Shown: in pieces, positions 1 to 64,000 of the stretch
How positions within the stretch are numbered: position 1 is the first letter of the stretch
Layout of the letters: every line of letters starts with the position of its first letter
Source of the DNA: Kribbella sp. CA-293567
GTDB lineage: Bacteria > Actinomycetota > Actinomycetes > Propionibacteriales > Kribbellaceae
Reading direction: 5' to 3'
Assembly: GCF_027627575.1 (NCBI RefSeq)
Contig: NZ_CP114065.1
Coordinates: 5,642,001-5,706,000, forward strand
Length of the DNA stretch: 64,000 nt
Made by a program: the position numbers and the translations under genes
The notes under the pieces: generated by a model
Database searches by the model: none
The model's input: only the letters and a program-made list of their open reading frames with translations
Told to the model about the DNA's origin: nothing

Positions 1-1161
1 GGCTCGTTGGTCGCCGGTCAGTGACTCCGGGAGCCGGATCTCCTGCTCGAAGTGATCGACGCGGCAGGTGCCGCTCGGCGCCTGGCAGTCGTCGGCATGG
101 ACCCGGCGATGGTTGACCGTCACCTCGATGGTGTCCAGCGACCACCCCTTGCGGTCCGCTGTGACACGCAGGGTCATCGAGGTACATGCGGCAAGGGCCA
201 TAGCAAGGAAGTCGTACGGCGTTGGGCCACGCTCCGTACCGCCTTTGGCCAGTGCCTGATCAGCCGCGTACCGGGAGCCTCGGGTATCCAGTGTCGTGAA
301 GTATCCACCGTGGTTCCGTGCGGTGACTTCCTCGACGTGGTAGCCGGTCGGCTGCGCCTCCTCTTCCACATCCCGGCCGATGTACCTGCCCGCCCACGCG
401 GCGATAACGGAAGCCACATAGATCGCGTCGGACTCGTCCGTGAGCAGATGGTCGGCGTCGTCGAGCGACACGAAGCTCTTGGGATGACTGGCCGCGTGGT
501 AGAGCTCGTCGGCGTTGTCGATGCCCACTATGGCGTCCCGCGGCGCGTGCAGGAAGAGAGTGGCGCCTCGGAAGTCCGCGAGCGCTTTTCGGGGGCTGCT
601 GTGCTGCAGATCCTCCAAGAACGATCGGCCGACCGTGAACCTCCGCCCGGCGATGGTGACGGTTCCGGAGCCTTCGCGGCGTACGGCGTCCAGGTCTCCG
701 TCCAGCAGGCGCCGGACGTGTTCGGGATCAGCCGGTGCGCCGATCGTCGCGATGGCGCGCACGCTGGGCAGCCGCGGAGCGGCGCTCAGTACCGCGCAGC
801 CTCCCAGCGAATGGCCGACCAGGAGAACAGGCGGCGCGATGATCGTGCCCAGGTAGCCGGCCGCGGCTTGCAGGTCGGCGACGTCGGCCGAGAAGGAGGA
901 GTCGGCGAAGTCACCGCCGCTCCGTCCGAGGCCGGTGAAGTCGAACGACAACACCCCGAAGCCCTGACGGGTGAGCGCCCGGGTCAGTTGACGCTCGACC
1001 CGCAGGTCCTTGCCGCACGTGAAGCAGTGGGCGAACAGCGCTGTTCCCAGGATCGGCCCCTCGGGACGCTCGAGCCGAGCGGATAGCTCATGGCCCTGCG
1101 CACCGGTGAAGGTGCAGTTGCTCGAAGTGGCGTAGCCGGCCGCGGGAACGATCGCTGTCAA
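1..1161 (-). CDS. Alpha/beta hydrolase-OsmC fusion protein (partial)
   Basis: Two-domain protein of which 387 codons are visible; the C-terminus lies beyond the left edge. An alpha/beta hydrolase domain comes first: AHCFTCGKD oxyanion strand, DFTGLGRSGG loop, nucleophile elbow GHSLGG, and a late DADHLL His motif. It is followed by an OsmC-like domain (PYDFLAMALAACTSMTLR) whose Cys fits the OsmC peroxidatic position. Fusions of this type are known; the substrate is unknown, and OsmC proteins reduce organic hydroperoxides. The start chosen is TTG at 1161, preceded 8 nt upstream by GAGGAG; no ATG or GTG fits as well. The neighbouring esterase gene lies upstream in the same orientation, about 60 bp away, so the two may be cotranscribed. 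Confidence 0.85.
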   Translation of the reverse strand, partial: MTAIVPAAGYATSSNCTFTGAQGHELSARLERPEGPILGTALFAHCFTCGKDLRVERQLTRALTRQGFGVLSFDFTGLGRSGGDFADSSFSADVADLQAAAGYLGTIIAPPVLLVGHSLGGCAVLSAAPRLPSVRAIATIGAPADPEHVRRLLDGDLDAVRREGSGTVTIAGRRFTVGRSFLEDLQHSSPRKALADFRGATLFLHAPRDAIVGIDNADELYHAASHPKSFVSLDDADHLLTDESDAIYVASVIAAWAGRYIGRDVEEEAQPTGYHVEEVTARNHGGYFTTLDTRGSRYAADQALAKGGTERGPTPYDFLAMALAACTSMTLRVTADRKGWSLDTIEVTVNHRRVHADDCQAPSGTCRVDHFEQEIRLPESLTGDQRA

Positions 1162-1224
1162 GAGTGGCTCCTCTGCCTGTCGAAATCTTCTTCGTAGTGA
1201 TGAGCCGCAGGAGAAGGCTCGGAA

Positions 1225-2589
1225 TCAGGTGGTGAGCAGGTCAGCGGCGGTTACCTGGTCGAGGTGGATCAGGATGTCGTAGGACTTGCCGAGGGCAACC
1301 AACGAGTCGGGGTAGGGGTAGCCGGTTCCGATATCGCGGGTGGGGCGCTTCTCGGCCAGCCAGGAAGTGGCCGACGCAGGCAACCTGCGCAGATCCACCA
1401 CGAAATTCCGGTACGGCACTTTGCCGACCGTGTGCTCGTTGTTGCCGGCCGGAGCGGGGCCGATCGTGAACTTGCGGACCGTCCCGTTCGGGTCCTCGAT
1501 GTCGGCCGCGTTGAAGGAGCCTCGGTCGAAGCTCAGCCCGACGGCGACGTAGCGCTTGCCGAGCTGCCTACGCAGGAACTCGCCCTGAGTCACCGGGTAG
1601 GTTTCCGGCATCGACGACTCGTAGGCGATGTGACCGTTGTGCGCGGACACCAGCACCTTGCCACCGGTCGTCCGGTTCCACCAGGTGACGTTGTCCGCCA
1701 TCGTCCGGTCGCGGAACTCGTAGGCCTTCGCCAGTTCGGTGACATCCGTGACGTCGTGGCTGAAGAACTTCGTCACCTGCCAGACCGCCCGGGCGTTCTG
1801 GACCGCCCAGTGGCGGGCCGGGCTGGCAGGCAGTGCCTTGACCTTGGCGAGGGCTTGCCTGGCTGCGACTTCCAGAGCGACCCGCTCGGCCAGCGACCTG
1901 GCGAGGTACGCGCTGGTCCACGGCGCCACCTCGGCCGTCGACCGGATCCCGGCGTACAGGCGGGTGATTTCCGGCAGCAACTGGGGCCGGGTCCGGGCGA
2001 CGTGACCGGTGACCCGGTCAATCACCTCCGGGCCGACGTAGCCGAGGTCGTCACCGATGAAGTGCAGCTTTCGGGGGTGGTGCTTGTTGTACTGGCGCAT
2101 CCACTCGATCAGGTCGAGATACTCCTGGATGTTCCAGAGCCGGTACGACGCCTGAAACTCGCGCCGCATGATCTCGCGGGGCTCGCCCACGCCGGTGGTG
2201 ACGTAGCGATCCAGAGCGAGGCCGGTACTCCAACTGGCTTCGAGCGCGAAGGTGGTGAAGCCCTTCTCTGCTACGAGCTCGCGGAACATCTTGTGCTTCA
2301 GCGCGACGAACTCATGCGAGTTGTGGGTCGCCTCGCCCGCGCCGACCACGGTAGCGCCGCCGATCATTCTGGTCAGCGGCCGCAGGTCGCGCAGCGGACT
2401 CGCCGGTTCGACCGACTTCAGCGGGTACGCCGCCCGGGTCAGAGCCGGTACCGGGCTCCCAGCCGGCACCGAGGGCGCACGGGTCGCGAGTGTGTCGGCA
2501 CTGGACGGCAAGGCGACGATCGCACCGGCCGGGATGGCAATTGCGGTGAGCAGGGCGAAGCCGGCAAGTAGCCGGCTGTTGCGTTTCAT
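1225..2589 (-). CDS. Erythromycin esterase family protein, exported
   Basis: 454 residues. An N-terminal signal peptide (MKRNSRLLAGFALLTAIAIP, then Ala/Ser) precedes an Ere-like fold. The family signature GEATHNSHEF is near residue 87, FALEASWSTG follows, and SAHNGHIAY and GLSFDRGSF lie downstream. EreA/EreB hydrolyse the macrolactone of erythromycin using a conserved His/Glu site. The GEATH and HNGH motifs are present, but most distant homologues have no proven macrolide activity and this one is secreted, so resistance cannot be claimed. GGAGG sits 7 nt before the ATG. Confidence 0.82.
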   Translation of the reverse strand: MKRNSRLLAGFALLTAIAIPAGAIVALPSSADTLATRAPSVPAGSPVPALTRAAYPLKSVEPASPLRDLRPLTRMIGGATVVGAGEATHNSHEFVALKHKMFRELVAEKGFTTFALEASWSTGLALDRYVTTGVGEPREIMRREFQASYRLWNIQEYLDLIEWMRQYNKHHPRKLHFIGDDLGYVGPEVIDRVTGHVARTRPQLLPEITRLYAGIRSTAEVAPWTSAYLARSLAERVALEVAARQALAKVKALPASPARHWAVQNARAVWQVTKFFSHDVTDVTELAKAYEFRDRTMADNVTWWNRTTGGKVLVSAHNGHIAYESSMPETYPVTQGEFLRRQLGKRYVAVGLSFDRGSFNAADIEDPNGTVRKFTIGPAPAGNNEHTVGKVPYRNFVVDLRRLPASATSWLAEKRPTRDIGTGYPYPDSLVALGKSYDILIHLDQVTAADLLTT

Positions 2590-2967
2590 TCGGGGGCCTC
2601 CGGGTTGTGAGGGCAGCGGTTCAATGCCTTCAGACGGCCCGTTCTACGACTGGACGGTGAAGGTGTACGCCTGCTGGCGGTCGTTCAGCACTGCTCACTT
2701 GTGGCAAGCACCTGCCATGATCTTTCGGGGAGACTGTCCCGAGTTCAGTTGGCCCGTCGGTGGTCCCGATGAGAAGGCCACCGAGGATGATGCGGAATCG
2801 GATGACTGAGATGATGCGCGTGATGGTGGCGACCACCGCCGTGGTCCAGAGCAACAATCCGAAGAAAATCGGCGTATTTTAGGCGCCTCACCTGGGGATT
2901 CGGGGCCCTCTCACAGGCTTCTAACACCGATTGGGCGAAGGCCCGATGGTCATGCATCCTGGCTCGC
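2590..2967. other. Intergenic region, divergent promoters
   Basis: 378 bp between the divergent esterase and permease genes. Frames here are short and lack an ATG with a good ribosome site. A minus-strand frame around 2750-2857 reads as a short hydrophobic stretch ([18 protein letters not shown]), which may be chance or a decayed membrane protein. I see no repeat or RNA. Confidence 0.5.
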
Positions 2968-4947
2968 GTGATCTCTCCAGACGAGTACGTCGTACCTGCC
3001 ACCGTCAAGGGGCCGCAGGACGAATCGGCCGGTGACCGGGGGCTGACGGGCTGGCTTCTGCAGCACCGGGTGCAGCCGGTCGGTCCGGAGACGGGTGAAG
3101 GACACGCACCGCCGCAGGCTTGGTGGAAAGTGATGTGCCTGACCGGTGTCGACTACTTCTCGACCCTGTCCTACCTGCCCGGCATCGCCGCTCTCGCCGC
3201 CGGCGCCCTGTCACCGTTGGCGACCCTGCTCATCGTCGCCCTGACGTTGCTGGGGATGTTGCCGATGTACCGGCGAGTGGCCAAGGAAAGCCCGCACGGC
3301 CAGGGCTCGATCGCGATGCTGGAGAACCTGCTGCCGTTCTGGCGAGGCAAGTTGTTCGTCCTGGTGCTGCTCGGATTCGTGGCGACGTCCTGGATCATCA
3401 CCATCACCTTGTCCTCGGCGGACGCGACCGTCCACCTCGTCGAGAACCCCTACACCCCGGACTTCCTGCACGGACAGGAGGTCGCCGTCACCGTCGTACT
3501 GCTGCTGATCCTCGGCGGTGTCTTCCTGCTGGGCTTCAGCGAAGCTGTCGGCGTCGCGATCCCGCTGGTCGGGATCTTCCTCGTGCTCAACGCCATGATC
3601 GTGGCCGTCGGCCTGTACGACGTGGTCACGGTTCCCGGCGCCTTCGACAGCTGGGTCAACGCGTTGACCGACGGCCGGCAGGGATTCGGCGGGGTGATCG
3701 GACCGGCCGTCATCGCGTTCCCGTTGCTGGTACTGGGGATGTCCGGCTTCGAGACCGGCGTCAGCATGATGCCGCTGGTCGCCGCGGACGGCAAGAACGC
3801 CGAGCAACGGCTGGCCGACCGGATCCGCAACACCAAGAAGCTGCTCACCGCGGCCGCGGTGATCATGAGCGTCTACCTGCTGGCCACCAGCTTCATCACG
3901 ACCGTGCTGATCCCCGCCGAGGAGTTCCAGCCCGGCGGTGAAGCGAACGGCCGCGCCATGGCCTACCTCGCGCACGAGAAGCTCGGCGAAGCCTTCGGCA
4001 CCGTCTACGACCTGAGCAGTGTTCTCATCTTGTGGTTCGCGGGCGCGTCGGCGATGGCCGGGCTGATCAACATCGTGCCCCGGTACCTTCCCTCGTACGG
4101 GATGGCGCCCGAGTGGGGCCGCGCGGTCCGGCCGGTGGTGCTCGTCTACACCGCGATCAGCATCGCGATCACCATCGCTTTCGGCGCCGACGTCGATGCC
4201 CAGGCAGGTGCCTACGCGACCGGGATCCTGGTCATGATGGTCTCCGGCGCGGTAGCGGTCGCCATCTCCGCGGCGCGACGGCGGCAACGAAAGGCCTCCG
4301 TCGCTTTCACCGTTCTGACCTTGATCCTGCTCTACGCCCTGGTCGAGAACATCATCGAGAAGCCCGACGGCATCGCCATCTCCGGGTTGTTCATCGCCGG
4401 CATCATCACCGTCTCGCTGATCTCGAGGATCTCCCGGACGACCGAACTGCGGGCGGACCGGATCGAGTTCGACGACACCGCCCGCCAGTTCGTCACCGAC
4501 TCGATCCGCAACGACGGCGCCCTCAACCTGATCGCCAACCGGCGACAGGCCGGCGACGCCGCGGAGTACACCGCCAAGGAGGCCGAGGTTCGCGCGATGG
4601 ATCCGGTCCCCGGGCACGCCGACGTGATGTTCCTGGAGATCGACGTGGTCGACCCGTCCACCTTCAGCGACGTGCTGCGCGTCGAAGGCATCGAGGTCGA
4701 CGGCTTCCGGGTGCTCCGAGCCAAGAGCCCGGCCGCTCCGAACGCGATCGCCGCGATCCTGCTGACCCTGCGCGACACCACCGGCGTACGCCCGCACTGC
4801 CACTTCGAATGGTCCGAGGGCAATCCGCTCAGCCATCTGCTGCGCTATCTCATCCTCGGCCGTGGCGACACCGCGCCGGTGGTCCGCGAGATCATCCGCC
4901 AGCACGAGCCGGACCCGGCCAGAAGACCAGGCATCCACGTGGGGTGA
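2968..4947 (+). CDS. APC-superfamily amino acid permease
   Basis: 659 residues. After a hydrophilic N-terminus of about 50 residues, [20 protein letters not shown] begins the first membrane segment; about 12 hydrophobic segments follow to residue 495. A cytoplasmic C-terminal domain of about 160 residues (from [14 protein letters not shown]) ends the protein. The layout matches large actinobacterial APC-type transporters annotated as amino acid permeases. The substrate cannot be read from sequence. GTG at 2968 is the first usable codon in frame; no strong Shine-Dalgarno is seen, so leaderless translation is possible. Confidence 0.8.
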
Positions 4948-4951
4948 CGTC

Positions 4952-5251
4952 TCAGGCGAAGTGATCCAGCAAGGCGGCAGGCGCGAAAACATCGGGCCCG
5001 ACCAGCACCGGATCGCACTGGATCACGCCGACGCCGAGCTGCGCGAGTTGCTCGCGCAGCTCGTCCTCGTGCATCCGCACCCAGTCCTGTCGCGGTCCAG
5101 TCGCTTCACGCAACAGTTCGAGCCGGCTGAACGCAATGCCCACCCGGACACCGTCCGGCCGTCGCCCGACCTGCAAGCAGGCCACGTCCACGGCCCCGGC
5201 GGTCCGCGTAGGCACGAACAACGGAACGGGATCATCCAGCGAGGCGCTCAT
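4952..5251 (-). CDS. SAV_915 family protein
   Basis: About 99 residues (101 if the GTG at 5257 is used). The order LFVPTRTAG, a strand with GVRVGIAFSRLELL, then DWVRMHEDELREQLAQLGV and VGVIQCDPVLVGP follows the small SAV_915-type or SseB-like proteins common in Streptomyces. The function of the family is unknown; it is a soluble single domain. It converges with the permease, leaving 4 bp between stops. Assignment is from remembered family pattern, not an alignment. Confidence 0.6.
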   Translation of the reverse strand: MSASLDDPVPLFVPTRTAGAVDVACLQVGRRPDGVRVGIAFSRLELLREATGPRQDWVRMHEDELREQLAQLGVGVIQCDPVLVGPDVFAPAALLDHFA

Positions 5252-5335
5252 GTCCACAAGCTAGACATCACAACTCCGCAAGTACCGCTCTCTCACAGCT
5301 CTCCCCCGTCGATCGGCCCATCTCGTACGCACCTC

Positions 5336-5992
5336 TCACGCGTTCTGGCTGATGGGTACGTTCGGAAGCTGGCCGGGTCCTGTTCCGCGCTTCGTCAGCC
5401 AGGTCCAGAGGACTCGTTGCAGGATCAGCGTCGCGACTCCCGCGCAGGTCATCCCCGCGAGGTTGATACCCAACTGAGCAGCTGAGCCGCCGATCTGCTG
5501 CGGTGCCCACACCGCCAGCGAAAGCGCCAGGTCACCTACGGCAGAAACGGTGGTGACCGAGATGAACACACCCACCAGCGCATTGGAGCGACCTGCGGTC
5601 TGTGACAGTACGCCGGCGCATCCAGCCAGCACGGCCACGACTGCCGACCACTTGTCAGGACGCCAGATGAAGCCGGTGAGCGGCCGTGCCGCAGTCACGT
5701 CGTTCACGTCGATCCAGCCCACCGCCCTTGCGCAAGGCGATGCCCAGGGCAACAGCGACGACGACGCCGAACTCGGGTCCCACCACCATGGCACCTACCA
5801 CCAGGATCGCGGAATCCGTGACGACGGCGACCGCCGCGATCATGGTTGCCAAGGTCAGGAACGCGTAGAACGCCCAAGAACCCCGCGCCTCGGCATACCC
5901 CTGGTCCACCACCGCGTCGTCCGGGGCGCCGGGCGCCGCTTCCTCGGTCTCCCAGGCGTTGCGTCACAGGGAACGATGAGCCGAAGATGCAT
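5336..5992 (-). pseudogene. DUF389 membrane protein, broken by two deletions
   Basis: Three pieces of one DUF389 protein lie in order but in different frames. ATG at 5992 starts MHLRLIVP, which runs into a wrong frame at about 5965. A second frame (ETEEAAPGAPDDAV to LRKG) carries the hallmark GSWAFYAFLTLATMIAAVAV and VGAMVVGPEFG. A third (AVGWIDVNDV to the stop at 5336) carries RPLTGFIWRPDKW and VGVFISVTTV. Compared with intact family members, most of the N-terminal domain and about 40 residues near 5740 are missing, both joins out of frame. It cannot give the full-length protein. Confidence 0.85.
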
Positions 5993-6107
5993 CACCCGCG
6001 CATCATCTCCCGCCGCGACCGACTCGACCGGTCTGCCACTGGTACTGGGGCGGGTTTTGGTCAAGGCATTACGCACTACGGGTGCTGGGTGTCACCATGT
6101 TCAGGTC

Positions 6108-6701
6108 ATGGCTGAACACGGGTGGTATCGCGCGGCGCGGGCGACGCTGTTCGCAGTAGTCTGCGTGTCGCTCACTACCCTCGGTCACGTACTGATGTCC
6201 GGTACGCCGCTGCCCTGGTGGGCCGTCGCCGGCGCATTCGGGTCTGTCTGGGCCTGCGGCTGGTGGCTGGCCGGCTACGAGCGCGACATCGCCTCGATCA
6301 CCGCCGTCACCGTCGCGGCACAGGCCGTTCTGCACCAAGGTTTCACCTTCACTGAAATGGTCAGCCCGGTGAACTCCGTACACGCGCACCTGGCGAGTTC
6401 GAGTGGGCACCACCACGGGCTCGCACTCGGCGAGATGCTGCAGATGTTCTCAGCCCACCTGGTGGTCGCGTCGCTGAGCGGTCTCTGGCTGGCGTACGGC
6501 GAACGTGCGGTCTTCGGCGCCATCCGGTGTGCCGCCCAGCGGGTCTACACCTCGTTCGCACTGGCGAGCCGGCCGTCAGCGGCGCTGTGGCTGCCCCGAA
6601 TCAAGCTGGGCCGGGCGTTCCGGGCCCAGACCCTGCAGCAAGCGCGTCTTGTCCACGCGATCATCTCCCGGGGTCCTCCTCCCTGGGTCGCTGTCGTCTG
6701 A
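6108..6701 (+). CDS. Small integral membrane protein, function unknown
   Basis: 197 residues with about four hydrophobic segments. The His-rich loop HAHLASSSGHHHG between the third and fourth could bind a metal. Similar membrane proteins occur in Streptomyces near copper-related and PepSY genes; this recollection is family-level only. The start at 6108 (MAEHGWYR) is chosen because hydrophobic sequence begins right after; the open frame extends further upstream without coding character. A PepSY membrane protein follows 126 bp downstream in the same direction, which supports a shared metal-related role by inference. Confidence 0.6.
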   Translation: MAEHGWYRAARATLFAVVCVSLTTLGHVLMSGTPLPWWAVAGAFGSVWACGWWLAGYERDIASITAVTVAAQAVLHQGFTFTEMVSPVNSVHAHLASSSGHHHGLALGEMLQMFSAHLVVASLSGLWLAYGERAVFGAIRCAAQRVYTSFALASRPSAALWLPRIKLGRAFRAQTLQQARLVHAIISRGPPPWVAVV

Positions 6702-6827
6702 CAGTTCGACCCACCCGACGCTGAGCCTCTGTGCCGCGCCGGGTTCGGCCATGCCTGACCGGCATGCCGTGATGCGCAACGGATCCGGCCGGACCGCCCG
6801 CCGGATCGAGGACTCCCGGAGAAACGA

Positions 6828-8246
6828 ATGCAACGTAGTGACGATGTGGCAACGAAGGTTGCGCCGGACGAACGAAAAGCCGGCTCCAGAGGAGCCGGGC
6901 TGTTCCGTGCGTTCTGGCGATGGCATTTCTATGCGAGCTTCCTGGTCATCCCGGTGGTGCTGGTCCTGGCGGTCACCGGCCTGATCTACCTTTTCCGGTT
7001 CCAGCTCGAACCGGCCCTGAACGCCGATCTGATGAAGGTGCAGCAGCCGCCCGGACTCCGGGCGCAGCAGTACGACGCTCAACTGGGCGAAGTGAAGAGC
7101 GCGTTTCCGGACGCGACCGTCGTGTCGATGACCGAGCCATCCGGTCCGGATCGGTCGACCGTCTTCTCGATCCAGACCGCGGACGGCGCCACGCGGGACG
7201 TGTTCGTGGATCCGTACCAGGGCAAGGTGCTCGGATCGCTGGATCCGGACTCGACGTTGTCGGGTGCGTCGATCCTGCTGCACGGCGAGTTGATGGCCGG
7301 CCGCTGGGGTGACGCGGTGATCGAGATCGGAGCCTGCTGGGCCCTGGTGATGGCCATCACCGGCTACTACCTCTTCGTCCGCGGCCGGGTCGCCCGGGCG
7401 CGACGTCGTACGGCGAAAGCGGCCGGCGCCGCACTTCGATCGCGGCACGCGCTGACCGGATCGGTGCTGGGAGTCGGGTTGCTGTTCCTGATCGTGTCGG
7501 GTCTGCCGTGGACCGGCCTCTGGGGCGCGAAGGTCCAGCAGTTCGCAGCGAGTCAGGGCAGTTCGATGTGGGGCGAAGACCCTGGAGCACTGTCGAACCC
7601 GACTTCGACCCTGGACGAGTCCTTGCCGCACAGTCACACGGTGCCGTGGGGTCTGGGAGAGACGAAGGTGCCGAAGTCGGATCCGAACCAGGACCGCCGC
7701 TCGGTGGCCACTCTCGACACCGCGGTAGCGGTCGGCAGCCAGAAGGGTCTGGCGCGGCCGATGACGATCGCACTCCCGGCCGGCGAGGAGGGGGTGTACT
7801 CCGTGATCGGGTACGCGTTCCAGGACCCGGCCAAGGAGCGGACCCTGCACGTCGACCAGTTCGGCGCTCAAGTGGTCTCGACCTACGGCTACCAGGACTA
7901 TCCTCTGCTGGCCAAGACGGTCGCCCAGGGCATCGCGCTGCACGAGGGCCGCCGGCTGGGCATCACCAACATGGTCCTCACCACGGTGTTCTGTCTAGGC
8001 GTGATCTTCATGTGCGTCTCGGGACCACTGATGTGGTGGCGCCGCCGTCCGAAGGCGGCCGGAGCCGTCGGTGCGCCGCGGGGGCGGCTGCCCCTGAAAG
8101 CCACACCGGCACTCGCCGTCATCGTGATCGCGCTGGCACTGTTCCTGCCGATGTTCGGGATCACGTTGGTGCTGGCGCTGCTGCTGGACCGGTTGGTGAT
8201 CCGGCGGACCCCGAGATTGCGCCTCTGGTTCAACACGACCGACTGA
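6828..8246 (+). CDS. PepSY-associated membrane protein
   Basis: 472 residues. The N-terminal FRAFWRWHFYASFLVIPVVL and the helix to LIYLFRF are the classic start of PepSY-TM proteins (PiuB-like, COG3182). A first PepSY-like segment (residues about 70-140, DVFVDPYQGKVLG), a membrane helix with GDAVIEIGACWALVMAITGYYLF, and a later pair of helices (residues about 380-465) complete the fold. The family is linked to iron or heme uptake and transmembrane electron transfer; the role here is unproven. GGAG 9 nt before ATG supports the start. Confidence 0.82.
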   Translation: MQRSDDVATKVAPDERKAGSRGAGLFRAFWRWHFYASFLVIPVVLVLAVTGLIYLFRFQLEPALNADLMKVQQPPGLRAQQYDAQLGEVKSAFPDATVVSMTEPSGPDRSTVFSIQTADGATRDVFVDPYQGKVLGSLDPDSTLSGASILLHGELMAGRWGDAVIEIGACWALVMAITGYYLFVRGRVARARRRTAKAAGAALRSRHALTGSVLGVGLLFLIVSGLPWTGLWGAKVQQFAASQGSSMWGEDPGALSNPTSTLDESLPHSHTVPWGLGETKVPKSDPNQDRRSVATLDTAVAVGSQKGLARPMTIALPAGEEGVYSVIGYAFQDPAKERTLHVDQFGAQVVSTYGYQDYPLLAKTVAQGIALHEGRRLGITNMVLTTVFCLGVIFMCVSGPLMWWRRRPKAAGAVGAPRGRLPLKATPALAVIVIALALFLPMFGITLVLALLLDRLVIRRTPRLRLWFNTTD

Positions 8247-8263
8247 ACGTCCGGGCCGCCGAG

Positions 8264-8278
8264 GTGACACCACGTCAC
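8264..8278. promoter_or_regulatory. Palindromic operator upstream of histidine kinase
   Basis: GTGAC-ACCAC-GTCAC, a perfect 5-5-5 inverted repeat ending 56 bp before the kinase start. The same 15 bases recur at 42140 and, with one arm base changed, at 10080. The flank to about 8309, including a possible -10 TACTGA (8304-8309), is shared with the 42-kb copy. It is probably the binding site of the adjacent response regulator; that is inference from position and recurrence. Confidence 0.7.
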
Positions 8279-8334
8279 TGGTTCGCCCCGCGCAACGACG
8301 ACATACTGACGTCCAGAGACCAGTCCGGAACAGT

Positions 8335-9477
8335 GTGGAAAGTGCGGGCACCTTGACGTCTGAGCAGGTGGCGAAGGGATCGAAGGCGACCCTGCGGCGG
8401 CTGAATCTGTACAAGCTTCTGCCGCTGGTAGCGGCCGGGGGCGTGGTGCACATCGCGGCGGAAGCTCAGAACTGGTGGCACGCGGCAGTTCTGAGCGCAG
8501 GTGTGGTCGCGGGTGTGGTGGGGTTCGTGCGCTGGGCGGATCGCAGACTGATGACGGTCGCCGTGCCGTGCCTGCTGGTCGCGGGCGTCGTCTGGCTGTT
8601 CGGTGCGGCGGTCGCGAACAGCGGCGGGTCGTTCATCGGGCTGCTCATCGTCGGTCCGCTCGTCGTGCCGGAACTGAAGCGGCACCAGCTCCCGGCCGCC
8701 GTCGGGCTGGTGAGCTTCGTCGCCGTGGTGGGCTCGGCCAAGTTGTGGCTCGCCCCGGAGGAGTTTCGCAGTGACCTGATCGGATTCGTCATCGTTCCGG
8801 CCGCGATCACCGCCGTCGTGGTCGGGCTGAGGTTCCCCAACCGGAGGTTCTACGACGTCGTACGGGACCTGGAGGAGTCGCGGGAGCGGGAGGCCGAGCT
8901 GGCGGTGATGCGCGAGCGGGTCCGGTTCGCCGGCGATCTCCACGACATCCAGGGCCACACCCTGCACGTGGTCAAGCTGAAGGTCGCCCTGGCGCAGCGG
9001 ATCCTGCGGTCGGACGCGGCACAGGCCGAGCAGGAGCTCCAGGAGATCCAGGCGCTGGTCGTCGACACGATCGGCCAGACCAAGGCACTGGCCTACGGTC
9101 AGCGGCGGCTCAATCTCCAGGCCGAGCTGGAGAACGCGAAGAACCTGCTCGAAGCGGCCGGTGCGCGGGTCACGATCGAGCGCGACGGCGAACCCGATCC
9201 GGGCTGGAGCGATCCCCTGAGCCAGGTGCTGCGGGAGACGACCACCAACATCCTGCGTCACGCACAGGCCCGGGAAGTCCGGATCGCACTGGGAACGGCC
9301 GGACTGGTGATCGACAACGACGGCGCCGACGGCGATCGGGTGCCCGAGCTTCGGGGCCTCGCCGGGCTACGTGAACGGGTCGAGGACGGCGGTGGCACGC
9401 TGCTGGCCGAGCAGCACGGCGAGCGGTTCCGCACGGCAGTCGTCTTCGCCGGCGAGGAAAGAGGGTTGCCGCGATGA
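8335..9477 (+). CDS. DesK-type sensor histidine kinase
   Basis: 380 residues. Five or so membrane helices occupy residues 25-165, a coiled segment runs to about 195, then a HisKA_3 dimerisation domain with FAGDLHDIQGHTLHVVKLKV (phosphoacceptor His203). A compact HATPase domain follows: N box TTNILRHA, DNDGA and GLAGLRERV. This is the DesK/NarL-partner class. The signal is probably membrane-borne. The GTG at 8335 is the likely start; TTG at 8353 is an alternative. The stop overlaps the next gene's ATG (ATGA), so kinase and regulator are translationally coupled. Confidence 0.92.
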   Translation: MESAGTLTSEQVAKGSKATLRRLNLYKLLPLVAAGGVVHIAAEAQNWWHAAVLSAGVVAGVVGFVRWADRRLMTVAVPCLLVAGVVWLFGAAVANSGGSFIGLLIVGPLVVPELKRHQLPAAVGLVSFVAVVGSAKLWLAPEEFRSDLIGFVIVPAAITAVVVGLRFPNRRFYDVVRDLEESREREAELAVMRERVRFAGDLHDIQGHTLHVVKLKVALAQRILRSDAAQAEQELQEIQALVVDTIGQTKALAYGQRRLNLQAELENAKNLLEAAGARVTIERDGEPDPGWSDPLSQVLRETTTNILRHAQAREVRIALGTAGLVIDNDGADGDRVPELRGLAGLRERVEDGGGTLLAEQHGERFRTAVVFAGEERGLPR

Positions 9478-10076
9478 TCACGATCGTGCTGGCCGACGAC
9501 GAAGCGCTGCTGCGCAAGGCGCTGGCGAAGCTGTTGCCGATGGAGGGCGACCTGCAGGTGCTCGCCGAGGCCACCGACGGCGCGGAAGCAGTGCAGGTAA
9601 CGCTGCGCGAGCGTCCCGACGTACTCGTGATCGATCTGGAGATGCCGGGCACCGACGGCCTGGCCGCCGTCGCCGCGATCCGGCGGACCATGCCGAAACA
9701 GGCGGTACTGATGCTGACCCGGCACGCCAAGCCGGGAATACTCCGCCGTGCCCTGAAGCTCGGCATCCAGGGCTTCGTCACCAAGTCCGCCGAACCGTCC
9801 CACATCGCCGCCGTGATCGCCCTCCTGCACGAAGGAAAGCGATGGATCGATCCGGAGGTCTCAGCTCGTGCCGTCGTCGACGACAACCCACTGACCGAGC
9901 GCGAACTGGACGCCCTGCGGCTGACCAGCGACGGGTACTCCGTCGCCGACATCGCGACCCGGCTGTTCCTTGCCGAAGGCACCGTTCGCAACTACCTGTC
10001 CAACGCGATGCGCAAGACGCAGGGCACGAGCCGGCACGAGGCGGCCCGCTACGCACGGGAGAACGACTGGCTGTAG
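9474..10076 (+). CDS. LuxR/NarL-type response regulator
   Basis: 200 residues. The receiver domain has acidic residues at 8-9, phosphoacceptor Asp54 (VIDLEMPG), Thr in LMLTRH and Lys in FVTKSA. The C-terminal LuxR helix-turn-helix (LTERELDALRLTSDGYSVAD to NYLSNAMRK) binds DNA. It is the cognate partner of the overlapping kinase. Matching palindromes before the kinase, the ABC genes and a remote peptidase are its most likely targets. Confidence 0.92.
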   Translation: MITIVLADDEALLRKALAKLLPMEGDLQVLAEATDGAEAVQVTLRERPDVLVIDLEMPGTDGLAAVAAIRRTMPKQAVLMLTRHAKPGILRRALKLGIQGFVTKSAEPSHIAAVIALLHEGKRWIDPEVSARAVVDDNPLTERELDALRLTSDGYSVADIATRLFLAEGTVRNYLSNAMRKTQGTSRHEAARYARENDWL

Positions 10077-10079
10077 GTA

Positions 10080-10094
10080 TGACGTGGTGTCACC
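10080..10094. promoter_or_regulatory. Operator copy upstream of ABC transporter
   Basis: TGACGTGGTGTCACC, whose reverse complement is GGTGACACCACGTCA: the kinase operator in the opposite orientation. It starts just after the response-regulator stop and 81 bp before the ABC ATPase start, so it can drive the exporter separately from the kinase operon. Confidence 0.6.
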
Positions 10095-10174
10095 TCCGGC
10101 CACTGACGGAAGTCATCATGGGTGGTGACGCGGCGGCACTGTGGAGCAACTGCAGCATCGACTGAGATGGACGC

Positions 10175-11056
10175 ATGGCCTCCACCGCAGTCATCGAAGT
10201 CGAAGCACTCAATCTCGCGTACGGCGACTTCCATGCCGTCAAGGATCTCTCCTTCCACGTCCGCAAGGGCGAACTGTATGCCCTGCTCGGCACCAACGGG
10301 GCCGGCAAGACGTCCACGCTGGAGGTGATCGAAGGACACCGCGTGCCGACGTCGGGGTCGGTGCGGGTCTTCGGCACCAGCCCGCGGAACCGCACCGAGA
10401 CGCGCCCCAGGATGGGCATCATGCTGCAGGAGAGCGGCTTCTCCCCCGATCTCACGGTGCGCGAGACCGTGCGGCTGATCGGACGGCTGTCCCGGCGCGC
10501 CGACAACGTCGAGCGGGTGCTGACGATCGCCGATCTGATGCACAAGGCAACGACTCGGGTCTCCCAGCTGTCCGGCGGCGAGAAGCGGAGACTGGACTTC
10601 GCCACGGCCGTGTACGGCGCTCCGGAACTCGTCTTCCTCGACGAACCGACCACCGGGCTGGACATCCAGTCCCGCGACGACCTCTGGGACGCCGTCGACC
10701 GCCTGCGTGACGACGGCGCGACCGTCGTACTGACCACGCACTATCTCGAGGAAGCGCAGCAACGCGCCGACCGGATCGGCCTGATGCACAAGGGCACCTT
10801 CTACCGCGAGGGAACCGTGCTGGAGCTGACCAGCACGCTGCCGGCCGTGATCAACTTCCGGCTGCCCGACCACGCTCCGCTGCCACCGCTGACCACGACC
10901 CGCACCGACAACGACGGCTTCCGGATCGAGACCTTCGCGCTGGAGCAGGACCTTCGCGCGTTGCTCAACTGGGCCCACGGCGCGTCCGTGCCGCTGGCCG
11001 AACTCGACGCCGGACCGACCCGGCTCGACGACATCTTCCGGTCGATCGACCGTTGA
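10175..11056 (+). CDS. ABC transporter ATP-binding protein
   Basis: 293 residues. Walker A GTNGAGKTS (39-47), signature LSGGE (132-136), Walker B LVFLDEP (152-158) and switch TTHYLEEA are intact. The C-terminal 70 residues form the extra domain seen in drug- and antibiotic-export ATPases of the DrrA/CcmA type. It pairs with the permease 28 bp downstream. It should power an ABC-2 exporter whose expression is probably set by the upstream kinase/regulator pair. Confidence 0.92.
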   Translation: MASTAVIEVEALNLAYGDFHAVKDLSFHVRKGELYALLGTNGAGKTSTLEVIEGHRVPTSGSVRVFGTSPRNRTETRPRMGIMLQESGFSPDLTVRETVRLIGRLSRRADNVERVLTIADLMHKATTRVSQLSGGEKRRLDFATAVYGAPELVFLDEPTTGLDIQSRDDLWDAVDRLRDDGATVVLTTHYLEEAQQRADRIGLMHKGTFYREGTVLELTSTLPAVINFRLPDHAPLPPLTTTRTDNDGFRIETFALEQDLRALLNWAHGASVPLAELDAGPTRLDDIFRSIDR

Positions 11057-11084
11057 CCACTCTTCTCTCAGACAGGGATCGACC

Positions 11085-11801
11085 ATGTTCGACATCGCGT
11101 GGAGCGAACTCGCTCAGACCTTCCGCAACCGATCGGTGCTGATCACCAGCTTCTTCATGCCGGTGGCCGCCAGTGTGTTCTTCATCTGGCGCCGCGAGAT
11201 CTTCGCCTCCGTCGGCCAGGGTTTCATCGCCGCCCTGGTCGTGTTCACCATCGCCGCCTTCGGCCTCTACGCCAGCGCCGTGACATCGCTGGCAGCCCGC
11301 CGGCAGAATCTGTTCCTCAAGCGGCTGCGGTCGACCACCGCGAGCGACGCGGGGATCCTGGTCGGCCTGATTCTGCCGGCCACCGCGCTGGCCACTCTCC
11401 AGACGGTCCTGGTCCTCGTCGTCCTGTCCGCCGTCACCGGCCGGCCCGCCGATCTCGCTCTGGTGGCCATCGGCGCCCTCTTGGTGGTCGCCATGATGAT
11501 CGGCCTCGGCCTGGCAACCGCAGGCGTGACCCGCTCACCCGAACACGCCCAGATCACCACGCTTCCGATCAGCCTGGGCGTGATCGCCGTCGTCAACTGG
11601 GTCGCCATCACCGGCTACGAAGAACTCACCGCCCTCAAACGACTTCTCCCCGGCGGCGCGGCCACCGAACTCCTGACCCGGGCCTGGGACGACGGAGTGG
11701 CCGCGACCGACGCCCTGATCCTGATCGCGCCGACCCTGGCCTGGGTCGCCGTATCCGGCGCGCTCGCCCTGAAGTACTTCCAATGGGAGCCCCGCCGATG
11801 A
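11085..11801 (+). CDS. ABC-2 type transporter permease
   Basis: 238 residues with six predicted helices; it starts MFDIAWSELAQTFRNRSVLI, the usual N-terminus of ABC-2 permeases, and the second half has the LAPTLAW-type final helix. It forms the membrane half of the exporter with the preceding ATPase. The substrate is unknown. The next gene, a secreted peptidase, begins 31 bp after its stop with its own GGAGG, suggesting one transcript. Confidence 0.88.
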   Translation: MFDIAWSELAQTFRNRSVLITSFFMPVAASVFFIWRREIFASVGQGFIAALVVFTIAAFGLYASAVTSLAARRQNLFLKRLRSTTASDAGILVGLILPATALATLQTVLVLVVLSAVTGRPADLALVAIGALLVVAMMIGLGLATAGVTRSPEHAQITTLPISLGVIAVVNWVAITGYEELTALKRLLPGGAATELLTRAWDDGVAATDALILIAPTLAWVAVSGALALKYFQWEPRR

Positions 11802-11832
11802 CCTCTCCTTCCCCAACAGCTTCGGAGGAAGC

Positions 11833-13341
11833 ATGAAACGCACCGCAGTACTGTTGACCGTCGCGGTTGCCTCACTGGCGGCCGTGCTGGTTCCAGGCAT
11901 GACGTCGAGCGGCTCAGCCGCGACCCAGGCCCAGCCGCCGGGCGGTGTCAGGTGGGAAAAGTGCCCGGCAGAGATCGCTGCGGTACCGATTCCCGAAGCA
12001 ATGCAATGCGGCAAGCTGAAGGTTCCCCTGGATTACCGGGCTCCCGACGGCCGGACGATCGACATCGCGGTCTCCCGGCTGGCCAGCAAGAAGCCGGAGC
12101 AGCGGCGCGGCATCCTGCTGACCAACCCCGGCGGACCGTCCGCCGGCGAGGGCTACCCAGCCCTGCTTGTCGCGACCGGTCTTCCACAGAACGTCCTGGA
12201 CAGTTACGACGTAATCGGATTCGACCCGCGCGGCATCGGCCGCAGTACGCCGGTGACGTGTGACCTCACTCCGGAACAACAGTTGTCCGGCAACATCCCG
12301 CCGTACGCGCTGAACGCCGCGGACGTGAGCAAGCGGGCGGCCGAGAGCAAGCAGATGGCCAAGCAGTGCGCCACATCGAAGACGTCCTGGATGCTGCCGC
12401 ACGTCAGCACAGCCAATGCGGCCCGCGACATGGACCGGATCCGCGTCGCGCTGGGTGAGTCCAAGCTGTCGTACGCCGGCGCGTCATGGGGAACCCACCT
12501 GGGCGCGGTGTACACCACGCTGTTCCCGCACCGCAGCGACCGGATCGTGCTCGACAGCAACACCGGCCCGGGCGGCTGGGACTACCCGAGCAACCGGCTC
12601 TGGTCACAGGGTGTCGAGGACACCTTCCCGGCCTTCGCGAAGTTTGTCGCGGCCAACCACCGCGAGTACGGACTCGGCAGGACACCGGCACAGGTGCGAG
12701 CGAAGTACTTCGAGCTCGCCAGGCAGTTGGAGAAGAAGCCGATCCAGACGCCGGACGGTCCGTTCGACCACGCGTCGTTCCGGCTGCTCAACTTCGGTCT
12801 GCTCTACGGTCCGACCCAGCTGACCCTGCTGGCCGGCATCTGGCAGGCGGTCGACGCGAACCAGCCGCCGCCCTCGCTGCCCGGAGGCGGAGCCGCGACA
12901 GCTGCCGAAAACCTCATCTCCGGTCGCTACTACATGGTCTGCAACGACTCGCGGTGGCCGACCTCGGTCAAGACGTATCAGCGCAGCGTCGCCATCGACC
13001 GGATCCGGTACCCGCTCTTCGGTGCCGCCGGAGCCAACATCACCCCCTGCGCGTACTGGCCGGACCCGGCCGAACGACCGATCCGCATCACCGACCGCGG
13101 TCCGTCCAACGTCCTGATGGTGCAGAACCTCCGTGATCCCGCGACGCCGCTGGCCGGTGCGCAGGCGATGCGCAACGCGCTCGGCCGCCGGGTCACGATG
13201 GTGACCGCCGACCAGAGCGGCCATGGCGTCTACCCGGCCGGCAAGAACCGCTGCGCGAACCACGCGGTGACGAAGTTCCTCACCACCGGCGACCGGCCGG
13301 CGCGCGACTACCACTGCACGGCCGACGCAGCACCCCGCTGA
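11833..13341 (+). CDS. Secreted TAP-type alpha/beta hydrolase (tripeptidyl aminopeptidase family)
   Basis: 502 residues with a Sec signal peptide (MKRTAVLLTVAVASLAAVLV). The family core is WEKCP, QCGKLKVPLDY, LLTNPGGP, GFDPRGIGRSTPVTC, nucleophile Ser218 in GASWGTHLG, and the C-terminal TAP-like region with LMVQNLRDPATPL (Asp) and GHGVYPAG (His). Homologues in Streptomyces remove tripeptides from secreted proteins or act as related exopeptidases (MEROPS S33). It is the closest paralogue of the gene at 54737. Position behind the exporter suggests joint control by the two-component system. Confidence 0.88.
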   Translation: MKRTAVLLTVAVASLAAVLVPGMTSSGSAATQAQPPGGVRWEKCPAEIAAVPIPEAMQCGKLKVPLDYRAPDGRTIDIAVSRLASKKPEQRRGILLTNPGGPSAGEGYPALLVATGLPQNVLDSYDVIGFDPRGIGRSTPVTCDLTPEQQLSGNIPPYALNAADVSKRAAESKQMAKQCATSKTSWMLPHVSTANAARDMDRIRVALGESKLSYAGASWGTHLGAVYTTLFPHRSDRIVLDSNTGPGGWDYPSNRLWSQGVEDTFPAFAKFVAANHREYGLGRTPAQVRAKYFELARQLEKKPIQTPDGPFDHASFRLLNFGLLYGPTQLTLLAGIWQAVDANQPPPSLPGGGAATAAENLISGRYYMVCNDSRWPTSVKTYQRSVAIDRIRYPLFGAAGANITPCAYWPDPAERPIRITDRGPSNVLMVQNLRDPATPLAGAQAMRNALGRRVTMVTADQSGHGVYPAGKNRCANHAVTKFLTTGDRPARDYHCTADAAPR

Positions 13342-13366
13342 TTCACAGCCGATCCCAGTCACGCCG

Positions 13367-13408
13367 AGAAAGGACCGGTATCCGTTGTCGCGGATACCGG
13401 TCCTTTCT
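13367..13408. terminator. Bidirectional hairpin terminator
   Basis: A perfect 18-bp inverted repeat: AGAAAGGACCGGTATCCG, a TTGTCG loop, and its exact complement, with T-rich sequence after the plus-strand arm and A-rich sequence before. It lies between the convergent peptidase and SDR genes and can terminate both. Confidence 0.9.
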
Positions 13409-13443
13409 TCTCCTTCTTCGGTTCCGCCTGACCCAGCCGGCTC

Positions 13444-14226
13444 TCAGGCGCCGGCGCCGCCGTCGACCGGCAGGATCGCGCCGGTGACGAACGAGGCCCT
13501 GTCGCTGAGTAGCCACGCGGCTGCCTCGGCCACTTCACGTGGCGCGGCCATCCGGCCGAGCGGAACCGTGGTCGTGATCCGCTCCACGATGCCGGGAGTC
13601 GCGGCCTCCCAGGTGTCGATCATCTCCGTGGCGGTGCCGCCGGGCGTGATGCCATTGACCCGGATGCCGTCCCGCGCCCAGGTCACGGCGGCAGTCTCGG
13701 TGATGCTGTTCAACGCGCGCTTCATGGCGCCGTACGCCGGTAGCGCGGGGTTCGCCCGGCGGCTGCCGATACTCGAGGTGTTCACGATCGCGCCACCGCC
13801 GCCGCGACGCATGAGCGCGGCCTCGGCCGTCATCGCGGTCCAGTGCGCCTGGAAGTTCACGGCGAACTGCACGTCGAGGTCCTCGTCGCTGGTGCTGTCG
13901 AGCGGACCGGGCTGCTGGATCGCCGCGCCGTTGTTGAACGCGCCGTCGAGCCGTCCATGCCGCTGCTCGACGAGGTCGACCGCCGCCCGGATACTCGTCC
14001 GGTCGGCCAGGTCCATCGTGACGGTGTCGGCGACACCGCCGTCGGCGCGGATCTCGGTGACGAGCTCCTGCAGGACGCCGGTACTGCGGGCGGCGAGCAC
14101 GACGGCGGCTCCCTCGTACGCGAAGAGCCGGGCCGCTGCCGCGCCGATTCCGCGGCTGGCGCCGGTGATGAAGACGACCTTGCCGGTGAGCAGGCCGATC
14201 GGTGCACTGTCGGTTTGGTTGGTCAT
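13444..14226 (-). CDS. SDR family oxidoreductase
   Basis: 260 residues, a classical short-chain dehydrogenase. Cofactor motif TGASRGIG, NNGA near residue 95, catalytic Ser in NTSSIGS, and YxxxK as YGAMK are all present; the end VTGAILPVDGGAGA is typical. Acidic or basic cofactor selection (AARST) suggests NADP(H) but is weak evidence. It is divergent from an MmyB-type regulator 86 bp away, a pairing common for these regulators, so it is a likely target. Confidence 0.92.
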   Translation of the reverse strand: MTNQTDSAPIGLLTGKVVFITGASRGIGAAAARLFAYEGAAVVLAARSTGVLQELVTEIRADGGVADTVTMDLADRTSIRAAVDLVEQRHGRLDGAFNNGAAIQQPGPLDSTSDEDLDVQFAVNFQAHWTAMTAEAALMRRGGGGAIVNTSSIGSRRANPALPAYGAMKRALNSITETAAVTWARDGIRVNGITPGGTATEMIDTWEAATPGIVERITTTVPLGRMAAPREVAEAAAWLLSDRASFVTGAILPVDGGAGA

Positions 14227-14259
14227 GCCGTCAGTGTCGGATCGTCATCGAGCCCGGAG

Positions 14260-14281
14260 CCAGGCACAGGTTGTACCAGGG
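14260..14281. promoter_or_regulatory. Possible operator between SDR and MmyB regulator
   Basis: On the minus strand this reads CCTGGTACAACCTGTGCCTG, with GGTAC and GTGCC as imperfect inverted arms 5 nt apart. It sits in the short divergent gap and could be the regulator's site. Evidence is position and partial symmetry only. Confidence 0.3.
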
Positions 14282-14312
14282 TCGGTCGGCGTACGGTGCA
14301 CATACTGGAGGC

Positions 14313-15155
14313 ATGGACAAGCAAGAACTCGGCGCGTTCCTCCGGAGCCGTCGTGAGCGACTTAGACCGCAGGACGTCGGCCTGCCCTCGGGGCCACGAC
14401 GCCGGACACCAGGTCTGCGCCGGGAGGAGGTCGCGGTCCTGGCGCACATCTCCACGGAGTACTACGTCCGGCTCGAACAGGGAAGAGCACCGCGACCTTC
14501 GGGCGAGGTCCTCGCCGGAATCGCCGGCGCGCTGCGACTGACCGACGCCGAGTCGCAGCACCTGCACGTCCTCGCGGGCACCGCCCCGACCCGAACCGGC
14601 CTGCATCGGCGCGAGGTCCGTCCGAGCATCCTCACGCTGCTCGAGCGGCTGCCACAGACGGCCGGTTTCGTCATCTCCGCGGCGTTCGAGGTGCTGGCCT
14701 GGAACGACCTCGCGGCCGCGCTGATGACCGACTTCGCCGAGCTCACGCCGCAGGACCGCAATCTCGCCCGTCGCGCCTTTCTGGAGCCGGGTGACGCGCC
14801 GCTGTTCGGGATCTCCGACGCTGCGGAGTTCCGGCACCACGTCGTGATGGAGCTGCGGTCGACCCTCGCCCGGTACCCCGCTGACCCCACGGTGATCGAC
14901 CTCGTCGCCGAACTCCGCACCGGCAGCGCCGACTTCGCCCGGCTCTGGGAGCGGCACGACGTCCACGCCCCGTCGTTGCTCACGAAGACGTTCCACCACC
15001 CGAGCGTCGGGGAGATCACTGTCGACTGCGACTCGCTCGCGCTCACCGACCGCGATCAGCACCTCGTGCTCTACAGCGCACCCCTCGGGTCCCGCGACGC
15101 CGAAGCGCTGGCCCTGCTCAACGTCCTGGGACCGGAAGGCGTCCGGACCAGCTGA
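14313..15155 (+). CDS. XRE helix-turn-helix regulator with MmyB-like ligand domain
   Basis: 280 residues. Helix-turn-helix at residues 5-65 with the family block RRRTPGLRREEVAVLAHIS, then an MmyB-type ligand domain (VLAWNDLAAAL, then FEVLAW-type PAS-like core) from about residue 100. ATG 14313 has GGAGG 4 nt upstream. Members usually repress a divergent oxidoreductase in response to a small molecule. Two more members occur in this window at 29830 and 37052. Confidence 0.9.
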   Translation: MDKQELGAFLRSRRERLRPQDVGLPSGPRRRTPGLRREEVAVLAHISTEYYVRLEQGRAPRPSGEVLAGIAGALRLTDAESQHLHVLAGTAPTRTGLHRREVRPSILTLLERLPQTAGFVISAAFEVLAWNDLAAALMTDFAELTPQDRNLARRAFLEPGDAPLFGISDAAEFRHHVVMELRSTLARYPADPTVIDLVAELRTGSADFARLWERHDVHAPSLLTKTFHHPSVGEITVDCDSLALTDRDQHLVLYSAPLGSRDAEALALLNVLGPEGVRTS

Positions 15156-15203
15156 GGAAGCCGATACGTCGTACGGGCGGATGTCTCGCCGCCGGCGTAC
15201 GCG

Positions 15204-15761
15204 ATGATGACGCTGCTCGCCGGCCAGTTGCGCCAAGGCCGGGCACGAGTGGTCAACGTCGTCTCCGACACCCTCCGCGACGCCCGGCAGATCAAGTTCC
15301 CCGGCCCGGCACGACCACCCGTACTCCGGGTCGACGACCTGCACCACCTCACCCGACTCAACCCGTCCGATGGTTTCGTCCCCTTCCAGGCTTACGCTCG
15401 GGCGAAACTGCTGACCGTCATGGCCGGCTACCAGCTCGCCCGCGAGTGGGCATCGGACGGAGTGACAGTCAACGCGGTCCATCCGGGGATCGTTGCCACC
15501 GGCATCATCGACGATCTCGTCCCGCCGGCCCTCCGGCCGTTCCGCAGCCTGATCCGGCGCACCATGCTCACTCCCGCGCAAGGAGCCGCCGCGGCGCTCC
15601 GCCTCGCCACAGACCCCAGCCTGGACGGCGTGACGGGCCGTTACTTCGTCCGGCACACCCAGACGGCCACCCCGCCCATCTCCTACGACCGCACCGCGCA
15701 ACAGCTCCTCCGAACCGCCAGCGACCGCTTCCTCCACGATGCTCCTTCGAGCGCATCCTGA
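15204..15761 (+). pseudogene. Truncated SDR oxidoreductase (C-terminal part)
   Basis: 185 codons matching the C-terminal two thirds of an SDR: RARVVNVVSDT, then YARAK (the YxxxK pair) and VNAVHPGIVATG, a late-Rossmann block. The N-terminal cofactor motif TGxxxGxG and about 90 residues are missing. The frame can be followed upstream only to the TGA that also ends the regulator at 15155, so no intact start exists. A short product from ATG 15204 could be made but would lack the nucleotide-binding half. Confidence 0.75.
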
Positions 15762-15804
15762 GCGTCAGCACGCGGACGAGCTCAGCCGGCGGAGATCTGG
15801 GCCC

Positions 15805-16110
15805 TCAGTCGGTGAGGGGGCGCATGAAGGTTCGGTCGTAGCGGAGTACGCAGCCGCTGTCGTTCCTGATCTTGTCCGCGGCAACGAAATCCGGATCGAC
15901 CCCGAAAAGCTCCCGGTACTGCTCGTACGCCGCGAGGCTCGGGAAGCTGAACAGCGCGATCGCCCGATCGCTGGCGCCCTCGCTCGGCAGGTAATAGCCG
16001 TGATGGGTGCCGCCATGGCGGTTCACCAGCTCGACCCATCGCCGGCCGAACTCCTCGAACGCCTCGATCTTCGCGGGATCGATCACGTAGTCCACAACAC
16101 AGGTGATCAT
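15805..16110 (-). CDS. NIPSNAP family protein
   Basis: 101 residues: ITCVVDYVIDPAKIEAFEEF, then THHGYYLPSEGASDRAIALF and a C-terminal FMRPLTD. This is the small dimeric alpha/beta-barrel of NIPSNAP proteins, found as putative monooxygenase-like or stress proteins in bacteria; the function is not established. It lies 18 bp downstream of the C-terminal remnant of a VOC gene, so its original operon partner and perhaps promoter have been lost. Confidence 0.85.
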   Translation of the reverse strand: MITCVVDYVIDPAKIEAFEEFGRRWVELVNRHGGTHHGYYLPSEGASDRAIALFSFPSLAAYEQYRELFGVDPDFVAADKIRNDSGCVLRYDRTFMRPLTD

Positions 16111-16128
16111 CTACGGTTCTTCTCCAAG

Positions 16129-16200
16129 TCAGGTCTGCTGGACTTCCTGGACGAAGACGATCTTGTTACCCGTGGGGTCCACCCCTCCGCGCGCCGGGCA
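16129..16200 (-). pseudogene. VOC/glyoxalase C-terminal remnant
   Basis: On the minus strand the frame ending at the TGA 16129-16131 reads GGVDPTGNKIVFVQEVQQT, the last strand of a VOC (glyoxalase/bleomycin-resistance) domain, where DPxGN is diagnostic. Upstream of about 16200 coding similarity stops and the sequence becomes the leader of the plus-strand epimerase gene. Most of the gene is missing. Confidence 0.6.
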
Positions 16201-16310
16201 ACGACTTGGCGCAGTACGGCGCCGGCGCACCGGCTCGGCCTTGCATGTTCGCGTCCCGCGCGGGAACCGGACGAGCCGGGGAGTTGTCGAGCATCGTGTG
16301 GAGGAACGAA

Positions 16311-17384
16311 ATGCGAATCGTCGTCACCGGCGCGTCTGGGAATGTCGGCTCAGGGTTGCTGCGCGCCTTGGCACGAGACAGCACCGATCACGAGGTGATC
16401 GGTGTCTGCCGACGGCCACCGCCCGCGGAGGCTCCGTTCGACCTGGCCAGTTGGTACCCGCTGGATGTCAGCGCTCCTGACGCGGAATCGCAACTGACCG
16501 CGCTGTGCTCCGGAGCGGACGCGGTGGTTCATCTCGCGTGGGCTTTCGGCCCGGTTCCCGACTGGTCGACGATGCGCCGAGTGAACGTGGAGGGCACTGC
16601 GGCGGTGCTGGCAGCAGCGGCCGCGAACCGGGTTCCTCACGTCGTCCACACTTCCTCCATCGCCGCCTACGGCGCCCGGCAGAGCGATGCCGAGCCGGTC
16701 TCGGAGGCGGCAGCTACCCCCGGCATCCCAGGATCGGCGTACGGCCGGGACAAATCCGATGTCGAGGAGCTGATACGCCGCTTCGCCGAAGAACACACCG
16801 ACACAGCGGTCACAGTGGTACGCCCGACTTTGGTTGCACAGCGCGCCGCGTCGAGCAGCTTCCGTGCTCTGTTCTTCGATCCGCTGATACCGACCGCGCT
16901 CATACGCCTGGCCGTCGCCCAGCGACTGCCCGTACTACCGCTGCCCGATGGGCTGGCTGTTCAGTTCGTCCATGCCGATGACCTGGGCGACGCGCTCGTG
17001 CGAATACTGCAGACGCGAGCCACCGGAGCTTTCAACCTGGCTGCGGAGGTCCTGGACGCCCAGGCCCTTGCTGGACTCGTCGGCGCCCGGCAGCTCGACG
17101 TACCGCCCGGTTTGATGCGCTCCGTGGTCTCGGCACTGTGGCGTCTACGCTTGCTGCGGATGTCGCCGGGCTGGTTCGACGTAGCGACTCGTTCACCTGT
17201 AGTCGACACGGCGCGCGCCAGGGAACAGCTGTCCTGGAGTCCGGCATTCAGCAGCCTCGACGCGGCAGCAGAACAGCTGCGTGGACTAGCGGACGAAGCC
17301 GACGGACCGAGCCCCGTCCTGCGCCGCGACCGTCTGACGACCGAACCCTCAACATCCGGCCGGACCATGGGCGGGTGTACCTGA
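16311..17384 (+). CDS. NAD(P)-dependent epimerase/dehydratase family protein
   Basis: 357 residues, extended SDR. MRIVVTGASGNVGS starts the Rossmann fold; VVHLAWAFGP, HTSSIAAYG and YGRDK (YxxxK) complete the site. The rest carries FVHADDLGDALV and the C-terminal substrate domain. ATG 16311 is preceded by GAGGAAC. It overlaps the following DUF1990 gene by one base (TGATG), a pairing often seen in actinobacteria. The gene at 62919 is a paralogue. The substrate is unknown. Confidence 0.88.
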   Translation: MRIVVTGASGNVGSGLLRALARDSTDHEVIGVCRRPPPAEAPFDLASWYPLDVSAPDAESQLTALCSGADAVVHLAWAFGPVPDWSTMRRVNVEGTAAVLAAAAANRVPHVVHTSSIAAYGARQSDAEPVSEAAATPGIPGSAYGRDKSDVEELIRRFAEEHTDTAVTVVRPTLVAQRAASSSFRALFFDPLIPTALIRLAVAQRLPVLPLPDGLAVQFVHADDLGDALVRILQTRATGAFNLAAEVLDAQALAGLVGARQLDVPPGLMRSVVSALWRLRLLRMSPGWFDVATRSPVVDTARAREQLSWSPAFSSLDAAAEQLRGLADEADGPSPVLRRDRLTTEPSTSGRTMGGCT

Positions 17385-18082
17385 TGCGATTGGCAGGTCG
17401 AGCCGATGTGATCGCCTTGCTCGAGTCATTGCCGGACCGTCCGCTCAACTACCGGCCGACCGACATCGACGAGACCTGGGTGCGCGAAAGTCATCGCCAT
17501 CCTGTCGGACACGAGCGTCCCGGGCCGCCTCAGGCCGATGACCTGTTCGCACGCGCGGAGGCTGTTGTTCGGGACTACGCATTCACTCCACCCAACATCA
17601 TTCGCGCCTTCTACAACCCGCGCGAGCCGCTCCAAGGCCGCAACATGCTGCTCGAAGGCCGCTTCCTGCCGTTCAAGTTCCTCATGCCCGTGAGAATCAC
17701 CGCTGTTCACAGCTTCTCCGACGACGAGCACACCGTGGCCGGCTGGGCCTACGAGACACTGCGCGGTCATTTCGAGCGAGGCCGCGTCGACTACACCGTC
17801 GTCAAGGATCACAGCACCGGCCAGATCGACTTCAACATCGACACCGTCTGGCAACTTCACCCCGGGGCTCACCCTGTCATTCGTCTCGGGTGGTCGCTGT
17901 TCGGCGACCGAACCCGGCGCGCCTTCTACAGCCGCAGCGGTAGCCGTCTCCGCGATCTGTCCAAGCCGCGACCACCTGTCGTGAAAGTGCCAGCTCCCAG
18001 TTCGGCATCGCGTGGCCTTCTCCTGCTCAATACAACCGACGACGACCAGCCGCCCAGCTCCCGGCGGCAGCAACACCCATAG
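17384..18082 (+). CDS. DUF1990 family protein
   Basis: 232 residues. LNYRPTDIDETW is close to the family start; the core has REPLQGRNMLLEGRFLPFKF, GWAYETLRGHFERGRVDYTV and IRLGWSLFGDRTRRAFYSRS, matching DUF1990. No function is established. The C-terminal 35 residues after the domain are low in complexity. Start at 17384 overlaps the upstream epimerase stop, so the two are translationally coupled. Its stop is 1 bp from the stop of the convergent VOC gene. Confidence 0.88.
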   Translation: MRLAGRADVIALLESLPDRPLNYRPTDIDETWVRESHRHPVGHERPGPPQADDLFARAEAVVRDYAFTPPNIIRAFYNPREPLQGRNMLLEGRFLPFKFLMPVRITAVHSFSDDEHTVAGWAYETLRGHFERGRVDYTVVKDHSTGQIDFNIDTVWQLHPGAHPVIRLGWSLFGDRTRRAFYSRSGSRLRDLSKPRPPVVKVPAPSSASRGLLLLNTTDDDQPPSSRRQQHP

Positions 18083-18083
18083 C

Positions 18084-18482
18084 TCAAGAGACCTCGGCCC
18101 AGACGATGCAGAACTCGTTGTTCTCAGGGTCTCGGAGCACCTGCCACTGGTCGCCGTCGTAGACGTCGCCGGCAGGAGTCGCTCCGAGGGAAACGGCGCG
18201 ATCAACGGCCTCCTGGCGGCCGGCAGCCGGAACCTCCAAGTCCAGGTGCAGGCGGTTCTTGAAGACCGGAAGGGGATCGGGCACGCGGACGAAGTCGATC
18301 CGAACGGCCGGACCGTGGAGCTTCGCGTCACCGTCGGCGCTGAACCGCAGATCTCCGCCGAGCAACTGTTGCCAGAACTGCCCGAGCGACAACGGATCCG
18401 CACAGTCGATGGCCACCGCGCTGATCTGGGGAACAACGTCGATCCGGCGCCAGGCCTCGTAGAGTGACGCGGTGGAATTCAC
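18084..18482 (-). CDS. VOC family protein (glyoxalase-like)
   Basis: About 132 residues: VVPQISAVAIDCADPLSLGQ, then RLHLDLEVPAAGRQEAVDRA and the end LRDPENNEFCIVWAEVS, the single VOC domain common in actinobacteria. The start is uncertain: the GTG at 18482 is the first plausible codon and overlaps the divergent nitroreductase start by 11 bp; no better internal start precedes the conserved IDCADP. Function is unassigned; VOC folds act in glyoxalase, dioxygenase or antibiotic-binding roles. Confidence 0.75.
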   Translation of the reverse strand: MNSTASLYEAWRRIDVVPQISAVAIDCADPLSLGQFWQQLLGGDLRFSADGDAKLHGPAVRIDFVRVPDPLPVFKNRLHLDLEVPAAGRQEAVDRAVSLGATPAGDVYDGDQWQVLRDPENNEFCIVWAEVS

Positions 18483-19146
18483 CGAGGTGCTTCGTCGTCG
18501 TCGGATGGTTCGGCAGTTTGCCGATCGGGAGTTGCCAGCGGAGGTAGTGGATCGGATCGTGGCCAGCGCGCTGCGGGCGCCGTCAGCGGGTTTCGCGCAG
18601 GGCTGGGGATTCCTGGTGCTGCAGGACGCGGCGGACCGGGCGCGGTTCTGGCCGTTCGTACCGAACCAAACCGCGCACACCCCCGCGATGCAGAACGCGC
18701 CGCTGGTCGTCGTACCGATGGCTCAGAAGGCAAGCTACCTGGCGCGGTACGCCGAGGCTGACAAGGGCTGGGAGGACCGCGCCGAGGCGAAGTGGCCGGC
18801 GCCGTACTGGTATGTGGACACCGGTATGGCGACGCTGCTCATGCTGCTGTCCGCGGTCGACGAGGGGCTCGGCGCGTTCTTCTTCTGGATCATGCCCAAG
18901 GCGCGCGACGACCGGCCGGATTCGGAGATTCCCGCGCACCTGCAGCGGTTCCGCGACGAGTTCGGGATCCCCGACGACTATCACCCGATCGGCGCGATCG
19001 CGATCGGCTACCGCGCCGCCGACGCCGCACCGCAGAACCCGACACTCGCCGAACGACGGCGCAACATCGACCTCGTCGTCCATCGCGGGCAATGGGGTAC
19101 GCCGATGTACGGGTCGATCACCGAGCCGCCGGCAGCTTCACGCTGA
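18472..19146 (+). CDS. Nitroreductase family protein
   Basis: 224 residues. EVLRRRRMVRQFADRELP is the usual FMN phosphate-binding N-terminus, APSAGFAQGWGFLVLQD the active-site loop, and DEGLGAFFFWIMPKA the second FMN-binding part. These are FMN-dependent NAD(P)H oxidoreductases acting on nitro or quinone compounds. Start GTG 18472 lies 10 bp inside the divergent VOC reading frame, so the two genes share one short promoter. Confidence 0.85.
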   Translation: MEFTEVLRRRRMVRQFADRELPAEVVDRIVASALRAPSAGFAQGWGFLVLQDAADRARFWPFVPNQTAHTPAMQNAPLVVVPMAQKASYLARYAEADKGWEDRAEAKWPAPYWYVDTGMATLLMLLSAVDEGLGAFFFWIMPKARDDRPDSEIPAHLQRFRDEFGIPDDYHPIGAIAIGYRAADAAPQNPTLAERRRNIDLVVHRGQWGTPMYGSITEPPAASR

Positions 19147-19212
19147 CCCGCTGACCGCAGGGCAGGCCCGCTACCGCGATTACGACGGCCACGCGTCCCC
19201 GGTGTCCCCCGT

Positions 19213-19234
19213 GAGGACTACGGAAAGTGTCCTC
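19213..19234. promoter_or_regulatory. Inverted repeat upstream of the second TAP peptidase
   Basis: GAGGAC and GTCCTC arms separated by 10 nt, about 90 bp before the peptidase start. It is possibly an operator; it differs from the palindrome at 8264 and 42140. Confidence 0.25.
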
Positions 19235-19325
19235 TCCAAGGGGATTCGTGCCGCCGCGGTCTCCACTTACGTTGTGCTGGCGACGGCATCAGCGCGTCGC
19301 AACGCCGAAGCTGGAGGCACGAGCG

Positions 19326-20900
19326 ATGAAGACAATGCAACGGTCAGTGGGAGCCGGTATCCCCCGCAGGTTCACCGGGTTGGCGATCTCGGTGGCGCTC
19401 ACTGTCGCCGCGGTGGTGGGCGGTAACGCCGCCGCGGCAGACCAGGCGATGATCGCGGCCGCACCGCCTGCAGTCGCCGCGCCGCGCATAGTCTGGGGCC
19501 CGTGCCCGATGTCGACTGAGGACCCCCGGCTCATCTGCGGAACGGTGAAGGTTCCGCTCGACTACCGGAACCCCGGTGGCGAGCAGATCGAGGTAGCTGT
19601 CTCGAAGTTGCCGGCAGCAAAGTCCAGCGCTCGCCGCGGTGTCCTGCTGCTGAACCCGGGCGGCCCGGCGTTGCCCGGCCTGGACGCACCGGTTGCCATG
19701 GCGCCGACCCTGCCGCCGTCGGTGTTGGCGGCCTACGACCTGATCGGCTTTGACCCGCGTGGAGTCGAGCACAGCACCCCGCAGAGCTGCGGCCTCGACG
19801 ACCCGTCACTCGCCGGCCTCTTCCCGTACCCGGCCGCGGACGGCTCGATCACCGCGAACGTCAAGCACGCCCGCACCACCGCGGAACGGTGTCTGACGAA
19901 CGCCGGCCAGAAGCTCCGTCACTTCACCACCGCCAACACGGCCCGCGACCTGGACCGCATCCGTACGGCGCTCGGCGAGAAGAAGATCTCCTTCTGGGGT
20001 CAGTCCTACGGCACCTATCTCGGCACCGTCTACGCGTCGCTGTTCCCGAAGCGCGCCGACCGGGTGGTCCTCGAGGGCAACGTCGACCCCACGAAGGTCT
20101 GGGCCAACGCGAAGGACAACTGGGGCAAGGCCATGTCGGAACGCTTCCCCGACGCGGCAAAGGTCGCCGCGGCGCAGCACGCCACGCTCGGACTGGGTGG
20201 CACCGTCGACGAGGTGACGCAGAAGTACCTCGTACTCGCCGATCGCCTCGACCGCGCCCCCGCGCCCGTCCCCGGCACCTCGCTCATCCTGACGGGTTCG
20301 ATACTGCGCACCGTCACTTACAGCCTCCTGCTGCAGAACGAGGCCCTCCCTGTGCTGGCGCAGTTCTGGAAGGCTGCGGTCGCGCTGGCCGACGGCACGC
20401 TCACCGAGGCGGACGGCCAAGTACTCCAGCAGGTATTCGCCGCACCGCCGCCGACCCCGGGCGTGCCGGCCGACAACCAGGCCACCATGTTCCTGGCGCT
20501 GACCTGTGGTGACGCGCCGTGGTCCAACGACGTCCACGAGTACGCCCGCCGCACCGCCGAGGACCGCCGGGCCTGGCCGCTTACCGCAGGGATGCCCGCC
20601 AACATCTGGCCGTGCGCGTTCTGGCCGAAGCCGATCGAAAAGCCCGTCCGCGTTACCGACCAGGGACCGCGCAACATACTGATCCTGCAGAACCGCAGAG
20701 ACAACGCCACCCCGTGGGAGGACGGTCTCGGGCTGTACGAAGTCCTCGGCAAGCGAGCGGCTTTCGTCGGCGCGGAAAACGGCGGGCACTACGTGTACGA
20801 CCAGGGCTCCTCATGCGTGGACAAAGCGACGGTAGCGTTCCTGACTACCGGCCGGCTGCCGGGCAAGAAGGTCTACTGCACCGACGTCGCACCGCAGTAA
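19326..20900 (+). CDS. Secreted TAP-type alpha/beta hydrolase
   Basis: 524 residues. A signal region of about 40 residues ends with AANAAA-type Ala-rich sequence. The core has WGPCP, ICGTVKVPLDY, LLLNPGGP, GFDPRGVEHSTPQSC, Ser227 in GQSYGTYLG, then the TAP-like C-terminal domain with ILILQNRRDNATPW and GGHYVYDQ. It is more divergent than the 11.8- and 54.7-kb paralogues. GGAGG lies 8 nt before ATG 19326. It stands alone, convergent with the acyltransferase gene. Confidence 0.87.
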   Translation: MKTMQRSVGAGIPRRFTGLAISVALTVAAVVGGNAAAADQAMIAAAPPAVAAPRIVWGPCPMSTEDPRLICGTVKVPLDYRNPGGEQIEVAVSKLPAAKSSARRGVLLLNPGGPALPGLDAPVAMAPTLPPSVLAAYDLIGFDPRGVEHSTPQSCGLDDPSLAGLFPYPAADGSITANVKHARTTAERCLTNAGQKLRHFTTANTARDLDRIRTALGEKKISFWGQSYGTYLGTVYASLFPKRADRVVLEGNVDPTKVWANAKDNWGKAMSERFPDAAKVAAAQHATLGLGGTVDEVTQKYLVLADRLDRAPAPVPGTSLILTGSILRTVTYSLLLQNEALPVLAQFWKAAVALADGTLTEADGQVLQQVFAAPPPTPGVPADNQATMFLALTCGDAPWSNDVHEYARRTAEDRRAWPLTAGMPANIWPCAFWPKPIEKPVRVTDQGPRNILILQNRRDNATPWEDGLGLYEVLGKRAAFVGAENGGHYVYDQGSSCVDKATVAFLTTGRLPGKKVYCTDVAPQ

Positions 20901-20986
20901 CCGTGATGACCGGCAGGTTGTTGAGGTCCTCGGCATGCACGATCAGCACGTCGCCGAAGGCGAGGCGACCGGGCTGCCTGATCTGC

Positions 20987-21949
20987 TCAGAGGGGGATCC
21001 AGCCGAGTCGCAGTTGCCAGTGGCGGCCGGCTGCGAGGTGGCTGGTGATGGCTCGTTGCAGGGTGCTGTCCTGCGGTACGGCGGGCAGGTTGGCTGGGTC
21101 GACGGTGCCGACCGGGAACTGGAAGACGAACTCGAGCACGTCCCGGTCGGCCTCGATGGCGCGCGGCCACAGCGTGAAGCGGCGCTGGAACCTGATGATG
21201 TTCGACTCCGCCGGCAGGTACTCGGCCAACTGGTCGTCGAGGAGCCAGGAGGCGCAGGTCGCCCAGCGGTAGGTCTCGTCGGGGAAGTGCTTCGCGAAGA
21301 ACGGCACCGCCGCGGCGAACGATTCCGAGCAGGCCTGGTGGTTCATCGGGCCGTCGACGGAGATATGCACTTCGAGCGCGGGCTCGCCGGCCACCGGCCC
21401 GGTCGCTCCTTCGACCTCGGGCTCGCGGACCACTGTCCGGTCGAACTGCAGTCTGCCGAGGCGGAACAGGCTGCCGCGAAGGTGCCGGACGAACCAGTTC
21501 TGCTTGGTCAGACCGCCGACGCCGTACGACTGGCGGTGTAGCTCCATCTTCGCGCCGAGGTCGGCCAAGGTCGCCTGCGAGATCTCGTCGGAGATGCCGT
21601 GGGCGGCATGCCAGTCCCGTACGAGGGGCAGTACGGCGAGGTAGGCGTGCACGTAGAAGTACCGTCCGGCCTCCCCCAGCGCGGCGGGTGCGCTGGGCCA
21701 GTCGACCGGTGGATTCAACGTGCCGAGGTCGTCGGTGAGCACCCGGCAGACGGCCTGCAGGGCTTGCCAGCGTTCCGGCGTACGACGTCGGTCAGGCATC
21801 GTCGCGACGATCGGGTCGAGGTCGAGTTCGGGCACCCCCAGCCAGCGCAGCGACTCGATCGCCTGCGCCGGACCGGGAAGGTCGAGGTCGGCCACCTCAT
21901 GGCGAGCGAGTTCCAGTACCACCGATTGCCACTGTCCGACCGTCGTCAA
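20987..21949 (-). CDS. Acyltransferase domain-containing protein (NAT_N/GNAT_C-like)
   Basis: 320 residues from TTG 21949, chosen because GAGGAGG lies 6 nt upstream and the start overlaps the nagA stop. The protein is largely helical in the first half; ISVDGPMNHQACSES and FPDETYRWATCASWLLDDQL mark the second, which resembles GNAT-like C-terminal domains (PF18164) from memory. Tight coupling to nagA suggests work on amino sugars or their derivatives, but no activity can be assigned. Confidence 0.6.
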   Translation of the reverse strand: MTTVGQWQSVVLELARHEVADLDLPGPAQAIESLRWLGVPELDLDPIVATMPDRRRTPERWQALQAVCRVLTDDLGTLNPPVDWPSAPAALGEAGRYFYVHAYLAVLPLVRDWHAAHGISDEISQATLADLGAKMELHRQSYGVGGLTKQNWFVRHLRGSLFRLGRLQFDRTVVREPEVEGATGPVAGEPALEVHISVDGPMNHQACSESFAAAVPFFAKHFPDETYRWATCASWLLDDQLAEYLPAESNIIRFQRRFTLWPRAIEADRDVLEFVFQFPVGTVDPANLPAVPQDSTLQRAITSHLAAGRHWQLRLGWIPL

Positions 21950-23181
21950 TGCGCTCCTCCTCGTTGGCTGACGCATCGCCCCGCGACGTAGACGGACTCG
22001 ATCGTCAGACTCGCGTCGCCGGGGGCCCACTCGCAGCGGACCAGGTCCGCCGTGGCGCCGACCTGCATTCTCCCCCGCCCGCCGACGAACCGGCCGGGCA
22101 CCTCCGTCGCAAGACGCACCGCATCTCCCAAGCTCAGACCAGCCGAGCGCGCGGCCTGGGCAACACCGTCGGCGAGCCCTCGAGCGGCGCCCGCCAGGTA
22201 CGGCGTACCGGATCGCGACAGGCGTCCCTCCGCGGTGAGATCGACGGTGCCACCGACCGGAGCGTCGTACCGGCCGGGCGGCATGCCCGCCAGCGAGACG
22301 GCGTCGGACACCAGCAGCGCGCGGTCCAGTCCCTTCGCCCGGATCATCGCGGTCAGCGTGTCGTCCGGCAGATGGTGGCCGTCGGCAATGAATCCGGCAG
22401 TCAGCCGGTGATCGGCCAGCTGTGTCCACAGGTAGTTGGGATGCCGGGGCAGGACCGCATGCGCCCCGTTGCCCAGGTGAGTGCACAGCCGCGCGCCCGC
22501 GTCGACGACCGCGGTGAGCTGGTCCGGCGTCGCGTGGGTGTGCCCGACCGCCACGTGCACGCCGCGCTCGACCAGCCAGGACGTGTACGCCGGAGCGTCC
22601 GGGTAGTGCGGCGAGAGCGTCACCATTCCGATCAGACCGCCGGACGCCTCCTGCCACGCCTCGAACTCCGCGCGCGAGGGCGGACGGATGTGCTCCGGGT
22701 CGTGGACGCCGCGCGGCCCTTCCTCGGCGGAGATGTGCGGGCCCTCGAGGTGGACGTACGGGATGGCGTGCCGCAGCTCGGGGTCGCGCCGGCGCGCGTC
22801 GGCGATCTGCGCGAGCGCGTGCGCGATCCGCTCGTGAGCGCCGGTGACCAGCGTTGGCACGTACGTCGTGACGCCGGTCGCGCGCAAGGCGTGTGTCAGC
22901 GCGCGGATCGTCGCCGGGCTCACGTCGTCGGCGTTGGCATCGTGGCCGCCGAAGCCGTTGACCTGCAGGTCGACGAGACCGGGGATCAGCAGAGCCGAGC
23001 CTGGTCCGGCGGAGCCGGGGTCGGCGGAACCGGGGTCGGCGGAGTGGGAGCCGACGGAGTTGGCGAGGTCGGCGGAGTCCGCGGAGTCGACGGGCGTGAT
23101 GCGGGCGATCCGGCCGTCGACGATCGTGACCGCGATCGTCTCGCCGCGGCTCGGGTCCCTGCCGGTGACGGTGGTTCTCAT
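21946..23181 (-). CDS. nagA: N-acetylglucosamine-6-phosphate deacetylase
   Basis: 411 residues from ATG 23181 (GAGG 9 nt upstream). Amidohydrolase fold: LIPGLVDLQVNGFGG, HLEGPH metal site, VGHTHA, THLGNGAH and ADGHHL, with the catalytic Asp in LVSDAV. It removes acetate from GlcNAc-6-P, feeding glucosamine-6-P into metabolism. An unusual stretch at about residues 30-60 contains repeated SADPGSADPG-type units absent from typical NagA. A LacI-type operator overlaps its promoter and the divergent lacI gene. Confidence 0.9.
   Translation of the reverse strand: MRTTVTGRDPSRGETIAVTIVDGRIARITPVDSADSADLANSVGSHSADPGSADPGSAGPGSALLIPGLVDLQVNGFGGHDANADDVSPATIRALTHALRATGVTTYVPTLVTGAHERIAHALAQIADARRRDPELRHAIPYVHLEGPHISAEEGPRGVHDPEHIRPPSRAEFEAWQEASGGLIGMVTLSPHYPDAPAYTSWLVERGVHVAVGHTHATPDQLTAVVDAGARLCTHLGNGAHAVLPRHPNYLWTQLADHRLTAGFIADGHHLPDDTLTAMIRAKGLDRALLVSDAVSLAGMPPGRYDAPVGGTVDLTAEGRLSRSGTPYLAGAARGLADGVAQAARSAGLSLGDAVRLATEVPGRFVGGRGRMQVGATADLVRCEWAPGDASLTIESVYVAGRCVSQRGGAH
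22990..23090 (-). repeat. Short tandem repeats inside nagA
   Basis: A run of 12- to 15-bp units related to GGAGCCGGGGTCGGC, in frame, encoding Ser-Ala-Asp-Pro-Gly repeats between the first beta strands and the LIPG motif of NagA. It looks like slippage expansion of a surface loop. Confidence 0.65.
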
Positions 23182-23196
23182 AGGATCCATCCTCAT

Positions 23197-23212
23197 GTGC
23201 AACCGGTTGCAC
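23197..23212. promoter_or_regulatory. LacI-type operator between nagA and lacI
   Basis: GTGCAACCGGTTGCAC, a perfect 16-bp palindrome with the central CG of LacI-family operators. On the minus strand TTGACG (23217-23212) abuts it as a -35 and AGGATG (23193-23188) is a possible -10, which would start nagA mRNA at or near its ATG. An identical site lies at 24392. Confidence 0.85.
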
Positions 23213-23284
23213 GTCAATCGAAGGAATATCGTTCCCCTTTCGCTCGGTCCGCCCGGACGAGCCGCCGAGGGCTAGGCTGCGGAC

Positions 23285-24301
23285 ATGCCCACGCGCGCGC
23301 CAGGTGCCGGCAAGCCGACCATCAGTACGGTCGCCGCCGAGGCCGGAGTCTCCCGAGCGACGGTCTCGCGCGCCTTCAGCCAGCCACACCGCCTCAAGCC
23401 CGAGACCGTCGAGCGGGTTCTCGCCATCGCGCAGCGCCTCGGCTACGCGGTCAATCCGATGGCCAAGGCGCTCTCGACGGGCCGTTCGGGCAATCTCGCC
23501 GTGGTGGTGCCCGATATCGCGAACCCGTTCTTCCCGCCGATGATCCGGGCGATCGAGCAACGCGCCGATCAGGCCGGGTACGCCGTTTTCCTGGCGCACA
23601 CCAACGAGGATCCGGCCCGCGAGGACCTGCTGCTGACCCGACTCGCCAAGCAGGTCGACGGCTTCGTCATCGCCTCCAGCCGGATGACCGAGAGCGCTGT
23701 CCGGGCCCACGCCGAGCGGCACCCGGTGGTGCTGGTCAACCGCGACGTCGCCCGCATCGCGCGGGTGCTGATCGACACCACCGCCGGTGTCACGCAGGCC
23801 GTCGAGCACCTCGCGGAGCTCGGGCACCGTCAGATCGCCTATCTCGGCGGGCCGAATCGGTCCTGGTCCAACAGCCAGCGCCGCCGGACGGTGAAACGCG
23901 TCGGCGAGCGCAGGGGCCTGACCGTGACGATGCTGCCCGGCCGCCTCTCGTCGTACGAGCTGGGCCGCCAGGCCGTGCCGGACCTGCTGGCCACCGGCGC
24001 GACCGCGGTGATCGCGTTCGACGATCTGCTCGCGCACGGCATCCTCACCGGGCTGGCCGAGCGCGACCTCGTCGTACCGCGCGACTTCAGCGTGATCGGC
24101 TGCGACGACGTGCTCGGGGCCCAGACCTACCCCCCGCTCACCACTGTCTCGTCCCGATCGGCCGAAGCGGGCACCGCCGCCATCGACCTGCTGGCCGGCC
24201 GCCTCGAGAACGACGCCAGGAGCTCGGACGACCGGCTGCTGCTGGACACGTCGCTGGTGGTCCGCGCCAGCACCGCATCCGTGCCGCGCAAACGGCGTTA
24301 G
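23285..24301 (+). CDS. LacI family transcriptional regulator
   Basis: 338 residues. Helix-turn-helix and hinge: ISTVAAEAGVSRATVSRAFS to LGYAVNPMAKALSTGRSG; periplasmic-binding-like effector domain from residue 68 (VVVPDIANPFFPPMIRAIEQ) to the end. It is divergent from nagA with a palindrome in the gap and an identical one after the gene, so autoregulation and control of nagA and the MocA gene are likely. The effector is probably an amino sugar or its phosphate, by context. Confidence 0.93.
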   Translation: MPTRAPGAGKPTISTVAAEAGVSRATVSRAFSQPHRLKPETVERVLAIAQRLGYAVNPMAKALSTGRSGNLAVVVPDIANPFFPPMIRAIEQRADQAGYAVFLAHTNEDPAREDLLLTRLAKQVDGFVIASSRMTESAVRAHAERHPVVLVNRDVARIARVLIDTTAGVTQAVEHLAELGHRQIAYLGGPNRSWSNSQRRRTVKRVGERRGLTVTMLPGRLSSYELGRQAVPDLLATGATAVIAFDDLLAHGILTGLAERDLVVPRDFSVIGCDDVLGAQTYPPLTTVSSRSAEAGTAAIDLLAGRLENDARSSDDRLLLDTSLVVRASTASVPRKRR

Positions 24302-24391
24302 TTCCTGCCGCCAGGCAACAGCTCACGCGGTCGGACAGCGGGCACTGCTAATACTGATGACCACCGATCGAGGCCGATTCACACCCTTGAC

Positions 24392-24407
24392 GTGCAACCG
24401 GTTGCAC
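24392..24407. promoter_or_regulatory. LacI-type operator upstream of MocA gene
   Basis: Identical to the 23197 site, again with TTGACG (24387-24392) joined to it. The downstream ATG at 24422 lies 30 bp from that -35, as in nagA. Confidence 0.85.
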
Positions 24408-24421
24408 GCTTGACTCGCACT

Positions 24422-24535
24422 ATGTTGCCGTCGGCCATCGGTACCAGGGACGCCCGCCGTGCGCTCGAAGTGGTGCTCGGGGTCTACGAATCCGCCCGGA
24501 CCGGACAGCCGGTCCGACTCACCGGGAGAAACTGA
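24422..24535 (+). pseudogene. C-terminal remnant of a Gfo/Idh/MocA oxidoreductase
   Basis: A 37-codon frame (SAIGTRDARRALEVVLGVYE, then SARTGQPVRL) matches the last helix of MocA-family oxidoreductases. It starts 14 bp after the operator and ends with TGA one base before the GTG of the next gene. The rest of the gene, some 300 codons, is gone, apparently deleted between the promoter and its 3' end. Confidence 0.65.
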
Positions 24536-24536
24536 C

Positions 24537-25379
24537 GTGCGCATCGGAATCATCGGCACGGAGAACTCCCATGTCGATCACATCATCGACTACCTCAACG
24601 TCGAGCGTCAGGCCGGCGACACCCGGGTGGTCGCCCTCAGCGGTGGCCGGAGTGAGCGCAACGAGAAGCTGAAAACCATCGGTGGGCTCGAGCGACTGGT
24701 CGACGAGCCCACCGACCTGCTCGGTCTGGTCGACGCCGTCATCATCACCGACCGGCACGGCGGCCTGCACCGCGAGCACGCCGTACCGTTCCTGACCGCG
24801 GGTCTGCCCGTCTTCGTCGACAAGCCCTTGGCCTGCAGCGAAGCCGACGCCCGGGCCATCGTCGCTGCGGCCCGTGAGTACGAGGCGCCGCTCACGTCCT
24901 CGTCAGCGGTTCGCTGGGTCCCCGACACCGACGCGCTCGCTCGGGACGCCGCCACCCTCGGCACGACTCAGGTCGTCACCACGACCGGCCCCGCCGATCC
25001 CGGCAGCGAGTACGGCGGAATCTACTTCTACGGAATCCACTCGGTCGATGTGGCTCTCCGCCTGATGCCCGGCGAGGTCGGCGCCATCCAGGTGGAGCGC
25101 ATCGCCGACACGATCACCGCCACCGCGACCGTCGGCGCCGCCCGGATCGTGGTCAACCTCGTCGTCCCGGGCGAGGGCGGCCAGGTGCCCTTCCACGGCA
25201 TGGTCGTCGGCCGCCACGGCATCGCCGCCCGCAAGCTCACCCTCGGCCCGTCGTACGTCGAACCTGGGCTGCGCGCCTTCCTTGAAATGGCCGAGACCCG
25301 CCGCCCACCCATCTCCTACGACGACCTGGTGCGGCCGATGCGGATCCTCGACGCGATCGTGAGCGCCGTCGGCCCCTGA
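24537..25379 (+). CDS. Gfo/Idh/MocA family oxidoreductase
   Basis: 280 residues from GTG 24537 (GGAG 8 nt upstream). IGIIGTENSHVDHIIDYL is a Rossmann start; VDKPLACSEADARAIV carries the EKP-like site as DKP, and YFYGIHSVDVALRL the catalytic His region. It is shorter than the 330-390 residues usual for the family. Substrate unknown; the shared LacI operator suggests sugar or amino sugar conversion. Confidence 0.85.
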   Translation: MRIGIIGTENSHVDHIIDYLNVERQAGDTRVVALSGGRSERNEKLKTIGGLERLVDEPTDLLGLVDAVIITDRHGGLHREHAVPFLTAGLPVFVDKPLACSEADARAIVAAAREYEAPLTSSSAVRWVPDTDALARDAATLGTTQVVTTTGPADPGSEYGGIYFYGIHSVDVALRLMPGEVGAIQVERIADTITATATVGAARIVVNLVVPGEGGQVPFHGMVVGRHGIAARKLTLGPSYVEPGLRAFLEMAETRRPPISYDDLVRPMRILDAIVSAVGP

Positions 25380-25384
25380 AACGT

Positions 25385-25400
25385 CCCCGCTGGTGCGGGG
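25385..25400. terminator. GC hairpin between MocA and chitinase genes
   Basis: CCCCGC-TGGT-GCGGGG, a 6-bp perfect stem with 4-nt loop directly after the MocA stop and 30 bp before the chitinase start. It lacks a T-run, so termination is possible but not certain. Confidence 0.4.
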
Positions 25401-25431
25401 AATGCTCTGTCCGCCCCCAGATAGGAGCGTC

Positions 25432-26415
25432 ATGAAGATCTCGACCCGCTGGGCTTGCGCAGCTCTCGCGCTCGCCACCGTCACCACCGCACTGGTCGCC
25501 ACCGTGGCGCCGGCTCCGCCCGCCGGCGCCGCCGCCTCCGCCGTCCTGCCGAACGGTTTCCGCAGTGTCGGCTACCTGACGTCCGGCGCCGGAAGCGTCA
25601 GCAGTATCCAGTTCGGCAAGCTCACTCACGTCAACTACGCGTTCGTCAGGCCGAACTCCAACGGCACTCTGCAGGCCGTGCCGAACTCACCGAAGCTGTC
25701 CTCCCTGGTCAGCACCGGCCACAACCAGGGCGTCAAGGTACTGCTGGCCGTCGGCGGCTGGAACAACGGCGACGACACCGCCTTCGAGACCCTCGCCGCC
25801 AACAGCACCAGCCGGACGACGTTCGTCAACGCCTTGGTCGGTCTGATCAACCAGTACGGCCTCGACGGGATCGACATGGACTGGGAGTATCCCGATCCGG
25901 GCGCCTCGGCCACCAACTTCACCAAGCTGATGCAGCAACTGAGCGGCGCGCTCCGCCCGAAGGGCAAACTGCTCACGGCCGCGGTGACCGCGCGCGCCAC
26001 CACCGCGAACGGCGTCCAGCCTGCTGTCTTCGGCTACGTCGACTTCCTCAACATCATGGCGTACGACTCCGGCACCCCGCACGCCAACTACCAGTGGTCG
26101 ATCGACGCGGCGAACATGTGGAAGGCGCGCGGCCTGCCGGCCGGCAAGACCGTCCTCGGAGTGCCGTTCTACAGCCGCCCGAGCGAGAAGAGCTATGCAC
26201 AGCTGATCGCGCTGAACCCGGCGTACGCCTGGGAGGACTGTGTGAGCGTCAGCGGCACGTGGGAGTGCTACAACGGCATTCCCACGATCAGGAAGAAGAC
26301 CAAGTGGGCGATGGCCAACGCCGGCGGCGTCATGTACTGGCAGCTGGCCCAGGACACCACCGGCAGCACCTCGCTGGTGAACGCCATCTACCAGGTGGCC
26401 ATCGGTCAGGGCTGA
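25432..26415 (+). CDS. GH18 chitinase, secreted
   Basis: 327 residues with a Sec signal peptide ending near AGAAA (residue 35). Catalytic motif DGIDMDWE with acid Glu152, the SxGG-like VGGW strand, and late MYWQLAQD fit a single GH18 domain with no carbohydrate-binding module. It cleaves chitin to oligosaccharides outside the cell. AGGAG 4 nt before the ATG supports the start. The neighbouring nagA and LacI genes make this a chitin utilisation block. Confidence 0.92.
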   Translation: MKISTRWACAALALATVTTALVATVAPAPPAGAAASAVLPNGFRSVGYLTSGAGSVSSIQFGKLTHVNYAFVRPNSNGTLQAVPNSPKLSSLVSTGHNQGVKVLLAVGGWNNGDDTAFETLAANSTSRTTFVNALVGLINQYGLDGIDMDWEYPDPGASATNFTKLMQQLSGALRPKGKLLTAAVTARATTANGVQPAVFGYVDFLNIMAYDSGTPHANYQWSIDAANMWKARGLPAGKTVLGVPFYSRPSEKSYAQLIALNPAYAWEDCVSVSGTWECYNGIPTIRKKTKWAMANAGGVMYWQLAQDTTGSTSLVNAIYQVAIGQG

Positions 26416-26439
26416 GTTTCTGGCCAACAGAACCGATGG

Positions 26440-26545
26440 CGTGGTGCACGCCCGGCCGTCCGCCGACGAGCGGTACGTAGCCGTGATCGTGGTCGACTCC
26501 CCCTGTCGCGGTTGCGCGGAGACCGTGGCAAGGGCGTGCACCACG
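26440..26545. repeat. Widely spaced 14-bp inverted repeat
   Basis: CGTGGTGCACGCCC (26440-26453) and its exact complement (26532-26545) flank 78 bp between the chitinase and the M16-like gene. It may be a remnant of a mobile element end, a regulatory loop or chance; no transposase is nearby. Confidence 0.35.
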
Positions 26546-26588
26546 TCGGTTTCGCTGTGCTGGTTCTCGCCGGCAGTACAGTTCGCCG

Positions 26589-28058
26589 GTGATCAGGACC
26601 GAACATGTTGATGGCGTGCGGCTGCTGCGGCACCGGGATGTCCAGGAGCACACCGACGTCACCCTGACGTTCGCTGTCGGGGCCAGGGACGAGACGCTGC
26701 GCACCGTCGGGGTCGCGCACGCCGTCGAGCATCTGGTGATGAGTACGGTGCGGCAGTTGCCGATCCAGATCGAGGCCGAGGTTGATCTGACGACGACCAG
26801 TTTCGCGGCTTCGGGCTCGCCAGCGCGGGTCGGCGAGTTCTTGAACCGGCTCTGCGCCGCGCTGGCCGATCCCCCGGTGGATCGGCTCGCGGTGGAGGCC
26901 GGGGTACTGGCTGCGGAGGACGGCTGGGCCGCGCATCCGATGGCCGCGTTCCTGCTGTTCGCCCGGTACGGCGCTGCCGGTCCAGGACTGACCTGGTTGG
27001 AAGGCGCCGGGTACGACGGATTGACGGCAGAGCACGTCGCCTCCTTCGCGCGAAAGTGGTTCGTGCCGGGCAACGCGGTCCTGCAAGTGAGTGGACCGCT
27101 GCCGGACGGGCTGGAGCTGAGGCTGCCGCAAGGGCCTGCGCCCAGCAGGGAGTACCCGGTCGGACGGTTGCTGGATGGACCGTCCGCGGTGGGCTATGGC
27201 ATCCCAGGAGGCGCAGTACTGCTCACTTTGCCGTCGGATGATGCCGCACGCGTGCCGATGCTGGCGATGAACGTGCTGGAGAACAGGATCGAGGAGCAGT
27301 GCCGCCACGTCGCTGGGCACAGCTACGTCGTCGACAGCCAGGCCGTGGGCAGGGACTTCATCATCTTCGCCGAAGCTCGCGAAGGCACTGAGGAAGCAGT
27401 AGCGCGGGCAGTGGCAGAGGCACTGACCGATCTAGCTGCCCATGGGCCCAGCGAGGAAGAGTTGACCCTGGCCGTGGCACGTCTTGAGGAGAGCCTCGCC
27501 ACCACCGACAGAGAGCTCGCCTCGGCCTTCGGCGTCACGATGCGCCAGTTGATGGGTGAGCCGCCGCTTGCACCCATTGACGTAGTACTGGCCAAGCAGG
27601 TCCGCCCGGCGGACATCGCCGCAGTACTGCGGGCTGCCTTGCCTTCGGCTATCGGGTACGCCGAGCATGAAGCACTGGACGCCTGGAAGGCACATGGGTT
27701 TCATCCCGAGGCGCACTGCCGAGTGGTTCCCGAACTGCCTGCGGGGAAGGTCTACAAGCCGTCCCTGACAGCGAGGACCTTCTTCAAGGACGCTCGCTCA
27801 CTCGTGCTGGTGCAGACCGAACAGGGACTCGCAGTACGCGATGAGGACGGCGTCCACGAGATCCGCTGGGACGAGGTGGCCGGGGTGATGCGCACCGACG
27901 GCCCTACCGTGGTCCTTGGCACCAACGGCTGCGCGATCCCGGTGGACCCGCAGATGTTCCGCGGCTCCGGCGCCGCCCTGGACGAACTGGCACGCCGTAC
28001 CGATCCCGGCCTGTGGTTCGACGAGTCGGCCTTCACCCGCGACCAAGACGACCACTAG
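26589..28058 (+). CDS. M16-like metallopeptidase with C-terminal PH-like region
   Basis: 489 residues. The inverted zinc motif HxxEH is His44-Ala-Val-Glu47-His48, and Glu103/Glu110 give the downstream acidic pair. Two half-domains up to about residue 370 resemble the M16 fold (VTLTFAVGARDETLRTVGVA; GPSEEELTLAVARLE). The last 110 residues (from ARTFFKDARSLVLVQTEQGL) look like a PH-type beta domain, an unusual extension. Bacterial M16 relatives process peptides, for example in bacteriocin maturation; no peptide substrate is seen here. No signal peptide. Confidence 0.65.
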   Translation: MIRTEHVDGVRLLRHRDVQEHTDVTLTFAVGARDETLRTVGVAHAVEHLVMSTVRQLPIQIEAEVDLTTTSFAASGSPARVGEFLNRLCAALADPPVDRLAVEAGVLAAEDGWAAHPMAAFLLFARYGAAGPGLTWLEGAGYDGLTAEHVASFARKWFVPGNAVLQVSGPLPDGLELRLPQGPAPSREYPVGRLLDGPSAVGYGIPGGAVLLTLPSDDAARVPMLAMNVLENRIEEQCRHVAGHSYVVDSQAVGRDFIIFAEAREGTEEAVARAVAEALTDLAAHGPSEEELTLAVARLEESLATTDRELASAFGVTMRQLMGEPPLAPIDVVLAKQVRPADIAAVLRAALPSAIGYAEHEALDAWKAHGFHPEAHCRVVPELPAGKVYKPSLTARTFFKDARSLVLVQTEQGLAVRDEDGVHEIRWDEVAGVMRTDGPTVVLGTNGCAIPVDPQMFRGSGAALDELARRTDPGLWFDESAFTRDQDDH

Positions 28059-28712
28059 CTGCTGCAGTTCACCGAACTCTTCCGAGCACCAGTTGGTGCT
28101 ACAGCCGAGCTTGGAGTCGCGGCGCGCGATCTCGGGGTACGGGTGCGGTACGGGCAGAGACACGTCGGCGCCAACTCGTACTGTCGCGGCAAGTTCAGCG
28201 GGCGGGCGCGAGCCTGCCCGGGAGATCGAATCGTTGAGCCTGAAGGTGTGCGTCTACACGGCAGCGCTCGGCAAGGTGAAGTGTGAGACCTGCATTGTCC
28301 GGCACAACCCGTACACCTGAGTCTGCTGACGGAAAGCCAGTGACTCCCGGCGGAACAGCTTGCCTGATCGGCGTCGGCGGTGGTCAGGTACGGGCCCAAG
28401 AACCGCCTCAAGACCTACCCCACGACAGCGTCCAGCACGCGGCGGACAACGCCGCGTGCAGCGCGTGGTAGCTCAGGTCCGCATCGGCGAGGCGCTCGGG
28501 CCCATCGACGGTCCCGACGTTCCGACGAAGCAAAACCTCTCGCGAGCCCGCTCCCGGAGTTCTTCAGGTGCCGATTCGCGCGACTCTGCGTTGCTGGAGA
28601 GAGTGTGGCGGTGCGAGGTAATGAGCTGGGTCGACCCCGCGCAGCCCCCCGGATCGAAGAGATGACCAGCAACTCCGCGCTCCGGGGTCGGGAGTTACCG
28701 TGACCTGATCAG
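28059..28712. other. Apparent non-coding or decayed region
   Basis: Some 650 bp between the M16-like gene and the DNA ligase pseudogene. Frames are short and none has clear family motifs. A minus-strand frame near 28080-28240 shows protein-like sequence (SKLGCSTNWCSEEFGELQQL) that may be a gene remnant. I see no RNA, repeat or promoter that I can support. Confidence 0.45.
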
Positions 28713-29741
28713 CTAGCCCGGCAATGTCTCGACGTCGGCCGGTTCGAGGTCGCTGCGATGCCGGATCAGGCGCTGCGGGTGGCGGTGATGACCTGCCTGC
28801 AAAGCGGCGCCGGCGGCGACCTCGACCACCACGGCCGGGCGGACTTTCACGTTGGGGGTCTTGCTGCCCCGACCCCAGTGGGTGGCAATCTGGTCCGGCC
28901 ACGGATGCCGCGCACCGGCCGGTTCAAGTAGCTTCCCGATCGCCGCCGACTGGGCCGCGGTCACCTTCACTGTCCGGCCGACGACCTCGAAATCCTTGCC
29001 GCGGTACCGCCCGACGACCAGTATCTCGGGACGCTGCAGTACCTCAGTCACCGCACCGACGATCGCCTCGACGGTGTCACGGGTCTTCCACTTCACCCAG
29101 TCCCGGCGGCCAGGCTGGTACCGGGTGGTTGCGCCTTTGACCACCAGGCCCTCGACGCCGGAGGAGCTGAAGGCTTCCAGCCACTCGTGTGCCTCGGCAA
29201 CGTCGCCGGTCACCGGGGACAGTTGCAGCGGCCGCCGTTACGTTGCGCCGAGTGCTTCGAGCCGCTTGCGGCGAGCGGTCCAGCGCATCGGTCTCACGGC
29301 GACGCTGTCGACGGCGAGGAGGTCGAAGACGACCAGGGAAGCCGGTTGTGCCGGCGCCAGGCGACGGCCCACCGTCGCGGCGGTGTTCACCATCCGCTGC
29401 TGCAGTGCGTCGAAGTCCATCCGCTCCCCCGTCCACACCACCAGCTCGCCATCCAGCACACAATCGGTGCCGACTTGGTCGGCGAGCGCTGCCTGGACGT
29501 AGGGAAACCTCGCGGTGAAGTCCTTGCCGTTGCGCGACCACAACCGCACCTCGCCGCCCAAACAGACAGCGCGGACCCGGAACCCGTCCCACTTCAGCTC
29601 GAACCTCGAACCGCCTGGCATGCCGTGTGGCCCGGGCAGCCGTTCCCCAGCCCGGGCCAGTTCCAATCCGACCGGCCAGAGAAGGTCGGTCGCCAGCGTG
29701 CCACCTTGCCAGTGTTGCCCTAGGCAAGAGCCTTTCGCCAT
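28713..29741 (-). pseudogene. ATP-dependent DNA ligase, interrupted by stop codon
   Basis: The frame from 29741 has the nucleotidyl-transfer motif ELKWDGFR (catalytic Lys), VLDGELVVW and LVVFDLLA; a TAA at 29238-29240 interrupts it after LEALGAT. In the same frame the sequence resumes RRPLQLSPVTGD and goes on with GVEGLVVKG, RDWVKWKTRDT and the oligonucleotide-binding domain to 28713. Intact relatives have Trp-Arg-Pro-Pro-type sequence at the stop. Without readthrough only the adenylation half is made. Confidence 0.85.
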
Positions 29742-29829
29742 ACCTTCCGGGCCGCGGCCGGATTACTGGCTTGTCTCAGCTGCACGGCGGAGGCCCCATC
29801 ACCGCAGACATCATCCGTCCGCTGTGGCT

Positions 29830-30699
29830 TCAGGTCTTGCGTTGGTCTCGGACAGGAGTGTGCTGAGTGGTGGCCCAGCCGGACAGGAAGCGGAGTGCTT
29901 CGGCGGCGGGGCTGTCGGGTTCGGCGGTGTAGGTGATGATGACCAGCCCGTCGCCTGCCAACTCCAGGGCCTCGCCGGTTACTTCGAGGTCTCCTACGAG
30001 GGAGTTGTGTAGGCGTTTGGATGCCGTGCGGTGATATCTGACGTTGTGGCGGGCCCAGCGGGTGCGGAATGCGTCGGACCTGGTCGCCAGCTCGCCGACC
30101 AGGTCGGTGAGCGACCTGTCGTGCGGGTTGCGACCAGCCTCGGCACGCAGCGCGGCGACCGAGTCGTCGGCGACGGTCTCCCAGTCAAGGAAGAACTCTG
30201 GCGCCCGCTGGTCCAGGAACAGGAACCTGGCGACGTTGAACGGCAGCCGCTCGCGGTCGAGGATTCCGTCGTAGAGAGCGAAGGCTGGGTCGTTCGCGGC
30301 GAGGATGTCGGTGCGGGCGTTGCGGACATAGGCCGGTGTGCTGAGCGACTCGAGAATGCGCAGTACGCCGGGGCGGACCCTCGACACAGCGGTACGGCGT
30401 GAGCCGCGCACCGGGCCGGTTGAGGCGCGGGCGAGGTCGAACAGATGAGCTCGCTCCGCGTCATCGAGACGCAGGGCCCGCGCGAGGGCCTCGAGGACTT
30501 GTTCGGAGACACCAGAGAGGTTGCCACGCTCCAGGCGCGTGTAGTAGTCGGCGCTGACCCCGGCAAGCAGGGCGACTTCTTCGCGGCGCAACCCGGTGAC
30601 GCGGCGCTTGTCGCCGAAGGTGGGCAGCCCGGCCTGCTCCGGCGTCACCTTGGCGCGCCGGCTGGTGAGGAACTCCCGTACGTCGTCCTTGATGCTCAC
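29830..30699 (-). CDS. XRE helix-turn-helix regulator with MmyB-like ligand domain
   Basis: 289 residues from GTG 30699 (upstream open frame starts at 30729). Helix-turn-helix with KRRVTGLRREEVALLAGVSA, then the ligand domain with AYVRNARTDILAANDPAFAL and RARWARHNVRYH-type core. It is divergent from the aldo/keto reductase operon 282 bp away and is the likely controller of that operon, as is usual for this family. Confidence 0.9.
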   Translation of the reverse strand: MSIKDDVREFLTSRRAKVTPEQAGLPTFGDKRRVTGLRREEVALLAGVSADYYTRLERGNLSGVSEQVLEALARALRLDDAERAHLFDLARASTGPVRGSRRTAVSRVRPGVLRILESLSTPAYVRNARTDILAANDPAFALYDGILDRERLPFNVARFLFLDQRAPEFFLDWETVADDSVAALRAEAGRNPHDRSLTDLVGELATRSDAFRTRWARHNVRYHRTASKRLHNSLVGDLEVTGEALELAGDGLVIITYTAEPDSPAAEALRFLSGWATTQHTPVRDQRKT

Positions 30700-30980
30700 G
30701 ACTTCCACCGTACGGTCAGGGCTGAACACGCTGGGAGGGTCTGCTGGTACCTGTTACAGCGAGGACTCCCAGCTGTGACACGACCGGGTGTTCGCTGGAT
30801 ACATGACCTCCCAGGCAGCCGCGCCGGTGACCACGGCCTCGCTGGATCGCCACCGAGCTCGCCACGCTGCGCGCCGCGATGCTCCTGATCGCCGCCGGGT
30901 TGTCCTCGGCGTCACCGCCGCGCTCAGCCTGGCGCTTCGCAGCCCACAACACTTCCGAACCAATGAAAGGTAGACATCTC
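30700..30980. other. Intergenic region before the aldo/keto reductase operon
   Basis: 281 bp. A short frame from 30804 ([13 protein letters not shown]) shifts into another frame that reads [12 protein letters not shown]; it could be the frameshifted start of a lost membrane protein. I see no confident operator. Confidence 0.35.
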
Positions 30981-31838
30981 ATGCAGACCGTCGAGCTGAA
31001 CAACGGCGTCACGATGCCGATCATCGGCTTCGGGGTGTTCCAGATCCCCGATAACGAAACCCAGGCCGCCGTCGAAGCCGCGCTCGAGGCGGGTTACCGC
31101 CACCTCGACACTGCCGCGTCGTACGGCAACGAGGAGGCGGTCGGTGCCGCGATCGCCGCCAGCGGCCTGCCGCGTGACGAACTGTTCGTCACCACGAAGC
31201 TGTGGATCCAGCACGCTCCGACTGGCAGCGTCGAGGACGACACCCTGCGCGCCTTTGACGCCTCGCTGTCCCGGCTCGGCCTGGATCACCTCGACCTGTA
31301 CCTGATCCACCAGCCGCTCGGCGACTACTACAGCGAATGGCGAGCCATGCAGAGGTTGAACGCCGAAGGCCGGGCCCGGGCGATCGGGGTCTCGAACTTC
31401 CACCCTGACCGGTTGGTCGACCTCATCGAGCACAACGAGATCGCCCCGGCGGTGAACCAGATCGAGACCCATCCGTTTCACCAGCGCGTCGCTGATCAAG
31501 AACTGATGGCTGAGCGCGGCGTTCAGATCGAGTCGTGGGGGCCGTTCGCCGAGGGCCGCAACGACCTGTTCACCGACCCCGTCCTCACGGCGATCGGTGA
31601 GGCGCACGGCAAGTCGGTGGCCCAGGTCGTACTTCGCTGGCTGGTGCAGCGCGGCGTCGTCGTGATCCCGAAGTCGGTCCGCCCGGACCGGATGGCGCAG
31701 AACCTCGACGTCTTCGACTTCGCCCTCACCGACGACGAACTGAAGCAGATCGCCACCCTCGACACCGGCGAGAGCCTGTTCTTCGACCACCGAGACCCCG
31801 CCATGGTCAGCGCCCTCGGCAGCCGCAGGATCGGCTGA
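30981..31838 (+). CDS. Aldo/keto reductase
   Basis: 285 residues, NADPH-dependent TIM-barrel. [30 protein letters not shown] (Asp and Tyr of the tetrad), TTKLWIQHA (Lys), [13 protein letters not shown] (His) and [10 protein letters not shown] (cofactor) are all present. It reduces carbonyl compounds; substrate unknown. Downstream ApbE follows after 3 bp, so the reductase leads the operon. An in-frame ATG at 30963 would add six residues. Confidence 0.92.
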
Positions 31839-31841
31839 ACT

Positions 31842-32765
31842 GTGGCGACCCGGACCGACATCGCCTGGAGGTTCGACGCGATCGGCGTGCCTTGGCGCAT
31901 CGACACCGCCACACCGCTTTCCGCGCCGGCCAAGGACGAGGTTCAGGCGCTCGTCGATCGTTTCGATGCCACGTACTCGCGGTTCCGGGCCGGCTCATTG
32001 GTGACCACCGTGTCTACGGAGGCCGGTGGGCGGTTCGAGTTTCCCTCCGATGCAGCCGGAATTTTCGACCTCTACGACCAGCTGCACCGGCTCACGGACG
32101 GAGCCGTCGATCCGCTCGTCGGGCGGCAGCTCGAACGGCTCGGGTACGACGCCGCGTACAGCCTCACCCCACGCATCGGCGAGGGCGCCGAGATGGGCGT
32201 GTGGAGCCGCGACGTACGCCGCGAAGGCCGGATCGTGTCGACTCGGAAGCCCGTTCTTATCGACGTCGGCGCCGTCGGCAAGGGCTACCTCGTCGATCAG
32301 GTCAGCCGCCTGCTCACAACGCTCGGAGTCGGAACGCACATCGTCGACGCCGGTGGCGACCTGCGACACCGCGGCGCCGAGACGACGCGAGTGGGTCTGG
32401 AACATCCCACGGTCCCTGGCAACGTGATCGGCACGGCCGAAGTTCACAACCAGGCACTGTGCGCGTCAGCGGTCACCCGGCGTGCCTGGCGTGGATTGCA
32501 CCACGTGCTGGACGCACGCACCGGCGTACCGACCCGGGACATCGTGGCGACCTGGGTCGTGGCGCCCACCGCCGCTGAAGCCGACGGGCTCGCCACAGCG
32601 CTCTTCTTCGTCGATCCCGGCGCGCTCGCGGAGTCCTTCGACTACACCTTCGTCCGCGTACGAGCCGACCACGTCGTGGAGGCCTCACCCCGATGGCGCG
32701 GTGACCTCTTCGCCGACGAGCCCTATCTCCACCTGATCGACCACCAGAAAGGGGCGACCAGATGA
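31842..32765 (+). CDS. apbE: FAD:protein FMN transferase (ApbE-like)
   Basis: 307 residues. RFDAIGVPWRI, RFDATYSRFRAGS, DVGAVGKGYLVDQ and VDAGGDLRHRG are ApbE hallmarks; the latter binds FAD and metal. It attaches FMN covalently to Ser/Thr in target flavoproteins outside the membrane. No signal peptide or lipobox is visible, so export is unclear. The following gene, overlapping by 4 bp, encodes an FMN-binding lipoprotein, its natural substrate. Confidence 0.9.
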   Translation: MATRTDIAWRFDAIGVPWRIDTATPLSAPAKDEVQALVDRFDATYSRFRAGSLVTTVSTEAGGRFEFPSDAAGIFDLYDQLHRLTDGAVDPLVGRQLERLGYDAAYSLTPRIGEGAEMGVWSRDVRREGRIVSTRKPVLIDVGAVGKGYLVDQVSRLLTTLGVGTHIVDAGGDLRHRGAETTRVGLEHPTVPGNVIGTAEVHNQALCASAVTRRAWRGLHHVLDARTGVPTRDIVATWVVAPTAAEADGLATALFFVDPGALAESFDYTFVRVRADHVVEASPRWRGDLFADEPYLHLIDHQKGATR

Positions 32766-33205
32766 CCAGCGCACCGCTCCGGCGGTCCATCGCGGCCGTC
32801 GGTCTGACGGCGTCCTTGGCCGTCACCGCCTGCTCGACCGCCGGCAGCCCACCTCCGGCACGGAGCGCTCCCAGCACCAGCGCCCCGACGCCCAGACCGG
32901 ACCCAACCCCGCGGACATACCGCGACGGAACCTACTCCGTTGACGGATGGTACGGCGGTCAGCCCTCCCGCATCGGCGTACGCCTCGCCCTCGTTGGCGA
33001 CGCCATCCGTTCTGTGTCCATCACCACCTACGCCACAAACCCCACGTCCCTCGGTCTCCAACGCGACTTCGCCGCGGCCGTCCCCCAAGCAGTCGTGGGC
33101 AAACCGATCGACCAGGCAAACGTCGACCGTCTCGCCGGCGCCAGCGGAACCTCCGAAGGCTGGAACTCCGCCCTAGCCCTCATCCGTGAACAAGCCAGGA
33201 GTTGA
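32762..33205 (+). CDS. FMN-binding domain lipoprotein
   Basis: 147 residues. Signal peptide with lipobox LAVTAC (Cys24), a Pro/Ser/Thr-rich linker to residue 50, then an FMN-binding domain (TYRDGTYSVDGWYGG to the end). The usual flavinylation motif SGAT is replaced by GAS (Ser128) in DRLAGASGTSEGW, so FMN would be ester-linked to Ser rather than Thr. Coupling with ApbE makes this the likely substrate. It probably transfers electrons at the outer membrane face. Confidence 0.85.
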   Translation: MTSAPLRRSIAAVGLTASLAVTACSTAGSPPPARSAPSTSAPTPRPDPTPRTYRDGTYSVDGWYGGQPSRIGVRLALVGDAIRSVSITTYATNPTSLGLQRDFAAAVPQAVVGKPIDQANVDRLAGASGTSEGWNSALALIREQARS

Positions 33206-33207
33206 CT

Positions 33208-34317
33208 GTGAAGCGAAGGAACATTCTCAAGGGGATCGCGGCGGCCGTTCCGGCGGTCGGGGTGGGCATCGGCACGCAAGCACCCGCTGCAGCAACTACA
33301 ACCGAGCAGACAGCAGGGGCCGCCGGCCCGCTGATCATCAGGGAGCAAGGCGGCTTCGCGATCGGAGGAACCGTGATCACGACGCCCGGCACCTTCGACC
33401 CTCGCAACCCCACCAATCCCGCCGGACAGACCCTGCACGGCGACCATGCGCGGGTCTTCTACCAGGTGCCCGCGCGCGCTCGGACGCTCCCACTGGTCCT
33501 ATGGCACGGCTTCAAGCAGTCCGGGACCTCGTGGGGAATGACCCCGGATGGACGCGAAGGCTTCCAGACCATCTTCCTGCGCCACCGCTTCCCCGTGTAC
33601 ACCCTGGACCAGCCGCGCCGCGGCGCCGCCGGCAGAACCACGCAGGCCGTAACGGTCGACACCACCACCGAAGAGCAGTGGTTCTACAACCAGTTCCGCT
33701 TCGGTCTGTGGCCCGACCTGTATCGCGGAGTGCAGTTCCCCGACGACCCGCGATCCCTCGAGCAGTTCTTCCGCTCCATGGTTCCCGATACCGGTCCCAT
33801 CGACGGGCAACTACTGATCGACGGCACCTCAGCGCTGTTCGACCGCATCGGCAACGGCATCCTCGTCACCCACTCCCACTCCGGCGGATTCGGCTGGCGC
33901 ACGACCATCAAGAACCGCCGGATCAAAGCCGTCATCGCGCTCGAGCCCGGCAGCGGATTCGTGTTCCCCGAGGGCGAGGTACCCGCCCCGATGCCCAGCT
34001 CCGCAGGAACCCTGAGCGGCGAGGCCATACCGCTCGCGGAATTCCAGCGGCTGACGCAGGTCCCCATCGCGGTCTACTACGGCGACAACATCCCCACCCG
34101 ACCGACCGACATCGCCGGGCGGGACAACTGGAGAGTCCGGCTCGCGATGGCCAGGCTCTGGGTCGACGCCATCAATCGGCACGGCGGCGACGCCACGCTC
34201 ATCGTCCTGCCGGAGGTCGGCATCACCGGCAACACCCATTTCCTCCACTCCGACCTGAACAACGCCCAGATCGCACACCACATTGCCCGCTTCCTCGCCG
34301 AAAGTCACCTCGCCTGA
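33208..34317 (+). CDS. Tat-exported alpha/beta hydrolase
   Basis: 369 residues from GTG 33208 (AGGAG 6 nt upstream). A Tat-like signal VKRRNILKGIAAAVPAVGVG precedes the hydrolase. LPLVLWHGFKQSGTSW is the oxyanion region, THSHSGG the nucleophile elbow (Ser), and the late TGNTHFLHSDLN gives His. It belongs to the alpha/beta fold hydrolases related to secreted esterases; substrate unknown. It is the last full gene of the aldo/keto reductase operon. Confidence 0.75.
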   Translation: MKRRNILKGIAAAVPAVGVGIGTQAPAAATTTEQTAGAAGPLIIREQGGFAIGGTVITTPGTFDPRNPTNPAGQTLHGDHARVFYQVPARARTLPLVLWHGFKQSGTSWGMTPDGREGFQTIFLRHRFPVYTLDQPRRGAAGRTTQAVTVDTTTEEQWFYNQFRFGLWPDLYRGVQFPDDPRSLEQFFRSMVPDTGPIDGQLLIDGTSALFDRIGNGILVTHSHSGGFGWRTTIKNRRIKAVIALEPGSGFVFPEGEVPAPMPSSAGTLSGEAIPLAEFQRLTQVPIAVYYGDNIPTRPTDIAGRDNWRVRLAMARLWVDAINRHGGDATLIVLPEVGITGNTHFLHSDLNNAQIAHHIARFLAESHLA

Positions 34318-34355
34318 GGCCTCGGGCCGCGTTGAAATCCCCGAAAGGGCACACC

Positions 34356-34400
34356 ATGACCACCTGGTTCATCACCGGCTGCTCCACCGGATCACGGTGA
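34356..34400 (+). pseudogene. 14-codon N-terminal stub of an SDR gene
   Basis: MTTWFITGCSTGSR then TGA. MTTWFITGCSTG followed by LGR is the standard start of one SDR subgroup; here it breaks inside the glycine motif. GAAAGGG upstream looks like a ribosome site. The rest of the gene is missing and the following 110 bp hold no gene. Confidence 0.65.
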
Positions 34401-34513
34401 ACCGCGCTGTTCCAGGGCGATGAACGGCCTGTCAGCGGTCCCGTTCGAGGCGCGTTGGGTCGCGTAGGCCTGGAGCCTGGTTCGACAGGATTGTGCAACT
34501 GCGCGGGTGCCGT

Positions 34514-35950
34514 TCAGCCGAACGTCTCGACGGTCTCGTCACCATTTCCGTAGGCAGCCCAGCCGGGGTTTCCGGTTCGAGCGAACCGGACCCATGAGTC
34601 GTGCATCCGGGCGGCGAGGCCGGCGGGTGGTTCGGAAGGACCCAGCAGGCCGGTGGAGCCGTGGAGCCATGGCTCGTCGGCGAGGTCGAAGACGAACGGA
34701 AGCTCGACGGTGTGAGCTGCTCCGAGCTTCCCGTCGAGCGCGGTCGATCGGTAGCCGAACCGGTAGACGTGAGTGCGGCCTCCGGAAATCCGGCTATGAG
34801 CCTCGACCATCCGCGCGGTACCCCGGCCGAACAGCGCCTCGCCGAGGAGAGCCGAGCGAAGTTCCCCCGGCGTCGCCCCTGGCCGCTCGGCAGCGAAGGC
34901 ATCGACCACGCTTTGCGGGTCGTCATGGAGCCCGCTGGCAACCGCGAGTACGTCGGCGTCCGTCGAGGTGTCGAAGTTGCCTTGCGGGACAAGGTAAAGA
35001 TTGCCCTCTTCAGTGTTGGTGCCGATCAGTAGATCGACCTCGGAGCCAGGTCCGTTCGCCAGCGAGTCCGCGGGTTGCTCGGACAGCACCAGACTGAAAG
35101 GGCTGAGGCCTACCAACGGATCGCCGGCGGTACGGGTGCGCAGGTCCAACCCCGAGAGCTTGGGCAAGATGTCGAGGAAACGCTCGTCCGGGATCTTCGC
35201 GAACGCTTCCACCGTGGGCGCCACGCCCAACGCCTCCGCGGCCGCTCTGGTCACCCGCTGCGCCTGTTGCGGTGTGAAGGCGCCGGTGCCACTTCCACTT
35301 TGCACGATCGCCCGACGGAACAGGCCCTTGGCCTCCCGAGTCGCGAGCAGGCTGCCGACGAGAGTGGCACCGGCGGACTGGCCGAACACGGTCACGTTGG
35401 CCGGATCGCCTCCGAAGACCTCGATGTTGTCGCGGACCCAGGCGAGGGCGGCGATCACGTCGAGCAGTCCACGGTTCGCGGGTGCGCCCTCGAGGTCGAG
35501 AAAGCCGGAGACGCCGAGACGGTAGTTCAGCGTCACCAGGACGATCCCGTCGCGAGCGAACGCGCGGCCGTCGTACAGGGCAGCTCGCGACGAGCCAGTG
35601 ACGAATCCCCCGCCATGCACAAAGACCATCACCGGCAGTGCGGCTCCGCTCGACGACGGGGTACGGACGTCGACGGTGAGGTACTCGTCGCCCGCGACCC
35701 AGCCAGGCCCGAAGTACGGCGTCATGTCCAAGTTGCCGAAGTTCCTGGGCGGTTGCGGCGCCGTCGAGGAGGAGTTGATGGCGTCGCGCACACCGCTCCA
35801 GCCGGCAGGGGGTGCAGGAGGGAAGAATCGCGCGGCGCCGATGGGTGGGGCGGCATAAGGGATGGCGCGGTACAGCTCGCCGTACTCATCGTGTCTGCCG
35901 CGTACGGCGCCCGAGGACGTCTGGACGACGGTACTGCCTTGATGAGGCAC
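34514..35950 (-). CDS. Carboxylesterase/lipase family protein (type B)
   Basis: 478 residues. VMVFVHGGGFVTGSS oxyanion hole, nucleophile Ser in FGQSAGATLVG, acidic residue in GTNTEEGN and His in AAHTVELPFVF form the carboxylesterase type B triad. No signal peptide. Such enzymes hydrolyse esters or carbamates; the substrate is unknown. It lies 40 bp downstream of the metallo-beta-lactamase fold gene on the same strand, so they may share a transcript. Confidence 0.9.
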   Translation of the reverse strand: MPHQGSTVVQTSSGAVRGRHDEYGELYRAIPYAAPPIGAARFFPPAPPAGWSGVRDAINSSSTAPQPPRNFGNLDMTPYFGPGWVAGDEYLTVDVRTPSSSGAALPVMVFVHGGGFVTGSSRAALYDGRAFARDGIVLVTLNYRLGVSGFLDLEGAPANRGLLDVIAALAWVRDNIEVFGGDPANVTVFGQSAGATLVGSLLATREAKGLFRRAIVQSGSGTGAFTPQQAQRVTRAAAEALGVAPTVEAFAKIPDERFLDILPKLSGLDLRTRTAGDPLVGLSPFSLVLSEQPADSLANGPGSEVDLLIGTNTEEGNLYLVPQGNFDTSTDADVLAVASGLHDDPQSVVDAFAAERPGATPGELRSALLGEALFGRGTARMVEAHSRISGGRTHVYRFGYRSTALDGKLGAAHTVELPFVFDLADEPWLHGSTGLLGPSEPPAGLAARMHDSWVRFARTGNPGWAAYGNGDETVETFG

Positions 35951-35989
35951 GAGGCCTGTCCTTTCAGGAGGTCGGAGGCTGGAACAAGG

Positions 35990-36895
35990 TCAGGAAATGC
36001 GGCTGAACCCGGCCCAGTTCTTGATGGCGAACTTCGAGCCGTCGCGCACGATCTCGGCAGCGCCTTGGCCGCCCAGATGGGCTGGAAAGACGAGTGCGTT
36101 GTCGTCCGCGGCGCGTCCGAGGAGGCGATGCCGGGTGACGCGGGACTCGACCGGGTCCTCGCAGAAGCAACTGTTGGTGTCCGGTTCGACGAGTTGCAGC
36201 GCGGTGTGCACCAGATCGCCGACGAAGAGGGCCCGGTCGGTCCCGGACTCGAGAGTCACCACGGACGAGCCTGGCGTATGGCCGGGCGCGAGGTCGAGCC
36301 GCAGGTTCGCGTCGATGCGGTACGTGTCGTCCCACAGGTGAGCGAGTCCGGCCTCCTGGATCGGAGCAACGCTGTCCTCGAACACATTCTGGTTGCCACG
36401 ACCCAGCACCGGCTTGTGCTCGTTCACCGGGTTCCAGAAGTCGAAGTCCCGTCGCGGCATCAGGTAGGTGGCGTTCGGGAAGGTCGGCATCCAGGTGCGG
36501 CCTTCGAGGCGGGTGTTCCAGCCGACGTGGTCGACATGAAGATGGGTGTTGATCACCAGGTCGACGTCTTCCGGCTGTACGCCGGCCGCCGCGAGGTTGT
36601 CCAGGAAGTCCGTGTCGAGCCGGCTCCACACCGGTGCGTACGGCCGGTCCTTGTGGTTGCCGACGCCGGTATCGACCAGGATCGTGCGGCCCTCACTGCG
36701 CAGAAGCCAGGTTTGGATGGCCGAGACACACTCCTGCGTCGCCGGATCCACGAAATCCGGTGCGAGCCAGTCCTCGTGTTTGCTCCAGGCACCTCTGGGG
36801 CTCTCGGGGAAGAAGGCGGCGGGGCTCATCGCGACCGAGCCGTAGTACTCCTTGATGCGGGTGACGGTGACATCGCCCAACGTGATCTGATCCAT
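35990..36895 (-). CDS. MBL fold metallo-hydrolase
   Basis: 301 residues. The zinc motif HxHxDH is His118-Leu-His120-Val-Asp122-His123, with later His in APGHTPGSS, Asp in VGDLVH and His in PAHLGG. Similar to quorum-type lactonases and other hydrolases of the family (WLLRSEGRTILVDTGVGNHK), but substrate cannot be told. Start ATG 36895 has GAGGA 8 nt upstream. It is divergent from an MmyB-type regulator, its likely controller. Confidence 0.9.
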   Translation of the reverse strand: MDQITLGDVTVTRIKEYYGSVAMSPAAFFPESPRGAWSKHEDWLAPDFVDPATQECVSAIQTWLLRSEGRTILVDTGVGNHKDRPYAPVWSRLDTDFLDNLAAAGVQPEDVDLVINTHLHVDHVGWNTRLEGRTWMPTFPNATYLMPRRDFDFWNPVNEHKPVLGRGNQNVFEDSVAPIQEAGLAHLWDDTYRIDANLRLDLAPGHTPGSSVVTLESGTDRALFVGDLVHTALQLVEPDTNSCFCEDPVESRVTRHRLLGRAADDNALVFPAHLGGQGAAEIVRDGSKFAIKNWAGFSRIS

Positions 36896-37051
36896 CGTCC
36901 GTCCTCGGGGCTTGCTCGGCACGGCGGCGAGCGTGACGCCGTGGTGGTGCGCTGCCGAGTCTGCTGCGGCGACGGTTGGGCGACCACACCTCCTGCGTCG
37001 TACCCCTGGCAGGGTGTGGCTGCAGGTTGAACGACCACGAATACTGGAGAA

Positions 37052-37960
37052 ATGGACGCTTCTGGACCGCTCGGTGACTTCCTGCGAGCACGACGCGCGC
37101 GACTGCGTCCAGAGGACGTCGGGCTGCGCGATTTCGGGCCACGGCGGCGTGTGCCAGGCCTGCGGCGAGAAGAGTTGGCCCAGCTGGCAGGAGTTGGCGT
37201 GTCGTACTACGCGCGGCTCGAGCAGGGTCAATCGCGCAGTGCGTCGCCCGACGTACTGGAGGCGATCGCCCGCGCGCTCAGGCTCGACCCCGCCGAACAA
37301 GAGCACCTCGAACGGCTGGCGAAGGCGTCCCGCCGTACTCCGAAAGCCCGTCGCCGCAAGCCTGAGCAGGTCACGACCGAGACGCTCGATCTGCTGCGGG
37401 CTCTGGACGGAACACCTGCGCTGGTTCTGGGACGGCGTACTGACGTGTTGGCCTGGAACGAGCTGGGCCATGCGTTGCTTGCCGGACACATCGATCCAGC
37501 ACTACCTGACGATCCGGCTCAGCGCCCGAACACGAGCCGGATGATCTTCCTCGACGAGCACTGCCGTGAGCTCTACACGGACTGGAACCGAAAGGCGCGA
37601 GCCGTGGTGGGAAATCTGAGGATCGCCGTCGGGCTTCACCCCGAGGATCCCGAGTTGGCCGCGCTGATCGGAGAGCTCTCGATGAAGAGCCCGGAGTTCG
37701 TCGCGCTGTGGGCCGACCATCGAGTCGCTCCGTGCGACGCCGCCTCCTACGACCTGCAGCATCCGCTGGTCGGCAAGGTCACCGTTACGCAGCAGACGCT
37801 CGGGATCGTCCGGTCGCCGGAGCAGAGCCTGATCGCGATGACAACGCCCGCCGGCTCTTCGTCCGAGGCCGCGCTCAAACTCCTCCGGCAGGCGGTGGGC
37901 ACCGACGACAGACACCGCACGGCTTCCCAATCCGGCGCGGCCGTCATTCCGGCTGTCTGA
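37052..37960 (+). CDS. XRE helix-turn-helix regulator with MmyB-like ligand domain
   Basis: 302 residues. RRRVPGLRREELAQLAGVGV in the helix-turn-helix, and ALVLGRRTDVLAWNELGHAL plus ELYTDWNRKARAVVGNLRIA in the ligand domain, are typical. The site in the 157-bp divergent gap is not obvious; CCCTGGCAGGG at about 37005 is a small palindrome. It likely controls the MBL hydrolase and carboxylesterase genes. Confidence 0.9.
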   Translation: MDASGPLGDFLRARRARLRPEDVGLRDFGPRRRVPGLRREELAQLAGVGVSYYARLEQGQSRSASPDVLEAIARALRLDPAEQEHLERLAKASRRTPKARRRKPEQVTTETLDLLRALDGTPALVLGRRTDVLAWNELGHALLAGHIDPALPDDPAQRPNTSRMIFLDEHCRELYTDWNRKARAVVGNLRIAVGLHPEDPELAALIGELSMKSPEFVALWADHRVAPCDAASYDLQHPLVGKVTVTQQTLGIVRSPEQSLIAMTTPAGSSSEAALKLLRQAVGTDDRHRTASQSGAAVIPAV

Positions 37961-37978
37961 TCGGGCGAGAATTCGGCC

Positions 37979-38254
37979 ATGAGAATGCTGCTTCGGGTCA
38001 GGCCGGGTGCTTCGCGAACAAGCGTAGGCGGCCGGTACGACGGTCCGTCAGGCGAGGCTCTGGTGGTCGCAGTTGCAGCCCGTGCGGTGGAAGGCCAGGC
38101 GACGAAAGCTGTCTTGGAGGCGATCACGGCTGCGTTCGGCGTACGCCGCTCGGCTGTGAGGTTGGTGCGGGGAGCAACCAGCCGCGACAAAGTGGTGGAG
38201 GTCGGCGGAGTGGAAAGCGACCTCCGAGCCAGGCTCGAGACATTGCTCGACTGA
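37979..38254 (+). CDS. DUF167 (YggU-like) family protein
   Basis: 91 residues: LLRVRPGASRTSVGGRYDG, GEALVVAVAARAVEGQATKA, then RLVRGATSRDKVVEVGG. This is the small DUF167 fold found across bacteria; the biochemical role is not established. It starts 18 bp after the regulator and probably is cotranscribed with it. Confidence 0.9.
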   Translation: MRMLLRVRPGASRTSVGGRYDGPSGEALVVAVAARAVEGQATKAVLEAITAAFGVRRSAVRLVRGATSRDKVVEVGGVESDLRARLETLLD

Positions 38255-38327
38255 GCCCGGAGCACCCATCCGCTGCATGGTGGGCACCGAATCAACCTCC
38301 GGAGCCCCGCTCACTGGTGGAGCACCC

Positions 38328-38368
38328 GAAAGGTCTTGTCGTTCAGAACAGCAGCGACAAGACCTTTC
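38328..38368. terminator. Bidirectional hairpin terminator
   Basis: GAAAGGTCTTGTCG, a 13-nt loop, then the exact complement ending in TTTC TT. The 14-bp perfect stem sits between the convergent DUF167 and SRPBCC genes and has A- and T-rich bases on the proper sides. Confidence 0.85.
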
Positions 38369-38374
38369 TTCCTC

Positions 38375-38812
38375 CTACTGCGCGAGCGCGTTGAGTACGT
38401 CGGTCATTTGCTTCTCGGTGTCGTGGGCGACCTTCTCGAACACGACTTTGGCCGCCGGAGCCGCGAGTTTGGCCGCGCCGTGGAAGTCGATCTGGTTGGT
38501 GTAGCTGATCCGCGAGCCGGCGCCGTTGGGGGTGACCTCGATGGTCTCGGTGGACGTGGCGGTGTCGTTGCGGCCGACCAGCACGATCCGGTGGTCGGCG
38601 AGCTCTTCGAGGGTGTAGGTCAGCTCGGTGGTGACGCCCGCGATCTTGGAAGTGTTGTGCCACGTCGAGCCAACCTCGACCGGACCAGCATCGTTGCGGG
38701 TGCACTGCTCGGTGCCGGGGTCCCACTGCTCGGCGTTGCCGAAGTCGGCCAGATACGGCACCACGATCGCAGGCTCGGTCTCAACGGTGAAGGTACGGGA
38801 AACGCTGGGCAT
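38375..38812 (-). CDS. SRPBCC family protein
   Basis: 145 residues of START/Bet v1-like fold: SRTFTVETEPAIVVPYLADF, WDPGTEQCTRND, and the C-terminal helix KVVFEKVAHDTEKQMTDVLN. These proteins bind hydrophobic ligands in a deep cavity; the role is unknown. It converges with DUF167 and lies downstream of the sigma factor on the same strand, 85 bp apart. Confidence 0.85.
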   Translation of the reverse strand: MPSVSRTFTVETEPAIVVPYLADFGNAEQWDPGTEQCTRNDAGPVEVGSTWHNTSKIAGVTTELTYTLEELADHRIVLVGRNDTATSTETIEVTPNGAGSRISYTNQIDFHGAAKLAAPAAKVVFEKVAHDTEKQMTDVLNALAQ

Positions 38813-38897
38813 CAGGGTCCGGCTTTCTGTTGAGGAGTATCGGTCGTTCGGGTGAACGGCCGCGCGGGTGCGTCGTGGTGCCGCAACGAATCCGGCA

Positions 38898-39728
38898 TCA
38901 GGCCGCGGCGTAGGTGGTGACGCCCAGTCGGGCGCGGAGACGGTTGAGAATCGCTTTGAGGATTCGCGAGACCTGCATCTGGCTGAGGCCGATGTCGTCC
39001 CCGATCTGGCTCTGCGACTTGGCCTCGACGAACCGGAGATGGAGGATGCGCCGGGAGCGGTCGTCGAGTTCTTCCAGCAGCGGAGCCAGTTGGTCCAGGG
39101 TTTCGAACTGTTCCAGGTCCTGGTCGGGGTTCGCCGGGATCGAACCGGCCAGGTCGGGGCCGTCGTCGCTGGTGGACGGGCGGTCCAGCGACAGCACGTG
39201 GAAGCAGCCTTTGGCGGCTCGGGCCTCTTCGATCTCGCTGGCCTCGGCGCCGAGGTAGGCGGCGATCTCGGCGGTGGTGGGCTGCCGGTTCAGTTCCTGC
39301 TCCAGCACCGGCACCTTGGTGGTGATGGCGCCCTGGAGTTCCTGCAGGCGGCGCGGGATCCGCACCGTCCAGGCGAGATCACGGAAGTACTTCTTGATCT
39401 CGCCGCGGATCGTGGGAACGACGTACCCGATGAACGGAGTACCGGAATCCAGCCGGTAACCGGTGGTCGCCTTGACCAGCGCGAGGCACGCGACCTGCTC
39501 GATGTCCTCGGCTTCGGCGCCGCGGTCGCGGTAGCGGCGAGCGATGCCGCGGGCGATCTCGATGTTCAGTTCCACGATGTGCTCGAGCAGCCGTTGTTTC
39601 TCGCCAGGATCGGTGGTTGTTGCTCGCTCCTGCAACAGCGCCTGGGTGGCTGCTTCGCGTTCTGCGCGCTGCTGTGGAGTGGAGCAGTGAGTTGGGGCCA
39701 GTGCGGTAGCGGTTGGAGCTGTAGCCAT
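38898..39728 (-). CDS. SigB/SigF-type RNA polymerase sigma factor
   Basis: 276 residues from ATG 39728 (GAAGG 8 nt upstream). Region 2: LNIEIARGIARRYRDRGAEA, EDIEQVACLALVKA and PFIGYVVPTIRGEIKKYFRD; region 3 with PRRLQELQGA; region 4 helix-turn-helix SQSQIGDDIGLSQMQVSRIL. This is the SigB/F/G stress and sporulation group. No anti-sigma gene is adjacent. TGCAT-led repeats like those near the LitR-type gene at 57-58 kb lie upstream, suggesting LitR-type control. Confidence 0.92.
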   Translation of the reverse strand: MATAPTATALAPTHCSTPQQRAEREAATQALLQERATTTDPGEKQRLLEHIVELNIEIARGIARRYRDRGAEAEDIEQVACLALVKATTGYRLDSGTPFIGYVVPTIRGEIKKYFRDLAWTVRIPRRLQELQGAITTKVPVLEQELNRQPTTAEIAAYLGAEASEIEEARAAKGCFHVLSLDRPSTSDDGPDLAGSIPANPDQDLEQFETLDQLAPLLEELDDRSRRILHLRFVEAKSQSQIGDDIGLSQMQVSRILKAILNRLRARLGVTTYAAA

Positions 39729-39818
39729 GATTTTGACCTTCGCGACACTTGTCACGGGCGTGGCCACGGGCTGGACCACGGTCAGGTTCAAACGAGGATT
39801 TGATACCCAAAGGCCCGG

Positions 39819-39851
39819 ATATTGATGCATAGGTTCGGCCAAACTTATGCA
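39819..39851 (-). promoter_or_regulatory. LitR/CarH-like operator upstream of sigma factor
   Basis: Read on the minus strand the site is three 11-bp units: TGCATAAGTTT, GGCCGAACCTA, TGCATCAATAT. The first is identical to units at 58167 and 58223. The two TGCAT units are 22 bp apart, in phase with 11-bp repeats known for CarH. TGCATAGGTT and AACTTATGCA also form a near-perfect inverted repeat (spacer 6). Confidence 0.6.
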
Positions 39852-39921
39852 ACCTCATGAGCGCAGCACCGTACCGACGCCGCCCAGGGGCAGAGCCACC
39901 CTGAGCGGCGTCGATGTGAGA

Positions 39922-41076
39922 TCAGCGGACGGTACGGAAGGGGCCGGTGACCTCGTAGGTGATGCCGCCGCTGCTCGAGCCGGTCGTACCGCGCTGCGAG
40001 GAGAAGTACAGGCGGTTGCCGGCCGGGTTGAAGGCGACGCCGCAGAGCTCGGAGCCGGACTGGCCGCTCACCCGGAGGAAGGGGGCCACCACGTCGGCCG
40101 GCGTGATGATGCAGATCTCCATGTTGCCGCCGTCCTCGGCGACGTACAGGTCACCGACAGCGGTGCCGGTGATGTTGTCCACGCCGGTCAGCGGCGCGTT
40201 GCTGGTCAGGTTGTCGTCGTACGCGATCGCGATGGTGTTGTTGACCGCGTTGTAGGCCCAGACGCGGTTGTCGCCCTTGGTGGTGAAGAAGCAGGTGCCG
40301 TTGCGGTAGTAGCAGCCTTCGCCACCGTTGAAGGTCTTCATGCCGGACACCTGACGACGGGTGGCTGTCGGGCTGCCGTCGGGGTCGGGAACCCTGACCC
40401 AGGACAACGCGCCGCCGGACTCGCGAAGTACCTGCAAGGTGCCGGCGGACAGGTCGCCCCAGGTGGTCGGGACGAACCGGTAGAAGCCGCCGTCGGAGAC
40501 GTCCTCGGTGAGGTAGATGACCCGCCGGTCGGGGTCGACCGCGGCGGCCTCGTGGGAGAAACGGCCCAGCGCCGGGCGACGTACCGCTGCATTGGTGCCG
40601 TACGGGTCGGTCTCCCAGATGTAGCCGAGGTCGGTCTCCTCGCCGGACAACCAGGTGCCCCACGGGGTCGCGCCGCCGGAGCAGTTGCGGGTGGTGCCGG
40701 AGAGGATGCGGTACGCGCTGGTGACCGTGCCGCTGCTGTTGAACCGCAGAGCGCTCGCACCGCCGCTCCCGCTGCTCAGCTCGGCGTTGGACACGTAGAT
40801 CCAGCCGGTGCCGTCGGCGAAGCAGGCACCGCCGTCGGGCGCGCTGTGCCAGGTGTAGCTCGTACCGCTCACTACTCGGGTCGACCTGGCCAGCACCCGG
40901 CTGGTGAAACCCTGCGGCAGCAGGATGCCGTTCGCATCGGCGGCCTGCAGACCGCCGTACGGGCTGGGGCCGGTCTGGGCAGGAAACGCCAGTGCCTGCG
41001 GCGCCACGCTGAACCCGAAAGCGACCGAGGCGGACGAACCGATCACTGCCGCACGAAGAAAACTCCGACGATCCAC
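39922..41076 (-). CDS. PhoX-like (DUF839) Tat-exported protein
   Basis: 384 residues. Tat signal MDRRSFLRAAVIGSSASVAF, then beta-propeller-like sequence with CSGGATPWGTWLSGEE, FSHEAAAVDPDRRVIYLTED, GFYRFVP and AGNRLYFSSQR, matching the DUF839/PhoX family. Known PhoX enzymes are calcium- and iron-dependent alkaline phosphatases; this member is shorter than most, so activity is not certain. Promoter lies upstream of 41076. Confidence 0.82.
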   Translation of the reverse strand: MDRRSFLRAAVIGSSASVAFGFSVAPQALAFPAQTGPSPYGGLQAADANGILLPQGFTSRVLARSTRVVSGTSYTWHSAPDGGACFADGTGWIYVSNAELSSGSGGASALRFNSSGTVTSAYRILSGTTRNCSGGATPWGTWLSGEETDLGYIWETDPYGTNAAVRRPALGRFSHEAAAVDPDRRVIYLTEDVSDGGFYRFVPTTWGDLSAGTLQVLRESGGALSWVRVPDPDGSPTATRRQVSGMKTFNGGEGCYYRNGTCFFTTKGDNRVWAYNAVNNTIAIAYDDNLTSNAPLTGVDNITGTAVGDLYVAEDGGNMEICIITPADVVAPFLRVSGQSGSELCGVAFNPAGNRLYFSSQRGTTGSSSGGITYEVTGPFRTVR

Positions 41077-41265
41077 GACTGACTCCTCACAGTGACAAGG
41101 GCGGAGCCGACAGTGAACCGCACCGACATGAACACTGCCCGAAGCCCGCTCACCGCGCAGCCGTACGGCGCTTTTCTGCCGGGGCGACGGCCGTACTGGT
41201 GGCCGCGGCCGTCGCCCTCGGGCATCGATGGTGCGCGGTCGCCTTGATCGAAAGCCTCCTCGCGA

Positions 41266-41673
41266 TCAGGGCAGGATCGCGGTCGCTTCCACTTCGACCA
41301 GTACGCCGGGCTCGAAGAGCGTCTCGACGCCGATCAGGGAAGCCGGGGGCATCGGCATCGGGAGGCCCAGTTCCTCGGCCACCGACTGCACGCCTGCCAT
41401 CAACGGTTCGATCTTCTCCGGGCTCCACTGCGTGACATACAACGTGAGGCGGACAACGTCTTGGAAGGTCGCCCCTGCCCCGGCGAGTCCGAGAGCGGTA
41501 CTGCGCAGAGCCTCGGCGACCTGCGCGGACAAGTCGCCGTACGCCGATGCTTCGTCGCCCCGGCGGCCTACCTGCCCGGCGACGTGGACGTGGGTCGTGC
41601 CCTGCGCCACGGCGACGTGGTGGTAGGGGGCAGGCTGCAGCATTCCTTGCGGGCTGATCAATTTCACGGTCAT
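41266..41673 (-). CDS. RidA family protein
   Basis: 135 residues from ATG 41673 (GAAGGAG 7 nt upstream). AQGTTHVHVAGQVGRRGDEA, VVRLTLYVT with the Arg site and VEVEATAIL define RidA/YjgF, trimeric enamine/imine deaminases. Divergent from an HxlR-type regulator with a palindrome in the gap; the regulator probably controls it. Confidence 0.9.
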   Translation of the reverse strand: MTVKLISPQGMLQPAPYHHVAVAQGTTHVHVAGQVGRRGDEASAYGDLSAQVAEALRSTALGLAGAGATFQDVVRLTLYVTQWSPEKIEPLMAGVQSVAEELGLPMPMPPASLIGVETLFEPGVLVEVEATAILP

Positions 41674-41692
41674 GACGCGCGCTCCTTCGGTT

Positions 41693-41711
41693 AGGTATCT
41701 CAGTGATACCT
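41693..41711. promoter_or_regulatory. Palindromic operator between RidA and HxlR genes
   Basis: AGGTATC-TCAGT-GATACCT, 7-bp perfect arms with a 5-bp spacer, 19 bp from the RidA start and 35 bp from the regulator start. Outer half-sites GGTTAG and CTAACC add a second symmetric layer. The HxlR protein is the likely ligand. Confidence 0.75.
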
Positions 41712-41746
41712 GGTATCCGAAGGGCACTTCAACTAACCTAGGTTTC

Positions 41747-42112
41747 GTGGACGAAACCTCGCACCGGCTCGAAGTGTCAGCGGCGCACCGGGAGGTGCTC
41801 GGGCAGATCCTCGACAAGTGGTCCGTTCTGGTCCTCGAGGAGCTGTGCGAGCAGCCCCGCCGGTTCAACCAGTTGCGGCGGCTGGTCCCCGCCTCGCAGA
41901 AGTCGCTGACCGCGACGCTCCGGCGGCTCGAGCGCAACGGCATCGTCGAGCGTCAGGTGATGGACGTCCGGCCCGTCGCGGTCGAGTACCGGATCACGCC
42001 GCTGGGCAAGACACTGCGCGCACCGATCGACCTGATCCTGCGCTGGAGTGACGACCACCTGCCCGAGATCGAGCAAGCCCGCGAGCGGTACGACGTCGAC
42101 CCCACTGCCTAG
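41747..42112 (+). CDS. HxlR-type winged-helix regulator
   Basis: 121 residues from GTG 41747. LGQILDKWSVLVLEELCEQP, RRFNQLRRLVPASQKSLTAT, LRRLERNGIVERQVM and VEYRITPLGKTL are HxlR hallmarks. Members sense electrophiles or formaldehyde-like stress. The divergent RidA gene is the likely target. No Cys is seen in the N-terminal region used by some redox-sensing members apart from that in LCEQP. Confidence 0.9.
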   Translation: MDETSHRLEVSAAHREVLGQILDKWSVLVLEELCEQPRRFNQLRRLVPASQKSLTATLRRLERNGIVERQVMDVRPVAVEYRITPLGKTLRAPIDLILRWSDDHLPEIEQARERYDVDPTA

Positions 42113-42139
42113 CTCGAAGCGTGCAGCGGCACTCGATCC

Positions 42140-42154
42140 GTGACACCACGTCAC
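42140..42154. promoter_or_regulatory. Operator copy upstream of third TAP peptidase
   Basis: GTGACACCACGTCAC, identical to the site at 8264. The following 30 bp (TGGTT, then GCC, CGCGCAACGACGACA and ACTG) match the kinase promoter with about three differences over 45 bp. It ends 67 bp before the start codon. Confidence 0.7.
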
Positions 42155-42221
42155 TGGTTTGCCTCGCGCAACGACGACAGACTGGTACGACGTGCGGGAG
42201 ACGATCCAAGGAGAAAACTCT

Positions 42222-43715
42222 GTGATCCGAAAAACGTTGCCTGCGGCAATTGCTGCCGTAGCGGTGATAGCGACGGGCGGAGGAGTTTCGGCAGCCTCCG
42301 TTTCGGCGCAGTCCTCGCGGCCGGCCGTGCACTGGGGACCGTGCCCGGCCGGCACCACCGGCCCAGGCCTGCAGTGCGCGACGCTCGACGTCCCGCTCGA
42401 CTACCGCCGTCCGGAGGGACGGAAGATCTCCATCGCGTTCTCCCGCCTGGCGAGCGCCAAGCCGGAGCAGCGCCGCGGCGTTCTGCTGCTCAACCAGGGT
42501 GGCCCAGGTCTGGGCGGGCTGAACTTCGCCGACACCTTGGTGAAGGGCGGACTGCCGCAGCAGGTGCTGGACAGCTACGACCTGATCGGGTTCGACCCTC
42601 GCGGCATCGGCCACAGTACGCCGCTGACCTGCGACCTGACGCCCACACAGCAGGGGATCGCCTCGAACCCGCCCGCACCGTCCACCCTGGCCGACGTCAA
42701 GAAGTCCGCCGTGTTTGCGAAGACCGTCGCCGACCAGTGCGCGGCGTCGGCGACCGGCTCCCTGCTGCGGTACATGACGACGAAGAACACCGCGCGTGAC
42801 ATGGACCGGCTCCGCGAAGCACTCGGTCAACCCAAGATCTCGTACTACGGCGCGTCCTACGGCACCTACCTGGGCGCCGTCTACACGACGATGTTCCCGA
42901 GCCGCAGCGACCGCATCGTCCTCGACAGCAACCTGGGCCCGGACGGCTATGACAGCGACGCGCTGCGCATGCAGGCTTTGGGCGTCCAGCTCCGGTTCCC
43001 CGACTTCGCGAAGCTGGTGTCGTCCGACCCCGCGAAGTACGGCCTCGGCCGTACGCCGGCCGCGGTGACCGCGAAGTACTTCGAGCTCGTCAAGCGCCTC
43101 GAGAAGACACCCGTCCTGGGGTACGACGCCACGCTGTTCCGCGTCGTCACCGCAACGTTCCTCCGCTCGGACCCGCTGATGCTCGAGCTAGCCGAACTCT
43201 GGCGCGAGCTCGAGACCGCCCTCGACACCGGCAAGACCGCGCCGGCCGCAGCGGCGGCAGCCGGCCGTGCCGCGGCGCCGACCGGCGACAACTTCCAGGC
43301 CGGGCACTACGCGGTGGTGTGCGGCGACTCCCGCTGGCCGACCTCAGTGCACGCCTACCAGGCCAACGTGGCGATCGACCGCATCCGTTACCCGCTGTAC
43401 GGCGCCTTCGCGGCCAACATCCGGCCGTGCGCGTTCTGGCCGGACCCGATCGAGCCGCAGGTGAGGATCTCCGACCGGGGCCCGGCCAACGTGCTGATGA
43501 TCCAGAACCTCCGTGATCCGGCGACTCCGATGCCGCCGGCCCTGCAGCTGCGCAGGGCGTTCGGTGATCGCGCACGCCTGGTGACGATCGACCAGGGCGG
43601 CCACGGCGCCTACCTCTTCACCCCGAGCAAGTGCGGCAACAACGCGGTGACCGACTTCCTGGTCACCGGCCGCCGGCCGGTGCACGACAAGCACTGCCCG
43701 GCACCGCCGGCCTGA
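42222..43715 (+). CDS. Secreted TAP-type alpha/beta hydrolase
   Basis: 497 residues from GTG 42222, chosen because AAGGAG is 8 nt upstream and the signal peptide (IRKTLPAAIAAVAVIATGGG) begins here. Core motifs: WGPCP, QCATLDVPLDY, LLLNQGGP (Asn-Gln instead of Asn-Pro), GFDPRGIGHSTPLTC, Ser212 in GASYGTYLG, and LMIQNLRDPATPM plus GGHGAYLF in the TAP domain. Its promoter carries the same operator as the two-component system genes at 8-10 kb. Confidence 0.88.
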   Translation: MIRKTLPAAIAAVAVIATGGGVSAASVSAQSSRPAVHWGPCPAGTTGPGLQCATLDVPLDYRRPEGRKISIAFSRLASAKPEQRRGVLLLNQGGPGLGGLNFADTLVKGGLPQQVLDSYDLIGFDPRGIGHSTPLTCDLTPTQQGIASNPPAPSTLADVKKSAVFAKTVADQCAASATGSLLRYMTTKNTARDMDRLREALGQPKISYYGASYGTYLGAVYTTMFPSRSDRIVLDSNLGPDGYDSDALRMQALGVQLRFPDFAKLVSSDPAKYGLGRTPAAVTAKYFELVKRLEKTPVLGYDATLFRVVTATFLRSDPLMLELAELWRELETALDTGKTAPAAAAAAGRAAAPTGDNFQAGHYAVVCGDSRWPTSVHAYQANVAIDRIRYPLYGAFAANIRPCAFWPDPIEPQVRISDRGPANVLMIQNLRDPATPMPPALQLRRAFGDRARLVTIDQGGHGAYLFTPSKCGNNAVTDFLVTGRRPVHDKHCPAPPA

Positions 43716-43735
43716 CACCAGGACTACCGCACGAT

Positions 43736-44161
43736 TCAGTCTCCGGAGCCCACGATGGCGGTCACGCGGATCTCGATCCGCATGGCCGCCAGGCCGAGGA
43801 CAGTAACGCCGGTCTCCGTCCAGATCGGCGCGCGGCCGCCGAGGCGACGACGGAACTGCTCGGCCATCACCAGGTTGTGGTCGTCGCCGATGACGTCGTC
43901 GCCCGGTGCGACCTTGTGGTACGAGTTGACGTGGATGACGTCCTGCCAGGTCGCGCCGACCGTCGCGAGCGTGCGCTCCACGTTGTCGAAGGCCAGGACG
44001 ATCTCGTCCTTCAGCGCATCCGGAACCACCAGGTCGTCGTTGACGCCTGCCTGGCCGGAGATCTCGACCCGGTCGTCGACCCGGACGGCTCCGCTGTAGC
44101 CGAGGGCCTCGTGCAGCTTCTCGCCGAAGCCCGTGGCGACGCCGAAGGTGACAGTGCTCAT
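43736..44161 (-). CDS. RidA family protein
   Basis: 141 residues: ALGYSGAVRVDDRVEISGQA, FDNVERTLATVGATWQDVIH and MRIEIRVTAIV, a second, divergent RidA-type protein. The catalytic Arg corresponds to the last strand MRIEIRV. A MarR regulator is divergent, with two palindromes in the 148-bp gap. Confidence 0.88.
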   Translation of the reverse strand: MSTVTFGVATGFGEKLHEALGYSGAVRVDDRVEISGQAGVNDDLVVPDALKDEIVLAFDNVERTLATVGATWQDVIHVNSYHKVAPGDDVIGDDHNLVMAEQFRRRLGGRAPIWTETGVTVLGLAAMRIEIRVTAIVGSGD

Positions 44162-44206
44162 GAGTGATGCCTCATCTCTGTTCGGAGTGCGCTTCGCCAG
44201 ATACTG

Positions 44207-44258
44207 ACTTCACGCTTGAAGTCATAGTAGCCCGGGATCACTTCAAGCTCAAAGTGAT
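44207..44258. promoter_or_regulatory. Two palindromes between RidA and MarR genes
   Basis: ACTTCACGCTTGAAGT (44207-44222; arms ACTTCA/TGAAGT) and a second site at 44237-44258 with arms ATCACTT/AAGTGAT. Both are ACTTCA-led, so they are related, and sit between the two divergent starts, the usual place for MarR sites. Confidence 0.75.
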
Positions 44259-44309
44259 GGCAGAATTCACCATCGGCGGGACGGAGCGACGAGCAGCGCG
44301 GGAGAGCGG

Positions 44310-44786
44310 ATGAGCGAGCACGAGGACGACGAACTGCGGTGGCTCGACGAGCAGGAGAAGGCCGCGTGGACCGGGCTGATCTCCCTGGTCCTGCTCCTGC
44401 CCAGCAAGCTCGAGTCACCGCTGCGGCAGGAGCACGGCCTCACCCTGTTCGAGTACGTCGTCCTCAGCCATCTCTCCGAAGCCCCCGACCGCAGACTGCG
44501 GATGGGTGAGCTCGCCTTCCTCGCCAGCGGGTCGCTCTCCCGTCTGTCCAACGTCGTCAAACGCTGCGAACAGCGCGGCTGGATCGTCCGGAACCCCGAC
44601 CCGGCCGACGGCCGCTACACCCTCGCCGAGCTCACCGACGCCGGCTTCGACCTGGTCGAACTGGCCGCGCCCACGCACCTGCGCTCAGTACGCCGTACCG
44701 TCCTCGACGCGCTCAACCCGACCGACCGGAAGGCCCTCGCCCGCATCGCCGAGAAGCTTCACATCGTCCCCGCCGACTTCGGCTGA
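44310..44786 (+). CDS. MarR family transcriptional regulator
   Basis: 158 residues. SPLRQEHGLTLFEYVVLSHL, RMGELAFLASGSLSRLSNVV and GWIVRNPDPADGRYTLAELT form the winged helix with the family Asp-Gly-Arg wing. It is divergent from RidA and probably represses it through the two palindromes. Converges with the hydrolase at 44812, 25 bp away. Confidence 0.92.
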   Translation: MSEHEDDELRWLDEQEKAAWTGLISLVLLLPSKLESPLRQEHGLTLFEYVVLSHLSEAPDRRLRMGELAFLASGSLSRLSNVVKRCEQRGWIVRNPDPADGRYTLAELTDAGFDLVELAAPTHLRSVRRTVLDALNPTDRKALARIAEKLHIVPADFG

Positions 44787-44811
44787 CCCCGGCGGGTTCG
44801 AGCGGCCGGGC

Positions 44812-45771
44812 CTAACCGAGGAAACTGGTCAGCTCGCTGATGACCGCCTGAGGATTCTCTTCGGCGAGGAAGTGGCCGGTGCCCGGAACCTTGTGAACCC
44901 GTACGTCGGTGCCCTGCCCCGCCCAGGCGGCCTGGTTGGACTCGAAGCTGTACTCCGAGGTCAGGCCGAGGAACGGTGCGGTGATCTTGCCGTAGCCGGC
45001 GAAGTCGAGCACGTCCTGGTGGAACGCCTGGTACCACGCGTTGCCCGCGCGGATCGCCTCCGGACCGGCGTACGCGTGGGCGTAGACGCGCCGGGACAGT
45101 TCGCCGATGGTGGACGGGTCCGGCGGGAAGGCGTCCATGAAGTAGTCGACGATGTACCGCGACCGGCCGGTGATCAGCTTCTCGGGCAGACTCTGGACCT
45201 GGTTGAAGGCGAACCACCACAGGCTGAAGCCGTGGCCGGGGCGTACCAGCAGCGGGATGTCGTAGAGGGACGGGTCGGGATGGCCGACGTCCATCAGGAC
45301 GACCTTGCGGGTCGCGGCGCGGTGGTTGACCGCGAAGCTGTGCGCGACCATCGCGCCGATGTCATGGCCGGCGATGTGGACCGAGTCGTAGCCGAGGTGC
45401 CGGATCAGCGTGTGGACGTCAGCGGCCATCGTCTTCTTGTCGTAACCGCCCGCCGGCTTGGCCGATCCGCCCATTCCTCGCAGGTCGACGGCGATCACCG
45501 TGTAGCGCTTCGCCAGCGCCGGCAGGATCTTGTGGAACGACCACCAGGTCTGCGGCCAGCCCGGCAGGAGTACCAGCGGCTCACCCCGGCCGCCGATCAC
45601 GTAGTGCTGACCCTTCGCGTACTTGCTCCGCAACCCCAGTGTGCGCGCCAGCGCAGCGTCCGACGGTACGCCGCCGCCCGTCGCTTCCGCGGCCGTCGCC
45701 GACCCAGTGACACCGGCCGCCACCGCCGCTCCGGCACCGAGCGCGAGCAACCGCCTCCGGTTCAGGTCCAT
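44812..45771 (-). CDS. Tat-exported alpha/beta hydrolase (epoxide hydrolase-like)
   Basis: 319 residues from ATG 45771 (MDLNRRRLLALGAGAAVAAG, a Tat signal). HGxP-like LPGWPQTWW, nucleophile Asp in GHDIGAMVAH and late GTGHFLAEENP (His) match epoxide hydrolase and dehalogenase families, where Asp forms the ester intermediate. Substrate unknown. The open frame extends upstream to 45852, but the twin-arginine start is preferred. Confidence 0.85.
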   Translation of the reverse strand: MDLNRRRLLALGAGAAVAAGVTGSATAAEATGGGVPSDAALARTLGLRSKYAKGQHYVIGGRGEPLVLLPGWPQTWWSFHKILPALAKRYTVIAVDLRGMGGSAKPAGGYDKKTMAADVHTLIRHLGYDSVHIAGHDIGAMVAHSFAVNHRAATRKVVLMDVGHPDPSLYDIPLLVRPGHGFSLWWFAFNQVQSLPEKLITGRSRYIVDYFMDAFPPDPSTIGELSRRVYAHAYAGPEAIRAGNAWYQAFHQDVLDFAGYGKITAPFLGLTSEYSFESNQAAWAGQGTDVRVHKVPGTGHFLAEENPQAVISELTSFLG

Positions 45772-45885
45772 GGAAAACCCCACCCTTCGCCAGGCGCCAC
45801 CGCGGGTCGGTGCCGCCGTGCAGGGCACGGTAGATACGTCATGGGTCACCATCGCCTGGATGTGCGACCCATCTAATTGTTCCGG

Positions 45886-46314
45886 CTAGCTGCCGAGCGC
45901 GGCGACGAGAATGACGAGCAGGCTCAGGACGACGATCAGCCCGACCAGGGCGAGGAGTACGCCGAGGCCGTTGCGCTTCACCTTGGTGTGGCCGATGCTG
46001 CCGGCGGAGGCGAACTGGTGGTACGGCGCCGCGTAAAACACCGGCACGACCTGGTTCGGCACCACGGTGAAGTCGATCGAGGCCTTGCCGAACGTGCGCA
46101 TCCACTGGGAGTGGATGTCGACGTGCAGCGGTCCGGCATAGACCGGGATGTCGTTGCGGCCGTGCTTCACCGACACCGGGTAGCCGTTCAGACGCACCGT
46201 CGGCGGAATCATGTTGCTGGTCATGACGCTGCCTTGGATGGTCAGGTGCAGCATCCCCATCGGGTACTGCGGCGGCTGCTGCTGGTACGGCGAAGGCGGC
46301 TGCTGGTGGCTCAT
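45886..46314 (-). CDS. Small membrane-anchored protein, function unknown
   Basis: 142 residues. A Pro/Gln-rich N-terminus (QQPPSPYQQQPPQYP), a beta-rich middle (VRLNGYPVSVKHGRNDIPVY) and one C-terminal hydrophobic helix (residues about 115-140) suggest a tail-anchored protein. I do not recognise the family beyond similar actinobacterial hypotheticals. It stands alone, 110 bp after the Tat hydrolase start and 30 bp downstream of the PEP-mutase-like gene stop. Confidence 0.65.
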   Translation of the reverse strand: MSHQQPPSPYQQQPPQYPMGMLHLTIQGSVMTSNMIPPTVRLNGYPVSVKHGRNDIPVYAGPLHVDIHSQWMRTFGKASIDFTVVPNQVVPVFYAAPYHQFASAGSIGHTKVKRNGLGVLLALVGLIVVLSLLVILVAALGS

Positions 46315-46344
46315 GCGGCCCAACGATAGAACGACAGCCGGTCG

Positions 46345-47106
46345 TCAGCGCCAGGGGTCGACCAGGGCGGTGAGGTTCTCGGCCAGCGCCATCTGCAGGA
46401 GCGGGCCGAAGGTGATCCGGTGGACTCCGGCCGCCTTCAGCTCCTCGAAAGATCCCGAGTAGGCGCCGTTGATCGGGTGGGCGGTGACGTTGAGCGGCCC
46501 GGACAGCTCCGCGAGAAGGATGCCGAGGCTCTCCGCGTCGGGGATGTTGACCGGGTAGACGCAGCGGGCGCCGGCGGCTTCGCAGGCCTGGGAGCGGCGT
46601 ACCGCCTCGGCGAGCGGGTCGTCGAACGTCTTGACCTTGCCGACGAAGGCGTCGGTGCGGGCGTTGATGACCAGCTCGATGTCGGCCTGGTCGGCCGCGG
46701 CGCGCAGGGCGCCGATGTAGTCGGCGTGCTCCTCGACCTCGCGCAACCGGCCCTCGCTGTGCACGGTGTCCTCGATATTGATGCCGACGGCACCCGCCTC
46801 CAGCACCCGCTCCACCAGCTCGGCCGCCGGAGTGTCGTAGCCGGATTCCACGTCCGCGGTCACCGGTACGTCGACCGCGGCGGTGATCCGCCGGATGCCG
46901 TCGAGCGCGTCGTCGAGAGTCATTCCTTCGTTGTCCGCCTGGCCGCGGGAGTCGGCCAGCGGATGACTGCCGATGCTCAGCGCCGGGAAGCCGGCGGCGA
47001 CGACTGCTCGCGCCGACCACGCGTCCCAGACGGTCGGCAGCACCAGAGTGCTGCCGGTGTGGTGGAGCCGGAGGAGTTCACTGGCCTTCGCCGCGAGATC
47101 GGTCAT
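46345..47106 (-). CDS. Isocitrate lyase/PEP mutase superfamily protein
   Basis: 253 residues from ATG 47106. LVLPTVWDAWSARAVVAAGF, VTADVESGY (metal site), GAVGINIEDTVHSEG and NARTDAF define the PEP mutase/isocitrate lyase barrel. Many actinobacterial members are annotated as oxaloacetate decarboxylase-like or carboxyvinyl-phosphonate-type enzymes; the reaction is not fixed by sequence. The TTG at 47142 would add 12 residues; GAGGAG is 16 nt upstream of the ATG. Confidence 0.85.
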   Translation of the reverse strand: MTDLAAKASELLRLHHTGSTLVLPTVWDAWSARAVVAAGFPALSIGSHPLADSRGQADNEGMTLDDALDGIRRITAAVDVPVTADVESGYDTPAAELVERVLEAGAVGINIEDTVHSEGRLREVEEHADYIGALRAAADQADIELVINARTDAFVGKVKTFDDPLAEAVRRSQACEAAGARCVYPVNIPDAESLGILLAELSGPLNVTAHPINGAYSGSFEELKAAGVHRITFGPLLQMALAENLTALVDPWR

Positions 47107-47178
47107 GGCGTCATTGAACTCCTCCGCGGCCCGAACGTTCAACTGTCGTCGTACGACGGCGTGGTGAAGCCAGCAGCC

Positions 47179-48705
47179 CTACTCCACCAGTCGTCCGCTG
47201 ATGGTGACGAACGAGTGCGGTGGCAGTTCGAGTTCGAGACCGCCGGGGGTCTGGGTGAGCGCATCGAACGGCTTGGCCTCGACCGCCGTGCCGGTCACCG
47301 TGTTGTGGCGCTGCGGCGCGTCGGCGGTCAGGATCCGTGCGGCCGGGCCGGCCAGCCGGCCGCCGCGCAGGTCGAGGGTGAGGGCGACCGGGCGGTCCGC
47401 GTCGAGGTTGGTGACGGAGAACAGTACGGTGCCGTCCTTGACGCTTGCCGACATCGAGAGCGTGTCCAGCTCTTCCTCACCGACCTGGACGCTGGTGCCC
47501 GACGTCCGCAGGTGCACCGCCAGGGAGGCCGCGTCCTGGTGGCCCTTGTTCATCTCGAACACGTGGTACGTCGGGGTGAGCACCAGCCGGTCCTCGTCGG
47601 TCAGCAGCATCGCCTGCAGGACGTTGACGGTCTGGGCGATGTTCGCCATCACCAGCCGATCGGCGCGGCGATGGAAGACGTCGAAGTGCACGCTGGCCAC
47701 CAGCGCGTCCCGGAGGGTGTTCTGCTGGTGGAGGAAGCCCGGATTGGTGCCCGGGGCAACATCCCACCAGGTGCCCCACTCGTCGAGCACCAGCCCGACC
47801 TTCTTCCCCGGGTCGTAGCAGTCCATCACCGCCGAGTGGCCGGCCAGCAGCTGGTCGATCCGACGCGCCGCGATCATCGTCCGGTAGTACTGCTCGGTGT
47901 CGAACTCCGTGGCGCTGCCTTTGCGGTCCCAATGGCCCGAGGTGGTGTAGTAGTGGACCGAGATGCCCTGGTAGTAGCCGCGAGGTTCGCTTGTGGACCC
48001 CAGACTGCTGATCGCCTTCATCAGCGTCTCGGTCCAGGCGTAGTCGTCGTTGTTGGCCCCCGCCGCGATCCGGTACAGCCGGTTGTCGCCGTGATCACGG
48101 CAGTACGTCGCGAACTGCCGCGCCAGATCCGCGTACGCCTCGGCCCGCAGGTTGCCACCACACCCCCAGGCCTCGTTGCCGATCCCCCAGAACGGCACCC
48201 GCCACGGCTCCTCCCGGCCGTTCTCCGTCCGCAACCGGCCCATCGGGGAGTCTTTGCTGCCGGTCAGATACTCGATCCAGTCGCTCATCTCCCGCACCGT
48301 GCCGCTGCCGACGTTGCCGTTCACGTACGGGTCGGCGCCCAGCAGTTCGCACAGAGCCAGGAAGTCGTGGGTGCCGAAGTGGTTGTTCTCCACCACCTTG
48401 CCCCAGTGACTGTTGACCATCGAAGGCCGCGACCCCCGCGGGCCGATCCCGTCCCGCCAGTGGTACTCGTCGGCGAAACACCCACCCGGCCACCGCAGGT
48501 TCGGGATGTTCAGCCGGCGCAGCGCCTCCACCACGTCGAGCCGGATGCCGCCCTCGTTCGGAATCTCCGAGTCCTCGCCGACGTAGAACCCGTCGTAGAT
48601 GCAGCGTCCCAGATGCTCGGCGAAATGGCCGTACAACTGCCGGCTGATCACCGGACCTTCCAGATCCAGGTCGACGATCGCACGGGCCGCGGGCTGGGGA
48701 CTCAT
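47179..48705 (-). CDS. Alpha-L-arabinofuranosidase (GH51)
   Basis: 508 residues, intracellular (no signal peptide). [20 protein letters not shown] and [20 protein letters not shown] are the GH51 N-terminal marks; acid/base Glu in [11 protein letters not shown], nucleophile Glu in VLDEWGTWW. The C-terminal beta domain runs to the end. It removes arabinofuranosyl units from oligosaccharides imported by the cell. A LacI-type operator lies upstream at 48748. Confidence 0.93.
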
Positions 48706-48747
48706 CAAGGGGCTCCTCCGAGCTGGAAGTCGCTGTCGAGGCACAAC

Positions 48748-48761
48748 TGTTAACGCTAACA
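48748..48761. promoter_or_regulatory. LacI-type operator upstream of GH51 gene
   Basis: TGTTAACGCTAACA, TGTTA/TAACA arms around ACGC with a central CG, 43 bp upstream of the arabinofuranosidase start. The matching regulator is not in this window. Confidence 0.75.
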
Positions 48762-48958
48762 ACGATGTCGTCAAGATGGTCCGGTCGGCGGACCAGCGCC
48801 TCCGGTTCTGATCATTGATCACGGATGGATAACATCTGGGCGACACTCGCCCTCGGCCGTAACTCTGGGCCTCGGGCATCAGTTATGGGGCTGACCTGCG
48901 ATGCCAGGCCGTGACCGGCGAACCCCCCTCTTCGCCGATCCAGGGAGTTGAGGCGCCC

Positions 48959-51715
48959 ATGACCCGAGGAACCGCCGCGCGGGCGGCGGACCGTGACTTC
49001 GTCGGCCGGACCGAAGAACTCCGCCGGCTGACCGACCTCGCCCACAAGGTCCGCTCCGGGCAGCACCGGACCGCGGTGATCCGGGGTGCGCCGGGAATCG
49101 GCAAGTCGGCCCTGATCAGCCGGTTCCTGGCCGACCTCGAGGGCTTCACCGTGCTGTCGGCGATCGGCGACCTCTCCGAACGCCCGCTGGAGCTGGGCAT
49201 CGTCGACCAGTTGCTGTCCCGGGTACCGGCCGAGACAAGGTCCCGGACACCGGCCCTCGGCGCCGCCAGACTGCCGGGCGCCAACCCGCTCGCGATCGGA
49301 ACCCAGCTCCTGGAGCTCGTCGGCGAACTGACGCCGGTCGCCCTCGTCGTCGACGATCTCCAATGGGCGGACCACTCGTCCCTGCAGGCGCTGCGATTCC
49401 TGCTCCGGCGAATCTGGTCGGAGGAAGTGCTGGTCGTGCTTCTGGCCCGCTCCGGGGAGCAGCCCGACGACCCGGCCGTCGATCGTCTGCTCCATGCGAC
49501 TCCGGCGGAGCTTCAGCTCGAACTCGGCGGTCTGGACCTGGTCGACGTGGCCGATCTCGCCCGGCAGCTGTCCGGCCACCAGCTACCGACCGCGACGGTC
49601 CGGCGGTTCCACTCGTTCACCCGCGGTCATCCTCTGCTGCTACGCACGATCCTGCGCGAGGTCGGGTCCCAGCAATCGCCCGGGATCGACTGGGGCCGGA
49701 CGGTTCCGCCGTCGGTGGCGACCGGAGTACGGCGCCGGTTCGAGAACCTTCCGCCGCCGTCCCAGGCGCTGCTCGAGGCGCTGGCCGTCCTCGGCGGCAG
49801 ACCCTCGCTTGCGCAGGCCGCCGAGGTGGCTGCGGTCGAAACGGCGGCTGAAGCACTCGGGCCCGCGATCGAGGCCGGCCTGGCGATCTGGTTCCCCGAG
49901 GAACCGTCCTGCCCGGTCTCCATCACCCACGAACTGCAGCGCGAGGCGATCTACTCGGCGCTGAGCCCCGTCCGGCGCGGCTCGCTGCACCAGCGGGCCG
50001 CCACCACGGTCGAGCATCTGCAGGCCTGGCGGCACCGGGTGGCGGCGGTCAGTTCGACCGACGCGAAGCTGGCCCGGCAGCTGGAGCAGGCAGCCGGCGA
50101 AGAAGGGGCCCAAGGCAACCATGACGCCGCCGCGACGTTCCTGGGCTGGGCTGCCGAGCTCGCGCCCTGGGGTCCGTTGAGCGAGAAGCTGCTGCTGACC
50201 TCGATGATCCACATCATGTTCAGCCCCGGCCGGGGCCGCGCCAGGACGCTGTATGCCCGCGCGACCCGCTGCGCGCCGTCGGCGCTGCGCAGCCTGGCTC
50301 TCGGTCTGTGCGAGCTCTACGTCACCGGCGAGCGAAGCGCTGCCGAAGATCATCTCCGGGAAGCCTTCGAGGTCAGCACGGCGATCGCCTCGGAAGGCTG
50401 GGTGCGCGGTACGGCGGCCGCCGGGCTGACCGGTATCAGCGTCTGGCGCGGCGACGCCGACAGCGCCATGAGGTACGCCGACGTCGCGCTGACCACCCCC
50501 GGCGTACCGGTGCAGCAGCGTGACTACGTGGCTTGTCTGCGCGCTGTCGCCCGCAGCCGGCGCGACGGGCTTCCGGCCGGCCTCGACGAACTTCGTCATC
50601 TCTCCGATCATCCGTCCGACGTGTCGACCCACGATCTCGAGGCGCTGGCCTGCCGCGGTGCCATCCGGACACTGACCGGGCTGATCGAGGAGGCCGAAGG
50701 CGATCTCACCGAGGTGGTCCGACGTCAGGAAGCCGGTGTCCCGATGCTGTCCGGGGTCCAGCCGCACTGCTATCTGGCCGCGGCGCAGTACCAGTTGGGT
50801 GACTGGGACAGCAGCGCGCTGACGATGCGCCGGGCCTCACTGCTGGTGGACGAGGACCAGCCGGCGATGAACCAGGTGATCAGCCACCTGGCCGCTTCGC
50901 TGGTTCCGTCGGCCCGCGGCGACTGGAGCACGGCGGACGGCCTGGTCCGGTCTGCCCAGACCGCCGCCCGGCGGTTCGGCGGTCCGCAGGATCTCCGGTA
51001 CGCCGCCATCGCGGCCGGCCTGCTGTGCGAGGCCCGTGGCGACAGCCGCGGCGTCCTGCGTGCGCTGAGTGTCGTGCCCGGGCTGCGTTCCCGAGGTGGT
51101 CCGCCGAGCGGGCTGCACGAGTGGTGGAGCACCTTCTGGGGACCGTTGCTGATCCACTCCTTGCAGGACAGCGGAGAACTCGCGGAGGCGGCCGGTGAAC
51201 TGACAGCGCTGCGGGAGCGTGCTCAGGACAGCACGATGCTGGGCAGTACGATCGCCCGGCTGGCCGCACGCCAGGCCGATGCCGAGGGCAACAAACAGCT
51301 GGCGATCGACCTGGCGGAGGAGCAGCTCCGCACGCTGCTCGCACCGCGGCCACGGCTGGCCGACGGGTTGCTCTTCCACGAGCACGGCCGGCGGTTGCTC
51401 GGCATCGGCGACCGCATCGGCGCGGCGCGCTGGCTCACCGCCGCGGATCAGTGTCTCGGCGCCCTGTCGGCCCTGCCCTACCGCCGGCGGCTGGCCACCG
51501 ATCTGGCGATGCTGACCGCCGAACCCGTACCGCGGCGGCTGCCCGAGCTGACGGCACGCGAACGCGAGGTGACCGAACTGGTGCTGCGTGACCTCACCAA
51601 CCGGGAGATCGCGGCCGAGCTCTTCGTCAGCCCCAAGACCGTCGAGTACCACCTGCGCAACATCTTCGCCCGGCTCGGCATCGGCTCCCGGCGAGAGCTG
51701 CGCGGCCTATTCTGA
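48959..51715 (+). CDS. LuxR family regulator of the LAL type
   Basis: 918 residues. ATPase domain with Walker A GAPGIGKS (43-50) and Walker B VALVVDDLQWAD (127-138), a long helical TPR-like middle (residues 320-830), and a LuxR helix-turn-helix at the end (LTAREREVTELVLRDLTNRE to LFVSPKTVEYHLRNIFARLG). LAL regulators are large activators of pathway or stress genes. It is divergent from GH51 and upstream of the Trp-repeat gene pair, which is its most likely target by position. ATG 48959 has GAGG 7 nt upstream; the open frame starts earlier. Confidence 0.9.
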   Translation: MTRGTAARAADRDFVGRTEELRRLTDLAHKVRSGQHRTAVIRGAPGIGKSALISRFLADLEGFTVLSAIGDLSERPLELGIVDQLLSRVPAETRSRTPALGAARLPGANPLAIGTQLLELVGELTPVALVVDDLQWADHSSLQALRFLLRRIWSEEVLVVLLARSGEQPDDPAVDRLLHATPAELQLELGGLDLVDVADLARQLSGHQLPTATVRRFHSFTRGHPLLLRTILREVGSQQSPGIDWGRTVPPSVATGVRRRFENLPPPSQALLEALAVLGGRPSLAQAAEVAAVETAAEALGPAIEAGLAIWFPEEPSCPVSITHELQREAIYSALSPVRRGSLHQRAATTVEHLQAWRHRVAAVSSTDAKLARQLEQAAGEEGAQGNHDAAATFLGWAAELAPWGPLSEKLLLTSMIHIMFSPGRGRARTLYARATRCAPSALRSLALGLCELYVTGERSAAEDHLREAFEVSTAIASEGWVRGTAAAGLTGISVWRGDADSAMRYADVALTTPGVPVQQRDYVACLRAVARSRRDGLPAGLDELRHLSDHPSDVSTHDLEALACRGAIRTLTGLIEEAEGDLTEVVRRQEAGVPMLSGVQPHCYLAAAQYQLGDWDSSALTMRRASLLVDEDQPAMNQVISHLAASLVPSARGDWSTADGLVRSAQTAARRFGGPQDLRYAAIAAGLLCEARGDSRGVLRALSVVPGLRSRGGPPSGLHEWWSTFWGPLLIHSLQDSGELAEAAGELTALRERAQDSTMLGSTIARLAARQADAEGNKQLAIDLAEEQLRTLLAPRPRLADGLLFHEHGRRLLGIGDRIGAARWLTAADQCLGALSALPYRRRLATDLAMLTAEPVPRRLPELTAREREVTELVLRDLTNREIAAELFVSPKTVEYHLRNIFARLGIGSRRELRGLF

Positions 51716-51880
51716 CCGGCGGCTCCGTCCGGCCAGGACGACGGTCCGGGCCGGCCGCCTGATCGGGCAGCGGCGGGTGCACGATCGCTGGTCCGGCTTC
51801 TTCCCCGCCCGCGGTCCTGTACTGCAGATAGTGAGGCGTGCCGCCGCGGCGGCGTGGACCTCGATCGAAGGGAGCAGCCC

Positions 51881-53017
51881 GTGACCGAAGCGGAGGGATT
51901 TCGCTGGGTCGGCGAAGAGCAGGAAAGGTATCTCGCGGACAGCAGCTCGTCCGCCTGGCAGGGAAACTGGCCCGAGCACCTCGGCAGGTACCTGGACCAC
52001 TCCTGGCCCAACTGGCAGCAAGAGGACGACGAACGCCGTAGGGACTGGCTGGACGAACGCGTCCGGTCGATCGCTCTCGGCTGGATCGACAGCGAACAGC
52101 GGGGTCGTCTGGACACCCTGGCCGCCACCCACGGCGACTGGCGCGACTGGCTGCCGATCCAGCTCGACCAGTGGTGGCCGGACTGGTCGAGATCCACTCC
52201 CGGCGAGTTGGCCGCCTGGTTCGCCGGCGCCATGGACGGGCTGGTACCTCGACAAGTTGCCGCTCCCCCTGCGACCGCAACAGCAGCCAACCCGCTCGAC
52301 CTCGGCTGGCTGACCGCCGAGCAGCGAACCCAGCTCGACACCCTCACGCCCGTCCGAGGCGACTGGGGCAACTGGCTTCCCGCCCAGATGGACGAATGGT
52401 GGCCCGACTGGACCCACTCCGACCACGGCCAACTCACCACCTGGTTCGACTCCGCCCTCCCCAGCCTGCTGACCCCGCACCCCGCCGACCCGCGCGACCT
52501 CAGCTGGCTGACCCCCGAACAGCAGCACCACCTCGACACCCTCACCTCCACCAGAGGCAACTGGCAGGCCTGGCTTCCCGCCCAGATGGACGAATGGTGG
52601 CCCGGTTGGGCTCATTCCGGCCACGGCCAACTCATCACCTGGTTCGACTCCGCCCTCCCCAGTTTGCTGAGCCCCACGGCTCCGCGTGACGTCTCCTGGC
52701 TGAGCCCCGAACAGCGGTCCCAACTCGACGAGCTGACCGAGCTCCGCGGCGACTGGCACCACTGGCTGACCGAGGACCTCGATCGCCGGCGACCGGACTG
52801 GAGCGAACTTCCGCCCTCCGAGCTGGCCGGCTGGTTCGACGGAGTACTCCCGTTGCTGCTCCTGCCGGACGCCGAGCAGGGACTGACGGAGGCAATGACA
52901 ACGCTGACCGCCGACCTCGAGGCCGACGAGGTGCTGCAGGAGCTGATCGCGGACTTCACCGACGACGATCTCGCCGAGATCGTCGAAGCAGCACTGTCCT
53001 CGAGCCAACCCGCCTGA
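51881..53017 (+). CDS. Trp-rich tandem-repeat protein, family unknown
   Basis: 378 residues from GTG 51881 (GGGAG 6 nt upstream). It consists of about five repeats of 64-75 residues: a degenerate one at 9-67, then units starting at Trp68, Trp143, Trp209 and Trp273. The consensus is WLTxEQxxxLDTLTxxRGxW, then WLPAQMDEWWPDWxHS, then HGQLTTWFDSALPSLL. It has some 35 Trp, is acidic and has no Cys, signal peptide or membrane helix. The last 50 residues are acidic helix. I recognise no family. It is followed 24 bp later by the helical protein, so the two are an operon. Confidence 0.75.
   Translation: MTEAEGFRWVGEEQERYLADSSSSAWQGNWPEHLGRYLDHSWPNWQQEDDERRRDWLDERVRSIALGWIDSEQRGRLDTLAATHGDWRDWLPIQLDQWWPDWSRSTPGELAAWFAGAMDGLVPRQVAAPPATATAANPLDLGWLTAEQRTQLDTLTPVRGDWGNWLPAQMDEWWPDWTHSDHGQLTTWFDSALPSLLTPHPADPRDLSWLTPEQQHHLDTLTSTRGNWQAWLPAQMDEWWPGWAHSGHGQLITWFDSALPSLLSPTAPRDVSWLSPEQRSQLDELTELRGDWHHWLTEDLDRRRPDWSELPPSELAGWFDGVLPLLLLPDAEQGLTEAMTTLTADLEADEVLQELIADFTDDDLAEIVEAALSSSQPA
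52309..52677 (+). repeat. Near-identical 198-bp tandem coding repeat
   Basis: Repeat units two and three of the Trp-rich protein are nearly identical at the DNA level: TGGCTTCCCGCCCAGATGGA recurs exactly 198 bp apart (52373 and 52571), and GACTCCGCCCTCCCCAG follows in both. High DNA identity points to a recent in-frame duplication or gene conversion; the outer units have drifted. Confidence 0.85.
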
Positions 53018-53041
53018 CCCGGCCGAAGGAGACAGATCCCG

Positions 53042-54607
53042 ATGACCCAGACCGACACCGACACCGGCGCCGAGGGCAAGAAGGCCTCGAAGGAAGAACG
53101 CAAGGGCCAGGCGGTGGCCCGGCTCAAGAAGCACGAAGGCGGCTTCCTCTCCAGCCTCGCCGACCTCGATCTGCGCTACGACAAGACACTCCGCCGAGCC
53201 TTCACGCACCTGGCCGTCCAGAGCATCCAGAGCGCCAAAGCCGGCGCGGACCTCAAGCAACTCGAGGTGGCGGCCGGCGGCAAGGCCGCGGCACTGCTGC
53301 GGCAGGGAGATCCGGAACTGAGCTTCCGGTCGATGCGGCAAGCGATCGACGCCCAGCTGGTCGAGGGCCGGATCGAGGTACGGCAGGTCGACGAACTTGT
53401 CGCCATGATCAGGGACTGCCGGACGCTCGAAGTGATGCGCTACACGGAGACCGGCAAGAAGGCGCTCTACGAGGCGGAGATGCAGGCGGGCCGGATCCTC
53501 CAGCAGTTCGAGACCGAGAGCCAGGCGCTGGCCGTGGTCGCGGACCTGATCATCACCTACTCCGACGGCAAGGATCCCGACGCGCTTCCCGACCAGCGGG
53601 TCGCCACGAAGTACCTGGTGGCCAAGGAGCAGACCACCTACCGGCAGCAACGCCGCCAGGTCGAGCTGGAGCAGATCGGCGACCTGTGCTCCAAGGCCTT
53701 CCACTTCGAGATCTACAAGGCGCTGGCGAAGTTGTCCCCGGACAAGGAACACCAGAAGCTCGAGAGCGACCTCGAGACGATGAACAGGATCTACAGCAAC
53801 GCCGAAGCGGTGGCTTCGGCCGCCGGTGAGGGCGCCGGCTACGCCAGCGGAACCGCCGGTGTCGCGGCCGACATCTCCCTGGGGATCGCCCGCACCGGTG
53901 TCGACTTCCTGACCAACGCCGCGATCACGGCCTCCTATCACCGGCAGGCCAAGGCGCGCGTCAAGGAGATGCAGCAGGACAAGGAGAAGGTCTACGCCGA
54001 GGTGTGCGGTCAGCTCGACGGCAACCGGACCGCGGTGGCCGCGATGCTGGCGACGAAGTACGTCCAGCAGGTCAAGGAGATCCTGAACTACTCCGAGGTG
54101 CCGATCCGCGCGAGCATCCTGGCCACCGGTATCGGGCTCGACCAGGTCGGCGCGGGAGCGGCGACGAAGGTCCTCAGCAAGGCCTGGGACCTGCTGAAAC
54201 GCAGTGTCGTCGAGGTGGCCGACACGTTCCAGCAGGAGCGGCTGGCGCGGGCCGAGGAGGAACTCGGCACGGTCAGTGGCGATCAGCGGATCAGCACCAT
54301 GGACGGTATCTGGCAGGAATGGGCGGGCGGCGTACAGGACCGGATCTTCGAGCAGTTCAAGGACAACAGCGCCGGAGTCCTCCTCAACGTGCCGGACTCG
54401 GCCCTGAACGCGCTGTACGACACGACGATCCATCTGATCGCCACGGAGCTGATGGGCAGGCTGTCGATCAGGCCGGCCCAGACTTTCGACGCCGGCCTGT
54501 TCTTCAAGCACACCAACCAGATGACCGGCGTTCGCCGCCGGGCCGAGACCGCCGAAGCGGCCGCGAAGGAGGCCGGCGGCAACCAAGGGGCTCGAGCCGG
54601 TGAGTGA
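53042..54607 (+). CDS. Long helical protein, function unknown, partner of Trp-repeat protein
   Basis: 521 residues, nearly all predicted helix, Lys/Glu-rich at the N-terminus (KKASKEERKGQAVARLKKHE). A Gly/Ala-rich, moderately hydrophobic section at about residues 255-300 (ASAAGEGAGYASGTAGVAAD, then SLGIARTGVDFLTNAAITAS) sits in the middle and could be a membrane-inserting hairpin or packing core. Otherwise soluble; no signal peptide. GAAGGAG is 9 nt upstream of ATG. I recognise no family. The helical rod plus central hydrophobic hairpin recalls some alpha-pore-forming proteins, but only in outline. Confidence 0.7.
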   Translation: MTQTDTDTGAEGKKASKEERKGQAVARLKKHEGGFLSSLADLDLRYDKTLRRAFTHLAVQSIQSAKAGADLKQLEVAAGGKAAALLRQGDPELSFRSMRQAIDAQLVEGRIEVRQVDELVAMIRDCRTLEVMRYTETGKKALYEAEMQAGRILQQFETESQALAVVADLIITYSDGKDPDALPDQRVATKYLVAKEQTTYRQQRRQVELEQIGDLCSKAFHFEIYKALAKLSPDKEHQKLESDLETMNRIYSNAEAVASAAGEGAGYASGTAGVAADISLGIARTGVDFLTNAAITASYHRQAKARVKEMQQDKEKVYAEVCGQLDGNRTAVAAMLATKYVQQVKEILNYSEVPIRASILATGIGLDQVGAGAATKVLSKAWDLLKRSVVEVADTFQQERLARAEEELGTVSGDQRISTMDGIWQEWAGGVQDRIFEQFKDNSAGVLLNVPDSALNALYDTTIHLIATELMGRLSIRPAQTFDAGLFFKHTNQMTGVRRRAETAEAAAKEAGGNQGARAGE

Positions 54608-54614
54608 GCCGCGG

Positions 54615-54655
54615 CGTCAACCGATGGACGACCCGGTCGGTACTTTCGGTTGACG
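54615..54655. promoter_or_regulatory. 10-bp inverted repeat before the fourth TAP gene
   Basis: CGTCAACCGA (54615-54624) and its perfect complement TCGGTTGACG (54646-54655) are separated by 21 bp, about 31 bp centre to centre or three helical turns. The lack of a T-run argues against a terminator; an operator for the peptidase gene, 81 bp downstream, is more likely. Confidence 0.5.
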
Positions 54656-54736
54656 TGGGATGAGCGGGCGGTCGATGTACCGGGCGGGTGATTCGCGAAG
54701 GGTGGGTGAGGTCAACAGCACCGTCCGGAGGGAAGT

Positions 54737-56239
54737 ATGAAGCGTCTAACAGTTCCTTTGACCGTCGTCGCCGTGTCGATAGGTACCGCTCTGGTGCCTG
54801 GGGTGTCGCAGGCCGGTTCAGCGGCCGCGCCTGCGCCGGCATCGAGCGGGATCAAGTGGGAGAAGTGTCCGGCCGGCATCTCCACGGTGCCGATGCCGGC
54901 CGAGATGCAGTGCGGCACGCTGAAGGTGCCGCTGGACTACCGGGCCCCCGAGGGCCGGACGATCGAGATCGCGGTGTCGCGGCTGGCGAGCAAGAAGCCG
55001 GAGCAGCGGCGGGGAGTGCTGCTGACGAACCCCGGTGGCCCGGCTCCCGGCCAGAGCTACCCGGCCATGCTCGTCACGCTGGGGCTGCCGCAGAGTGTCC
55101 GCGACAGTTACGACGTGATCGGGATGGATCCCCGGGGCATGGGCCGCAGTACGCCGGTGACGTGTGACCTCACGACGGCGCAACAAGCTTCGGGCAACAT
55201 TCCGCCGTACGCGCTCAACGCCGCCGACGTGACCAAGCGAGCCGGCGAGGCGCGGCAGATCGCCCAGCAGTGCGCGACCTCGAAGACCGCCTGGATGCTT
55301 CCGCACGTGAGCCCGGCGAACACCGCCCGGGACATGGACCGGATCCGGATCGCGCTGGGAGAGGAGAAGATCTCGTTCGCGGGCGCCTCCTGGGGCACCC
55401 ACCTCGGCGCTGTCTACACCACCTTGTTCCCGCAGCGCAGCGACCGGATCGTGCTCGACAGCAACCTCGGCGCGGGCGGCTGGGACTACGCCAGCGACCG
55501 GCTCTGGTCGCGGGGTGTGGAGGACCGGTTCCCCGACTTCGCGAAGTACGTCGCGGCCAACCACCGGGAGTACGGCCTGGGCCGCACTGCGTCCCAGGTG
55601 CGGGCGAAGTACTTCGAACTCGCCGGCCGGCTGGACCGCAAGCCGGTTCAGACACCCGAGGGACCGTTCGACGGCGCTGCCTTCCGGCTGATCAACTTCG
55701 GCTTTCTCTACGGTTCGGCCCAGCTGCCGATCCTGGCCGACCTCTGGCGCTCGCTGGACGCGAACCAGTCGCCGAAGCCGCTGCCTGGTTCGGTGGACAA
55801 CATCGAGAACCTGATCTCGGCCCGCTATTACATGATCTGCAACGACGCGGCCTGGCCGAAGTCGGTCAAGAGCTACCAGCGCAACGTCGCGGTGGACCGG
55901 ATCCGGTACCCGCTGTTCGGCGCGGCGGGCGCCAACATCACGCCCTGCGCGTTCTGGCCGGAGCCGACCGAGCCCGCGGTCCGCATCACCGACCGTGGTC
56001 CGGCGAACGTGCTGATGGTGCAGAACCTGCGCGACCCGGCCACCCCGCTGGCCGGCGCCCTGAACATGCGGAAGGCACTCGGTGCGCGGGCCACGATGGT
56101 CACCGCCGACCAGGGCGGTCACGGCGTCTACCCGATGAGCAAGAACCAGTGCGCGAAGCACGCGGTGACGACGTTCCTGCTGACCGGTGAACGGCCGGCG
56201 CACGACTACCACTGCTCGGCGGACGCCGAACCGCGGTGA
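54737..56239 (+). CDS. Secreted TAP-type alpha/beta hydrolase
   Basis: 500 residues with signal peptide MKRLTVPLTVVAVSIGTALV. It is the closest paralogue of the 11833 gene, with long stretches identical (SRLASKKPEQRRG, NIPPYALNAADV, LPHVS). Core: WEKCP, QCGTLKVPLDY, LLTNPGGP, GMDPRGMGRSTPVTC, Ser218 in GASWGTHLG, LMVQNLRDPATPL and GGHGVYPM. It lacks the 15-bp operator of the two-component system genes and has another inverted repeat upstream, so control differs. Confidence 0.88.
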   Translation: MKRLTVPLTVVAVSIGTALVPGVSQAGSAAAPAPASSGIKWEKCPAGISTVPMPAEMQCGTLKVPLDYRAPEGRTIEIAVSRLASKKPEQRRGVLLTNPGGPAPGQSYPAMLVTLGLPQSVRDSYDVIGMDPRGMGRSTPVTCDLTTAQQASGNIPPYALNAADVTKRAGEARQIAQQCATSKTAWMLPHVSPANTARDMDRIRIALGEEKISFAGASWGTHLGAVYTTLFPQRSDRIVLDSNLGAGGWDYASDRLWSRGVEDRFPDFAKYVAANHREYGLGRTASQVRAKYFELAGRLDRKPVQTPEGPFDGAAFRLINFGFLYGSAQLPILADLWRSLDANQSPKPLPGSVDNIENLISARYYMICNDAAWPKSVKSYQRNVAVDRIRYPLFGAAGANITPCAFWPEPTEPAVRITDRGPANVLMVQNLRDPATPLAGALNMRKALGARATMVTADQGGHGVYPMSKNQCAKHAVTTFLLTGERPAHDYHCSADAEPR

Positions 56240-56269
56240 CGGAACGCAACGCACCGGCACGCGGTCGCA

Positions 56270-56291
56270 GTAGCTTGCTGTAGGCAACTAC
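56270..56291. terminator. Weak hairpin after fourth TAP gene
   Basis: GTAG, TTGC and their complements GCAA, CTAC form an imperfect stem with a bulge, 30 bp after the stop. No clear T-run follows. Confidence 0.25.
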
Positions 56292-56366
56292 GCGGTACGG
56301 TGGCCGGCCACCGATCGTCAGTCCAGCTGCCGTTGAGCACCACCCCACCGACCTTCGAGGAAGACG

Positions 56367-57044
56367 ATGACCTATCAGGACGAGCCGACCCTGGCCGAGG
56401 ATCTGCTGCTGTTGCTCTTCCAGCCGCGCTCCGGCACGATCGCGGGTGAGAACACGTTGTTCTACACCCTCGGCGGAGCGGTGCTCGCGGATCTCGCCCT
56501 GCAGGAGAGCGTGACGTTTTCCCCGTCGGGCGGCAAGCTGGAGACGGTCAAGGACCACGTCCCCATCGACCCCACCCTGAGGTCGGCGTGGGACTACATC
56601 GCCGAGAAGCCTCGCCGGGTCCAGACCGTCCTGGCGGCGGTCGGCCCGGCGTTGCGGGAACCACTCCTGCAGCGGCTGGTCGACCGGGGTGACATCGAGC
56701 AGCGTGAGCGCAAGACGCTGTTCGTGTTCACCACGAAAGCACTGTCGGAGGGCTCGAACGGGCGGCGGGCCGAGCTGCTGGCCGCAGTACGGGAAGCACT
56801 GGTGGACGGCGTGGATCCCACCGCCCGGGTGGCCGCGCTGGCAGCGCTGATCTCGGGCAGTGGCACGCTTCCCCAGTTCCACAGCGAGATTCCCTGGAAC
56901 TCCGCGGTGATCGCCCGCGCCAAGGAGCTCGAGCAGGGCAACTGGGGTGCCGGAGCGGCCGCCGAGGCAGTGACGCGCACCATGACGGCCATGATCGTCA
57001 ACAACGCCGTCGCGGCCGTGACTGTGATTCCGCGGACGAGCTGA
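56367..57044 (+). CDS. GPP34 (GOLPH3/Vps74-like) family protein
   Basis: 225 residues. TLAEDLLLLLFQPRSGTIAG, then LGGAVLADLALQESVTF, and EKPRRVQTVLAAVGPALREP follow GPP34 domains. In eukaryotes these bind phosphoinositides at the Golgi; actinobacterial copies are common and their role is unknown. The late part (QFHSEIPWNSAVIARAKELE) and C-terminal helix complete the fold. It stands alone upstream of the MerR-type gene, 240 bp away. Confidence 0.88.
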   Translation: MTYQDEPTLAEDLLLLLFQPRSGTIAGENTLFYTLGGAVLADLALQESVTFSPSGGKLETVKDHVPIDPTLRSAWDYIAEKPRRVQTVLAAVGPALREPLLQRLVDRGDIEQRERKTLFVFTTKALSEGSNGRRAELLAAVREALVDGVDPTARVAALAALISGSGTLPQFHSEIPWNSAVIARAKELEQGNWGAGAAAEAVTRTMTAMIVNNAVAAVTVIPRTS

Positions 57045-57284
57045 GCTCCGCTTCACCGCTTGCGGTGGTTGGCTTGCGGCGCGATGGGGAACCGGCTGCC
57101 CACGTGGCCACGAATCCGCGCGGACAGCCGGGCTGCCAGGTCACGCGCGTTGAACAACCCAGCGCGCGTGACCGCCCGGCCTCGGGCCCGGTCACCGGAT
57201 CGTCGCGCCGCGGCAGAGGCTTCGGCCGGACGGCGAAGTTGTTCACTTGCCGCTGATCGGCGCAAGCCGTGCCATGGTTGGCCC

Positions 57285-58157
57285 ATGGCGTCCGACGGTG
57301 CACTGATCGACGATGCCCCGGCGGCCGCGGTTCTGCCGGTGGGGCGGGTCTCGGCGCTGCTCGGGATTCCGGCCATGACCCTGCGCAGCTGGGAAGCCAG
57401 GTACGGGCTGTCCCCGTCGAGCCGGACGGCCGGTCAGCATCGGCGGTACACGGTGGCCGACGTCGACCGGTTCCGCCGGATGCAGCGGTTGATCGCGGCC
57501 GGCATCTCCGCCGCGGACGCGGCCCGGCTGAGCACCCGGCCGGAGTCCGTGGAGGACCTGGCCGACGGGCAGAGCCTGGCCGGGCAGCGACTTCTCGACG
57601 TCGCCGAGTCGCTGGCGCTGGGCGAGCTGGCCGATCTGCTGGACGACTGCCTGACGGCGTACGGCGCGGCCCGCGCGTGGACCGAAGTGATCGCGCCCGC
57701 GTTCAGGATGCTGGGCTCGCGCTACGAGCAGCAGCAGGACTGCACCGATCTCGAACTGATCCTGGCCCGTGCCGTGGAGGGCGCGGTCGAGCGCTATCTG
57801 CAGAGTCGGCGGCTGCGCGCGGACGGGCCGGCGCCGACCTTTCTGGTGCACTGCCCGCAGGACCGGCACACGATGCCGATGACGATCCTCAGAGCGGTGC
57901 TGCTGGAGCGAGGTCAACCGGTGGTGCTGCTCGATCCGGACATGACCGAGCCGGCCGTTCTGCAGGCGATCGCCCGCGGTACGCCGTACGCCGTCGTGCT
58001 GTGGGCCAGCGTTCGCCGGCCGGGGCAGCTCCGGCTCCGCAACCTGGTGGCGGCCACGGGTGTCGCGACCCTGCCGGCCGGTCCCGGCTGGCCACCGTCG
58101 GCCGCCCCGCTGACCGATCTCCAGAGCGCGGCGATCGCACTCGCCCTCCCCGCCTGA
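57285..58157 (+). CDS. MerR-type regulator with B12-binding-like domain (LitR/CarH-like)
   Basis: 290 residues. MerR helix-turn-helix: VGRVSALLGIPAMTLRSWEA, RYGLSPSSRTAGQHRRYT. A helical bundle follows (residues 100-170) with WTEVIAPAFRMLGSRYEQQQ, then a Rossmann-like B12-binding fold (FLVHCPQDRHTMPM to the end). In CarH/LitR adenosylcobalamin makes the repressor light-sensitive. The His of the lower-ligand motif is kept (DRH), but the EH of the helical bundle, giving the upper-ligand His, reads DLELIL, so light sensing may be altered. TGCAT-led repeats follow directly. Confidence 0.8.
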   Translation: MASDGALIDDAPAAAVLPVGRVSALLGIPAMTLRSWEARYGLSPSSRTAGQHRRYTVADVDRFRRMQRLIAAGISAADAARLSTRPESVEDLADGQSLAGQRLLDVAESLALGELADLLDDCLTAYGAARAWTEVIAPAFRMLGSRYEQQQDCTDLELILARAVEGAVERYLQSRRLRADGPAPTFLVHCPQDRHTMPMTILRAVLLERGQPVVLLDPDMTEPAVLQAIARGTPYAVVLWASVRRPGQLRLRNLVAATGVATLPAGPGWPPSAAPLTDLQSAAIALALPA

Positions 58158-58166
58158 CCGAGCCTC

Positions 58167-58233
58167 AAACTTATGCAAGCCCGCCTGATTCTTTACAGAT
58201 ACGGCGTGAAGTGCATGAATTGTGCATAAGTTT
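58167..58233. promoter_or_regulatory. LitR/CarH-like operator and promoter of cytochrome b operon
   Basis: AAACTTATGCA (58167-58177) is the complement of TGCATAAGTTT at 58223-58233, itself preceded by TGCATGAATTG (58212-58222): two direct 11-bp units, as in CarH operators. A possible promoter TTATGC-N17-TACAGA (58171-58199) overlaps the first unit, with the tandem units just downstream of the predicted start, a good layout for repression. Confidence 0.6.
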
Positions 58234-58291
58234 CATCGGCTGACGACCCGGTCAGCAGGACCGGTCGGTGTCTCGATGATCGAGGTGGCGG

Positions 58292-59902
58292 ATGGCTCAA
58301 CAGGAACTGCCCAGCGCGGCCCGCTGGGTCGACGACCGGCTCGGGATCGCCAAGATCGGCAAGAAGAACCTGCGCAAGGTCTTCCCCGACCACTGGTCCT
58401 TCATGCTCGGCGAGATCGCGCTCTACAGCTTCGTCATCCTGATCCTCACCGGGGTGTTCCTGACCCTGTGGTTCCGGCCGTCGATGGCCGAGGTGGAGTA
58501 CCAGGGCTCCTACAGCCTGCTCAAGGGCCTGCACATGTCCGAGGCCTACGAGTCGACGTTGCGGATCTCCTTCGACATCCGGGGCGGTCTGCTGATGCGG
58601 CAGATCCACCACTGGGCGGCGGTCCTGTTCGTCGCGGCGATGAGCGTGCACCTGCTGCGGATCTTCTTCACCGGCGCGTTCCGCAAACCGCGCGAGCTGA
58701 ACTGGCTGATCGGCATCGTGATGCTGTTCCTCGGCATCGTGGAGGGTTTCATCGGCTACGGCCTGCCCGACGACCTGCTGTCCGGCACCGGACTGCGGAT
58801 CACCGAAGGACTGGTGCTGGCGTCACCGGTGGTCGGCACCTACCTGTCGTTCTTCATCTTCGGCGGCGAGTTCCCCGGAGACGAGTTCGTCTCCCGGTTC
58901 TACACCGTCCACGTACTGCTGATCCCGGGCATCCTGCTCGCGTTGATCGCCGCCCACCTGTTCCTGGTCGTCTACCACAAGCACACCCAGTTCCCCGGGC
59001 CCGGCCGGACCGAGAAGAACGTCGTCGGCTATCCGTTGCTGCCCGTCTACGCGGCCAAGGCCGGTGGCTTCTTCTTCGTCGTGTTCGGTGTGCTCGCGAT
59101 GATGGGCGCACTCCTGCAGATCAACCCGGTCTGGCTGTACGGCCCCTACAACCCGGCCGAGGTGACGGCCGGCTCCCAGCCCGACTGGTACATGGCCTGG
59201 CTCGACGGAGCGGTCCGGTTGATGCCAGGGGTCGAGTCGGAGTTCTGGGGCGTCACGCTGAGCTGGAACGTCGTCGTACCGGCCTTGCTGATGCCACCGC
59301 TGTTCATCGGGTTCGTCGCGCTCTACCCGTTCCTCGAACAGTTCGTCACCGGCGACAAGCGCGAGCACCACCTGCTGGACCGGCCCCGCAACCAGCCGAC
59401 CCGGACCGGGATCGGCGTCGCGATCATCGTCTTCTACGGGATCCTGTGGCTGAACAGCGGCAACGACCTGATCGCGACGCACTTCGATCTCTCGATCAAC
59501 GCGATCACCTGGGTCTGCCGGGTACTGATCTTCCTCGGGCCGCTGATCGCCTTCTGGATCACCCGGCGGATCGCGATCTCCCTGCAGCGCGCGGACCTCG
59601 AGCGCGTCCTGCACGGCCGCGAGTCGGGCATCATCGTCCGCTCCCCCGACGGCCGGTACTACGAGAAGCACGAGCCGATCTCCACCTACCAGGCGTACAC
59701 GCTGACCGCGCACGACCGGCAGCAAGCCGTCGACACCAGGGTCGACACCGACGCCCGCGGCATCCCGGCACCTCACCGGCTCCGGGAAGCCGTCCGCACC
59801 AGGCTGTCGCGGTTCTACTTCGCGGACACCGTGCAGAAACCGTCCGCTCCCGAGCTCGAGAGCAGCGAGCACAAGGACGACGATCGGAGCCTGAGTTCGT
59901 GA
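58292..59902 (+). CDS. Cytochrome b (QcrB-like), stand-alone
   Basis: 536 residues. Cytochrome b N-terminal half with heme His pairs in RQIHHWAAVLFVAAMSVHLL and FYTVHVLLIPGILLALIAAH; a quinone-site region PDWYMAW replaces the usual PEWY; eight or nine helices to about residue 440, then a soluble tail of about 95 residues. Actinobacterial bc1 complexes normally have qcrC-qcrA-qcrB together; no Rieske or cytochrome c gene is here. GAGG lies 7 nt before the ATG. The photolyase overlaps its stop, so they are coupled. Confidence 0.88.
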   Translation: MAQQELPSAARWVDDRLGIAKIGKKNLRKVFPDHWSFMLGEIALYSFVILILTGVFLTLWFRPSMAEVEYQGSYSLLKGLHMSEAYESTLRISFDIRGGLLMRQIHHWAAVLFVAAMSVHLLRIFFTGAFRKPRELNWLIGIVMLFLGIVEGFIGYGLPDDLLSGTGLRITEGLVLASPVVGTYLSFFIFGGEFPGDEFVSRFYTVHVLLIPGILLALIAAHLFLVVYHKHTQFPGPGRTEKNVVGYPLLPVYAAKAGGFFFVVFGVLAMMGALLQINPVWLYGPYNPAEVTAGSQPDWYMAWLDGAVRLMPGVESEFWGVTLSWNVVVPALLMPPLFIGFVALYPFLEQFVTGDKREHHLLDRPRNQPTRTGIGVAIIVFYGILWLNSGNDLIATHFDLSINAITWVCRVLIFLGPLIAFWITRRIAISLQRADLERVLHGRESGIIVRSPDGRYYEKHEPISTYQAYTLTAHDRQQAVDTRVDTDARGIPAPHRLREAVRTRLSRFYFADTVQKPSAPELESSEHKDDDRSLSS

Positions 59903-61371
59903 CCCGCCGCTGGATCTTCGGGGATCAGCTCGGCCCGCACTTTCTCGACGCGGCGGACCAGCCGGTGCTGATGATCGAGTCCAGCCGGGTCTTCGCGCGG
60001 CGCCGGTTCCACCGCCAGAAGGCGCACCTGGTGCTGTCGGCGATGCGGCACCGCGCCGCGGAGCTCGGCGACCAGATCGACTACCGCAAGGCAGCGACGT
60101 ACCGCGATGCGCTGCCTTCCGAACCATTGTCGGTCTGTCAGCCGACGACGTACGCGGCCGACCGGCTGGTGCGTGGTCTGCCCGACGTGCAAGTGCTGCC
60201 TGCTCGGGGATTCACCAGCAGCCGGGACGAGTTCGAGGAGTGGGCCGGGCGGCGAGGCTCGAAGCGCCTGCTGATGGAGGACTTCTACCGCGAAGCGCGC
60301 AGCCGCCTCGAGCTGCTGATGGACGGCCGCAATCCCGCCGGTGGCCGGTGGAACTTCGACGCCGACAACCGCCTGCCGCCGCCCAAGCAGCCCACGCTCG
60401 GCGCGAGCGAGCCCTGGTGGCCGACCGAGGACGAGATCGACGACGAGGTCCGGGCCGACCTGGACCGGTGGGAGCGCGACGGTACGGCGTCGTTCGCCGG
60501 CGTGGACGGTCCTCGCCGGTTCGCCGTCACTCGTGGCGAGGCGGTGCGGGCGCTGGACGATTTCGTGGAGCACCGGCTGCCCAGCTTCGGGCCGCACGAG
60601 GACGCGATGCTGAGCGGCGACGACTGGATGTCCCACTCGCTGTTGTCCGCCCCGCTGAACCTGGGCCTGCTCGACCCGCTGGAGGTGGCCGAGCGTGCCG
60701 AGCAGGCGTACCGCGCGGGCGACGTACCGCTGCAGTCGGCCGAAGGGTTCATCCGGCAGATCATCGGGTGGCGCGACTACATCTGGCACCTGTACTGGCA
60801 CTTCGGAGCCGACTACCGGCATCGCAACGCCCTGCACGCGGAGGAGCCGGTGCCGCAGTGGTTCACCGACCTCGATCGCGACGGCGAAGTCCAGGCCCGC
60901 TGTCTGTCGGAGGTGCTGAGAGGCGTCCGCGAGCACGGCTGGGTCCATCACATCCCCCGGCTGATGGTGCTCGGAAACTACGCGCTGCAACGCGGTTGGC
61001 GCCCCGATCAGCTCACCGACTGGTTCCATCGGTCCTTCGTCGACGGTTACGACTGGGTGATGGTCGCCAACGTCGTCGGCATGTCCCAGCACGCCGACGG
61101 CGGCCTGCTGGCCACCAAGCCGTACGCCGCCGGTGGCGCCTACATCGACAAGATGAGCGACTTCTGCGGCGACTGCCGCTTCGATCCCAAGAAGCGGGTC
61201 GGCGACGACGCGTGCCCGTTCACCGCCGGCTACTGGTGGTTCCTCGACCGCAATGCCGAACGTCTGCAGGGAAACCAGCGGATCGCCCGGGCGCTCGCCT
61301 CCCGGAACCGCCTCGCCGATCTCGACGACCTGGTCCGCCAGGAACGCGCCCGGTCGTCCGCCGCACCCTGA
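59899..61371 (+). CDS. Cryptochrome/photolyase family protein with iron-sulfur cluster (PhrB-like)
   Basis: 490 residues from GTG 59899. The N-terminal RWIFGDQLGPHFLD is the DPRP/FeS-BCP start. The cluster cysteines are Cys335, Cys423, Cys426 and Cys439 (FCGDC, ACPF); the spacing 88-3-13 equals that remembered for Agrobacterium PhrB (350, 438, 441, 454), a (6-4) photolyase. FAD site region: LYWHFGADYRHRN to WVMVANVVGMSQHADGG. It repairs UV lesions with blue light, or senses light. Coupled to the cytochrome b gene by a 4-bp overlap. Confidence 0.9.
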   Translation: MTRRWIFGDQLGPHFLDAADQPVLMIESSRVFARRRFHRQKAHLVLSAMRHRAAELGDQIDYRKAATYRDALPSEPLSVCQPTTYAADRLVRGLPDVQVLPARGFTSSRDEFEEWAGRRGSKRLLMEDFYREARSRLELLMDGRNPAGGRWNFDADNRLPPPKQPTLGASEPWWPTEDEIDDEVRADLDRWERDGTASFAGVDGPRRFAVTRGEAVRALDDFVEHRLPSFGPHEDAMLSGDDWMSHSLLSAPLNLGLLDPLEVAERAEQAYRAGDVPLQSAEGFIRQIIGWRDYIWHLYWHFGADYRHRNALHAEEPVPQWFTDLDRDGEVQARCLSEVLRGVREHGWVHHIPRLMVLGNYALQRGWRPDQLTDWFHRSFVDGYDWVMVANVVGMSQHADGGLLATKPYAAGGAYIDKMSDFCGDCRFDPKKRVGDDACPFTAGYWWFLDRNAERLQGNQRIARALASRNRLADLDDLVRQERARSSAAP

Positions 61372-61494
61372 CCTACCGCATCGAAAGTCCGGGGAAAATA
61401 CTTCGGGCGAAGGTGCATCCGGCAGCGGCCACGGGACGGAACTACCTGTGTAAGTGGCCTCAGCGGCCGCATCGCAGCAATGGAAGGAAGTCCC

Positions 61495-62148
61495 ATGCGC
61501 ACTGGTACCCGCCGGCTTGCCACAGCAGCCGCAGCCCTGACCCTGACGGTCGCAGCCACCCTCGGTGCCGCCGTACCTGCCAACGCGACCGGCAAGCTCG
61601 GCACCCGCAGCCTGGCCACGGTCCTGGCCGCGGACGGCGACAAGTTCGACCGGAACTGGAACGACTACGACGTCCTCACCCAGGCCGTCGGAGCGGTGCT
61701 CGCCGCCAAGCCGAACAGCCCGGTCGCGGTCCTTGCCGACGGCAAGGCTGCCCTGACCGCCTTCCTGCCCAGCGATCGCGCCTTCCGCTCGCTGGCCGCC
61801 GACCTGACCGGCCACTGGTACCGCTCCGAGCAGGAGCTGTTCACGGCCCTGGCCAAGCTGCTCGGCGTGGACACGATCGAGGCCGTCCTGCTCTACCACG
61901 TCGTGCCCGGCGCGACGATCGACAGCAAGACCGCACTCAAGTCCGACGGCGCCAAGCTGACCACCGCGCTGCCCGGCGGCAGCCTGACCGTCGACGTGCT
62001 GAGCAAGCGCTACCGGCTGGTTCGGCTGATCGACGCGGATCGTACGGACGCCGACCCGTGGCTGAACCCCTGGGCGCTGGACATCAACCGCGGCAATCGC
62101 CAGATCGCGCACGGCGTGCTCCTCGTACTGCGCCCGCTCGACATCTGA
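61495..62148 (+). CDS. Secreted fasciclin domain protein
   Basis: 217 residues from ATG 61495 (AAGGAAG 4 nt upstream; ATG 61480 is less likely). Signal peptide RRLATAAAALTLTVAATLGA with cleavage near ANA-TG. Fasciclin H1 region LTAFLPSDRAFRSLAADL and H2 region AVLLYHVVPGATIDSKTAL, ending QIAHGVLLVLRPLDI. Such proteins are exported surface or adhesion modules. It follows the photolyase by 120 bp with its own leader; cotranscription is possible. Confidence 0.88.
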   Translation: MRTGTRRLATAAAALTLTVAATLGAAVPANATGKLGTRSLATVLAADGDKFDRNWNDYDVLTQAVGAVLAAKPNSPVAVLADGKAALTAFLPSDRAFRSLAADLTGHWYRSEQELFTALAKLLGVDTIEAVLLYHVVPGATIDSKTALKSDGAKLTTALPGGSLTVDVLSKRYRLVRLIDADRTDADPWLNPWALDINRGNRQIAHGVLLVLRPLDI

Positions 62149-62217
62149 GCTCGCGCCTCACCAGGCTCCTGACGCCTCGGTCGGCATCCAGCCGGCCGGG
62201 GCGTCAGGGTTGAAGCG

Positions 62218-62883
62218 TCAGGGTTTCGCGCTGCCACGACCTGCGCGACTCCCGCGGTACGCCGCTTCTCGCACCTTCCTCAGCCACGCCGGGCCGGGCA
62301 CGGCTCCGGCGGGATGATTGAGGATCGGGTCGTAGACGAGTCCATCGGTGGCGATCGGATCGGTCGACAGGTAGAGCCGGCCGACCCGGTGCCAGGCCGT
62401 CCGCCGTCCGGTAGCACTCAGGTCGAAGACCCACTCCCCCGGTTCTCCGGGCAGGTCCGCCGTGGCCGGTGCGTCCGCGCCATCCGTGGGGGTGAGCATC
62501 AACCAGGTCGGAGAATTCCCGGTCTCATAGGGAGCAAGCGTTGTGTAACGGGCAGCTCCCCAGCGGAGAGCGGGAACAGGCAGCCACCGTGTCCAGCGCC
62601 CGTGGCCCGAACTGGAGAACAAGAAGTCCCAGTAGTCCGGCGACTCAGGTGCCTGAACCCGGAGCGCTATCCCGAGCACGTCCGGCAGCGTTCCCGGCGT
62701 ACCGGCTCCTTTGGTCAACCTGGCCACGACTTCGTGAGTCCCGACCGGCAATAGTGCAGCCGGGTCGGTGATGGTGAGCCGCGCGGCGAAAGCTGTTCCA
62801 CCGGGGTGCACTGCACGGCTGTGCCTGAGCTTGGCCAGCACTGCGAAGAACGCTTCGACAGGTAACAGCGGCTGCGATCCCAT
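62218..62883 (-). CDS. Catalase-like-fold protein, function unknown
   Basis: 221 residues. LAKLRHSRAVHPGGTAFAAR, VARLTKGAGTPGTLPDVLGI and VYDPILNHPAGAVPGPAWLR match a Streptomyces group sometimes labelled phosphodiesterase. The order resembles the catalase barrel start (Arg-rich, His near residue 25, then GTLPDVLG). No heme-Tyr region can be identified, so catalase activity is not claimed. Divergent from the epimerase, 35 bp apart. Confidence 0.6.
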   Translation of the reverse strand: MGSQPLLPVEAFFAVLAKLRHSRAVHPGGTAFAARLTITDPAALLPVGTHEVVARLTKGAGTPGTLPDVLGIALRVQAPESPDYWDFLFSSSGHGRWTRWLPVPALRWGAARYTTLAPYETGNSPTWLMLTPTDGADAPATADLPGEPGEWVFDLSATGRRTAWHRVGRLYLSTDPIATDGLVYDPILNHPAGAVPGPAWLRKVREAAYRGSRAGRGSAKP

Positions 62884-62918
62884 AGGGTCGCAGTGCCCCG
62901 ATGTGGGTACTGCGAAGC

Positions 62919-63971
62919 ATGCGAATCGTCATCACAGGAGCAACCGGAAACGTCGGTACGGCGCTCATCCGCCGACTCGGCGACGAGCACTCGGTGGTCG
63001 GGGTGTCGCGGCGCCGTCCCAGCACCGGAGGCGCTGCCTGGCACACCGCCGATCTGACCCGCCCGGACGCCGTCTCCGTCCTCCGCGAGATCTTCGAGGG
63101 TGCCGACGCGGTCGTGCACGCGGCGTGGGCGTTCCAGCCCTCCCACGACCTCGGCTACCTGGAACGGGTCGGGGTCGACGGGACCCGGCACGTGATCGAG
63201 GCCGTCACCGCGGCCGGCGTACCGCACCTGGTGCACCTGTCGTCGATCGGCACCTATGCCAAGAAGACCGCCAACGCCCCGGTCGACGAGTCATGGCCGG
63301 CCACTGGTATACCCAGCTCTCCCTACAGCCAGCACAAAGCAGCGGCCGAGCGGCTCCTGGACGAGTTGGAGGAACGGTCCGGCGACTCACCGATCGTCAC
63401 CCGGATGCGGCCCGGAATCATCGGCCAGCGCTCCGCGGGCAGCGCGCTCCTTCGCTATGCCTTGCCCGCGATCGTGCCGGCGAGAGCCCTGGACCTGGTG
63501 ATGCTGGTTCCGCTGGACCACGCCCTGGCCGTACCGGTCGTGCATGCGGACGACGTGGCCGACGCCATCGCGCGCGCACTCGAGCGTGGAGCCGGCGGCG
63601 CGTACAACCTCGCCACCCCGAAACCGATTACTGCCGACGACATAGCAGCAGCCCTGCGTGCCCATCACGTGCACGTCCCGGCTCCCGTCGTACGGGCCGC
63701 GGCGGCTGCGGCCTGGCACGCGCGCTTGCAGCCGGTCGATCCCGGTTGGCTCGACCTGGCCTACTCGGTGCCACTGCTCGACACGACCCGGGCCGAGCGC
63801 GAGCTCGGCTGGCAACCGCGCCACGACGGGCCCGAGGTGCTCCGCGAGATCATCGACGGCCTTCGCACCGCCGCGTCCGGCAGGACTCCGGTACTCCGTC
63901 CGCGCACGGTGGCCCGGCAACTGGCCGATCTGCTTCGTCGTGGGCCGGTCAGCCGGCGCCGCCACACCTGA
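62919..63971 (+). CDS. NAD(P)-dependent epimerase/dehydratase family protein
   Basis: 350 residues, paralogue of the 16311 gene. MRIVITGATGNVGTALIRRL, VVHAAWAFQP, HLSSIGTYAKK, YSQHK (YxxxK) and VVHADDVADAIA give a complete extended SDR. The start at 62919 is chosen by analogy with the paralogue; ATG 62901 would add six residues. The C-terminal 60 residues carry a basic tail (RRGPVSRRRHT). Substrate unknown. Confidence 0.88.
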   Translation: MRIVITGATGNVGTALIRRLGDEHSVVGVSRRRPSTGGAAWHTADLTRPDAVSVLREIFEGADAVVHAAWAFQPSHDLGYLERVGVDGTRHVIEAVTAAGVPHLVHLSSIGTYAKKTANAPVDESWPATGIPSSPYSQHKAAAERLLDELEERSGDSPIVTRMRPGIIGQRSAGSALLRYALPAIVPARALDLVMLVPLDHALAVPVVHADDVADAIARALERGAGGAYNLATPKPITADDIAAALRAHHVHVPAPVVRAAAAAAWHARLQPVDPGWLDLAYSVPLLDTTRAERELGWQPRHDGPEVLREIIDGLRTAASGRTPVLRPRTVARQLADLLRRGPVSRRRHT

Positions 63972-64000
63972 TGAGCGCGCGAAAGGAAGCAGGAGTGCGG

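What the first reader, a model, noticed from the sequence alone, without database searches (positions are those of the whole stretch)
51881..54607. Unrecognised two-gene system: Trp-rich repeat protein and long helical partner
A 378-residue protein of 64-75-residue repeats, with WLPAQMDEWWPDW-type blocks and some 35 Trp, is followed by a 521-residue helical protein. Neither matches a family I know. The pair sits directly after a LAL-type activator. Such Trp/acidic repeats may bind a partner or polymer; the pair may be a complex with a structural or defence role, but nothing in sequence proves this.
Basis: partly seen in the sequence, partly recalled or inferred. Interest (0 to 1): 0.7.

Follow-up and report, generated by a model that had tools for sequence, protein, structure and literature searches.

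The report
Stray cargo pair for injection machine
Two neighbouring genes of a soil bacterium (probably Kribbella) look like a loading protein and its cargo for a phage-tail-like injection machine encoded millions of bases away, and they carry the same DNA switch as that machine.

Summary
The pair is real. A (51881-53017, 378 aa) has five Trp-rich, acidic repeats; B (53042-54607, 521 aa) is predicted all-helical. Pfam, NCBIfam, PHROGs and PADLOC name neither. Relatives link them to contractile injection systems (eCIS). In two other Kribbella genomes A-B follows a LAL regulator beside an eCIS; in the window's genome LAL-A-B stands alone, 4.3 Mb along the contig from an eCIS of the same subtype. 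A and B occur in the same 3 of 38 Kribbella, the only 3 with that sheath subtype. Relatives of A adjoin unrelated second genes, relatives of B follow other acidic repeat proteins, and in the home eCIS the slot after LAL holds a TPR-like protein and a TNT-domain protein. A palindrome, GCCYGATCRGGC, lies 112 bp before A and in the sheath promoter of the home eCIS; 4 of 7 further eCIS promoters have it with at most one mismatch. It was not found before the relatives of A in Labedaea, G433, G435 or G1009. Best reading: an orphan adaptor (A) plus cargo (B) module of an actinobacterial eCIS, co-regulated in trans. The eCIS link is well supported; loading and cargo roles are inferred. A defence role is not supported. 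New variant of a known kind.

The parts
48959..51715 (+). LAL-type regulator gene (918 aa), first gene of the module
   Evidence: AAA_16 at 14-160 and GerE at 864-914; relatives at E<=1e-100 only in the three A-B genomes of 38 (at most 23 candidates scored in each genome)
51757..51768 (.). putative operator GCCTGATCGGGC (palindrome GCCYGATCRGGC), 112 bp before the start codon of A
   Evidence: exact match; the same motif in the sheath/Pvc16 promoter of this genome's eCIS and others
51881..53017 (+). gene A: acidic Trp-repeat protein, putative loading adaptor (378 aa, pI 4.26)
51899..52075 (+). repeat R0 (degenerate)
52076..52252 (+). repeat R1
52301..52477 (+). repeat R2
52499..52675 (+). repeat R3 (147 of 177 DNA positions identical to R2)
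52691..52867 (+). repeat R4
52868..53014 (+). C-terminal region of A with the possible docking motif FTDDDLAEIVEAAL
   Evidence: suggestive only
53042..54607 (+). gene B: long helical protein, putative eCIS cargo (521 aa)

Best explanation
LAL-A-B is a cargo module of an actinobacterial contractile injection system (eCIS), here separated from the machine. A is an acidic repeat adaptor that binds B and brings it to the particle; B is the long helical cargo, released when the particle contracts. In relatives such modules sit in a slot beside the LAL, PAAR and sheath genes of the eCIS; here the module lies 4.3 Mb away along the contig (3.3 Mb the other way if the chromosome is circular) and is tied to the machine by a shared operator. 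Shown by computation: genes, conservation, co-occurrence, slot, changing second gene, shared DNA motif. Inferred: that A binds B, that A docks on the particle, that B is delivered, that the motif is an operator, and what B does (action on membranes is a guess, about 0.3).
For: Same 3 of 38 genomes for A and B, A directly before B in 4 of 4 genomes with both. In G003 and K. monticola LAL-A-B lies beside an eCIS. The three A-B Kribbella are the only 3 of 38 with the close sheath subtype, and the 4 A-bearing genomes of 390 in the Labedaea family are all among the 39 with it. Relatives of A adjoin different second genes; relatives of B follow acidic repeat proteins of another type. The home eCIS has a TPR-like protein and a TNT-domain protein in the slot after LAL. 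Motif: exact before A and in the home sheath promoter, 1 exact match in 800 kb of background, 4 of 7 other sheath/Pvc16 promoters within one mismatch. All 15 proteins in the adaptor position have pI 4.65 or less.
Against: No direct evidence of binding, loading or delivery. Neither A nor B has the eCIS core domain DUF4157, the known mark of many eCIS effectors. B has no recognised toxin domain. The motif is not found before the A relatives of Labedaea, G433, G435 or the B locus of G1009, and 3 of 7 other sheath/Pvc16 promoters lack it. 7 of 12 further eCIS of the subtype show no such pair in the stretch fetched, one of them cut by the contig end. The sheath-subtype cut of 1e-200 was set after seeing the rows; with 1e-150 the association is weaker (P 0.014 and 0.011). 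All adaptors are acidic, but I made no comparison with the acidity of other proteins of these genomes.
Confidence: 0.66

Rival explanations
1. B is a toxin and A its immunity protein (effector-immunity or toxin-antitoxin pair) that is merely eCIS-associated.
For: Two adjacent genes of patchy distribution (3 of 38) beside a delivery machine; the TNT-domain gene in the home eCIS also has a small gene next to it.
Against: A relatives 43-48% identical over the repeats accompany unrelated second genes (K. monticola, Labedaea second copies), whereas an immunity protein should follow its toxin; A comes first in 4 of 4; B has no toxin domain.
Confidence: 0.13
2. A and B are accessory parts of the particle itself (tape-measure, fibre or scaffold variants of one eCIS subtype), not cargo.
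For: Co-occurrence with one sheath subtype; B is made of long helices, as tape-measure proteins are (PMC13277306, sections read).
Against: The slot content changes while the core stays: the home eCIS has TPR-like plus TNT proteins there, and other eCIS of the subtype show no pair in the stretch fetched. The window copy is far from the cluster.
Confidence: 0.11
3. The pair is unrelated to the eCIS in the window's genome: a relic, or a module with another role under its own LAL.
For: Orphan position in the window and in Labedaea; no domain that proves delivery.
Against: Both frames are intact; A-bearing genomes have the sheath subtype in 7 of 7; exact eCIS motif before A.
Confidence: 0.1

Closest known systems
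Sle1/Sle2 pair of the Streptomyces lividans phage tail-like particle (PMC13277306; abstract and sections 5, 10, 12 read)
   Same: Two adjacent genes near the sheath of an actinobacterial CIS; one long helical cargo without a known domain; one partner that binds the cargo and a particle component; the functional end of the cargo varies between species.
   Different: Sle2 is a DUF4157 (eCIS core) protein; A has no hit to that family and is a Trp-rich repeat protein. The paper describes Sle1/2-like pairs beside the sheath; the window pair is far from its eCIS. No sequence comparison with Sle1 was made.
eCIS-associated toxins (EATs; PMC8213781 section 10 and passages, PMC11297309 passages)
   Same: Variable genes beside eCIS clusters, often with a DUF4157 protein or domain in the neighbourhood.
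   Different: 88% of EATs in that study's set lie within ten genes of the eCIS (PMC11297309, passage); the window pair does not, and neither protein has DUF4157 or a toxin domain.
Type VI secretion adaptors and chaperones (Eag, Tap, PRK; recalled, with search listings)
   Same: Works like: a partner protein serving many unrelated effectors encoded next to it.
   Different: No Pfam family of any kind reaches its cut-off in A; another machine.
GerE/LuxR regulators next to eCIS (PMC8213781, section 10 read)
   Same: A LuxR-type regulator beside the eCIS, reported for 25.8% of loci.
   Different: Here a LAL-type one travels with the cargo pair as well.

Membership tests
eCIS cargo module (works-with claim) | encoded in or next to an eCIS cluster | tested here: inconclusive
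   Met in G003 and K. monticola; not met in the window's genome or Labedaea, where the eCIS lies elsewhere
eCIS cargo module (works-with claim) | found only in genomes that have an eCIS | tested here: met
   7 of 7 genomes with an A relative have the sheath, as does G1009 with a B relative
eCIS cargo module (works-with claim) | loaded into and ejected from the particle | not testable with these tools
   needs purified particles
DUF4157 / eCIS_core effectors and partners (Sle2, Tme type) | eCIS core domain (PF13699) | tested here: not met
   no hit in A or B up to E 10; the model does find it in K. monticola's eCIS
Sle1-type tape-measure-related effectors | long N-terminal coiled coil with a distinct C-terminal functional domain | tested here: inconclusive
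   B model is all long helices, mean pLDDT 64, C-terminal residues 475-521 below 50; no comparison with Sle1 itself
LAL regulators (gene before A) | N-terminal AAA ATPase and C-terminal LuxR HTH, about 900 aa | tested here: met
   AAA_16 1.3e-21, GerE 4.8e-16, 918 aa
Known anti-phage defence systems | match to a PADLOC model | tested here: not met
   0 families for A and for B up to E 10
Toxin-antitoxin or effector-immunity pair | one protein toxic alone, the other neutralises it | not testable with these tools
   needs expression

The most novel reading that the evidence does not exclude
Actinobacterial eCIS use a class of acidic, tandem-repeat loading adaptors whose repeats are exchanged along with the cargo and which share a C-terminal docking motif. 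Such adaptor-cargo modules need not lie by the machine: they can be held elsewhere on the chromosome and are called up in trans through the eCIS operator, so that one machine can fire several cargoes (here a TNT-domain protein in cis and B in trans).
Probability: 0.4. Interest if true: 0.83.

Novelty: new variant of a known kind. Interest (0 to 1): 0.67.

Why it matters
The cargo of most eCIS is unknown because effectors carry few recognisable marks; the usual guides are closeness to the cluster and DUF4157. This pair has neither. If the reading is right, the Trp-repeat adaptors and the motif GCCYGATCRGGC are two new handles for finding eCIS cargo anywhere in an actinobacterial genome, and the question of how the machine picks its cargo can be tested with two small genes.

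Tried and rejected
Profile libraries: nothing above a curated cut-off for A or B in Pfam and NCBIfam, nothing below E 1 in PHROGs, nothing in PADLOC. The LTXXQ hit to A (0.0012, best stretch 13 residues, below its gathering score) was dropped as a short-motif match. PDB by sequence profile: best E 0.079 (B) and 0.14 (A), unrelated proteins. PDB by fold: A best Foldseek E 1.3, VIA Z 3.4 (rmsd 5.9 over 93 residues); B best Foldseek E 0.056, VIA Z 10.5 (rmsd 3.4 over 166) to a long-helix protein of cilia, which by the tool's note may mean only a common arrangement. These absences do not show a new fold.

Mobile-element origin: no plasmid record matches A or B and no phage record matches B (A was not searched against phage records); no viral contig was confirmed to encode a relative of A or B. 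Empty-site test at the window locus: 31 of 38 genomes have the arabinofuranosidase; the six neighbourhoods fetched have other neighbours, so no empty site could be read. LAL tree: the four close LALs are unresolved; only distances link the window LAL to those beside A. Promoter/terminator scan: none found.

C-terminal motif: built from four A proteins; the 11 other adaptor proteins are outscored by 0 to 75 of 409 control proteins. Composition-keeping shuffles give a combined P of 2.5e-6 for the 11, but 0.004 for the 6 of other repeat types and 0.017 for 5 of these; the partner proteins give 0.07, one of them (G773) scoring as well as adaptors do. Kept as suggestive only.

Defence-island idea: nothing in the window's genes suggested it, but these were read by eye, without a family search.

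Papers: PMC13277306 abstract and sections 5, 10, 12 read; PMC11126660 abstract and section 9; PMC8213781 passages and section 10; PMC11297309 and PMC12237407 passages; others only as listings. In those six searches I saw no paper on Trp-repeat eCIS adaptors or on eCIS cargo encoded far from its cluster; most subscription journals and all bioRxiv preprints are outside the library.

Full report
What is there. The two frames are as described. A is 378 aa with 32 Trp, 67 D+E against 23 K+R, and five repeats; B is 521 aa. The LAL gene ends 165 bp before A; A and B are 24 bp apart. AlphaFold2 gives A as a string of short-helix repeats, about three helices a unit (mean pLDDT 76, pTM 0.36, so the packing between repeats is not fixed), and B as long helices (mean pLDDT 64, pTM 0.47; the confident part is about residues 70-220). 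Four profile libraries and the PDB do not recognise them.

Where the relatives are. The window lies in a 7.6 Mb single-contig genome. A genome of the same genus, G014, has the contig that a named record calls Kribbella monticola, so the host is probably a Kribbella. A and B, searched separately in 38 genomes of the family, hit the same three: G000, G003 and G014. A profile of A hits 3 of 391 genomes of the order and 4 of 390 genomes of the family of Labedaea (Labedaea itself, G775, G433, and weakly G435, E 1.5e-4). A profile of B hits 2 of 394 genomes of the class, the window's and G1009. The one scan of genome contigs with A found two loci, K. monticola and Labedaea rhizosphaerae. In the four genomes with both genes A is directly before B, 13-26 bp apart.

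The machine. In G003 and K. monticola the genes before LAL-A-B are a contractile injection system: Pfam finds sheath, gp25, baseplate J, PAAR and Pvc16 in G003 and the eCIS core domain in K. monticola. The window's genome has such a cluster too, with its sheath at C1:1396106-1397629, 82% identical to that of G003. By Pfam it has sheath, two tube proteins (one just under its cut-off), hub, gp25, baseplate J, tail protein I, PAAR and Pvc16; the ATPase and other parts were not tested. It lies beside biotin genes, as in G003 and K. monticola (read by eye). The pair is 4.3 Mb away along the contig. In this home cluster the slot after LAL holds a 144-aa TPR-like protein (below the Pfam cut-offs), a 252-aa protein with a TNT domain (E 4.1e-19) and an 86-aa gene without a family. 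Labedaea carries A-B on another contig than its sheath genes. So the pair is beside the machine in two genomes and apart from it in two.

Co-occurrence. The sheath query from G003 hits 18 of 38 Kribbella at E<=0.001: three at 80-100% identity, which are exactly the A-B genomes, seven at about 60% without A-B, and eight weaker. Of 390 genomes in the Labedaea family, 128 have a sheath at E<=1e-150 and 39, by my count of the rows, at E<=1e-200; the four A-bearing genomes are all among the 39. Fisher P is 1.2e-4 and 8.7e-5 with the subtype cut, which I set after seeing the rows, and 0.014 and 0.011 at 1e-150, the cut given to beforehand. G1009, with the B relative, has the sheath at 62%.

Adaptor and changing partner. 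Relatives of A in K. monticola (second copy), Labedaea (second copy), G775, G433 and G435 adjoin genes that show no BLAST match to B or to each other at E 0.01; in K. monticola's second copy the partner comes first. Conversely, B relatives in G1009 (directly behind a 94-aa gene), G494 and G525 follow acidic proteins with another aromatic repeat; their E-values to a four-sequence B profile are 1.5e-18, 1.5e-8 and 4e-5, for a set of only 16 proteins, so the last is weak (G1009). I fetched the slot side of 12 further eCIS of the subtype (12 of the 39 genomes): in 5 a tandem-repeat protein is followed by a variable protein (G494, G525, G543, G530, and G773 with a small gene between); in 7 I saw none, one being cut by the contig end. 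All 15 proteins in the adaptor position have pI 4.65 or less; the 16 partners range from 4.84 to 9.01. A conserved protein with exchangeable neighbours is what a loading adaptor looks like, and not what an immunity protein looks like. In the S. lividans particle Sle2 plays this part for the helical cargo Sle1 (PMC13277306, sections read), but Sle2 has DUF4157 and A does not.

Shared operator. Comparing 11 promoter regions of three genomes brought out CGCCTGATCGGG before A, matched in 6 of the other 10 at up to two mismatches; by itself this is weak, as 1 of 30 shuffled sets did as well. The exact palindrome GCCYGATCRGGC is another matter: in 598,649 bases of loci and window (partly overlapping) it has 7 rows, 6 distinct sites, and all six lie before A or at promoters of eCIS or eCIS-neighbour genes: window 51757; G003 before A and in the sheath/Pvc16 promoter; the window genome's own sheath/Pvc16 promoter and a second divergent promoter of that cluster (L031:18185; homologues of one or both flanking genes lie by other eCIS); and the sheath/Pvc16 promoter of G397. 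K. monticola has it with one mismatch in both places. In 800 kb of the same chromosome, as 40 even stretches, it occurs once, inside a gene, and not in the 169,506 bases outside called genes; with one mismatch allowed there are 46, 7 of them outside genes, so only exact matches are telling on their own. In the window, five matches with at most one mismatch are within what shuffles give (mean 2.2, 6 of 100 reach five), and 51757 is the one exact match. Of 7 sheath/Pvc16 promoters outside the discovery set, 4 have it with at most one mismatch (G397 exact, G494, G610, G576), each reached by 1-3 of 500 shuffles; G613, G433 and G1009 do not. It is absent before the A relatives of Labedaea (both), G433, G435 and the B locus of G1009 (2-4 mismatches at best), so the link by this motif holds for the Kribbella pairs only. 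It is also not found before the window's LAL gene within three mismatches. What binds it is not known. The window LAL is 67% and 62% identical to the LALs before A in K. monticola and G003 and 60% to that of its own genome's eCIS, but the tree leaves this unresolved.

How it most likely works (inferred). A signal acts through a LAL or another regulator on the operator, so that the eCIS and the distant pair are expressed together; A binds B, its Trp-rich helical repeats being the likely binding face; A docks on the particle, perhaps by its C-terminal motif (suggestive); B is released on contraction. What B does is open. Its best conserved stretch, GLDxVGAGAAT, lies among weakly hydrophobic helices (best 19-residue hydropathy 1.1-1.5 in the four B proteins), so an effect on membranes is a first guess and no more. 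CIS of S. coelicolor lie in the cytoplasm and induce cell death under stress (PMC12237407, start of abstract and passages), so the target may be the producer's own hyphae rather than a rival.

Verdict. Ordinary in kind, a cargo module of a known class of machine; new in three respects: an adaptor family without a name, a cargo family without a name, and a module far from its machine but with its motif. My odds: eCIS link 0.93, adaptor/cargo assignment 0.66, function of B unknown.

Noticed in passing
L030:14342-15831 (window's genome, C1 about 1.390-1.392 Mb): The slot of the home eCIS holds a TPR-like protein (144 aa), a TNT-domain protein (252 aa, PF14021 E 4.1e-19) and an 86-aa gene that could be an immunity gene.
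   Followed up: partly
L062:11580-12614 and L063:12368-13324: Two further repeat types stand in the adaptor position beside eCIS sheaths: units around 'AYAGWWRRLDGSTWKFARSNRRDDTWVDQ' (G543) and 'TESGGFLKDSAGRVFLADKTTEVFLHTGYPGQ' (G530), each followed by a different long protein.
   Followed up: partly
L031:18185-18196: An exact copy of the motif lies between two divergent genes at the far end of the home eCIS cluster (832 aa and 450 aa); homologues of these genes occur by other eCIS, so they may belong to the regulon.
   Followed up: no
window 12001-13341, 19326-20900, 42327-43715, 54737-56239: Four genes with look-alike alpha/beta-hydrolase sequences (by eye, 'LLLNPGGPG' and 'GxSWGT/GxSYGT' stretches) lie in this one window; the last directly follows B.
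   Followed up: no
L050:9219-11237: The B relative of G1009 is 672 aa; it has a long C-terminal stretch beyond the part like B, of no Pfam family.
   Followed up: no
window 52301-52477 and 52499-52675: Repeats R2 and R3 of A are identical at 147 of 177 DNA positions, far more than the other units, which points to recent duplication or gene conversion within A.
   Followed up: no
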